From: a virus
DNA: 31,670 nucleotides
Direction: 5' to 3' (one strand)
Virus record (IMG/VR): IMGVR_UViG_3300035670_000890
Coordinates: 1-31,670 of that record
The translations under genes were made by a program, and so were the position numbers. The first letter of the stretch is position 1, and every line of letters starts with the position of its first letter. Below, in pieces: positions 1-31,670 of the stretch. The notes beneath the pieces are model-generated. The model saw only the letters and a list, made by a program, of their open reading frames with translations. It did no database searches and was not told the DNA's origin.

Positions 1-11
1 TAACAAAACCA

Positions 12-40
12 AGTATATATTAACTCGGCAATAATGTCAA
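12..40 (-). promoter_or_regulatory. sigma70-type early promoter, leftward
   Basis: On the minus strand TTGACA (35-40) is followed after exactly 17 bp by TATACT (12-17). The same TTGACA-17-TATACT arrangement recurs in several intergenic regions of this window. It lies just downstream of the 44-223 gene and would drive genes beyond the left edge. Confidence 0.7.
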
Positions 41-43
41 GCG

Positions 44-223
44 TTATCTGCCCACAAACGCAAAAATATGGTCGCGAACACGTTCTGGATCTGAATTGAA
101 CATTTGTTCTGGAGTTTGCAGGTCAAAACTCGGATTTGGAGTTTTCCACCATTTAGATACAAGCGATTGGCTGCCTATGATAGCAAAGAGAAGACCGTCA
201 AGCCTGGTTTTTTCAATCTTCAT
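44..223 (-). CDS. small protein, possibly MbcA/ParS/Xre C-terminal-like
   Basis: A 59-residue reading frame starts with ATG at 223. That ATG overlaps the TAA stop of the upstream gene (TAATG), which suggests translational coupling. The protein reads MKIEKTRLDG..., then WWKTPNPSFDLQTPEQMF, and ends in FAFVGR. The W-x-x-PN...F...TP pattern followed by a short helix recalls the C-terminal domain of Xre/MbcA/ParS-type antitoxins, but the protein is too short to be sure. It is the last gene of a three-gene run, and a promoter for the next genes lies directly downstream. Confidence 0.55.
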   Translation of the reverse strand: MKIEKTRLDGLLFAIIGSQSLVSKWWKTPNPSFDLQTPEQMFNSDPERVRDHIFAFVGR

Positions 224-444
224 TAATTTCTGCCTATGACTTTATAGATTAGTTCTTCTAGTTCTTTTTGATAATCTAAAGTAATTCGTCGCAGGTGGTA
301 TATTTTTTCGACTAGGGGTTTTATATCATCATCTTTCGATACTACGATATATCCTCTAACTTCCAGTTCTTGAATCAATGATGTGTCTAAACAACCCTCA
401 AATTCGGGATTTAATTCTTTTTCATTTCTTCGAAGAACACCCAT
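223..444 (-). CDS. hypothetical protein, 73 aa
   Basis: I do not recognise this protein. It begins MGVLRRNEKELNPEF and is charged, with a likely helical C-terminal half (LVEKIYHLRRITLDYQKELE). It starts one base after the stop of the 446-646 gene and its stop overlaps the start of the next gene, so it sits in the middle of a compact three-gene unit. No signal peptide or membrane segment is visible. Confidence 0.6.
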   Translation of the reverse strand: MGVLRRNEKELNPEFEGCLDTSLIQELEVRGYIVVSKDDDIKPLVEKIYHLRRITLDYQKELEELIYKVIGRN

Positions 445-445
445 T

Positions 446-646
446 TTAATTGTTTAGTGGGTACTCTCGGTTAATATAAAAGCTCAACATCTTATCGCGC
501 ATCATATCTAGTACAGAACCATAATTTCCCATGAGAACATAGCGATTTTTGCACCTACCCATGGATTTAGTCCGGACAATCGTTACAAAATCATTACGAT
601 GTTCTGGATTGTTTTCATCAAAATAAATTACAGGACTTGTTTGCAT
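446..646 (-). CDS. hypothetical protein, 66 aa
   Basis: The family is not recognised. The sequence begins MQTSPVIYFDENNPEHRNDF and carries KSMGRCKNRYVLMGNYGSVLDMMRD, which looks like a small soluble alpha/beta protein. It lies directly downstream of tRNA-Lys with no clear Shine-Dalgarno, and is followed after one base by the 223-444 gene. Confidence 0.55.
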   Translation of the reverse strand: MQTSPVIYFDENNPEHRNDFVTIVRTKSMGRCKNRYVLMGNYGSVLDMMRDKMLSFYINREYPLNN

Positions 647-666
647 AATCTATAATTTTAAGAAAT

Positions 667-742
667 TGGTACGAGTGGAGAGGTTCGAACTCTCGACCAA
701 CGGATTAAAAGTCCGCTGCTCTACCAACTGAGCTACACTCGC
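667..742 (-). tRNA. tRNA-Lys(UUU)
   Basis: A 76-nt cloverleaf with encoded CCA (667-669) and A73. The acceptor stem is GCGAGTG/CACTCGT. The D arm is GCTC...GAGC, and the anticodon stem GCGGA/TCCGT carries loop CTTTTAA (anticodon TTT). The T arm GAGAG/CTCTC has loop TTCGAAC. It is the last tRNA of the cluster in the transcription direction. Confidence 0.95.
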
Positions 743-746
743 ATTC

Positions 747-835
747 TGGTACGACTGGCCGGAATCGAACCGGCATGACCTTTTGGGGCCGACGGATTTT
801 AAGTCCGTTGTGTCTACCTATTCCACCACAGTCGC
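747..835 (-). tRNA. tRNA-Leu(UAA)
   Basis: An 89-nt class II tRNA with encoded CCA (747-749). The acceptor is GCGACTG/CAGTCGT, and the anticodon stem ACGGA/TCCGT has loop CTTAAAA (anticodon TAA). It has a long variable arm and a T loop TTCGATT. Four bases separate it from tRNA-Lys, so the two are probably co-transcribed. Confidence 0.93.
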
Positions 836-845
836 ATTAGTAAAC

Positions 846-874
846 ATCATACACGCTTCGTATTCTTTTGTCAA
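846..874 (-). promoter_or_regulatory. sigma70-type promoter inside the tRNA cluster
   Basis: On the minus strand TTGACA (869-874) is followed after 17 bp by TATGAT (846-851). It lies in the gap between the Leu(UAG) and Leu(UAA) tRNAs and would drive the last two tRNAs and the three small genes beyond. Confidence 0.7.
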
Positions 875-875
875 G

Positions 876-952
876 TGGTGCCCTCCCTCAGATTCGAACT
901 GAGACTTTACGGCTTCTAAGACCGTTTCCTCTGCCAATTGGGATAGAAGGGC
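876..952 (-). tRNA. tRNA-Leu(UAG), class I shape
   Basis: A 77-nt cloverleaf with encoded CCA (876-878) and A73. The acceptor is GCCCTTC/GGAGGGC with one G.U pair. The anticodon stem ACGGT/GCCGT carries loop CTTAGAA, so positions 34-36 read TAG (leucine, CUA codon). The T arm is CTCAG/CTGAG with loop TTCGAAT. The variable region is only AAAGT, whereas bacterial leucine tRNAs normally have a long class II variable arm. The gene is structurally sound but its charging identity is less certain than its anticodon. Confidence 0.8.
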
Positions 953-968
953 TCTCATCACGCTTACA

Positions 969-997
969 ACCATATCACATGATTTTCAATTTGTCAA
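969..997 (-). promoter_or_regulatory. sigma70-type promoter inside the tRNA cluster
   Basis: On the minus strand TTGACA (992-997) is followed after 17 bp by TATGGT (969-974). It lies between tRNA-Thr and tRNA-Leu(UAG). The -35 is perfect and the -10 matches four of six bases. Confidence 0.55.
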
Positions 998-1002
998 GAA
1001 TT

Positions 1003-1077
1003 TGGTGCCGGATATCTGACTTGAACAGATGACCTGCCGCTTACAAGGCGGCTGCTCTACCGCTGAGCTAATCCGGC
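1003..1077 (-). tRNA. tRNA-Thr(UGU)
   Basis: A 75-nt cloverleaf with encoded CCA (1003-1005) and A73. The acceptor is GCCGGAT/ATCCGGC. The anticodon stem GCCGC/GCGGC carries loop CTTGTAA (anticodon TGT). The T loop is TTCAAGT. It starts two bases after the stop of the DUF458 gene. Confidence 0.93.
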
Positions 1078-1078
1078 A

Positions 1079-1552
1079 TTAAGCTGCTAAAACGTCTTTA
1101 AGTCTATCAGCTGCATAAGACGCAGCAAACGCTTGAGGTTTAATCAATGGAATCACATTGCAAACACCACGAATATAACCAACTGCTTGTTGAATAACAA
1201 TGTTTGAATTGTGATGTGGATCTGGATTTATATCCAGGTGAATTTGCACTTCTCTTTCACCAACAACATCCATTAATTTTTGATAAAGTTCGGCCACCTT
1301 ATAAACCTCATTCATCAATCGAGTCGAGGGTTTTGAAGCTTTCGAATCATAATCCAACTCAGTTTGGATTTCACCAAAAATCTTACAACCGTGGCGGCCA
1401 TCAATGTGAACAACAATCGCCAATGTATAATCTGCATACCATTTATCGTCTTTTAAATATCGTTCAGAATCCGCGCCAATGTAAATTTTTGTATTTGGTC
1501 CTTGAGCTTCAATGAAACTTTTCACTTCTTCGATATTCAGACGTTTACGCAT
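1079..1552 (-). CDS. RNase H-fold nuclease-like protein (DUF458/YkuK family)
   Basis: I start this 157-residue protein at the ATG at 1552 (MRKRLNIEEVKSF). The longer upstream frame would read through tRNA-Gly. Features typical of the DUF458 RNase H-like family are the first beta strand with IYIGADSERY (acidic residue on strand 1), the LAIVVHIDGRHG hairpin, the IHLDINPDPHHNSN segment, and a C-terminal region with AFAASYAADRLKD. The acidic/His residues fit a two-metal nuclease fold, but substrate and activity are unknown. It lies between tRNA-Gly and tRNA-Thr, so its mRNA is probably excised from the tRNA transcript. A role in RNA metabolism is only inferred from that position. Confidence 0.8.
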   Translation of the reverse strand: MRKRLNIEEVKSFIEAQGPNTKIYIGADSERYLKDDKWYADYTLAIVVHIDGRHGCKIFGEIQTELDYDSKASKPSTRLMNEVYKVAELYQKLMDVVGEREVQIHLDINPDPHHNSNIVIQQAVGYIRGVCNVIPLIKPQAFAASYAADRLKDVLAA

Positions 1553-1571
1553 ATTTTTCTCGGTTAAAAAC

Positions 1572-1647
1572 TGGAGCGGGAGACGAGGTTCGAACTCGCG
1601 ACATTCTGCTTGGAAGGCAGACACTCTACCAACTGAGTTACTCCCGC
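1572..1647 (-). tRNA. tRNA-Gly(UCC)
   Basis: A 76-nt cloverleaf with encoded CCA (1572-1574) and U73, as usual for glycine. The acceptor is GCGGGAG/CTCCCGC. The anticodon stem TCTGC/GCAGA carries loop CTTCCAA (anticodon TCC), and the T loop is TTCGAAC. Confidence 0.94.
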
Positions 1648-1650
1648 GGA

Positions 1651-1724
1651 TGGGCCCGATGCACAGATTCGAACTGCGACTAACGGTTTTGGAGACCGCT
1701 GTACTGCCATTATACTACACCGGG
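1651..1724 (-). tRNA. tRNA-Trp(CCA)
   Basis: A 74-nt cloverleaf with encoded CCA (1651-1653). The acceptor is CCCGGTG/CATCGGG, beginning with C1-G72, and position 73 is C. The D arm is TAGTATAATGG-like. The anticodon stem GCGGT/ACCGT carries loop CTCCAAA (anticodon CCA), and the T loop is TTCGAAT. The C73 discriminator is unusual for bacterial tRNA-Trp, which normally has G73. Confidence 0.82.
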
Positions 1725-1739
1725 TCAATCATACTTATC

Positions 1740-1816
1740 TGGCCTGCCCGGAGGGATTCGAACCCCCGACCCACAGCTTAGAAGGCTGTTGTTCTATCCA
1801 GCTGAACTACGAGCAG
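1740..1816 (-). tRNA. tRNA-Arg(UCU)
   Basis: A 77-nt cloverleaf with encoded CCA (1740-1742) and G73. The acceptor is CTGCTCG/CGGGCAG with C1-G72. The anticodon stem ACAGC/GCTGT carries loop CTTCTAA (anticodon TCT). The T arm loop is TTCGAAT. It reads the AGA codon that is frequent in this AT-rich genome. Confidence 0.92.
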
Positions 1817-1821
1817 AAAAG

Positions 1822-1915
1822 TGGTCCTCCCGACAGGATTCGAACCTGTAACGTGCCCCCATCTAGAGCCTATGCCGGGTATAAGCCGGGTGTTTTACCA
1901 TTAAACTACAGGAGG
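1822..1915 (-). tRNA. tRNA with long variable region, anticodon read as UAU (Ile?)
   Basis: A 94-nt tRNA-like gene with encoded CCA (1822-1824) and A73. The acceptor is CCTCCTG/CGGGAGG, the D stem GTTT/AAAC, and the T arm ACAGG/CCTGT has loop TTCGAAT. The best anticodon arm is CCCGG/CCGGC (four pairs, one C-C mismatch) with loop CTTATAC, giving UAU. About 24 nt separate it from the T stem, far longer than expected for isoleucine. A direct repeat ACCCGGC occurs twice in this stretch, so a small duplication or insertion is possible. The isotype is uncertain. Confidence 0.6.
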
Positions 1916-1943
1916 AAATTCTATAAAACATTTCTTATAAAAA

Positions 1944-2017
1944 TGGTTGCGGGACCTAGATTCGAACTAAGAACTCAGGCTTATGAGACCTGTGTGATGC
2001 CATTTCACTATCCCGCG
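1944..2017 (-). tRNA. tRNA-Met(CAU), initiator-like
   Basis: A 74-nt cloverleaf with encoded CCA (1944-1946) and A73. The acceptor is CGCGGGA/TCCCGCA with an unpaired C1-A72, the classic mark of bacterial initiator tRNA. The anticodon stem CAGGT/GCCTG carries loop CTCATAA (anticodon CAT). The three consecutive G-C pairs normally closing an initiator anticodon stem are not complete, so an elongator or a lysidine-modified Ile tRNA cannot be excluded. Confidence 0.85.
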
Positions 2018-2469
2018 ATTGTTCGTCCGGTTATGTTACTCAAGTTTCCGTTCTGCCGGCGCCGGCATCCCTTCTACCCTTTCATCCCTGGCATATGCCC
2101 CGCACTCATTACACCGGAAGGTATGAGGCGTGTCCTTTACGGTACTGATTACTTTGGTTACTACCTTCTTGGAAGGGCTTGCCATTTCACAATACACAAT
2201 ACCGTTACGACCCTTATTTGTAGCGCCGGGTCTCGTCAGAAGGATGCGCTTACTACTTGTTAGTGTCTAGCCACCCGCACCACCGGGCCCTTGACTGAGT
2301 TGTTACCCTGTCCGTCAGTGTTTATATTGCCTAAACACTGCTAAAAGCATACACAGTCACCCTTGTGCGGGGCAGCTAATACGCCTGCTGCATCGACGGA
2401 GAGTTTATGGAACCGCTGGCCAGCGGCAACTCTCAAACCTCTTCCCTAACCTCGGAAGTGGAGGGGTTC
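2018..2469 (-). ncRNA. candidate large structured RNA between tRNA-Met and tRNA-Pro
   Basis: About 450 bases lie between two tRNAs with no convincing gene. They are clearly richer in G+C than neighbouring genes and dense in inverted repeats. Examples are a 9-bp perfect stem CAGTGTTTA/TAAACACTG (2316-2340), CCGCTGGCCAGCGG (2412-2425), GCAGC/GCTGC (2373-2392), GCCGGCGCCGGC (2055-2066) and CTTCC/GGAAG (2441-2458). This fits a folded non-coding RNA transcribed with the tRNAs. The size and setting recall the large ornate RNAs (GOLLD, ROOL) found near phage tRNA clusters, but I recognise no specific consensus. The RNase P and tmRNA signature motifs were looked for and not seen. The strand is inferred from the tRNAs. 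Confidence 0.55.
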
Positions 2470-2546
2470 TGGTCTCGGTGGCAGGGTTCGAACCTGCGAC
2501 CTCCTGCTCCCAAAGCAGGCATTCTACCAGACTGAACTACACCGAG
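2470..2546 (-). tRNA. tRNA-Pro(UGG)
   Basis: A 77-nt cloverleaf with encoded CCA (2470-2472) and A73. The acceptor is CTCGGTG/CACCGAG with the C1-G72 pair typical of proline tRNAs. The anticodon stem CCTGC/GCAGG carries loop TTTGGGA (anticodon TGG), and the T loop is TTCGAAC. Confidence 0.94.
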
Positions 2547-2557
2547 TTAGAAAATCA

Positions 2558-2586
2558 AGTCTACATCATTTTAAAGAACATGTCAA
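2558..2586 (-). promoter_or_regulatory. sigma70-type promoter for the tRNA-Pro / ncRNA unit
   Basis: On the minus strand TTGACA (2581-2586) is followed after 17 bp by TAGACT (2558-2563), immediately upstream of tRNA-Pro and just downstream of the tRNA-Ser 3' remnant. Confidence 0.6.
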
Positions 2587-2595
2587 GCATTTTTT

Positions 2596-2630
2596 TGGCG
2601 GAAGAGGTGAGATTCGAACTCACGCTTCGT
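2596..2630 (-). pseudogene. 3' half of a split tRNA-Ser
   Basis: The segment encodes only the 3' part of a tRNA: a perfect T arm (GTGAG, loop TTCGAAT, CTCAC), the 3' acceptor strand CTCTTCC, G73 (the serine discriminator) and CCA (2596-2598). The missing 5' half, whose acceptor GGAAGAG is exactly complementary, lies at 3366-3392. Between the halves sit a complete tRNA-Ser and a homing endonuclease gene. Confidence 0.8.
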
Positions 2631-2632
2631 AT

Positions 2633-2721
2633 TGGAGGAGGGATGGTAGAATCGAACTCCAACCGCTCTCGCAGTCCATCTGTTTTCAAGACAGTGCTGG
2701 GCCCAGCCCAGATAACCCTCC
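2633..2721 (-). tRNA. tRNA-Ser(UGA)
   Basis: An 89-nt class II tRNA with encoded CCA (2633-2635). The acceptor is GGAGGGT/TCCCTCC with one T-T mismatch at position 7. The anticodon stem ACTGT/ACAGA-like carries loop CTTGAAA (anticodon TGA), and there is a long variable arm. The T stem looks imperfect, and position 73 is T rather than the usual serine G73. It begins one base after the stop codon of the homing endonuclease gene and ends two bases before the tRNA-Ser 3' remnant. Confidence 0.85.
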
Positions 2722-2722
2722 G

Positions 2723-3337
2723 TTATTCGTAAAGATTTATGAAGTCTTTTCCGTATTTGTTTTTAACATATTCAAGCACAGGTTCTAAATCTTTTTCGTA
2801 TAAGACTCTCACATCAGGATTCGCTTCTAACTTTGCTAACCACTGCTCAGTCTTAAATCCTTTAACTTCTGTTAAAGTTCCGTTTATTATAAAATCCGGA
2901 ATATAGTTTTTAGTTTCACCTTTCCAGACATATTGTCGTTTCTCTGTATTTCGTTTAATGTCTATGTTATTTTCTAAACAATAAACAACATAGGCAAGTT
3001 CCCAACTGCTATCACAAAAGAAACCTTTATACCAACCTTTTTTACCTCTACCGGATCCACGAACATATCCGCCAAGTTTGCGTTCTTTAGCAACTTCCGA
3101 TAATCGTTGTTTAGTCTCTTCTGTATGAGGAGTTCCTTCTAATCCAGTCATTCCCTTATTCCATGCCGTTTGTAGTCCTGTTTTTCCTTTGTTCCAAGGT
3201 GTGGAACCTTTTTTACGATGAGCGTTGGGTGATTTACTACGCTGTATTCTATCCGGATTGGACTTACAAAACGGTTGATGTGCTCCGAGGCCGCCTTTAT
3301 TGCTAAAAGTTTTTTGACAATATAAACAAGTATTCAT
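2723..3337 (-). CDS. free-standing homing endonuclease, zinc finger + NUMOD3 + PD-(D/E)XK
   Basis: A 204-residue protein from the ATG at 3337; an in-frame TTG at 3355 is less likely. In order it has an N-terminal C2HC finger (CLYCQKTFSNKGGLGAHQPFC), two NUMOD3-type DNA-binding repeats (WNKGKTG and WNKGMTGLEGTPHTEETK), a basic linker, and a C-terminal nuclease domain. The nuclease shows FFCDSSWELAYV, then YIPDFIING and TEVKGFKTE, which is the E...PD...ExK pattern of restriction-fold homing endonucleases. The gene sits inside a tRNA-Ser, whose 5' half lies directly upstream and whose 3' half lies beyond a second, intact tRNA-Ser. Such genes spread by cutting allelic sites, so the broken tRNA is the likely insertion target. 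A T4-type late box lies 5 bp before the start codon. Confidence 0.85.
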   Translation of the reverse strand: MNTCLYCQKTFSNKGGLGAHQPFCKSNPDRIQRSKSPNAHRKKGSTPWNKGKTGLQTAWNKGMTGLEGTPHTEETKQRLSEVAKERKLGGYVRGSGRGKKGWYKGFFCDSSWELAYVVYCLENNIDIKRNTEKRQYVWKGETKNYIPDFIINGTLTEVKGFKTEQWLAKLEANPDVRVLYEKDLEPVLEYVKNKYGKDFINLYE

Positions 3338-3342
3338 AACTT

Positions 3343-3350
3343 TATTTATA
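3343..3350 (-). promoter_or_regulatory. T4-type late promoter box before the homing endonuclease
   Basis: The minus strand reads TATAAATA, an exact match to the T4 late -10 box, ending five bases before the ATG at 3337. With T4 spacing, transcription would start at or near the A of the start codon, giving a leaderless mRNA. Confidence 0.5.
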
Positions 3351-3365
3351 CACAATCAACCCAAA

Positions 3366-3392
3366 AGCATTCAACCGCTCTGCCACTCTTCC
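3366..3392 (-). pseudogene. 5' half of a split tRNA-Ser
   Basis: The minus strand from 3392 begins with acceptor GGAAGAG and continues TG GCAGAGC GGTTGAATGC, a standard serine tRNA 5' half through the D arm. It then runs into unrelated AT-rich sequence and the homing endonuclease. GGAAGAG pairs perfectly with the CTCTTCC of the 3' remnant at 2600-2606. Confidence 0.8.
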
Positions 3393-3403
3393 AGTGTTTA
3401 TGT

Positions 3404-3432
3404 AGCTTACATCATTCAAATCTTTTTGTCAA
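3404..3432 (-). promoter_or_regulatory. probable promoter upstream of the split tRNA-Ser
   Basis: A perfect TTGACA lies at 3427-3432 on the minus strand, with a poor -10 (TAAGCT, 3404-3409) at 17 bp. It overlaps the end of the 3416-3595 gene and sits 12 bp before the tRNA-Ser 5' half, like the other promoters in the tRNA cluster. Confidence 0.4.
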
Positions 3433-3595
3433 GGCAAATCACCTCTAAAATTTTCTGATTTACCGACAATTTATAAAAATAATTTTTCACTTGTTGTTCA
3501 GCGTTAGCAGTGCATTGGCTTTCTGTTGGATATTCTGCAACATCTACCCAACGCTCTCCCATTGGACCCGTTATCAACAAATAGAGAATCCACAT
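3416..3595 (-). CDS. small hypothetical protein, 59 aa, hydrophobic N-terminus
   Basis: The ATG at 3595 lies one base after the peptidase stop (TAA-A-ATG), suggesting coupled translation. The protein begins MWILYLLITGPMGERWVDV, a short hydrophobic segment, and continues with a soluble region holding two cysteines (SQCTANAEQQ and LEVICLDKK). The family is not recognised. A secreted or periplasmic partner of the adjacent membrane-anchored peptidase is possible but speculative. Confidence 0.5.
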   Translation of the reverse strand: MWILYLLITGPMGERWVDVAEYPTESQCTANAEQQVKNYFYKLSVNQKILEVICLDKKI

Positions 3596-3596
3596 T

Positions 3597-4637
3597 TTAT
3601 TGGTTCGTCAAGTGCCAAATAATGAAAGCTATCAGTAAACCAACAGCGATATAGATTGGAGTTTTATTCTTCTTCTTCTTTGGTTCTGGACTTGGTGCCG
3701 GTACCGGTGCCGGTACAGGCGTAGGCGTTGGCGCCGGAACTGGATTGGATTTCCTTATGTACCAGTTTTCTGGAATATCGTAACGAACACCATCAAACTC
3801 GCGCAACACAAAGGCGCCATATGGTCCCATATTTTGTGTTACAACATTATATTTAAGTTGGCAATATCCGTCTTGGCCCCAACCGGTGCCCCATGAATTC
3901 TCAATCAGAAAACATTCTTTTTCGTCATCATATCCAACAATTGCAAGAGCGTGGCCACCGGCATAGTCCGCAGTTCCTCTCCGAGCAATGTCACGATATT
4001 GATTTGGGTCATCAGAATTAATTCCATAAAAATTGGAAGTAATGTCCATACCAAAGATAATTGGATATCCTGCTGCAAGTGCTACTTTGGCTTCTCGTAT
4101 AAATCTTTGTGGAACAGAGCTTGGCATACTTTGTCCCAGAGATTCATATCTCTTTGTTTTCCGAAGCGCTCCGTCGGCATAAGCTTCCGCAGTAGGCTTT
4201 TCATTTACCCGAGACACTACAAATGGCCAGATATCCTCTGTGGCAATTCCAAGCTTCGTAGTTTCTCCAATAGCAAAACGAATATTACTTCCTACGTCTT
4301 CGATAGGTTTTGAAAAAAGCTTTGCAATGGGCTCTCGCGCATTGTAGTAAATAAACATTCGTGAAAGATTTGTAAATCTATTTTTACTTTGCAACATACA
4401 TTCTGCCGCAGATGCAATGGCATTTCCTGCACATGAATTTGTACGCTCTTGATTTTCAATATAGCCAGTGTTCTCGCGAAGATCCACCTTTGAAGGTAAG
4501 AGTGAAGTTTTGAAATCAAAAGATGTGTCCTTTGGATTTTCGTATGGTGCTCCAAAGAAGTAATCTCTGTAATCCTGTGGTGTGTCTTCGAGTTCACCAC
4601 CTGCAATGTGAAGTGAACGATAGTATTCGATATTCAT
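3597..4637 (-). CDS. papain-like (C1A) cysteine peptidase with C-terminal membrane anchor
   Basis: The 346-residue protein has the complete papain layout. Q63 (oxyanion hole) and the nucleophile C69 lie in ENQERTNSCAGNAIASA, the catalytic H229 in YAGGHALAIVGYD, and N247 in IENSWGTGWGQDGY. The short N-terminal segment (VDLRENTGYI) matches the start of a mature C1 domain, so there is no long inhibitory propeptide. Residues from about 295 to 320 form a Pro/Ala-rich linker (PVPAPTPTPVPAPV), then a lysine cluster (KKKKNK) and a terminal transmembrane helix (IYIAVGLLIAFIIW). That predicts a tail-anchored enzyme whose basic side faces the cytoplasm. Its start overlaps the stop of the HNH gene (ATGA). 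Papain peptidases are rare in phages; the target is unknown. Confidence 0.85.
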   Translation of the reverse strand: MNIEYYRSLHIAGGELEDTPQDYRDYFFGAPYENPKDTSFDFKTSLLPSKVDLRENTGYIENQERTNSCAGNAIASAAECMLQSKNRFTNLSRMFIYYNAREPIAKLFSKPIEDVGSNIRFAIGETTKLGIATEDIWPFVVSRVNEKPTAEAYADGALRKTKRYESLGQSMPSSVPQRFIREAKVALAAGYPIIFGMDITSNFYGINSDDPNQYRDIARRGTADYAGGHALAIVGYDDEKECFLIENSWGTGWGQDGYCQLKYNVVTQNMGPYGAFVLREFDGVRYDIPENWYIRKSNPVPAPTPTPVPAPVPAPSPEPKKKKNKTPIYIAVGLLIAFIIWHLTNQ

Positions 4638-5071
4638 ACAGCCCTCTTGAGTGTTTTTCTGCCCGGCGTGGCATAGTCCTTATTTAACCATGATTTATAC
4701 ACATGGCAACAAGCGCAGAGGGTCTGTAGATTGCTTTCATCATTGTTTTCAGGATTACCATCAATATGATCCACCTGAAGCATTCCCTCCCACACAATAT
4801 TTGAAGTACAATCAAAACCTAACCGACCATCAACGTTCTCACAGTAAGTCTTTCGATGCTTCAAATAGGGATGAAAAGAATTCTTCCATTGTGTAGGTGT
4901 TAGACCATGCTTATTTGCACAAAATTCTTCATGATGTTTACCACACATCTTTCGAAAAACCGGTGTTCCATCTTTACGATAGGATCCCGTGTGTTGCCCA
5001 CGATTCGTACAACCACCAACACAACACATAGGACGGTCTGCAATTGAAACAACTTTCTTATAGACACTCAT
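4634..5071 (-). CDS. HNH endonuclease
   Basis: The 145-residue protein carries an N-terminal Cys/His-rich region (CCVGGCTNRG, MCGKHHEEFC) and a C-terminal HNH motif, LQVDHIDGNPENNDESNLQTLC followed by ACCHVYKS. This gives the DH...N...H core plus zinc-binding C-x2-C. This is the usual structure of a free-standing phage homing endonuclease. Its stop overlaps the start of the papain-like peptidase. The expected upstream promoter is at 5170-5198, and a weak Shine-Dalgarno (GGGAG) precedes the ATG. Confidence 0.85.
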   Translation of the reverse strand: MSVYKKVVSIADRPMCCVGGCTNRGQHTGSYRKDGTPVFRKMCGKHHEEFCANKHGLTPTQWKNSFHPYLKHRKTYCENVDGRLGFDCTSNIVWEGMLQVDHIDGNPENNDESNLQTLCACCHVYKSWLNKDYATPGRKTLKRAV

Positions 5072-5169
5072 ACCTGGAATCTCCCGGATCCGGAAAAAAA
5101 TTTAGAGTAAGTATCCTTCAAACAAAAAGCGAATTTTGCTGGACGTAAAAGACTTATTTGTGGAGTTGG

Positions 5170-5198
5170 AGTATAGAGAATATATGTGTGAATGTCAA
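5170..5198 (-). promoter_or_regulatory. strong sigma70-type early promoter
   Basis: On the minus strand TTGACA (5193-5198) is followed after 17 bp by TATACT (5170-5175), in the 205-bp gap upstream of the HNH and peptidase genes. It probably drives 5071 to 3416. I saw nothing else clear in the rest of the gap (5072-5276). Confidence 0.75.
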
Positions 5199-5276
5199 GA
5201 GGTAAGGATCCTTTCGAAAAAGTAGACCTGCTTTAGAGGACTCCTTCCAACTGTATATTTGCGTTTTTGCCCCAGA

Positions 5277-5543
5277 TTATCGCACTAAACTTTGGAGAAA
5301 ATCCATAGCCTCTGTATAGTTTTTATATGCCTGAGTGCCATGGCGGTTTGTAGTAATTACAATCCAGTTTCGATTAAAGATTTGTACGGTGCAATCCAAG
5401 GTTCGTGCATATCCAAATGTCACGGCCCTATATGGCTTGCCCTTTAGATTTTGATGGGATCCGGTAATAACTCCATATGGAGCAGTAAAGTTGGCCTTGC
5501 CGGCCCATTCGGCAATGGCTGTCTGTATTTCTTGGCTATTCAT
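5277..5543 (-). CDS. hypothetical protein, 88 aa
   Basis: The start is the ATG at 5543, which overlaps the upstream gene's TAA (TAATG). An upstream TTG would add five residues. The sequence begins MNSQEIQTAIAEWAGKAN and contains VTFGYARTLDCTVQIFNRNWIVITTNRHGT, an alternating beta-rich pattern. It looks like a small soluble alpha/beta protein and is not recognised. Confidence 0.65.
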   Translation of the reverse strand: MNSQEIQTAIAEWAGKANFTAPYGVITGSHQNLKGKPYRAVTFGYARTLDCTVQIFNRNWIVITTNRHGTQAYKNYTEAMDFLQSLVR

Positions 5544-5704
5544 TAATCGCCAGTCCAATTGGAATATTGAGCCAATCTCCAGGCATTTTCATCAACCGAG
5601 ATGGGATCATAATCTACCCATGGCACTAATTCTTCCACAGGCTTTTGAAGCTGATATGCGGTATTCTCTAGAATCTCGCGGCGGTAATTAAGGTAATCAG
5701 TCAT
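5543..5704 (-). CDS. hypothetical protein, 53 aa
   Basis: A short reading frame runs from the ATG at 5704, overlapping the stop of the next upstream frame (ATGA), and ends in TAATG. It begins MTDYLNYRREILENTAYQLQ and ends AWRLAQYSNWTGD. The tight overlaps at both ends support translation. No family is recognised. Confidence 0.55.
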   Translation of the reverse strand: MTDYLNYRREILENTAYQLQKPVEELVPWVDYDPISVDENAWRLAQYSNWTGD

Positions 5705-5811
5705 ACATGGAATTCCAGTTCCTCGCGGAGCTCTATCAGTTCTGGTTCATCTGCAAATTCTTCCATTTCTGCAAGGAAGGATTTAGCCAGTTCAATCAGT
5801 TCGTTTTCCAT
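5701..5811 (-). CDS. hypothetical acidic microprotein, 36 aa
   Basis: A 36-residue, strongly acidic and helical peptide (MENELIELAKSFLAEMEEFA...). Its stop overlaps the start of the next gene by ATGA, and it begins six bases after the stop of the 5818-6015 gene. The evidence is position in the overlap chain and composition. Confidence 0.45.
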   Translation of the reverse strand: MENELIELAKSFLAEMEEFADEPELIELREELEFHV

Positions 5812-5817
5812 ATTCTC

Positions 5818-6015
5818 TTATCGCAAGTAAGCAATCGTGTCGCGCAGCAGGCCTGCAAACTGTTCTTCTTGGTTTGGCCAGACGCTATATTGTTCGTAGA
5901 CCTCCATGGCGTTCGCGTAGACTTCATCGAACTTCGCCTTGGATTGGTCTTCTTGAAAAGCGCATTCCAGAAGGCAATATTCTTTCAGAAGGTTTTCAAG
6001 ATATTCAGGCAACAT
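5818..6015 (-). CDS. hypothetical protein, 65 aa
   Basis: The start is the ATG at 6015 (MLPEYLENLLKEYCLLE); the frame extends upstream but that part reads across the small membrane gene. The protein is acidic and helical (FAGLLRDTIAYLR at the end). No family is recognised. Confidence 0.6.
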   Translation of the reverse strand: MLPEYLENLLKEYCLLECAFQEDQSKAKFDEVYANAMEVYEQYSVWPNQEEQFAGLLRDTIAYLR

Positions 6016-6016
6016 A

Positions 6017-6106
6017 TTAGAAGATATCCGGATCGACAAAGTGGAAGAGACCGACAGCCGCGGCAAACACAAGAAACGCAATCAAGAAAAACATCACAAA
6101 CTCCAT
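6017..6106 (-). CDS. single-helix membrane microprotein, 29 aa
   Basis: The frame MEFVMFFLIAFLVFAAAVGL... is almost entirely a transmembrane helix with a short polar tail (HFVDPDIF). It is the first gene after the promoter at 6126-6154 and its stop is one base from the next start. Confidence 0.45.
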   Translation of the reverse strand: MEFVMFFLIAFLVFAAAVGLFHFVDPDIF

Positions 6107-6125
6107 ATCACTCAGTACAGAACCA

Positions 6126-6154
6126 AGTATACTAGATGTTTGCCTAATTGTCAA
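6126..6154 (-). promoter_or_regulatory. strong sigma70-type early promoter
   Basis: On the minus strand TTGACA (6149-6154) is followed after 17 bp by TATACT (6126-6131). It partly overlaps the end of the 6144-6344 gene and drives the five-gene run 6106 to 5277. Confidence 0.75.
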
Positions 6155-6344
6155 GCCCAAAATGACTAAGAATCTCGGACTCGGCACCATAACAGGTGAA
6201 CTCGGTCTCGGAGTAAAAGTCCTTTACCTGTTTGGCACACTCACGGATAATCAGCTCGGCGAACATCTGGATATTTACCTCATGTACATCCAAATGCTCA
6301 CGGTACCAAATCTTTGACGCCAGTTCTTGGATTCGTTCGTTCAT
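6144..6344 (-). CDS. small phage protein of the MNxRIxEL...FAELIxREC family, 66 aa
   Basis: The ATG at 6344 is used (MNERIQELASKIWYREH); the codon before it is TTG. The second half reads MFAELIIRECAKQV and ends ILSHFGLDN. This FAEL-I-REC...HFG pattern is a widespread family of very small phage proteins of unknown role. It is clearly related to the tandem genes at 8550-9236. Confidence 0.7.
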   Translation of the reverse strand: MNERIQELASKIWYREHLDVHEVNIQMFAELIIRECAKQVKDFYSETEFTCYGAESEILSHFGLDN

Positions 6345-6399
6345 CAATTAGTCTTTCTTTCTCAGCACAGAGTCGGTATCTCATACTTTTGCCGGTTTG

Positions 6400-6501
6400 T
6401 CAAGCGAAAAGTAGGATTCCCACGTTCACCAACGCCACGAAGGTCACAAATGCCAATGCAAAGCCCACGGCATACACCGCAACTGTCTCTAACAAATCCA
6501 T
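6400..6501 (-). CDS. single-helix membrane microprotein, 33 aa
   Basis: The frame MDLLETVAVYAVGFALAFVT... is a single hydrophobic helix. A good Shine-Dalgarno (AAGGAAA) stands before the ATG, and a promoter lies upstream at 6537-6565. The stop overlaps a TTGACA that may serve the next gene. Confidence 0.55.
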   Translation of the reverse strand: MDLLETVAVYAVGFALAFVTFVALVNVGILLFA

Positions 6502-6536
6502 GATTTTTCCTTTTTCATATCTATTTCCACAATAAC

Positions 6537-6565
6537 ATACTATCAAAACCTAAACAACCTGTCAA
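6537..6565 (-). promoter_or_regulatory. leftward promoter of the divergent region
   Basis: On the minus strand TTGACA (6560-6565) is followed after 17 bp by TAGTAT (6537-6542), directed at the 6501 gene. It is one side of a ~255-bp intergenic region with promoters in both directions. Confidence 0.65.
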
Positions 6566-6704
6566 GCCCTAAATTGTAACAAATTGTAGTTGACATAATA
6601 TCCGTTATACGAACATGCTGGAAACTGTTACAAAGATTTACAATTGTTACTGTAACTGACGTAAAGACACACATGTGTTACCAAAACTTTTACAAATAAA
6701 CCGC

Positions 6705-6733
6705 TTGACATTCTTGCCGCTTTGTGAGACAAT
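6705..6733 (+). promoter_or_regulatory. rightward promoter of the divergent region
   Basis: TTGACA (6705-6710) is followed after 17 bp by GACAAT (6728-6733), with a purine start about 25 bp before the ATG at 6759. It drives the only plus-strand operon. Another TTGACA at 6590-6595 has no -10 at a suitable distance. Confidence 0.65.
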
Positions 6734-6758
6734 CATACTGTACTGAGAGAGGATTGTT

Positions 6759-7007
6759 ATGAAAAAGTTTTTTGTTTATGAGATTGCTACTGGCCGTGTG
6801 GTGAAAGAGTTCAAGTACCAAAAGTGTGCCGTGAAGCTCATGAATAATCTGGGTCTGGATTACTCGTATGCACTCTCGCGTGAGTCGATTCCCGCGGCAG
6901 TCGCAATGAAAAAGGTTCGCAATCTAATGACTGGTGAAGAGATTGAGATTGCCGCGGATACTCCTCGGTGCTGCGACCCTTCTACTGAAACTTACTGGAG
7001 TATGTAA
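6759..7007 (+). CDS. hypothetical protein, 82 aa
   Basis: This is the first gene of the plus-strand operon, with AGAGAGGA before the ATG. It begins MKKFFVYEIATGRVVKEFKY, followed by CAVKLMNNLGLDYSYALSRE, a beta-hairpin plus helix pattern repeated in the smaller downstream proteins. The stop (TAA) lies within the leader of the next gene. The function is unknown; an early host-takeover role is only a guess from position. Confidence 0.7.
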   Translation: MKKFFVYEIATGRVVKEFKYQKCAVKLMNNLGLDYSYALSRESIPAAVAMKKVRNLMTGEEIEIAADTPRCCDPSTETYWSM

Positions 7008-7008
7008 G

Positions 7009-7143
7009 TTGTTTGCCATTTACCATATTAAGGGCCAAGAGATTGTGAAGTATAGTAACAGTCTGCGTGGTGCCAAAATTGTTCTTTCGCGTTATAATAA
7101 GAATGCTGGTTATATCGCGTATGCCATTAAGGAAACTGTATAA
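7009..7143 (+). CDS. hypothetical protein, 44 aa, TTG start
   Basis: The frame is open upstream, but the best start is TTG at 7009. It is preceded by GGAG (6997-7000) at ideal spacing and gives MFAIYHIKGQEIVKYSNSLRGAK. The layout of short strands then a helix resembles the 6759 protein, so the two may be related. The stop TAA overlaps the next ATG (TAATG). Confidence 0.6.
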   Translation: MFAIYHIKGQEIVKYSNSLRGAKIVLSRYNKNAGYIAYAIKETV

Positions 7144-7304
7144 TGCAAGTTTTTGTTCTGTACCAAACCCCCGAAGAGTCTATGTTTGGCTCTGTGATTG
7201 GTGTATTTACTACTGAGTTGGGCGCCAAGGCAGCCCGTGATGAAAAGGAAAATCAATTTCCTTTCGACAATTTTAATATCGAAGAGGCTACTCTAAATGT
7301 TTGA
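7143..7304 (+). CDS. hypothetical protein, 53 aa
   Basis: The ATG overlaps the stop of the previous gene. The sequence MQVFVLYQTPEESMFGSVIG... reads as strand, strand, helix (ELGAKAARDEKEN), again like its operon neighbours. The final codons overlap the next gene by eight bases. Confidence 0.6.
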   Translation: MQVFVLYQTPEESMFGSVIGVFTTELGAKAARDEKENQFPFDNFNIEEATLNV

Positions 7305-7398
7305 TATTACCCCTGAGTTTGGCGATAAAATGGTTGGTATTTTCTGTGCATTTTCTGCGGGTATTCTGTTCGCGTTGTTTATGACTGGTAATCTCTGA
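7297..7398 (+). CDS. single-helix membrane microprotein, 33 aa
   Basis: The frame MFDITPEFGDKMVGIFCAFS... continues as a hydrophobic helix ending FALFMTGNL. It overlaps the previous gene by eight bases and is the last gene before the terminator. Confidence 0.5.
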   Translation: MFDITPEFGDKMVGIFCAFSAGILFALFMTGNL

Positions 7399-7475
7399 GA
7401 TTATACAAAGATTAGACAGTTTATTCGGGCAGGATAAACCAGGATAATTTAACTAATAAGCTTATAAAATAAAAA

Positions 7476-7506
7476 AGAGAACACTAAAGTTCTCTAATTT
7501 TTTTCC
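7476..7506. terminator. bidirectional intrinsic terminator
   Basis: A 7-bp perfect stem AGAGAAC/GTTCTCT (7476-7495, loop ACTAAA) is flanked by a T-run on the plus side (7498-7504) and an A-run before it (7464-7476, a T-run for the minus strand). It lies between the end of the plus operon and the convergent 7557-7898 gene, and suits both directions. Confidence 0.75.
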
Positions 7507-7556
7507 AATTAATATTGATTCTCATTTACTAAATTCGCACTCCACCTCTAGTGCGT

Positions 7557-7898
7557 TTACACAATCTTCTTTCTCTTCATTAATGGTTCATGGATTCTCT
7601 TCATAAGTATTTCACTTAGCCCTTTACTGTGTGCTTCTGGCCATTGAGCCTTTCTTAAATCATTGGTAAAGGTATTCACAATCCATTCCATAAAACCTTT
7701 TACTCCCATCTTCTTAATCTCTTCATGGGATTCATATGCTTCTTTTCTTATTGGTTTTAAATCAGAGAGCATATGAATGATTTGGTCTTTTATATTGTAG
7801 AGAACCAATAGAGCATTGTCTTCGGATCCGTAGGCTTTTACCCATTGCATAGACTTTTGTTCTATGGTGGATTCATTGAATTGTTGGAATGTTTTCAT
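7557..7898 (-). CDS. hypothetical protein with capsid-targeting-like N-terminus, 113 aa
   Basis: The protein begins MKTFQQFNESTIEQK, close to the T4 capsid-targeting sequence MKTYQEFIAEA that directs internal head proteins into the prohead. The rest is helical (IKDQIIHMLSDLKPIRKEAY, then GFMEWIVNTFTNDL) with a basic C-terminus (PLMKRKKIV). The family is not recognised. An AATAAATA box close to the T4 late consensus lies six bases upstream inside a small inverted repeat, in line with a late gene set among early ones. Packaging in the head is an inference from the N-terminus only. Confidence 0.65.
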   Translation of the reverse strand: MKTFQQFNESTIEQKSMQWVKAYGSEDNALLVLYNIKDQIIHMLSDLKPIRKEAYESHEEIKKMGVKGFMEWIVNTFTNDLRKAQWPEAHSKGLSEILMKRIHEPLMKRKKIV

Positions 7899-7904
7899 GG
7901 AGAG

Positions 7905-7912
7905 TATTTATT
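7905..7912 (-). promoter_or_regulatory. possible late promoter box inside a small hairpin
   Basis: The minus strand reads GAGAG AATAAATA CTCTC just before the ATG at 7898. The central octamer matches the T4 late box in seven of eight bases and is flanked by a perfect 5-bp inverted repeat. Confidence 0.35.
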
Positions 7913-7915
7913 CTC

Positions 7916-8143
7916 TCATGTCTCACTTATTACTGACGCATGGATTGAATACTTGCCAAGGTTGAACCATATGCCCGCGATATGACCTTCTACTGGAAAA
8001 GTAAGAGCAATATTTGCATCTACTCCAAATGAGCCGTTTGATTCATATACAGATAAGTTGAGTAGGGCATATCTACCAATTTTTAGAAAATTCAATTGGC
8101 GTTCCCAGATTACTTCATCGTGCTTTACAATCTCAATCATCAT
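7916..8143 (-). CDS. hypothetical protein, 75 aa
   Basis: The start at 8143 overlaps the previous gene's TGA; a second ATG follows directly. The sequence begins MMIEIVKHDEVIWERQLNFLK and is beta-rich (YALLNLSVYESNGSFGVDAN, HIAGIWFNLGKYS), possibly a small beta-barrel. Not recognised. Confidence 0.6.
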   Translation of the reverse strand: MMIEIVKHDEVIWERQLNFLKIGRYALLNLSVYESNGSFGVDANIALTFPVEGHIAGIWFNLGKYSIHASVISET

Positions 8144-8421
8144 ACACCAATATTGTCGTACTCAAGGTTTTGTTTCAAAGTAGCAGCCGCTTCCTCACCC
8201 GCCCAATACTCGTACACAGTAAACAAAGCGTGTAAAAGTTTTGCGTTGCGCTCCACATCTTTGGGGTGAACCCAACCTTCACCATTTTTTTCTGCCCACA
8301 TACTTCTGGCAGTAATTTCAATGTTTTCTTTGAGTTCCTTCATAATCATCGCATCAACTTGTTCCCACTCAAGTTGTACCCAAACTTTGCTTCCATTTAC
8401 ATCCTTGGCATCTAACATCAT
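8140..8421 (-). CDS. hypothetical protein, 93 aa
   Basis: A clear Shine-Dalgarno (AAAGGAG) precedes the ATG-ATG pair at 8421. The protein MMLDAKDVNGSKVWVQLEWE... has a helical body (IMKELKENIEITARSMW, NAKLLHALFTVYEYWAGEE). Small proteins like this are common in phage early regions; the function is unknown. It overlaps the 8369-8563 gene by 53 bases in another frame. Confidence 0.65.
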   Translation of the reverse strand: MMLDAKDVNGSKVWVQLEWEQVDAMIMKELKENIEITARSMWAEKNGEGWVHPKDVERNAKLLHALFTVYEYWAGEEAAATLKQNLEYDNIGV

Positions 8422-8563
8422 TATGCTCCTTTACATATTCACATTCTTTTGACATTACAAATGGTATGGTCTTAGTTTTGCGGCGGCCGTCATCAGTCCA
8501 CCCGTCCTGCACGGTGAGTTCGTCCCAATACTCTGAGCGGTTGTAACAACTATACTTTTTCAT
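8369..8563 (-). CDS. hypothetical cysteine-containing protein, 64 aa
   Basis: The frame starts MKKYSCYNRSEYWDELTVQD and ends with a C...C-x2-C pattern (SKECEYVKEHNDVRCQGCKW) that could bind one metal ion. It overlaps the end of the 8550 gene and the start of the 8421 gene. Not recognised. Confidence 0.55.
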   Translation of the reverse strand: MKKYSCYNRSEYWDELTVQDGWTDDGRRKTKTIPFVMSKECEYVKEHNDVRCQGCKWKQSLGTT

Positions 8564-8774
8564 TTCTTGCTCGGATGGCGGCGGCTATTTCACGGTAGTC
8601 ATAAGCCCACACATCTCCATCAAACATCTTCGCGCAAGCCTCACGCTCGGCAGCGGCGACCAGTTCGGCAAAGCGGGCAAGGTCTTCATCAATACCTGTA
8701 ACGCGCAATAAGAACCCTTGCTCAATATTGAACCCAGCCTCTCGCGCCCAACGGATAATGTCATCGCGGTTCAT
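8550..8774 (-). CDS. small phage protein, DIIRxAREAG/FAELVAAAEREAC family, copy 1
   Basis: The ATG at 8774 has a good Shine-Dalgarno (AAAGGAAT) and gives MNRDDIIRWAREAGFNIEQG; the open frame upstream lacks such a signal. The central RFAELVAAAEREACAKMF is the hallmark of a widespread phage family of unknown function. Two further copies follow directly upstream (8761-9012, 9012-9236), giving a tandem array. Confidence 0.75.
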   Translation of the reverse strand: MNRDDIIRWAREAGFNIEQGFLLRVTGIDEDLARFAELVAAAEREACAKMFDGDVWAYDYREIAAAIRARNEKV

Positions 8775-9012
8775 GTTTATTCCTTTCTCTAATTTGTTTG
8801 CCAAGGCAGTGACCGAGGTTTGTCACAGTAGGGTGGCGGTCGTCATACGCTTCACACACCTTCGCGCAAGCCTCACGCTCCGCAGCAGCGACCAGTTCGG
8901 CAAAGCGGGTCAGTTCCGGCAACAACACTGTCCACGGGTCACTGATTTCATCGTGGAACTCGAGACCGGACTCCCGCGCCATGCGGATGATGTCATCTCT
9001 GTCGCGGTTCAC
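8761..9012 (-). CDS. small phage protein, DIIRxAREAG family, copy 2, GTG start
   Basis: The start is GTG at 9012, overlapping the TAG of copy 3 (TAGTG). The protein MNRDRDDIIRMARESGLEFH... with RFAELVAAAEREACAKVC is a paralogue of copies 1 and 3. Its C-terminal part (DDRHPTVTNLGHCLGKQIRE) differs, as is usual for this family. Confidence 0.75.
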   Translation of the reverse strand: MNRDRDDIIRMARESGLEFHDEISDPWTVLLPELTRFAELVAAAEREACAKVCEAYDDRHPTVTNLGHCLGKQIRERNKHEPR

Positions 9013-9236
9013 TATCCAACTCCAAAATGTCGCTTGATATCCTGATAAATCTCAAGACGAATACGTTGCTCTGAGGACATATCATATTCCTGCCAGCGAG
9101 TGAGGTCAGCACATTCTCTGACAATCAACTCGGCGACCAGTTCGGCAAAGCGTTCAAGTTGTGTCTGATATGGCTCCATCCCGACAAGCCAGAAGTCGGC
9201 TTCGTGCGCCATCCGGATAATGTCATCGCGGTTCAT
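9012..9236 (-). CDS. small phage protein, DIIRxAREAG family, copy 3
   Basis: The ATG at 9236 gives MNRDDIIRMAHEADFWLVGM; an in-frame ATG three codons earlier is also possible. It contains ERFAELVAELIVRECADLTRW and ends DIKRHFGVG. It combines the N-terminus of copies 1 and 2 with the FAELIVREC...HFG end of the 6144 gene, linking the two subfamilies. Confidence 0.75.
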   Translation of the reverse strand: MNRDDIIRMAHEADFWLVGMEPYQTQLERFAELVAELIVRECADLTRWQEYDMSSEQRIRLEIYQDIKRHFGVG

Positions 9237-9237
9237 T

Positions 9238-9567
9238 TTAATCATAATTGTTAAAGTCCGATACAACAAACTTCATGCTCAGATAAACCTTTTTGGTATC
9301 AGCATAAACCCATGCGGCGTATTCGAAACCACCGATGGACGTGATGAATTTACCTTTCGTGCCCTTCTTTGAAGAGAGCATCTTCTTGTCGGCCTGTTCA
9401 ATACAAAATTCCAAAAACTTGCGATTGGTTTTTTGCATTTCTTTAACGGTTGGTCGCCGGGTCGGGCTATCGGTATTGAATGCCCAAGTCCAATCGAGGA
9501 CTTCCATGACCTTTTCTACGCGGTCGTAATCAAAGTTTTCAATAATATAATCAATTTCTTTTACCAA
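9238..9567 (-). CDS. hypothetical protein, 109 aa, TTG start
   Basis: TTG at 9567 is preceded by GAGGTGAA and overlaps the previous gene's last codons. The protein MVKEIDYIIENFDYDRVEKV... has a conserved-looking LDWTWAFNTDSPTRRPTV and a C-terminal GGFEYAAWVYADTKKVYLSM. This family of small phage proteins is familiar from T4-like phages but has no assigned function. Confidence 0.65.
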   Translation of the reverse strand: MVKEIDYIIENFDYDRVEKVMEVLDWTWAFNTDSPTRRPTVKEMQKTNRKFLEFCIEQADKKMLSSKKGTKGKFITSIGGFEYAAWVYADTKKVYLSMKFVVSDFNNYD

Positions 9568-9881
9568 TTTTCACCTCGTTCAAAACCTTCGAACCAATCA
9601 TCTAATACAGAAGGATCGGGAATATCAGGAATATCTATAGTATACTCTTCCATCGATATAATGTCAACCTCTTGGCCCTTATTATATGCGGTAATGTGTG
9701 CGGCGGACTTTGCTCTTGTTACAGCGGCTTCGGGTGTCTGGTGATACTCTTTAAGCTTAATTCTTCGAATCTTTTTGTCTTCTTCGCTATGCACTCTTAC
9801 ATTTCCGCATGAGCGAGAGCAATACGGGCCGCGTTTTGTATGTTTTGCACCACATTGTGGACAAGTCTTTTCAATTGCCAT
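9561..9881 (-). CDS. zinc-ribbon protein, 106 aa
   Basis: The ATG at 9881 gives MAIEKTCPQCGAKHTKRG, and it overlaps the DUF2061 stop by 11 bases. C-x2-C (CPQC) and CSRSCG form a zinc ribbon, followed by a helical segment (EEDKKIRRIKLKEYHQTPEA) like the DNA-binding ends of phage homing nucleases, and an acidic tail. No nuclease core is visible, so a DNA- or RNA-binding role is most likely. A strong promoter for the downstream genes lies inside the gene. Confidence 0.6.
   Translation of the reverse strand: MAIEKTCPQCGAKHTKRGPYCSRSCGNVRVHSEEDKKIRRIKLKEYHQTPEAAVTRAKSAAHITAYNKGQEVDIISMEEYTIDIPDIPDPSVLDDWFEGFERGENW
9639..9667 (-). promoter_or_regulatory. internal sigma70-type promoter
   Basis: On the minus strand TTGACA (9662-9667) is followed after 17 bp by TATACT (9639-9644), within the coding sequence of the zinc-ribbon gene. 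It would start transcription of the genes from 9567 leftward. Confidence 0.6.
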
Positions 9882-10035
9882 GCCGATTCCAAATAAGCTC
9901 ATGGAAAAAATAAATGAGCGTGGAGCCAATACTTAAACCAATTGCAATCGATAAACCCGCAACCGGAATCGTCATTGCTAAAATAGCAATTCGATAAGAT
10001 ATAGACTTGTAAAGAGCCTTTCGTGTTTGGCTCAT
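9871..10035 (-). CDS. DUF2061-like small membrane protein, 54 aa
   Basis: The frame begins MSQTRKALYKSISYRIAILA, then hydrophobic segments, and ends YFFHELIWNRHGN. The (R)KALYKSISYRI start, two membrane segments and HE-x2-W end match the DUF2061 family of small membrane proteins. The ATG overlaps the stop of the upstream microprotein (ATGA) and its own end overlaps the zinc-ribbon start. Confidence 0.7.
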   Translation of the reverse strand: MSQTRKALYKSISYRIAILAMTIPVAGLSIAIGLSIGSTLIYFFHELIWNRHGN

Positions 10036-10124
10036 ATAACTTCAAATAGCCACATCATACTGGCCGCACTCACATAAATGAAAATTATGTATAGTGTCAG
10101 ATACAAAAAAAGTTTTCTATTCAT
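10032..10124 (-). CDS. single-helix membrane microprotein, 30 aa
   Basis: MNRKLFLYLTLYIIFIYVSA... is one basic-start transmembrane helix. Its stop overlaps the DUF2061 start and its ATG overlaps the previous stop (TGATG). Confidence 0.5.
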   Translation of the reverse strand: MNRKLFLYLTLYIIFIYVSAASMMWLFEVI

Positions 10125-10177
10125 CAAAGCAAAAAAATTACACAGAGAGCAATAATCGCAATTTGTCCAATATCCAT
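10124..10177 (-). CDS. very short membrane peptide, 17 aa
   Basis: MDIGQIAIIALCVIFLL is preceded by a good Shine-Dalgarno (AAGG) and its stop overlaps the next start. It is very short, so translation is plausible but unproven. Confidence 0.35.
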   Translation of the reverse strand: MDIGQIAIIALCVIFLL

Positions 10178-10187
10178 TTCAACCTTC

Positions 10188-10253
10188 TTATAGAAATTTA
10201 CCAATGAGAATGCCCAGAACCAAAAGCAAAATGATTAAACCAATAAGGCTCAT
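10188..10253 (-). CDS. single-helix membrane microprotein, 21 aa
   Basis: The frame MSLIGLIILLLVLGILIGKF is a single hydrophobic helix. Its ATG overlaps the stop of the upstream 42-residue gene (ATGA). Confidence 0.4.
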   Translation of the reverse strand: MSLIGLIILLLVLGILIGKFL

Positions 10254-10378
10254 TTCTTTGTCAATCCAATTAAAATTTGTTGTATTTCAGTAGCAAGTTC
10301 TTTTGACAGTTGAATATTTCCAAGGTTCATACGAATCTCGGAATCTAAATGCTTGATTATCTGTTCAATTCGATTCAT
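10250..10378 (-). CDS. hypothetical protein, 42 aa
   Basis: The frame MNRIEQIIKHLDSEIRMNLG... reads as two amphipathic helices ending in LIGLTKK. It starts at the stop of the 74-residue gene and is coupled to the membrane microprotein downstream. Not recognised. Confidence 0.5.
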   Translation of the reverse strand: MNRIEQIIKHLDSEIRMNLGNIQLSKELATEIQQILIGLTKK

Positions 10379-10602
10379 CATTGCAAAACTGAAGGCTTTA
10401 CATGGGAAGACCTAGGTTGCATCACCACCTTTTCAAGAAAATTCAAATAATCATCCACATTTCCGTTTTCTTCATTCATAACCAATAGACGCGCATTCAT
10501 AACACCATTAAGTTGCTCAATCGACATATCATAACGGCGAACAAGGCTGCTCAAAAAAACATCTACGAGGCCTGCAGCCTCGAACAATTCTTCATCGGTC
10601 AT
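10378..10602 (-). CDS. hypothetical protein, 74 aa
   Basis: MTDEELFEAAGLVDVFLSSL... is an acidic helical protein with Shine-Dalgarno AAAGGAT. It begins two bases after the zincin stop and its TGA touches the next ATG. The family is not recognised. Confidence 0.6.
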   Translation of the reverse strand: MTDEELFEAAGLVDVFLSSLVRRYDMSIEQLNGVMNARLLVMNEENGNVDDYLNFLEKVVMQPRSSHVKPSVLQ

Positions 10603-10604
10603 TT

Positions 10605-11009
10605 TTATCCTTTGTAAAGTTCAAATAGATTTTTCGCAACACTTTCAGCTTCAATTTCCCAAGGTTGTTCATCATAGGGAATTTTACGAGCATCAACCGA
10701 AACACCACGCCAATAACTCATTTCTTCGTTTAGGTCACCACGAACATATTGGCGCACATGCACAAGTTCATGGGCAATCGTTACAAGGAAATCCTCTTCG
10801 CTCAATTCTTTCTTGACTTCAATCAAAAAGTCGCGAGGCTTTCCCGATGCGTTGTAGTCTTCTACCGAAACTAGACCAAAAACTTCAAAATCTTTCACCT
10901 TGCGAATACGAATCGAAAGATGCCGAAGCATTTCTCGACTAAAAAGATTTTCGGCGAAGAAAAAAATAGCCTTTTCTTCTTTCTTCGAAACGCGGCCACT
11001 TATCACCAT
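10605..11009 (-). CDS. SprT-like zinc metallopeptidase domain protein
   Basis: The 134-residue protein has the zincin motif H80-E81-x2-H84 in TIAHELVHVRQYVRGD, followed by W100RGVSVDA and PYDEQPWEIEAE, where a downstream acidic residue (E118 or E120) could be the third zinc ligand. Small stand-alone SprT-like domains of this length are common in T4-like phages and often lack the C-terminal zinc ribbon, as here. In cells SprT/Spartan proteases act on DNA-protein crosslinks; whether the phage protein does so is unknown. A consensus promoter lies directly upstream. Confidence 0.8.
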   Translation of the reverse strand: MVISGRVSKKEEKAIFFFAENLFSREMLRHLSIRIRKVKDFEVFGLVSVEDYNASGKPRDFLIEVKKELSEEDFLVTIAHELVHVRQYVRGDLNEEMSYWRGVSVDARKIPYDEQPWEIEAESVAKNLFELYKG

Positions 11010-11015
11010 GACTAC

Positions 11016-11044
11016 ATTATACTGTTATAGACTCAATTTGTCAA
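11016..11044 (-). promoter_or_regulatory. consensus sigma70 promoter
   Basis: On the minus strand TTGACA (11039-11044) is followed after 17 bp by TATAAT (11016-11021): both hexamers are perfect. The start would fall almost at the zincin ATG (11009), so the zincin mRNA may have little or no leader. Confidence 0.8.
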
Positions 11045-11286
11045 GCAGCAATTTCAGTTGAAGCGTCTTGGTCCAGAATGTAATTTATATATGAACAGGC
11101 CATATCTTCGTCAACAAAATGACGAATAATGGTTTGGCCCGTGATAGAAGAGATGAAAAAAAGAAGAATTTTTCCTTCAAATTCGGAGAACTTGATGATC
11201 CAATGATTTCGCATGACAGGAAACCATGTTCTTGTCTTCATTTTAATTTTTTGATAGGTGTGTTTGTTTGAGGACTGCTTTGCCAT
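11041..11286 (-). CDS. hypothetical protein, 81 aa
   Basis: The frame begins MAKQSSNKHTYQKIKMKTRT, a basic tail, then a beta-rich body (WIIKFSEFEGKILLFFISS) and DEDMACSYINYILD. It is not recognised. The start codon lies in the loop of a 10-bp inverted repeat, which could control translation. Confidence 0.6.
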   Translation of the reverse strand: MAKQSSNKHTYQKIKMKTRTWFPVMRNHWIIKFSEFEGKILLFFISSITGQTIIRHFVDEDMACSYINYILDQDASTEIAA

Positions 11287-11313
11287 ACAATCTATGTATG
11301 CTCAAGCAGTCCT
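11271..11313 (-). promoter_or_regulatory. 10-bp inverted repeat enclosing a start codon
   Basis: AGGACTGCTT (11271-11280) and AAGCAGTCCT (11304-11313) pair perfectly. In the minus-strand mRNA the 23-nt loop contains the ATG at 11286 and the downstream arm covers codons 3-5. On the plus strand the hairpin is followed by TTGTTTTTTT, so it could also terminate antisense transcripts. Confidence 0.55.
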
Positions 11314-11320
11314 TGTTTTT

Positions 11321-11533
11321 TTATCGATTGAACTTGAACGTGTCAAATTTAAAATTTTTGCCCAAATTTAAAAGGTCTTCAAATGCAGATGTAAACGTTT
11401 TTGCATAAGCGGTTTCAGCATCAATTAAATTTTGAAGTGGCTTGCGAATCTTTTCATCAACGACCAATGCAGAAAGAGCCTTTGACTTGGCTTGTTGAAT
11501 GCTATCAATTGTAACTTCGAATGTTCCAAACAT
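11321..11533 (-). CDS. conserved small phage protein, 70 aa
   Basis: A strong Shine-Dalgarno (AAAGGAGAT) stands before the ATG. MFGTFEVTIDSIQQAKSKAL... is helical, with DAETAYAKTFTSAFEDL and a lysine/phenylalanine-rich tail. It has the look of a phasin-like coiled protein, but I cannot name the family. Confidence 0.65.
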   Translation of the reverse strand: MFGTFEVTIDSIQQAKSKALSALVVDEKIRKPLQNLIDAETAYAKTFTSAFEDLLNLGKNFKFDTFKFNR

Positions 11534-11638
11534 TTTTATCTCCTTTAGACAATATTAATATGGCCTTTTAAGCGCCATCTGATATATAGTGATTTTATGT
11601 TGCAGCTGCACACAAGTGAGGCAAAAATAGCTTATTTT

Positions 11639-12082
11639 TTATTTTTTTTGTTCTTCACCCACATAAGTATTGGTGTTCCGTTTGATGAGATGATCCTTTC
11701 GAATCCTACAGGATATCCAATCGTTATAATAATGCTCGTTCATTAGAGCATGGCAATTAAAAATCTCAAACGATTCCCAATAAGAACATTCAGACCTTGT
11801 CTTGCACAGGTGCATAATTTCTCTTGTGTACTCTTCTGGCCCATTAGTTGCAATCTCTTCTTGCAATTTTTTATTTGAACCATAATAGGTTTGCCAATCT
11901 GAAGACACTCGGCTTCTTTTTTTCTTTCCTTTTACTTGTCGCGTTTTAGCTTTAGTAAAGAATTTTTTACCGATATACTTTCGGCCCGTTTTTGTGTGTG
12001 TAATCACATAAACGAAGCCGAAAGCGTCACCTATATCTTCTTCTGTAAATTCTTGTGCGGTGTTATAAAAATACCAGGTCAA
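11639..12082 (-). CDS. GIY-YIG-type endonuclease-like protein
   Basis: The frame begins with TTG at 12082, overlapping the previous stop. It contains FGFVYVITHTKTGRKYIGKK, where GFVYVIT and KYIGKK match the GIY...YIG core, followed by SSDWQTYYGSNKKLQEEIAT, a conserved arginine/glutamate stretch (YTREIMHLCKTRSECSYWE) and YYNDWISCRI at the end. This is the phage Seg-like/GIY-YIG family. It is 147 residues long, the catalytic domain plus a short C-terminus. It probably acts as a homing endonuclease. It overlaps its neighbour, so it may have been captured by the operon rather than inserted recently. Confidence 0.8.
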   Translation of the reverse strand: MTWYFYNTAQEFTEEDIGDAFGFVYVITHTKTGRKYIGKKFFTKAKTRQVKGKKKRSRVSSDWQTYYGSNKKLQEEIATNGPEEYTREIMHLCKTRSECSYWESFEIFNCHALMNEHYYNDWISCRIRKDHLIKRNTNTYVGEEQKK

Positions 12083-12237
12083 TCGTAGTCCTCATCATCA
12101 TTGTCCTCATACTCGGAGTCCAATATATATGATGAGCAAAATGGGCAGTACCGCGGGTCGTCTTCAGTTTTTATTTCATCATATCGAATTGTGAACTTCG
12201 ATTCACAATCTTCACAGAAGTGACTTAATGATTTCAT
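12079..12237 (-). CDS. zinc-ribbon protein with acidic tail, 52 aa
   Basis: MKSLSHFCEDCESKFTIRYD... with C-x2-C (CEDC) and CPFC forms a rubredoxin-like zinc ribbon, followed by an acidic C-terminus (EYEDNDDEDYD). Proteins of this shape are frequent in T4-like aquatic phages. The stop TGA overlaps the TTG start of the GIY-YIG gene. Confidence 0.7.
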   Translation of the reverse strand: MKSLSHFCEDCESKFTIRYDEIKTEDDPRYCPFCSSYILDSEYEDNDDEDYD

Positions 12238-12249
12238 CGGTTAGTCACA

Positions 12250-12366
12250 TTAATTACTTTTAAACCAGCCCATGATTTTTTCTCTAATAGTTTTTGACCA
12301 TAAAGGTTCTGGCACATGCCAACCAATTAGAGCTCCGACTAAAACCCAAAATAGAATGTCTAACAT
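12250..12366 (-). CDS. small membrane protein, 38 aa
   Basis: An excellent Shine-Dalgarno (AAAGGAG) precedes the ATG. MLDILFWVLVGALIGWHVPE... is one transmembrane helix followed by an amphipathic tail (WSKTIREKIMGWF). It lies 16 bases after nrdB, so it belongs to the same transcript. Confidence 0.65.
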   Translation of the reverse strand: MLDILFWVLVGALIGWHVPEPLWSKTIREKIMGWFKSN

Positions 12367-12382
12367 TTAAAATCTCCTTTGT

Positions 12383-13372
12383 TTATGCTGCTTTGCCCCA
12401 TACATCATTCCAACTACCACTTAGAGCGCCTTTTGCATAATCAGTCACACGATTTTCGAAGAAGTTGCCGTGAATTGGTGCGTTTATCATTTCTTCCACC
12501 CAAGGCAATGGATTCTTTTTGACCTTGAAGATACCCTTCAATCCCATGCTTATGAGCCTTCGATCCGCGATATAACGAATATATTTCTTTACCTCTTCGG
12601 AGGTCAGGTTTGGCATATCACCCATTTCGAAAGCTAAATCGATGAATTTATCTTCGAGTTCAACCATTCTCGTAGCAATGGTATATATTTGCGCTTTTAG
12701 TTCGTCGTTCCAAATTTCTTTGTTCTCTTCAATGTAAGTTCTAAACAACTTAATCATTGATTCGGTATGCATCGTTTCATCGACAATTGACCATGTGACG
12801 ATTTGGCCCATGCCCTTCATCATACCGTGTCGCGGAAAGTTCAACAACATAATGAATGAGCTAAACAATTGCATACCTTCTGTAAATGCCGAGAAAGCTG
12901 CAATATGGGTAGCTGTTGATTGTTTAGTGGAATTTTTACCGGCAAGGTCGAGAAGATAGTCGTGCTTCTCGCGCATTTGTTCGTACTCTAAAAATTCATT
13001 GTACGTTGTTTCTGGCATTCCAAGAGTTTCAATTAAATGTGAATATGCTGCAACATGTAAAGCTTCGCGAGCTGCAAAACCCAGAAGCATCATACGCACC
13101 TCTGGTTGCGGGAAATATGGTAAATAGTTTTTAACATAACCGCCAGCAACATCAACATCGCCTTGAGTGAAAAACCTAAAGATGTGAGTCAAAAACTGTT
13201 TTTGTTCGCTTGTCAGTTTAGTCTTCCAATCTTTAACGTCCTCTAGCATAGGAACTTCAGAATGAAGCCAGTGAGCTTGTTCGTGTTTTAGCCAAGCTTC
13301 ATATGCCCAAGGATAAACAAAAGGCTTGTAGTGTTGTCTTTCGTCAGTTAGTGTTAATTTTCTTTTTACCAT
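12383..13372 (-). CDS. nrdB: ribonucleotide reductase class Ia, small subunit (NrdB)
   Basis: The 329-residue beta subunit holds the diiron-tyrosyl radical cofactor that starts dNTP synthesis by NrdA. The metal ligands can be aligned by spacing with the E. coli protein: D72 (TQGDVDVAGGYV), E103 and H106 (AREALHVAAYSHL), E165, E199 and H202 (WSIVDETMHTES). The radical tyrosine is Y110, seven residues after E103 as expected. The C-terminus ends GSWNDVWGKAA. The ATG at 13372 lies inside the end of the glycosyltransferase gene (29-bp overlap). Its partner nrdA is 2 kb upstream, separated by a lipid-remodelling-like pair. Confidence 0.95.
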   Translation of the reverse strand: MVKRKLTLTDERQHYKPFVYPWAYEAWLKHEQAHWLHSEVPMLEDVKDWKTKLTSEQKQFLTHIFRFFTQGDVDVAGGYVKNYLPYFPQPEVRMMLLGFAAREALHVAAYSHLIETLGMPETTYNEFLEYEQMREKHDYLLDLAGKNSTKQSTATHIAAFSAFTEGMQLFSSFIMLLNFPRHGMMKGMGQIVTWSIVDETMHTESMIKLFRTYIEENKEIWNDELKAQIYTIATRMVELEDKFIDLAFEMGDMPNLTSEEVKKYIRYIADRRLISMGLKGIFKVKKNPLPWVEEMINAPIHGNFFENRVTDYAKGALSGSWNDVWGKAA

Positions 13373-14369
13373 TCTTTGCCTCGATTAAGTTGTTTTTGAA
13401 TATTTCCCAACAATTTTCCCATGTCCATTTTTTACTTTTTTGCTCAATAACATTTCTATCCAACAATAAACATTTTTTTACATTATCTCTGAGATTTTCA
13501 CCAAGAACGCCAGTATCATTGTCAATTATATCAGCCGGGCCTGGAACATCATAGGCTGCAACTGGTGTGCCAAAATTCATTGCCTCAATTAAAACTAAAC
13601 CGAAGGTATCGCTTTTACTTGGAAAGGCAAACACATCAGCTTTTGCAAAATAATCAGCTAGTTCGCTGCCACTTCTATAACCGGAAAAAAATACTTTCGA
13701 ATATTTTTCCTGTAGGTTTTTTCTTTCCGGTCCATCACCAACTATGATGACGGTGTATTCGTCGGACAGCTTACAAACTTCCTCAACATTTTTTTCTTTA
13801 CTCAATCGTCCAACATACAAAACGATTGGTTTTTTATTTTTGTGGGTCCATTCTTTCGTAGGTCTCAATGTACTGCGATCCACTCCTCTAGTCCATATTT
13901 TTATTTTTCCTTGAAATTTGTGTTGTCTCAATTCTTTTACGGTCGATTTCGTGGGAACTAAAATAGCCTCCGATTTTTTATGAAACCACTTCAGATATGC
14001 CCAAGTTATACATTCGGGCAAATGATACATTTTCTTTAAAATTTCTGGAAATTTTGTATGATACGAAGTGCTATATCTATAAGACTTGAAATCTAACCAG
14101 AGTTTCGCAAAAACTCCGATAGGACCTTCCGTTGCGATATGTATATAGTCCGGAGATATCTTCTCAATTTTTTTACCGATGTTCCACGCGATACTAATTT
14201 TAATCTCAGGATAACCAGGAGCATTAAAATGACCGAACTGCCGGGGGTCAAGATAAACAACATTATACCCGTCAAGTTCAGCCATTTTTTCCAAATTTTG
14301 AAAGGTCGTGACAACTCCATTGACTTGATTTGGAACATTGTCTGTTATAATGAGGATTTTATTGAGCAT
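13344..14369 (-). CDS. agt: GT4 glycosyltransferase, Agt-like (diacylglycerol glycosyltransferase)
   Basis: The 341-residue GT4 enzyme is started at ATG 14369 (MLNKILIITDNVPNQVNGVV). The N-terminal domain has the NGV loop, PGYPEIK, YIHIATEGPIG and STSYHTKFPE. The C-terminal domain has RGVD, VLYVGRLSKEKN, IVGDGPE and the E-x7-E region SDTFGLVLIEAM. The combination TEGP...SYHTKFPE...RGVD is that of the SqdX/Agt branch, which glycosylates diacylglycerol at the membrane. The gene directly upstream is PlcP-like, and in marine bacteria plcP and agt form a phosphate-starvation operon that swaps phospholipid for glycolipid. It overlaps plcP by 11 bases and nrdB by 29. The sugar donor cannot be read from the sequence. 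An LPS or wall-glycan transferase is the alternative. Confidence 0.82.
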   Translation of the reverse strand: MLNKILIITDNVPNQVNGVVTTFQNLEKMAELDGYNVVYLDPRQFGHFNAPGYPEIKISIAWNIGKKIEKISPDYIHIATEGPIGVFAKLWLDFKSYRYSTSYHTKFPEILKKMYHLPECITWAYLKWFHKKSEAILVPTKSTVKELRQHKFQGKIKIWTRGVDRSTLRPTKEWTHKNKKPIVLYVGRLSKEKNVEEVCKLSDEYTVIIVGDGPERKNLQEKYSKVFFSGYRSGSELADYFAKADVFAFPSKSDTFGLVLIEAMNFGTPVAAYDVPGPADIIDNDTGVLGENLRDNVKKCLLLDRNVIEQKSKKWTWENCWEIFKNNLIEAKNGKKKINTN

Positions 14370-15111
14370 TCTGTATCTTGTCCCAGACAACTATTTCCCA
14401 TTCACCTGTGAAATGTTCAACTAATGCTGTGCAAGATTCAACCCAATCGCCATCATTCATATAAACTATGCCATCTATTTCTTTTATTTCAGCGTTGTGT
14501 ATATGCCCGCAAATAACGCCATCATATTTTTTTCTTTTGCAGTATTCAAGGAGGTTTCGTTCAAATTGGAAAATAAAATCTACAGCTTTTTTGACTCTGT
14601 GTTTTAAAAATTTACTTAACGACCAGTAACTAAAACCTAAACGGTGTCTAATCCAATTAAACTTTGTATTCAAATTTAATACAAAATCGTAAGCTTTGTC
14701 ACCTAAAAAATTTAACCAAGGAGCCAATCTTGTAATTCCATCAAACAAGTCTCCATGCACGACCAAATATTTTTTTCCGTTTACTCCTAGATGTACAGTT
14801 TGATTTACTATTTCCACACGACCGAAACTTAAATTATATTGAAGAAGTGGCCTTAAAAACTCATCGTGATTTCCTACAACATAGATAACTTTTACGCCGC
14901 GTTTTGCGTGGCCCAATATTCTTCTAATAACGTTCGTGTGGTTTTGATTCCATTTCCACTTGTTCTGCGTTATTTTCCATCCATCAATAATGTCGCCGAC
15001 CAAATATAATGTTTCGCATGTGTTGTGTTTTAAAAAATTGTTCAGTAATTCCGCTTTACAGTCTTTGGTTCCCAAATGTACATCACTAATGAATATACTT
15101 TTGTAATGCAT
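14359..15111 (-). CDS. plcP: PlcP-like metallophosphoesterase (phospholipase C of lipid remodelling)
   Basis: The 250-residue calcineurin-like phosphoesterase has all metal motifs: D10-x-H12 (FISDVHLGTKDCKAELL), G39DIID, G80NHDE, H119GD (VVHGDLFD) and G202HIH. The wider pattern follows the bacterial PlcP family: CKAELL, ETLYLVGDIIDGW, NVIRRILGHAKRGVKV, GNHDEFLRPLL, LNTKFNWIRHRLGFSYWSLS and DGVICGHIHNAEI. LpxH proteins share the fold but not these segments. PlcP removes the phosphate-containing head group from phospholipids, giving diacylglycerol for Agt. The gene has a Shine-Dalgarno (AAAGGGAT) and overlaps agt by 11 bases. Annotation pipelines may call it a UDP-2,3-diacylglucosamine hydrolase. 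Confidence 0.85.
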   Translation of the reverse strand: MHYKSIFISDVHLGTKDCKAELLNNFLKHNTCETLYLVGDIIDGWKITQNKWKWNQNHTNVIRRILGHAKRGVKVIYVVGNHDEFLRPLLQYNLSFGRVEIVNQTVHLGVNGKKYLVVHGDLFDGITRLAPWLNFLGDKAYDFVLNLNTKFNWIRHRLGFSYWSLSKFLKHRVKKAVDFIFQFERNLLEYCKRKKYDGVICGHIHNAEIKEIDGIVYMNDGDWVESCTALVEHFTGEWEIVVWDKIQNAQ

Positions 15112-15112
15112 T

Positions 15113-15346
15113 TTATCCCTTTAGCCAAATTATTGTCGCTATTGTATTAATGACCAAAAAGTATGCGTTTTGCAACATCAAAGGTTTGTTTCTGTGTGTA
15201 TTGTAAAAATCATATAGAAGTATCATATGAGCAATAACAAATGCTGGAAATCCATATGCCATCCAGGGAGCCTTTAATGATATCGATGTTCCTCCGAAGA
15301 TAAACAAACAAGTTGCTATCCACTTAATGTCGAAATTAACCTTCAC
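15113..15346 (-). CDS. small multi-helix membrane protein, 77 aa
   Basis: The frame begins MKVNFDIKWIATCLFIFGGT, then PWMAYGFPAFVIAHMILLYD and QNAYFLVINTIATIIWLKG: three hydrophobic segments with short loops. The last segment (QNAYFLVIN) recalls small transporters of the PnuC/PQ-loop kind, but the match is weak and I do not assign one. It overlaps the end of nrdA by 11 bases and its stop lies within the plcP leader. It is therefore a fixed member of the nrdA-plcP-agt-nrdB run, and a membrane role in lipid or nutrient handling is possible. Confidence 0.65.
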   Translation of the reverse strand: MKVNFDIKWIATCLFIFGGTSISLKAPWMAYGFPAFVIAHMILLYDFYNTHRNKPLMLQNAYFLVINTIATIIWLKG

Positions 15347-17135
15347 AAGCTAAACACACGACTTCTTCCTTCGTTAGCTGCTTTAGGTCAATTTCGTCAA
15401 TCACCTGACGTTCAATTTTCTTAGCAACTTTGTCAGCTTTAGCTAACTTCTCTGAACGGCAGTAGTATAGTGTTTTTAATCCTTGTTTCCATGCTTGAAA
15501 GTGTACAGCATGAAGGTACTTAACATTCGCATCTGGTCTGAAAAACAAATTGACTGATTGCGCTTGGTCAATGTATTGTTGTCGGTTTGCTGCATGGTCA
15601 ATAATCCATCTTTGGTCTATTTCCATACTTGTTTTGAACACATCTTTTGTCCACTCATCCATCCATTCAAGGTGCTGAACTGAGCCATCATTTGAGATGA
15701 TGCTAGACCAAATTTCATTGTAGTCTAGGTCAACATTTTCTTCGCAGGCTTTTGTGATAATTTTATCAAGATATTTGTTCTTATTCAGGTGTGAACCTGA
15801 TAACGTATCTTGCCGGTACGCATTAGCCCTTAGAGGCTCAATGGACGGACTGGTATTACCCATCAAAATTGAAGACGATGCATTTGGTGCTACCGCCATA
15901 ACGTGGCTGAATCTAAGTCCTGTTCCCAGAGCATCTGGCGCCTCACCGCGTTCTGAACCTAAATCAACATTAGCTTTATTTAATCCTTCGCGAATGTGCT
16001 TGAACATACGAACGTTAGCTGAAGACGCCAGAGCAGATTCCCAAGCGATATTGTTCTTTTGTAGATAAGCGTGAAATCCCAAGGCGCCCACGCCAATAGA
16101 ACGTTCCCGTTGAGCCGAATATTTTGCTTTACTCACCGTCTCGGGTGCATTATCGATGAAGTGTTGTAAAACGTTGTCCAACATTTCAGCAATATCTTTC
16201 AGAAAGAGGGGTTCATTTTTCCACTCGTCGAAATATTCCAAATTTAAAGATGACAAGCAACAGACTGCTGTTCTGTCCTTGTCAGTAGGAAGAATAATTT
16301 CTGAACATAGATTACTTTGTTTAATCGATAACCCCAATTTCTTTTGAAATTCTGGCATAGAACGATTGCTTGTGTCGATAAAGTGTAGATATGGCTCACC
16401 CGTTTGCATACGCATTTCAAGAATTCTTTGCCAAAGTTCGCGAGCTGAGATTGTTTCGCGAATTTCTTTGCTGTGTGGGTCACGCAAATGCCAATCGTCG
16501 TTAGCATCGGAATCAATCATGCAACGTTCGACAATTTCCATAAAATCGTCCGTAATATTAATTCCGTGGTGCAAATTTAGGCACCGCATGTTTTGGTCGC
16601 CTGTGGGTTTTCTCATTTCCAAGAAAATTAAAATATCTGGATGAGAAATATCCAGATAAGCAGCATAACTGCCGCGCCGAGTGCGGCCCTGTCTATATGC
16701 GAGCGAACTTGCATCATAAGTTCTGAGATGAGGCATAACCCCCACAGACTTATCATCAGCACTCCGAATACCAACACCAATTCCAACACCGCCTCCTAAC
16801 ATCGACAACCAATTTACCTCCGAGAGAGTGTCGACCAAACCCTCAGCGGAATCATCCAAATAAGGCAGAAAGCATGATATAGGAAGACCACGACGGCTTC
16901 TACCAAAAGAAAGGATAGGAGTAGAATAAGACAACCAATGCCGAGAACTATATTCATAAAGTCTCTGGGCGTGTCCTGGATTAGATCCAAAAGCTTTTGA
17001 TACATATGCGAACCTTTCTTGTGGTGAATTTTCATCTTCTCTCATATAACTTTCGCGCAATCTCTTTAACCCTAATTCATCAAACAAAGAATCGCGAGAA
17101 AAATCTACCTTTATATCATGTACGATATCTGTCAT
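15336..17135 (-). CDS. nrdA: ribonucleotide reductase class Ia, large subunit (NrdA), short form
   Basis: The 599-residue alpha subunit reduces ribonucleotides using the radical from NrdB. Visible active-site elements are C88 (LPISCFLPY) and C292/C293 (TAVCCLSSLNLEY) for the redox cysteines; N275, C277 and E279 (SNLCSEI) for the thiyl-radical site; the paired tyrosines in TLYYCRSEK; and the C-terminal C594-x2-C597 for thioredoxin/glutaredoxin reduction. The N-terminal ATP-cone is absent (the protein begins directly with the ten-helix domain), so dATP feedback inhibition is expected to be lost, as in many phage enzymes. It is followed by an overlapping membrane-protein gene, then plcP, agt and nrdB. 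Confidence 0.95.
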   Translation of the reverse strand: MTDIVHDIKVDFSRDSLFDELGLKRLRESYMREDENSPQERFAYVSKAFGSNPGHAQRLYEYSSRHWLSYSTPILSFGRSRRGLPISCFLPYLDDSAEGLVDTLSEVNWLSMLGGGVGIGVGIRSADDKSVGVMPHLRTYDASSLAYRQGRTRRGSYAAYLDISHPDILIFLEMRKPTGDQNMRCLNLHHGINITDDFMEIVERCMIDSDANDDWHLRDPHSKEIRETISARELWQRILEMRMQTGEPYLHFIDTSNRSMPEFQKKLGLSIKQSNLCSEIILPTDKDRTAVCCLSSLNLEYFDEWKNEPLFLKDIAEMLDNVLQHFIDNAPETVSKAKYSAQRERSIGVGALGFHAYLQKNNIAWESALASSANVRMFKHIREGLNKANVDLGSERGEAPDALGTGLRFSHVMAVAPNASSSILMGNTSPSIEPLRANAYRQDTLSGSHLNKNKYLDKIITKACEENVDLDYNEIWSSIISNDGSVQHLEWMDEWTKDVFKTSMEIDQRWIIDHAANRQQYIDQAQSVNLFFRPDANVKYLHAVHFQAWKQGLKTLYYCRSEKLAKADKVAKKIERQVIDEIDLKQLTKEEVVCLACEG

Positions 17136-17156
17136 TCAAAACTCCAAAAAATTGTT

Positions 17157-17813
17157 TTATTTTGTAAAACTTTTTGCCATAGGAAATACTTCTGCTATAA
17201 CTTCAGCGCACTTTAAAGCTATCTCCCTATGTTCTTTCTGTGTGCTCGTATCACTTCGAACTTGGATGTAATGTATCCAACTTCTGATTGTTCCATTTAC
17301 ATACATTTTTGAAACTGTGAGACCTTCGGGTAGTACGGCTCGGGCTTGTTCCTTCGCAATGCCGGAACGAATGGCCCATTCATATTTATTTTTTGCAAGT
17401 TCAATAATTTCTTCTTGGTGCCTATCCCATTGTTCTTGTAATAATGAATTTTTTATTTCAATACTATTTTGTCTATTTTTCGGATCTTGCAGACGAGCTT
17501 CGCGTGTAACAAAATCCAACTCTTTTGTGGGATCAGCATAACGTTGGCTAAATTCTTGAAATGAAAATGACCGATGCCGCAGAATTTGTCGCGCAATGTC
17601 GCGTGTTGTGGTAATTTCTAAGCATACATTAATCATCTCCATAGGACTCCAATGAAGATGCTTAATCAAATAATCTATCAATTTTTCACTCGTTTCGGTG
17701 TTAAGTTGATTGTTTGGATTTGACACACGAGCACAAAAAGCTACCAATTCTTGAGGTGTTTCAATTTCAATATCATCTGCGGGTTTTGAATAACTAATCA
17801 AGCGAACATGCAT
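17157..17813 (-). CDS. thyX: flavin-dependent thymidylate synthase (ThyX)
   Basis: The 218-residue enzyme makes dTMP from dUMP using FAD and methylene-folate. The ThyX signature R79-H-R-S-x5-S-x-R lies in LRHRSFSFQEFSQRYADP, and W55SPMEM and the C-terminal R-x3-E-Q-A-R...LP segment (IAKEQARAVLPEGLTVS) complete the binding site. It starts one base after the primase stop and precedes nrdA by 21 bases, so the three genes form one DNA-precursor and replication operon. Confidence 0.95.
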   Translation of the reverse strand: MHVRLISYSKPADDIEIETPQELVAFCARVSNPNNQLNTETSEKLIDYLIKHLHWSPMEMINVCLEITTTRDIARQILRHRSFSFQEFSQRYADPTKELDFVTREARLQDPKNRQNSIEIKNSLLQEQWDRHQEEIIELAKNKYEWAIRSGIAKEQARAVLPEGLTVSKMYVNGTIRSWIHYIQVRSDTSTQKEHREIALKCAEVIAEVFPMAKSFTK

Positions 17814-17814
17814 A

Positions 17815-18843
17815 TCAAATTTTTTTCCAATTGTTGAGTTGAACTTGCGCTTTTAATCCTTTGAAGACATTGCTACTTATAATTTTTTCCACCTCATCCG
17901 AGGTTTTTCCGTTTAAAATAATTTCATTGATATCTTTACCGGCCAAATTATCGGGCCAAATTGCAACACTATAATCTAACCCTATTGCATCCTGCATCAT
18001 TTTAACAATCTCTTTGTTTCGACATTCGTTGTCCCAAACCAAAATGATACTCTTAACACCAATTTCTTTTGCTACTTGAGATAAATTTGCATCGCCGGCA
18101 GCCAAACAATTATTAAGAAAAAGGCTATCAATTGGACCTTCTACCAAAATTACAGGTTTTTCAAAATCAACTCTATCTATTCCATATACAAGCTTGCTAT
18201 TCGAATCAGTCGTTCGGATAGTAACATACCGTAAGGTTTTATCGTTTGTTTCTAGAGCTCTTCCAGAGATTGCAATGAGCTCATTGTATTCGTCATAGAA
18301 AGGAATAACCAATCTAGCGTCATCTATAATTTTTTTACCGTGGCTGGGTATTAGAGCATCACAAAACCTTTTGTAAGAGGGTGTGAATAGCAATTTATCA
18401 TAATGCTCAGTTGGTATTTGGCGATTTCTAACATAATCTAAACAAAAATGGCCTTCTGGCAGATTGCTAATCCACTCTGCATGTTCAAATATTTTTTGCT
18501 TTGAAACTTTATCAAATTTTGGCGGTGAAATATTGAACACCGCGTTAGCAACGTTTCTACTGTTCGTTTTGCCCGAAACATATCTTTCCATCAGATATTC
18601 TTTATGAATCGATGGATCAATATGTTTGAGTAAATTGCCTAGACTGAGGCCTACTCCACAATTATGACAATTGTAGAATAAGTCCGTGCCCTTTTGAAAA
18701 ACATAGCCTCTGGCTTTTCTTAGGTTTTTTTGGCTGTCGCCACAAACCGGACAAGAAAAATTCCAGAGGTAGTCTTTTTTCTGCTTGAAGTTTCTTAAAC
18801 GAAACGATACAAGGCGGATATATTTCGAATCAATAGATAACAT
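17815..18843 (-). CDS. DNA primase, T4 gp61/DnaG-like
   Basis: The 342-residue primase has an N-terminal zinc-binding domain (C31PVCGDSQKN...F-YNCHNCG; C31, C34, C59, C62) and a toprim domain, VILVEGPIDSLFLNN, with the acidic D-x-D-like VWDNECRN about 35 residues later. This is the layout of T4 gp61, which makes RNA primers with the gp41 helicase. The first gene of the nucleotide block, it lies directly downstream of a promoter (18852-18880). Confidence 0.9.
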   Translation of the reverse strand: MLSIDSKYIRLVSFRLRNFKQKKDYLWNFSCPVCGDSQKNLRKARGYVFQKGTDLFYNCHNCGVGLSLGNLLKHIDPSIHKEYLMERYVSGKTNSRNVANAVFNISPPKFDKVSKQKIFEHAEWISNLPEGHFCLDYVRNRQIPTEHYDKLLFTPSYKRFCDALIPSHGKKIIDDARLVIPFYDEYNELIAISGRALETNDKTLRYVTIRTTDSNSKLVYGIDRVDFEKPVILVEGPIDSLFLNNCLAAGDANLSQVAKEIGVKSIILVWDNECRNKEIVKMMQDAIGLDYSVAIWPDNLAGKDINEIILNGKTSDEVEKIISSNVFKGLKAQVQLNNWKKI

Positions 18844-18851
18844 AGACTCAT

Positions 18852-18880
18852 AATGTAACAGAAAAATTTCAAAATGTCAA
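18852..18880 (-). promoter_or_regulatory. sigma70-type promoter of the primase-thyX-nrd-plcP-agt operon
   Basis: On the minus strand TTGACA (18875-18880) is followed after 17 bp by TACATT (18852-18857), just before the primase ATG at 18843. It is the only clear promoter before the nine-gene block ending near 12250. Confidence 0.6.
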
Positions 18881-19353
18881 GAGTGAATAAAAAGTTTACC
18901 TATGTTTTCAATGTTTCCTAACAACCAACCTATTGCGACAGCACCGCCCAAAATCATCCATTTAAACCGGTCAATTTCTTTTATTGACTCACTTACGCCA
19001 CCCATTTTATTGTCTTCTTTTTTGTGTCGTATCAACTCGTTTCGAATAGCATCGAGCCTCTCAGTCAATCTATGTTCAATTTGGTCTATTCTATCATGGA
19101 GTTCACGACTAACCGTGGTAATTCTGGAGTGAAGTTCTTTAATATCTTCTCTCAATTCGCTTTCCGTTTTACTGTGTTGTTCGTGCCTTTGTTCGTGAAT
19201 GGTTAACATTCGAACCAAAGCGTTATTCATCTCTTCAATCTTTTCAATTGAGAGTGACAATTTATCACATACAGAATCGGTTTGTTGTACATCTTTTTCC
19301 AACAAACCAATCTTTAATTCTAACGAATGGATTTTTTCTTCGTCAGGATACAT
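18877..19353 (-). CDS. coiled-coil protein with C-terminal membrane helix, 158 aa
   Basis: Residues 1-115 form a long heptad-type coiled coil (LELKIGLLEKDVQQTDSVCD; IDQIEHRLTERLDAIRNELI). Next come a charged KKEDNKMGG break and a terminal transmembrane helix (WMILGGAVAIGWLLG). The architecture matches a frequent T4-like phage protein near the lysis genes. It overlaps the 19343 gene by 11 bases. The function is unknown; a spanin- or holin-associated role is an inference from position. Confidence 0.7.
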   Translation of the reverse strand: MYPDEEKIHSLELKIGLLEKDVQQTDSVCDKLSLSIEKIEEMNNALVRMLTIHEQRHEQHSKTESELREDIKELHSRITTVSRELHDRIDQIEHRLTERLDAIRNELIRHKKEDNKMGGVSESIKEIDRFKWMILGGAVAIGWLLGNIENIGKLFIHS

Positions 19354-19522
19354 CTCTACCTTTCTTTTTTATGGCTGTTAACTCTTCCAGTAAACCCTTC
19401 AAATCTTTCATTTCTTGTCTTATTTTTGCCAATAAACAACGTGAATCTTCTTCCTCAGCATTATTCTTCAATTCTGTAGCAAAAGATTTCACTTCATACT
19501 CAATGTGATAATTTTGTTTCAT
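19343..19522 (-). CDS. hypothetical helical protein, 59 aa
   Basis: The ATG at 19522 overlaps the o-spanin stop (ATGA) and gives MKQNYHIEYEVKSFATELKN. The protein is helical and charged, with KIRQEMKDLKGLLEELTAIK. Not recognised. Confidence 0.6.
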   Translation of the reverse strand: MKQNYHIEYEVKSFATELKNNAEEEDSRCLLAKIRQEMKDLKGLLEELTAIKKKGRDVS

Positions 19523-19782
19523 TCCGAGCCCTCGAATATTTTTTTCTGCTTTTTGTACCATTCAGACCACGCTTGAACCTTTATACTACACTCGTGATAT
19601 TGCCCATAATTTATAGTTACAGTTTTTAACAAATCACTCAATTTATCACTATCTTTTTTTGCTTCTTGTAGTTCAGGGCAAGATTCATCCAGATTTTTTG
19701 GAATATCTGGAAAACTCGGTTTAACAAGAATTGAACATCCTGAAATTAAAAACGGAAAGATTAAATAAAATATTTTATTCAT
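19519..19782 (-). CDS. outer-membrane lipoprotein spanin subunit (o-spanin, Rz1-like)
   Basis: The ATG at 19782 gives a lipoprotein signal (MNKIFYLIFPFLISGCSI, lipobox L-I-S-G-C17). The mature part is short, starting SILVKPSFPDIPKNL and including NYGQYHECSIKVQAWSEWY. This NY-x2-Y-x-C...QAW-x-WY pattern is typical of small Rz1-like phage lipoproteins. The start lies within the end of the adjacent i-spanin gene. Together the pair would bridge and fuse inner and outer membranes at lysis, which implies a Gram-negative host. Confidence 0.8.
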   Translation of the reverse strand: MNKIFYLIFPFLISGCSILVKPSFPDIPKNLDESCPELQEAKKDSDKLSDLLKTVTINYGQYHECSIKVQAWSEWYKKQKKIFEGSE

Positions 19783-20233
19783 TTGGTTTGATATTCTTAG
19801 CGGCCGCATTGTGCAAATCGATTGCTTCTGGTGGCACTTTGCACTCCGCATCAATGATTTTTTCAACTTCAACTATTTTTTCCTGAATTACATACTGTGT
19901 ATCTTTCACCACTTTCACTTTTTCGACTATTTTTTCTTGTATTTCTATGTTCTTATGCTCTGACAGTTTTTCATTTAACGCGATTTGCTTTTCGTATTCG
20001 GCGACCTTTTGTTGCCAATCATTTGAAGATGCTATATAACCCTTGCAATATACAGCAAAAACAAAAACTATCAATGACAACAAGCGCACAACTTTAGCAT
20101 TTTCGCTAAAATGTGAGAACGGAACCTTATCGGCAAAATATGTTGCTATGCCCACCAAGAGGCTCAAAGCTATAAGAATGTTCACCAGTTCCGGCCAGAA
20201 AGTTTGTAACATCAAATCAAATAAAAAACTCAC
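19775..20233 (-). CDS. inner-membrane spanin subunit (i-spanin, Rz-like)
   Basis: The 152-residue protein has two N-terminal hydrophobic stretches (FWPELVNILIALSLLVGIAT; LLSLIVFVFAVYCKGYIAS). A long periplasmic coiled coil follows (VEKVKVVKDTQYVIQEKIVE), with a C-terminal DAECKVPPEAID. Its frame overlaps the lipoprotein partner by 8 bases. Classic i-spanins have a single N-terminal helix; here the first stretch may be an extra helix. Confidence 0.75.
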   Translation of the reverse strand: MSFLFDLMLQTFWPELVNILIALSLLVGIATYFADKVPFSHFSENAKVVRLLSLIVFVFAVYCKGYIASSNDWQQKVAEYEKQIALNEKLSEHKNIEIQEKIVEKVKVVKDTQYVIQEKIVEVEKIIDAECKVPPEAIDLHNAAAKNIKPNE

Positions 20234-20469
20234 GGCAGTTTCCTCGTAACAAATGAACTAAAAGGTATCACTCTTTTCTTCAACTTTTTCATAACACCAG
20301 GTTCGCCTTGTGGACCAACACCAACACCAGCAATTTCACCTGATCCGACATTAACAGTCGGCGAGTCTTCGCTCATTCTTTTTTTACGACCCTGGCAATG
20401 TGCTTTTTGTGAAAATCCTTTTGGATTGTTACAATCAATACTTTTTTTATATTTTTCGGACCATCCCAT
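20230..20469 (-). CDS. small conserved phage protein, HCQGRKK motif, 79 aa
   Basis: The protein contains DCNNPKGFSQKAHCQGRKKR, then SPTVNVGSGEIAGVGVGPQG and a basic end (VMKKLKKRVIPFSS). This combination recurs in T4-like aquatic phages as a short protein of unknown role. It overlaps the i-spanin start by four bases. Confidence 0.7.
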   Translation of the reverse strand: MGWSEKYKKSIDCNNPKGFSQKAHCQGRKKRMSEDSPTVNVGSGEIAGVGVGPQGEPGVMKKLKKRVIPFSSFVTRKLP

Positions 20470-20490
20470 TTCACATCTCTTTTATTTGTT

Positions 20491-20883
20491 TCAGTTTATA
20501 CTTCTTAGTATATTTGCTATTTTCATATCAACAGAAATTTCAGAAGAAATTATGTCATGTCCTTTAATGCCAATCACTTTGTCGGGCATACAACTCAGAA
20601 AAAGAAGATATGTTTTTAAAGCAGGGTAATCTTCTTTCGATAACTTGAAAAATAACAAGCGGGTTGCAACCTCGGGACCAAAAACATTGTAAAGTACAAC
20701 CAAGTGATTCAAAACCAACTGTTCTCTGACTTCATTCAGTTTACGATATCTACGAAACAATCTTTTCAGATAATTGAATCGTTTCATATCTTCTTTAAAT
20801 TCACTCATTATACAACTTGGTTTATCATACGCCTTTGTAGCGTAAATTAGATAATTCTCATTCGTCAAATTTGCAAAGGACAT
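20491..20883 (-). CDS. conserved T4-like phage protein, 130 aa
   Basis: MSFANLTNENYLIYATKAYD..., then FNYLKRLFRRYRKLNEVRE, LNHLVVLYNVFGPEVATRLL and PALKTYLLFLSCMPDKVIGI. The all-helical protein belongs to a family common in T4-like aquatic phages, usually beside virion genes; its role is unknown. It starts two bases after the stop of the 20886 gene. Confidence 0.75.
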   Translation of the reverse strand: MSFANLTNENYLIYATKAYDKPSCIMSEFKEDMKRFNYLKRLFRRYRKLNEVREQLVLNHLVVLYNVFGPEVATRLLFFKLSKEDYPALKTYLLFLSCMPDKVIGIKGHDIISSEISVDMKIANILRSIN

Positions 20884-20885
20884 TA

Positions 20886-21308
20886 TCAGTTTTCTTCTAG
20901 ATCCTCCTCATCCGATAACAATTCTTCCATTCGTTCGTCATCTCCTACTTCAGCGTAGAAATCGTAACGACCTTCATCGGTGAGATAATATAAAATATAA
21001 ATGTTTGTTTGAAGATTCGAATTGCTGAACTGTTCAATTTCAATAACAAGCTCATCACCCTCAAAATCCGCATCATAAAGTGCTGGCATATCTAAGCCGT
21101 AATATGCCAGCACTTTACGAATTTTTTGTATGCCCGCTTCAGGTGAAAGAAACAAGTCGTCAAGCTCGTTCATTAAGCGAAAATTAATCTGCATACGAAT
21201 TTTTGGGTTGTCAATAGCCGATGAGGCCTCTCCCGTCGGTTCGTGGGCTTCAATCGCTTGGCCAGTTTCTATGTTGGCCAATTCATTCAAATATGCTTTA
21301 AAATTCAT
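20886..21308 (-). CDS. hypothetical protein with capsid-targeting-like N-terminus, 140 aa
   Basis: The protein begins MNFKAYLNELANIETGQAIE, similar in spacing to the T4 capsid-targeting leader. It continues with KIRMQINFRLMNELDDLFLS, KVLAYYGLDMPALYD and an acidic C-terminus (MEELLSDEEDLEEN). Its ATG overlaps the TAA of the structural gene upstream. This family usually sits with virion genes in T4-like phages. The function is unknown. Confidence 0.7.
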   Translation of the reverse strand: MNFKAYLNELANIETGQAIEAHEPTGEASSAIDNPKIRMQINFRLMNELDDLFLSPEAGIQKIRKVLAYYGLDMPALYDADFEGDELVIEIEQFSNSNLQTNIYILYYLTDEGRYDFYAEVGDDERMEELLSDEEDLEEN

Positions 21309-21868
21309 TAGTAGACGTTACCGCCATCACCATACATCGAACCCATAGCCACCACAGTTTCGGTTTGAACTCGATTTGCGCGGCCGCCCATAGTTATGGT
21401 AAAGACAGCATTTGACATTGTATTAGCAACTGGTGTATTTGCATACAGACCGCCGTCAACAACATCAACACCCACAATGTAATTAGCTGAGTTGACACGA
21501 ACGACAACTGTAGCTGGTGTATTTCCTGACGTTGCGCCAATGCCATTTCCGCCAGTGAGTGTGAGTGTTGCGTTTGAACCCACGGCACCAGCGTTTGCTG
21601 TAACAGACGTAATTGGACCCATGCCGACTTTGCGAATCACCCAACCCGCATGTTGAGGAACGCCTTGACTGGCTGTTGCTGATGCTTGTTCAGCGGCATC
21701 GACACCAAAAACACCTAAAGCGGCATTTTGAATAGTTGCATTGATTTGTGTATTAGCGTAATACGTTTGTCCGTTCGAACTAACCGATCCTGTTGTTCCG
21801 CCATAACCCGTTGTATCGGTTTGTTTTGGTGCGTTATTGGCGGCGTCTAAATTTCCCCAAAGTGACAT
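21308..21868 (-). CDS. virion structural protein (MSLWGN family), 186 aa
   Basis: The protein starts MSLWGNLDAANNAPKQTDTT and is glycine/threonine/asparagine-rich, with a beta-rich centre (TLTLTGGNGIG, TVVVRVNSANYIVGVDVVDG). The SLWGN-x-D-A-x-N-APK start marks a structural protein family of T4-like aquatic phages. Its Shine-Dalgarno is strong (TAGGAGAT) and a near-consensus late box (CATAAATA) lies upstream. Confidence 0.75.
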   Translation of the reverse strand: MSLWGNLDAANNAPKQTDTTGYGGTTGSVSSNGQTYYANTQINATIQNAALGVFGVDAAEQASATASQGVPQHAGWVIRKVGMGPITSVTANAGAVGSNATLTLTGGNGIGATSGNTPATVVVRVNSANYIVGVDVVDGGLYANTPVANTMSNAVFTITMGGRANRVQTETVVAMGSMYGDGGNVY

Positions 21869-21902
21869 TTAAATCTCCTAAGTGTTAATAATTTTGATTA
21901 TG

Positions 21903-21910
21903 TATTTATG
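21903..21910 (-). promoter_or_regulatory. T4-type late promoter box
   Basis: The minus strand reads CATAAATA (seven of eight to TATAAATA), 34 bp before the ATG of the structural gene, a normal distance for a T4 late promoter. Confidence 0.55.
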
Positions 21911-21922
21911 CCCGCACACACG

Positions 21923-24900
21923 TTAAATATTTTTAGTTAGAGTGTTACCCAACTCGGGGTCTTTCTGAAATTTGTCCTCGTCAGGCATTTTCTTCATAGC
22001 AGATTTTACAATTTGTGCTTTTTTGCTAATCTGTTTTTCTTCCTTGACGGGCTTTTTCATTTGTTTTTGCATAGCCATTCTAGCGAGTTGACGAGCCTTT
22101 GCAACACCCTCGCCTCTCTTGCCAACGACAACATCTTTCTTTGGTTTCGATGGTGTGAATGGAGGTTCTGTTTCTTCTTTCTGAACATTGTGTGCAGAAA
22201 CTTTCTTCGATTCGTAATCACCAACATCTACAACATAGAAAGGAGTGCCATGTGCATCACCTTTATCGTGTCTAACGACTTTACCTGAAACCATTTTGCC
22301 TTTGTGTGGAACTTTTACTTTGGTTCCTGGTGCGTGAACTTCGTCAATTTGTTCTACTTCTTCCTTTTTCAAATCAATTTTTTTATATTGACCACTCTTT
22401 GACATTTTGTATTGCTGACTCAAAGCTTTTTCTTTTGTGTTATGCACACCAGATTTGAAAGTTTCACCAGTTTTTGTGGTAGCAACATTTCTATATCCTT
22501 CGTCAAGTTCAATTTCTTCACCGACATGCTGAGTTGAATGCGCCTTATCTGCACGATAAACACTAATGCCTGCGGTGTTCTTCATCTTCCAATGTTTTGC
22601 AGCATTCTGTGCGGCTTCGTATGAAGTGCTGCCATGGGTTTCGTGTTTTCCATGTTTTGCATGAACTGCAACATATGGTTTCTTTTCTTCATCGAGTTCT
22701 ACTTCTTCTTTCTTCATTTTGACGCCAGCAAGTTTCATACCCGACTTTGCCAAACCTTGCAGTCTTTTTGAGACGCCTTCATAATCGCCAGCATTGTATT
22801 TCTTGGCGATTGAACCGTGAACTTTGTCTCTGTATGAATTCAGAGTGTCTTTGCTGAGTTCATCAATCTGTTCGACTTCTTCGCTTACAGACTTCCAACT
22901 GCCGCCTTTTTCTTTGTACCATTTTGCCGCCCAGCCGTTAGCATAAGCGGAGTTTCCAGTAATGGTGATTAATCCATTTTGTATCATCACCCAAGTTTCA
23001 TTTTCTGTTGTTGGACACCAAACATCTTCTGATCCGGCATCTATTTTGTAAAGATTTTGTGTATTATGGAATTTTTTATTCCTAATATAAGATGCTGAAG
23101 TCATTTCTTCAGATTTTTCTCTGCTATTTACATAATAACCGTTTAAATATGCGGCAAGTAAAGATGCCCACAAATGGTCATATTCTTTCTGAACAAAACC
23201 AAAAGTGTGACGGCCTTCTATTTTTGTGGATTCTCCCTTGTCCCAGCCATCGTAGACTACTGAACTCGCTAAAAATATTTCTCTTTCTTTTTCGTTCATT
23301 GATAAGACTTTTTGTATCCAGTTATCTTTTTTGGTCCAATTTTCAATTAATAAGGAAGATTCGTTTTTTAATACAGAACACATTAACAACTTCATATGTG
23401 TGTTCAAGTTTATAGCTTCAACCAGCTCTTTACCATTTTCCCTAGAAATTACCCATTTATGATTTGGTGTGCAACGAACGGAAAATCCCGTAGGCTTTCC
23501 AATTTCTATTAAAGGAGCATTTTCATAAAAGTGTTTGTGTAAAACGGGTTTCCACTCTAATTTGTCTTCTTTCATATTATAGGAAAGTATTTCGTCGCCA
23601 ACATTTAAATCTTCATAAGATATGGGCCCACTTTTAGCTATTGCTAAACTATCTAAAGGAACACAAGGGTAAACGTCAAACTTGGACTTTGCTAATGATT
23701 TTGCTCTAGCCCAAAGTTCTGGATTGGTCGGCTTGTTTTCTTCATCAAGCTCTTTAAATTCTTCATTGATTCCGGCTTTGGCTGCAGCTATTGAAATATA
23801 ATTTTTTTGTTTTTTGCCGTCCTTGTAAAGAGCAAATACGTCTTCACCATATTTTTCAATGTGATGGCCACCTTTTTTCCAGACAACTTCGCCGCCCGAT
23901 TCGCGAATAACTTCTTCGTTCATTTCAGCTGTTAGATAGTTTGCAACCGTTGAAACGTAATCTTCAGCTAAAGTGATTTTTGATTGACACCATTCTGGCA
24001 AATTATCATTGTCTTCTAACATATCAGTAATTCTTTGTGCATTTGCCATAATTGAGCGTAAATCTGACTTTAACATTTCACCTTCGTAATCATACTCGCG
24101 CTCATCTTCGTAAAGAGACTCATTTACACCATGCATCTTGTTATGTCTCTTAACTGCACTTTCTATAGAACCTATTGGTTTAAATCCAAGTTTTGACCAG
24201 TGTTGGGGATGAATATGGTCTAAAACTTTATCTCTTGGATCCGTGTCCATGCTACGAACATGCTTTTTGAGAGCTTCGTGGTCACCCTTCTTCATTAAAT
24301 TGGCGGCAGTATGAAAACTATTCTTATCGATGCCACCGTGTTCGTCAGCGTATTTCTTTAGTTTATCTGCGTGAGTGCCAATTGAAGGCGCGTTTTCGGT
24401 CATTTGCGTTTCTTCGTTTCTTGTAGCCATTTTGTTACGCAATTGTAATGCAGATGACCGTGTCATGCCTTTAATTCTCCTGTCGAGAATTTTTTGTGCC
24501 ATGTCTTTATATTCGCCACTTGTAGCGTGGCTTGCGAGTGCGGGAATTTCTCTTCTTGCGGCCTTCTGGTAATTGTAATGAGTTTGCGCCGAGATTTCAT
24601 CAATTTGTTCAACATCTTCATTCGTTGTTCTGCCTGTTGCAAGCTTACCTGCAGCACGAACAATACCGGTTTGTCGTTTCATTTCTTTTCTGTGCAAGTC
24701 TTTCGCTTCTTCTGGTCTGTTTCTGGAAGCGGCAACACCACTTCTATATCCTTTCTCACCAACATCAGCGGAGGCTTTTCTGATATATGTCATTAAGGTA
24801 GTTTTCTTCAGTTCATCAATCTGTTCGACTTCTTCATTATATTGAGCTGGACGTAAATGTGATGCAATTTTTGCAATGTGGTGAGTTTGAATTCCCTGTT

Positions 24901-26182
24901 TTTTGAGTGCAGAGTTTACTTTGTCCCAGGTTGTATGCTTTTCATCGCCTGGACGAAGATGTGTGGCGAATCTTGCAGCACCTTGAGTACCAATCACTTT
25001 AGTTACTGCTTTTACCGCATGTTCAACAGGAACTTTTGCCTCATCAATCTGCTCAGATTCTTCGTTTACATCATCTTTTTGTTTTGAACCACCATAACGG
25101 TGTCCTTGTACGACTTGTTTCGAAGGTTGTTTCTTTTCTTTTGGCTTGTGAAAAATGTCTTCTTCTCTTTCACGGGCTTCATCCTCTCTCTTATCGCGAA
25201 GACGTTGGATTCTTTGCAATGCGGTTTCTTCCTTCTGCAATTGTTGACCGCCCTTTGAACGATAGTGAAGAACTGTTGACGCATCGTTGTGTTGGTCAAG
25301 ATATTTGCCTTCAGCCTTTGGATTATGGCCTTTCATTGCCTGTGCTGCTTCATGTGCATCTTTTTGGATGTACTTGAGTTCAGCATCAGACTTGTAATGA
25401 TATGCATGACCCTTCAGAGGCATGGCAAGGCGAGCCTCATCGATTTCAACTTCTTCTTTGGCGAGTCTATCAACTGCTCTCATGATGCCAGTATTTCTCT
25501 TCGCCAAATGTTTCATTGCTCTTTTGAAACCGCCCTCTGTTTGTGACAGTTGAACATCAGCCATAGCACCTTGAGCATCTGGAACAGACTTACGCACATA
25601 GTTACCCAAAGTAGTTTTGCTCAGTTCATCAATCTGTTCTACTTCTTCTTTCTTCATAAATTTCTTCAAAAGTTCTTTTCCTTTACTTGCCTTTTCTTCA
25701 GAATCCATTTTTGCTTTGTGTTCTTTTGATGCACTCTTGTATTCTGGGCTGTTGATATCGCGATACGGAGTCTTTTGTTTCTCCTTTGGCCCTGAACCTT
25801 CTTCAAGTTCAACTTCTTCGTTTCTTGTTTTATTCGTCATTTTTGAAGTCCTTAAAATTGAAAGTACCAAAGGCGCCTTCAATTGTTTGTGGCGAGGTAC
25901 TGGAATATGTTCTTTAGAATCTGGATGAGTGAAAACATCGTGCGAACCCGATGTTCGTGTAAGTTTCCATCCTTGTTTCTTTAGATGGCTGTGAACTGCT
26001 CTGGTGTCCATGTTGGCACCGGGCATCTCTGTTAATTGTTCATCTTCTTTCAATTTTACCTCAGCACTATCGCTTGTTGGCCTAGGAGAAACTACTGGTG
26101 TGCTTTTTACCATATGCGGAATCGTGGGCTTAAATCTGCCCTTTTCTCGGTGTTGTTCAAATAGTTTATTTAGTTTTTTCAC
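21923..26182 (-). CDS. giant modular late protein with processing-site-like repeats, HicA-like domain and intein
   Basis: The 1,419-residue product starts at GTG 26182 directly after the upstream stop; an ATG at 26218 (1,431 residues) overlaps that gene by 35 bases. It looks like a string of short modules. A HicA-like domain lies at about residues 58-115. There follow segments beginning ELSK-TTLGNYVRK, YHYKSDAELKYIQKDAHEAA and a KAVTKVIGTQG module, the KSKFDVYP/SAYANGWAAKWY module and a KOW-like end (KVKVPHKGKMVSGKVVRHDK). The modules are separated by an acidic motif with the form EEVEQIDEL or EEVELDE. At least ten copies are visible. I-D-E and L-D-E fit the (I/L)-x-E cleavage rule of T4-type prohead proteases, so processing into head peptides is plausible. 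An intein interrupts residues 840-1077. It is followed by virion genes. The function is unknown. Confidence 0.75.
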   Translation of the reverse strand: MKKLNKLFEQHREKGRFKPTIPHMVKSTPVVSPRPTSDSAEVKLKEDEQLTEMPGANMDTRAVHSHLKKQGWKLTRTSGSHDVFTHPDSKEHIPVPRHKQLKAPLVLSILRTSKMTNKTRNEEVELEEGSGPKEKQKTPYRDINSPEYKSASKEHKAKMDSEEKASKGKELLKKFMKKEEVEQIDELSKTTLGNYVRKSVPDAQGAMADVQLSQTEGGFKRAMKHLAKRNTGIMRAVDRLAKEEVEIDEARLAMPLKGHAYHYKSDAELKYIQKDAHEAAQAMKGHNPKAEGKYLDQHNDASTVLHYRSKGGQQLQKEETALQRIQRLRDKREDEAREREEDIFHKPKEKKQPSKQVVQGHRYGGSKQKDDVNEESEQIDEAKVPVEHAVKAVTKVIGTQGAARFATHLRPGDEKHTTWDKVNSALKKQGIQTHHIAKIASHLRPAQYNEEVEQIDELKKTTLMTYIRKASADVGEKGYRSGVAASRNRPEEAKDLHRKEMKRQTGIVRAAGKLATGRTTNEDVEQIDEISAQTHYNYQKAARREIPALASHATSGEYKDMAQKILDRRIKGMTRSSALQLRNKMATRNEETQMTENAPSIGTHADKLKKYADEHGGIDKNSFHTAANLMKKGDHEALKKHVRSMDTDPRDKVLDHIHPQHWSKLGFKPIGSIESAVKRHNKMHGVNESLYEDEREYDYEGEMLKSDLRSIMANAQRITDMLEDNDNLPEWCQSKITLAEDYVSTVANYLTAEMNEEVIRESGGEVVWKKGGHHIEKYGEDVFALYKDGKKQKNYISIAAAKAGINEEFKELDEENKPTNPELWARAKSLAKSKFDVYPCVPLDSLAIAKSGPISYEDLNVGDEILSYNMKEDKLEWKPVLHKHFYENAPLIEIGKPTGFSVRCTPNHKWVISRENGKELVEAINLNTHMKLLMCSVLKNESSLLIENWTKKDNWIQKVLSMNEKEREIFLASSVVYDGWDKGESTKIEGRHTFGFVQKEYDHLWASLLAAYLNGYYVNSREKSEEMTSASYIRNKKFHNTQNLYKIDAGSEDVWCPTTENETWVMIQNGLITITGNSAYANGWAAKWYKEKGGSWKSVSEEVEQIDELSKDTLNSYRDKVHGSIAKKYNAGDYEGVSKRLQGLAKSGMKLAGVKMKKEEVELDEEKKPYVAVHAKHGKHETHGSTSYEAAQNAAKHWKMKNTAGISVYRADKAHSTQHVGEEIELDEGYRNVATTKTGETFKSGVHNTKEKALSQQYKMSKSGQYKKIDLKKEEVEQIDEVHAPGTKVKVPHKGKMVSGKVVRHDKGDAHGTPFYVVDVGDYESKKVSAHNVQKEETEPPFTPSKPKKDVVVGKRGEGVAKARQLARMAMQKQMKKPVKEEKQISKKAQIVKSAMKKMPDEDKFQKDPELGNTLTKNI

Positions 26183-26510
26183 TTCAATCTTCTTTCGCCA
26201 TTTTTGTTGCTGTAGCATACATTACTGACTTGCCTCTTGAACCATATCTTTCTTTGAAACCGGAAAGTTTCTTTTTCATGCCTTTAACATATTCTTCTTT
26301 CTTTTTCATTTCTGGCTCTGTCAGCGAGCGTTCATCTAGTTCAGTTTCTTCTTTTTTTACAAGTTTAGAGGTTGCCTTCTTGATACCTTCGACTCTGTTG
26401 TATCTGTCCATGCCCTTGTATTTGTCGCCAGCAACCAGACGGGTGGCAGACTTGTCAATATAACTTTTCAATGTGTCTTTGCTCAGTTCATCAATCTGCT
26501 CAGTTTCCTC
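22340..26510 (-). repeat. dispersed repeats coding E-E-V-E-Q-I-D-E
   Basis: Near-identical 24-nt copies of the acidic motif occur at 22340-22363, 22859-22882, 24596-24619, 24812-24835, 25040-25063, 25625-25648 and 26487-26510. Related forms (EEVEIDE, EEIELDE, EEVELDE, EETELDE) occur at about 25436, 22505, 22695, 25800 and 26330. In four copies (22859, 24812, 25625 and 26487) the conserved stretch continues into codons for a T-L-x2-Y segment (ELSK-x-TL or ELKK-TTL). Confidence 0.8.
22952..23665 (-). other. intein inside the modular late protein (238 aa)
   Basis: The protein reads ...KFDVYP, then C840 VPLDSLAIAKSGPISYEDL. It ends DVWCPTTENETWVMIQNG...TITGN1077, then S of SAYANGWAAKWY. This gives an N-terminal Cys, block A, block B with T-x2-H (VRCTPNHKWVI), block F and a terminal Asn before Ser+1. 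The penultimate residue is Gly rather than the usual His. Removing it joins the conserved phage sequence KFDVYP-SAYANGW without a gap. The central ~110 residues contain REIFLASSVVYDGWDKG and FGFVQKEYDHLWASLLAAYL, which resemble one degenerate LAGLIDADG motif, so homing activity is doubtful. Confidence 0.88.
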
Positions 26511-26837
26511 TTTTCTAACTGGTTGGACAGCAGGTTCTCTTACACTAGCTGCCTGAAAAGGTTTTGCTACTCCGATATCATTTCTAACTTTCCCAGCGTT
26601 TTTTTCTTTTTGTGTTTCAACTTCTTTCGCGAAATCTTCGTTATCAACTTCTTCCTTCTTCAACACACCACGACCAACCAGAACATCCTTATGTGTAATT
26701 TTATCTTTTGGATGTGCAAGTGCAGCAAGACTCTTTTCTTTGTCAGTCTTTGGTTCTGTGCCTTCTTTAGCTTCATTAGCCATAATTTTAGCGGCCGCCT
26801 CAGCTACTTTTCTTGTGATTTCGTTATCGAACTGCAT
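26184..26837 (-). CDS. late protein with the same I-D-E repeats, 217 aa
   Basis: The protein begins MQFDNEITRKVAEAAAKIMA and includes one EETEQIDELSKDTLKSYIDK unit and one EETELDER. The conserved C-terminal module (KKEEYVKGMKKKLSGFKERY, then GKSVMYATATKMAKED) is found in many T4-like phage head-region proteins. Similar repeats and direct adjacency to the giant modular protein suggest a common origin and probably the same processing. Shine-Dalgarno GGGAG is present and a late box (TATAAATT) lies 18 bp before the start. Confidence 0.75.
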   Translation of the reverse strand: MQFDNEITRKVAEAAAKIMANEAKEGTEPKTDKEKSLAALAHPKDKITHKDVLVGRGVLKKEEVDNEDFAKEVETQKEKNAGKVRNDIGVAKPFQAASVREPAVQPVRKEETEQIDELSKDTLKSYIDKSATRLVAGDKYKGMDRYNRVEGIKKATSKLVKKEETELDERSLTEPEMKKKEEYVKGMKKKLSGFKERYGSRGKSVMYATATKMAKED

Positions 26838-26852
26838 TTTTTTCTCCCGGTT

Positions 26853-28151
26853 TTAATTTATATGTTCTTGCCAAGATAATGCAACAATCGCATCATCGTT
26901 ATTTGTTGTGGGTTCTATTGCTACGGTAAAAATATCACCATTTACAGCATTTATTTTTCTTGTCAGTTGAATAACTCCATCTAATTGACTTAGTAAATCA
27001 ACATCTTTTGCAACTTCAAGGCCTTTGAAAATGCCTTCTTTTAGTAATGTTCCGCCAGTCATAGCAGTTGCAGACAAATCATATTCAACTGCACTCGCGG
27101 AATCAGTTGTAACCCAAGATGCACCGGTTAAACTTGTGACATTTTCGTATATTCTATATTTAAAAGCTGTTGCTTGTAATCCATACATATCGATAGCAAC
27201 TGGAACAACAACAGCATTTGTTCTTCCATTTTTTAATCGAATACTTACCATTGGATTATTAATACCAGCAACTAAATTTTTACCAGTCAAAGGTGTAGAT
27301 GCCGACCTTGATTGATTAATTTGCGTATAACCACCTTCTGATATTACAGACGAACATATTTGTCGCATCGATGTATTTGATGTAGTTGCGCCTTTATTGA
27401 ATATTTCATATCGCAAAGGCAATATGGCACTTCTCATATATGCAGTATTGTTTCTGTTATCATTATGAAATATGTGTGCAGTTTTTAATAAACCGTCAAC
27501 TAAAAATCCACAACGAACATCACCAACACCAAGCCATTCGACATCCACCCAAAATAAATTGGATTTTGTAACATCTAATCCGTTTTCGTGACCTGTTCCT
27601 ATTTGTTGAGACGTATATCCTGTGCCATCAAATCTATCTACATTCCAATCTGTCTGAGCAACTCTAGTTTCAACAACATTACCTGTTACTGATGTTCTTA
27701 GAACAATATAATTATTTCCCGAATCGTTTTCAAAATAAATTCCATTGTTTGATGTGTAGTAACCTAATTTCTGAACAGCGTTTGCTTTTGGTTCTCCCAT
27801 AGCAAATGTACTCATAATCAATAAAGATTTGCCTGGTTGATATGGCATCGTTCTTAATGTTTCACGAATAATGCTATCATTATTCGCTGTGCCAATTTCT
27901 AACTTAATTGTAGATTCATCTGGCAAATGCGTTTTCGTACCAGAACCAGTAATCAATGTGTCCCACTTATCATTCTCCACATCTTGGTGTTGAGAATCGA
28001 ATAAGGTGTGTGGATTTGATACACGCAACCGACCAAAAGCATCAACCGCTGTGCCTGATGGTGTCAATCTATCAGATAACATCATTATTTCATAGCGGGT
28101 GAATACTTGACCCGAATCGATTATGTTTTTGTCGGTTCTAAATTGCGCCAT
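26853..28151 (-). CDS. virion structural protein (DAFGRLRVSNPxTLFDS family), 432 aa
   Basis: The N-terminal part contains DAFGRLRVSNPHTLFDSQHQ, a motif recurrent in phage structural proteins, followed by long beta-rich stretches (NNYIVLRTSVTGNVVETRVA; VFTRYEIMMLSDRLTPSGTA at the start). No enzymatic motif is visible. Position among late genes and composition suggest a tail- or capsid-surface component. The ATG overlaps the stop of the cupin-like gene. Confidence 0.75.
   Translation of the reverse strand: MAQFRTDKNIIDSGQVFTRYEIMMLSDRLTPSGTAVDAFGRLRVSNPHTLFDSQHQDVENDKWDTLITGSGTKTHLPDESTIKLEIGTANNDSIIRETLRTMPYQPGKSLLIMSTFAMGEPKANAVQKLGYYTSNNGIYFENDSGNNYIVLRTSVTGNVVETRVAQTDWNVDRFDGTGYTSQQIGTGHENGLDVTKSNLFWVDVEWLGVGDVRCGFLVDGLLKTAHIFHNDNRNNTAYMRSAILPLRYEIFNKGATTSNTSMRQICSSVISEGGYTQINQSRSASTPLTGKNLVAGINNPMVSIRLKNGRTNAVVVPVAIDMYGLQATAFKYRIYENVTSLTGASWVTTDSASAVEYDLSATAMTGGTLLKEGIFKGLEVAKDVDLLSQLDGVIQLTRKINAVNGDIFTVAIEPTTNNDDAIVALSWQEHIN
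26855..26862 (-). promoter_or_regulatory. T4-type late promoter box
   Basis: The minus strand reads TATAAATT (seven of eight to the T4 late box), 18 bp before the ATG at 26837 and overlapping the end of the preceding structural gene. Confidence 0.5.
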
Positions 28152-28414
28152 TATTCTTCAATTCGTAAAATTAAACTTTTCTCGCCCTTAAATATTCTAT
28201 GAAACGTCATTTTTGGAATGACATAATCACAACCCGGAATCAAATCTATAGGCAGCTCATCATCCATTTGTAATTTCCATCCAGATCCGCAAATGACATG
28301 CACTTTCCTATCTTCATGGTCTCTGTGCCAAATTAATTCGTCCTCGTCTATGTTTTCATCGAATAAACGATAAAACATTTTTCCAGAGACCTCTGTGTCT
28401 TTATACGCTTTCAT
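28151..28414 (-). CDS. cupin-like small protein, 87 aa
   Basis: MKAYKDTEVSGKMFYRLFDE..., then ELIWHRDHEDRKVHVICGSG, GWKLQMDDELPIDL and KMTFHRIFKGEKSLILRIEE. The WHRD-x-EDR, GW-x-LQ-x-DDELP and HRI-x-KG pattern is a known family of T4-like phages with a cupin-type beta-barrel, but no function is known. It has a two-base gap to the upstream gene and its stop overlaps the next ATG. Confidence 0.75.
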   Translation of the reverse strand: MKAYKDTEVSGKMFYRLFDENIDEDELIWHRDHEDRKVHVICGSGWKLQMDDELPIDLIPGCDYVIPKMTFHRIFKGEKSLILRIEE

Positions 28415-28415
28415 T

Positions 28416-28988
28416 TTACCAAAAGAAGTTTCCGCCGCCAGACAGACCTAAAGATTTTGCGTATCTGGGTGTGTTACACGCCCAGTATGCAGCACTGGTT
28501 CTATCTTTTTGTGTTGAACACCGGTGTCTTGCGGCAAATGATTTTCGTGCTTCTGGATCGTTCATTCTTACAGATAAACCTGTCGTGTCGCCCCAAGTAA
28601 CTTTCTTGATATTGCCCGTCGAGGGGTCTTTTACATACACATAAAACTTTTTAGGTCCGCCGCGTTTTGGTTGATTAAGTGGTGGATTTTTCTCCTCTTC
28701 TTCAACCATAGGACAATCTAAAGGAATGTATGTGCCCTCGAATTCTACAATCTCACCAATATCGGTTTCCTCGACTAAGGCTTTATCAATCGAGTCGAGT
28801 TCAATCACACCCTCTTGATACCACTCTCGAACAGTTCTCCAAAGTTCAAAATATTTTTCTGAACCAACTCTAAAAACGGATTCGTGAATTGGGACTTGAT
28901 TGTTTGAGTGCCATTCGACAGCTTCAACCATACTTAGATTTTGAAGCTTTTGTTCCTCTTGTACCAGATGTTGTTTAAAAGTAATCAT
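28416..28988 (-). CDS. virion-associated protein with capsid-targeting-like N-terminus and Cys-rich C-terminal domain, 190 aa
   Basis: The protein starts MITFKQHLVQEEQKLQN, another leader like the T4 capsid-targeting sequence. The body is acidic, with a run of glutamates at about residue 95. The C-terminal domain (KKFYVYVKDPSTGNIKKVTW, then ARHRCSTQKDRTSAAYWACN and GLSGGGNFFW) is a familiar domain of T4-like aquatic phages, where it also occurs in other head-region proteins. Its start overlaps the 832-residue gene's stop by four bases (ATGA). Confidence 0.75.
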   Translation of the reverse strand: MITFKQHLVQEEQKLQNLSMVEAVEWHSNNQVPIHESVFRVGSEKYFELWRTVREWYQEGVIELDSIDKALVEETDIGEIVEFEGTYIPLDCPMVEEEEKNPPLNQPKRGGPKKFYVYVKDPSTGNIKKVTWGDTTGLSVRMNDPEARKSFAARHRCSTQKDRTSAAYWACNTPRYAKSLGLSGGGNFFW

Positions 28989-31483
28989 CCAATGGGCCTT
29001 TTCGCTCTAAATGTTTGTATATTGATTCCTCTTTTTTTCAGTTCATCTTCTTTTTGGTCGCCAATACTTAAAGTTGTTTCATCACCGGTAAGTTCAACAA
29101 CTGGACCGGCTTTTCCGGTCCTTTTTCTCCATTTGTCGCCCATGCCTCTTGACGGACTTTCACCGGCGCCAGCCATAGAAAGTCCTGGCTCAATACCTTT
29201 GTCTATTGATTCTTTGACTTTCTCTTTCTGTTTCTTGTATATTTCCGAGATTGTGATTTTGCGTTGGCTTCTGGAGTATTCTGGGCCGGCGCCTTCGGTG
29301 ATAAGTGAATCTGAGCCGTCGGTGTTTCCTTTGGCTTCTGTTCTTCTAACGGTTGAACCGGTTTCATCACCAAGTCTTCCGTTTTCCTCGTAAACAATTT
29401 TCTTAGAAAGTTCAACATCTTCATTCTCCTCATTTAATTTAATAACATAACCATTTTTATAGGGCAAAACCGTGCCGTTTTTTTGATGTGCTTCTTTAGC
29501 AGCTGCACGGCGCAACATAAAAATTCTAACTTTTCCGTCGCTGCCTTTTAACAGGTTTACTTTTTTGTTCTCACTTAAATCATCAAAATTAGTTTCTTCA
29601 ATTTTAGTTCCGAGAAGCAACAAATTTAGTGCTGAAGAATCGGATAAATCGTACTGTTCCGACAATTTTCCTTTTCCGTAGTTCGAAACGTTTATTGGCG
29701 CGCCTTTGCGTTCTGGATCCGGATCGTGTTTTCTTTTTGCACGAACAGCTGAAGCTCTCTCAGTTTTACTTAGACTGGCTATTTTTTCGTTCGACATACA
29801 TTTCGGCTTTGGCTCTCCGGGTTCTCTCGCACATGGCCCAACAACTTCTCCTTTGGTGTTGATTCTTTTCCAACCGCCTTTGGGGTGTTTTGGGTCGAAC
29901 CATTTTCTTAAATCCTCAGAGAAATATTCATTAAAGTCTTCGTTGACAGATTTTCTCATTGAAGAGCCTGGAACTGGTAGATTTGGCGTTTCTTGTTGTT
30001 TTTTGTCAACTTTTATTAACTTATCATTTATAGACCTATGGGTGACCGTTCCGTTTTTTCCGTAACGACCAAATCCATAATACTGTAAACCCATCTTTCT
30101 AGCTTCGTCAGCGGCCATAGAGCTTGGGTGTGGCGTTTTTTCTACGCCATTTTTTACTATGGGTAAAACATCCTTTTTCTGCAATTCACTAGCAATCCAC
30201 TCTTGGGCTTTTTGTGAATTTGGAGGTTCAGACACAAAGGACTGAACGTTTTTGAATAGGCCAAGCATTTCGTCTTTTTTAGCCTTAACAATCTCCGGTT
30301 CTGCCGTTCTCAAGTCTTCAGAATTGTCGAATTCGGTATATCGGTCGCCAAACAATTTAGCTAATTCCGGTCTTGCGGCTTGCACCGAATCCCATTTTTG
30401 TTTTCTAATTTTTTCGGGAACAGTTCTTCCGCCTCGTTGGCCCCGTTCTATATTTCGTGCCTGAGAAACTTCATCTGCCGTGTTTACCATCAGCATCGAC
30501 GTTTCGTAGCCAAGTTCCTCTAAACGCTCCTTAATTCTTTTAATTTTTTCAGGATCGTCGCCCGTTCCATTAATGATAAGGCCATTTCTTCCAAAAAGAG
30601 CAAGTCTCTGTCGAAGTTCTGTGACATTTTTTGCGCGGCCGCGAACTAAGTCACGTTTCTCTTGTTCCGACTCTGGCATTCTTTTATCTAAACCCTCTTT
30701 GTCCATTAAAAACTCAAGAGCTTTATCAGAGTTGATTTCGGTTAATCCATGACCAGAGAGGGTGTTATCTAAAACATAATCCTTACCTGAGCCTGGGCCG
30801 CCAGCTAAGAAGACAGCTTTAAAGATTGATTTGTCGTGAACGCCTTCCGACAAAAATTCAACAAATTCTTCGTTGACATTTTCATCTATTTTCATGCCTC
30901 TACGAACATCGTTATACATGTGGCGGACGTGTTCGTGAGACATTGTTGATGGAGCACCTTTTTTGAATTCTTCAAAGTTACCTTTTGAAGCGTGGTCTCG
31001 CATTTTACTGGCTGACATTCCAGTAACGCCTTCAGCGTCTGGGTCTCTTTCGCCAGCCGAATGAACAGTAATTTTTTTGAAATTAAAAAGAGCGCCTTCG
31101 TGAGTACCGTTATACTTTTCTAACGTTTTTTTGAATTCATCTACTCTATCCGAACCGCCCACAGCATGAAGATGTGTTACGCCTTTTTTGTGTAAATCAG
31201 CGGCTTGTGTTAGAAAATTTGGCGATGTTGGTGTCGAATGAGAAAAGTTTGTTCCAGGAAAGGCTCTTCTGGCGTGCTTGACTTTTTGTTCTGCGGAGAG
31301 TGGATTTTTCTTTGCATCTTGAGTGTGTGACAAGATGATATGGTGAGAGCCGCCGACTTGTTTGGCAATCTCTTTGACTCTGTTTACAAGTTTTTGGTGT
31401 CCAGATGTGATTGGGTTCATCCGGCCAAAAGCCATAACAGCGTGTTTTTCTTTCTGTTCTAACAGAAAATCTAAAAATTTCAT
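28985..31483 (-). CDS. multidomain late protein: NMN/nucleotidyl-transferase-like domain + P-loop kinase-like domain + virion modules
   Basis: The 832-residue protein begins MKFLDFLLEQKEKHAVMAFG, a capsid-targeting-like leader. Residues 15-195 form a nucleotidyltransferase domain: GRMNPITSGH29 (variant T-x-GH) and the second motif GMSASKMRDHA. Around 197-215 lies KIDENVNEEFVEFLSEG, which looks like a cleavage site followed by a second leader. Residues 222-400 carry a P-loop, GGPGSGK234D, with INSDKA and DEVSQARNIERGQRGG, a kinase of the AAA_33/zeta-like group. Beyond that come modules common in phage head-region proteins: AADEARKMGLQYYGFGRYGK, WFDPKHPKGGWKRINTKGE, REPGEPKPKCMSNEKIASLS and a terminal VELTGDETTLSIGDQKEDEL. 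The domain order resembles NadR (NMN adenylyltransferase plus nucleoside kinase), but the substrates are not certain. A consensus late promoter lies upstream. Confidence 0.75.
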   Translation of the reverse strand: MKFLDFLLEQKEKHAVMAFGRMNPITSGHQKLVNRVKEIAKQVGGSHHIILSHTQDAKKNPLSAEQKVKHARRAFPGTNFSHSTPTSPNFLTQAADLHKKGVTHLHAVGGSDRVDEFKKTLEKYNGTHEGALFNFKKITVHSAGERDPDAEGVTGMSASKMRDHASKGNFEEFKKGAPSTMSHEHVRHMYNDVRRGMKIDENVNEEFVEFLSEGVHDKSIFKAVFLAGGPGSGKDYVLDNTLSGHGLTEINSDKALEFLMDKEGLDKRMPESEQEKRDLVRGRAKNVTELRQRLALFGRNGLIINGTGDDPEKIKRIKERLEELGYETSMLMVNTADEVSQARNIERGQRGGRTVPEKIRKQKWDSVQAARPELAKLFGDRYTEFDNSEDLRTAEPEIVKAKKDEMLGLFKNVQSFVSEPPNSQKAQEWIASELQKKDVLPIVKNGVEKTPHPSSMAADEARKMGLQYYGFGRYGKNGTVTHRSINDKLIKVDKKQQETPNLPVPGSSMRKSVNEDFNEYFSEDLRKWFDPKHPKGGWKRINTKGEVVGPCAREPGEPKPKCMSNEKIASLSKTERASAVRAKRKHDPDPERKGAPINVSNYGKGKLSEQYDLSDSSALNLLLLGTKIEETNFDDLSENKKVNLLKGSDGKVRIFMLRRAAAKEAHQKNGTVLPYKNGYVIKLNEENEDVELSKKIVYEENGRLGDETGSTVRRTEAKGNTDGSDSLITEGAGPEYSRSQRKITISEIYKKQKEKVKESIDKGIEPGLSMAGAGESPSRGMGDKWRKRTGKAGPVVELTGDETTLSIGDQKEDELKKRGINIQTFRAKRPIG

Positions 31484-31515
31484 CGTTCCGCCTCTACAGC
31501 AGTTATTTTATAATC

Positions 31516-31523
31516 TATTTATA
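31516..31523 (-). promoter_or_regulatory. consensus T4-type late promoter box
   Basis: The minus strand reads TATAAATA exactly, 32 bp before the ATG at 31483 of the 832-residue late gene. Confidence 0.65.
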
Positions 31524-31526
31524 TAT

Positions 31527-31670
31527 TTAGTCCGTTCGAATGATAAGAATATCTTCACCGCCGGTTTCCATTGGCCTCTTCTCTATAGTTGGCGATTTTT
31601 GAAAAATAATTATACTATCATAGAATGTGATACTTTGAGTGGTTTTTGTAAAAGCATCAACTTCGACTTG
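31527..31670 (-). CDS. C-terminal fragment of a gene running off the right edge
   Basis: The frame is open from the window edge and ends with TAA at 31527. The visible 47 residues include FYDSIIIFQKSPTIEKRPME and end GEDILIIRTD. No family can be assigned from the fragment. Its stop lies a few bases before the late promoter of the next gene. Confidence 0.55.
   Translation of the reverse strand, partial: QVEVDAFTKTTQSITFYDSIIIFQKSPTIEKRPMETGGEDILIIRTD

Follow-up and report, generated by a model that had tools for sequence, protein, structure and literature searches.

The stretch of DNA analysed here, called the window below, comprises 31,670 bases of a T4-like virus fragment. It is regarded as T4-like because of two of its proteins: in tblastn searches the nearest isolates to the primase are the Pelagibacter phages Mosig and HTVC008M (T4-like pelagiphages), cyanophages and a Methylophilales phage, and one virion protein has its best relatives in cyanomyoviruses. 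A run of genes on the minus strand reads primase, thyX, nrdA, orf77 (coding for a membrane protein), plcP, agt and nrdB (Table 1); from primase to nrdB the genes are separated by gaps of 1-21 nt or otherwise overlap. The initial annotation had recognised a plcP-agt-like pair between nrdA and nrdB. Both genes are real and lie on the minus strand within these flanks (Pfam Metallophos 6e-13 and Glycos_transf_1 3e-27), but plcP does not directly follow nrdA, since orf77, whose product gives a weak PnuC-like match (E 0.04), intervenes. The longest agt reading frame, 13344-14390, opens at TTG 14390; the likelier start is the ATG at 14369, inside the end of plcP, which leaves an 11-nt overlap between the two genes. 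A search of the window for the T4 late promoter TATAAATA found no more sites than chance, and the scans of the operon for promoters and terminators stayed close to chance level. Elsewhere the window carries a cluster of ten tRNA genes, a phage protein with a papain-family cysteine protease domain, and a long repetitive protein with an N-terminal HicA-toxin-like domain and a weak intein-like stretch that scores under the cut-off.

Table 1. Coordinates of the features in the window and, where prefixed by L, in related viral loci
Feature	Coordinates	Strand	Basis or remark
DNA primase	17815..18843	-	PHROG 4e-72; same operon
thyX	17157..17813	-	Pfam 3e-43; same operon
nrdA, class Ia ribonucleotide reductase large subunit	15336..17135	-	Pfam 5e-108; upstream flank
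orf77, small membrane protein, 77 aa	15113..15346	-	ORF; also beside nrdB in phages without plcP-agt
plcP, predicted PlcP-type phospholipase C, calcineurin-like phosphoesterase superfamily, 250 aa	14359..15111	-	identity, tree, metal ligands
agt, predicted Agt-type GT4 diacylglycerol glycosyltransferase, 341 aa from ATG	13344..14369	-	identity, tree, fold model
nrdB, ribonucleotide reductase small subunit	12383..13372	-	Pfam 1e-76; downstream flank, 29-nt overlap with agt
SegE-type GIY-YIG endonuclease	11639..12082	-	Pfam 5e-35; after nrdB, recurs in relatives
Ten tRNA genes	667-2546
Papain-family cysteine protease domain in phage protein	3597-4637		Pfam 2e-11
Repetitive protein, 1431 aa, HicA-toxin-like N-terminal domain	21923-26218	-	Pfam 2e-11 (HicA-toxin-like domain)
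Two-hairpin RNA-like element	L018:2328-2379, L020:7937-7988, L085:7052-7103, L316:2043-2094, L358:~2000 and ~3990; ~35 further places
Permuted tmRNA, betaproteobacterial type	L017:7640-8013, L343:309-788		directly upstream of plcP
Isocitrate lyase gene	L067:1154-2479 and L068		NCBIfam 2e-235

Identity of the two enzymes

The phosphoesterase is most likely a phospholipase C yielding diacylglycerol, judging from its sequence relationships. It is 55.0% identical over 238 amino acids to the PlcP of P. aeruginosa and 46.3% identical to that of S. meliloti. The S. meliloti reference, whose gene adjoins an acyl-homoserine-lactone synthase and a LuxR gene, is presumably SMc00171. The P. aeruginosa reference was taken from a plasmid segment that also bears cyaB, and it was equated with PA3219 via gene order and the pathway paper (PMC8528852). 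The residues of the dinuclear metal site, D10, H12, D40, N81, H82, H119, H203 and H205, are invariant among 32 proteins. The tree, which covers 63 proteins, groups it with these characterised PlcPs of P. aeruginosa and S. meliloti; the viral members make up a single clade (support 99), and ten LpxHs stand apart with a support of 100.

The glycosyltransferase of the window, a GT4 enzyme, likely transfers a sugar to diacylglycerol, as its resemblance to known Agts suggests. It shares 39.6% identity over 323 amino acids with Agt1 of P. aeruginosa, for which diacylglycerol glucosyltransferase activity is proven: when present in E. coli, it makes monoglucosyl-diacylglycerol (PMC8528852). In the GT4 tree the viral proteins fall into a single clade (100) whose sister is the group of bacterial Agts linked to plcP, and nine further GT4s are separated (99). 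The inner branches among the bacterial Agts are weak, and E. coli WaaG and WaaB sit on very long branches, which makes those nine GT4s preferable as outgroup. The predicted structure has a GT-B fold (pLDDT 91.6) with GT4 enzymes as its best PDB matches, and the catalytic residues H111 and D/E-x7-E are conserved. The motifs listed by the initial annotation are conserved in both proteins, metal ligands included, and the tree comparison that it had set in advance separated the phosphoesterase from LpxH and put the GT4 among the Agts linked to plcP instead of WaaG, WaaB or other GT4s.

Going by database labels, one would instead take the GT4 for an LPS glycosyltransferase and the phosphoesterase for a lipid A enzyme of the LpxH kind. 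Such genes are publicly annotated as UDP-2,3-diacylglucosamine diphosphatase, and LpxH, a UDP-2,3-diacylglucosamine hydrolase, does share the calcineurin-like fold and the metal site with the window protein; it is also the nearest fold to the AlphaFold model of PlcP (Z 18-20, 17-22% identity), a model of moderate confidence (pLDDT 78.9). However, a sequence search of solved structures recognised no PlcP, so LpxH may come out on top just for want of a closer solved relative. E. coli LpxH aligns with the window protein at 23.8% identity over only 122 amino acids, half the length, and the curated LpxH models give 38 bits against a cut-off of 190 and 48 bits against one of 134. These scores, together with the separate clade, led us to reject LpxH as the identity of the phosphoesterase, and an LPS glycosyltransferase was likewise rejected, the GT4 lying far from WaaG and WaaB; we give the labels hardly any credence. 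Viral lpxH calls in AMG surveys may in fact be plcP, and viral 'lpxH' entries merit rechecking.

Spread, partner exchange and putative promoters of the viral cassette

A PlcP relative is encoded in 583 stretches found by scanning IMG/VR, and the scans for the two glycosyltransferases found beside it gave alignments in at least 572 and at least 547 stretches. The recurrence of plcP and agt across hundreds of viral contigs is far beyond chance. At the closest 80 viral PlcP loci, the gene directly downstream codes for a glycosyltransferase in 71 cases, 38 of them GT4 and 33 GT2, an enzyme whose fold is unrelated to that of GT4; among the other nine, four contigs end too early and five have neither glycosyltransferase. 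Seen from the glycosyltransferases, plcP lies directly upstream in 152 of the 154 judgeable viral loci among the matches listed (75/76 for GT2, 77/78 for GT4), and at none of the judged loci do both glycosyltransferases occur together. The pairing in viruses is near-obligate. When the partner is marked on the PlcP tree, at least ten changes between GT4 and GT2 are required, at least five of which are forced by well supported branches. All three proteins are under purifying selection, with a median dN/dS of 0.10 for PlcP, 0.30 for Agt (GT4) and 0.10 for GT2. The viral GT2 finds matches in 10 of 299 bacterial genomes, at no more than 35% identity, and where such a genome also has plcP (G124, G214, G272) the two genes are on separate contigs or far apart. 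One 'phage' hit, MT836169, was set aside as probably bacterial: its neighbours look by eye like tyrS, polyphosphate kinase and exopolyphosphatase.

The search with orf77 identified nine viral loci (L391-L399), eight of which read nrdA-orf77-nrdB, lack plcP and agt, and have orf77 and nrdB only 3 nt apart. From the empty site in these eight contigs it follows that the window pair was cleanly inserted, with orf77 on one side and nrdB on the other. Some other viruses have nrdA-plcP-GT-nrdB without orf77. Placement in the nucleotide operon, which the initial annotation had emphasised, is true of the window but is just one among several genomic settings, and many copies stand alone. Its statement that no phage plcP-agt operon was known to it agrees with our search of the literature on phage plcP, lipid remodelling and viral lpxH, which found no description of the cassette, most subscription journals and preprints lying outside its coverage; the survey of viral genomes that it had called for nevertheless revealed the adjacent pair to be common in viruses, with a swappable glycosyltransferase. 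In bacteria, plcP is already known beside agt or other glycosyltransferases (PMC4796936), so the pairing itself is not new; it is for its viral spread and the swapping of the partner that our literature search found no description.

The upstream regions of plcP, 146 when made non-redundant, divide into 85 of stand-alone and 61 of embedded copies. They were scored with a Pho-box matrix built from E. coli sites, a score of at least 8 counting as a match, and 250 other intergenic regions of the same contigs served as controls. A Pho-box-like repeat is found in 36 of the 85 stand-alone regions versus 12 of the 250 controls (Fisher p 3e-15), and in 5 of the 61 embedded ones. The majority are on the plus strand, mostly at a distance of 39-42 or 49-54 nt upstream of the ATG, and precede TAAATA, a T4-late-like motif present just before the ATG in 50 of the 85 stand-alone copies. 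A matrix-free check gave 7-mer direct repeats at 11 nt in 32% of stand-alone, 10% of embedded and 9% of shuffled regions. Many stand-alone cassettes thus look built to respond to the phosphate-starvation regulator of the host through a putative PhoB-controlled promoter, although Pho-box predictions in phages can mislead, predicted boxes not always being bound (PMC10976474). The window copy has no Pho box above chance, and a weak site of 8.7 bits before the primase gene is within the control rate. In 12 loci the neighbour search placed pstS next to the cassette or close by, and in the isolate Mosig pstS is divergent from plcP; a whole-record search for PstS was positive in only 2 of 32 partial plcP contigs.

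Several other features accompany the cassette. A two-hairpin RNA-like element, AATCGGTCAC-loop-GTGACTCTGGATCCGTAACCAGA, has both-sided changes in 6 of its 10 pairs, a level attained in 0 of 500 shuffles, and has no Rfam match. Its descriptor finds 42 sites in 2.24 Mb, one of which (L279) looks spurious; all share the strand of the cassette, and almost every one flanks it, either immediately ahead of plcP or immediately behind the glycosyltransferase, where a terminator often follows. The permuted phage-borne tmRNA seen upstream of plcP in two loci is of betaproteobacterial type, which suggests betaproteobacterial hosts for these viruses. In L067 and L068 an isocitrate lyase gene, which belongs to the glyoxylate shunt and is unusual in a phage, separates a DesA-type desaturase from plcP-agt. 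A fatty-acid desaturase occurs within ~4 kb of plcP-GT in 26 of ~101 viral loci (e.g. L049, L058, L067), hinting at a wider lipid module, and a gene for a RimK-family ATP-grasp glutamate ligase lies between plcP and GT4 in L028, L029, L065, L066 and L069.

A model for membrane remodelling by phages

The model that we favour, and hold to be probable, is that the pair constitutes a phage-borne lipid-remodelling cassette in which PlcP cleaves phospholipids, Agt caps the resulting diacylglycerol and the phosphorus is freed for phage nucleic acid. The dinuclear-metal phospholipase C would convert host phospholipids into diacylglycerol and a soluble phosphorylated head group, and Agt would use a UDP-sugar to glycosylate the diacylglycerol; the product would be a glycolipid, for example monoglucosyl- or glucuronosyl-diacylglycerol. 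Capping by the glycosyltransferase would allow the membrane to survive while its phosphorus goes to phage nucleic acid. Since PlcP would release an organic phosphate ester, host enzymes must finish the job. In the window, insertion in the primase-thyX-nrdA-nrdB operon implies that the cassette should be produced together with the machinery of nucleotide synthesis; in many relatives the putative PhoB-controlled promoter precedes it. Such a Pho-like switch suggests that phages may mine the host membrane for the phosphate of their DNA. Phage DNA demands much phosphorus, and by a rough estimate the 2-3 million phospholipids of a small aquatic cell hold as much phosphorus as six to nine 170-kb genomes. 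To our knowledge, the known phage phosphate genes serve uptake or external esters. If the model is correct, the host membrane is another phosphorus source for phages, the lipids released at lysis are altered, and the cassette is frequent enough to matter in aquatic phosphorus cycling.

The same enzymes could bring another benefit, an altered host surface or membrane charge acting, for instance, against superinfection or host defence, with phosphate incidental. The partner switches between two unrelated folds look as if the head group were under diversifying pressure, the GT4/GT2 swapping would also fit a new head group that is itself selected for, Agt evolves faster than PlcP, and a study of Ruegeria describes membrane aminolipids that trade off against phage attachment (PMC9938194). 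GT2, however, is not fast-evolving, insertion in a nucleotide-synthesis operon gives no hint of a surface change, and the Pho-box-like promoters and pstS neighbours indicate phosphate limitation; we regard a surface benefit as unlikely, while acknowledging that the repeated exchange of glycosyltransferases leaves room for it, perhaps alongside a gain in phosphorus. A role late in infection, when diacylglycerol or a non-bilayer glycolipid would weaken the membrane and aid lysis or virion release, could explain the TAAATA motif before so many stand-alone copies, but a dedicated glycosyltransferase that removes diacylglycerol is nearly always present and the window copy sits among replication genes in an operon, which makes this role very improbable. 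The observation of the initial annotation is confirmed and its reading supported for the most part; the membrane-phosphate interpretation gains independent support from the Pho-box-like promoters and pstS neighbours of relatives. The window copy has no such box.

Beyond the window, we lean slightly towards a more general proposal: a cassette, common to many aquatic phages, of one conserved phospholipase C and interchangeable, unrelated glycosyltransferases, often wired to PhoB, by which the host membrane would be rebuilt and phosphate released for genomes; its GT2 would represent a diacylglycerol glycosyltransferase of a new type. In this cassette viruses use, in modular form, known enzyme families and a pathway already known from bacteria. 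Its nearest isolated counterpart in our comparison, the T4-like Pelagibacter phage Mosig EXVC030M, has a 52% identical PlcP, annotated as UDP-2,3-diacylglucosamine hydrolase, and no glycosyltransferase beside it. In bacteria, PlcP-Agt lipid remodelling under phosphate stress is known from Phaeobacter MED193, SAR11 HTCC7211 and P. aeruginosa PA3219-PA3218 (PMC4796936, PMC8528852); the P. aeruginosa PlcP-Agt1 pair has been characterised and makes glycolipids (PMC8528852), and the SAR11 Agt makes a glycolipid in E. coli (PMC4796936). These systems share with the viral cassette the two families, the gene order and the close pairing; plcP is often near other glycosyltransferases and Pho boxes have been reported upstream (PMC4796936, PMC8528852). 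Unlike them, the window pair resides in a T4-like virus, within a nucleotide operon and without a Pho box, and the viral PlcPs and viral GT4s each form a clade apart from their bacterial counterparts. Cyanophage genes controlled by PhoB, such as pstS of P-SSM2, are likewise phage genes under the phosphate regulator of the host (PMC10976474). In contrast to cyanophage pstS, the box of the viral cassette follows the E. coli-type consensus, its hosts are probably not cyanobacteria, and its predicted target is the lipids of the membrane rather than phosphate uptake.
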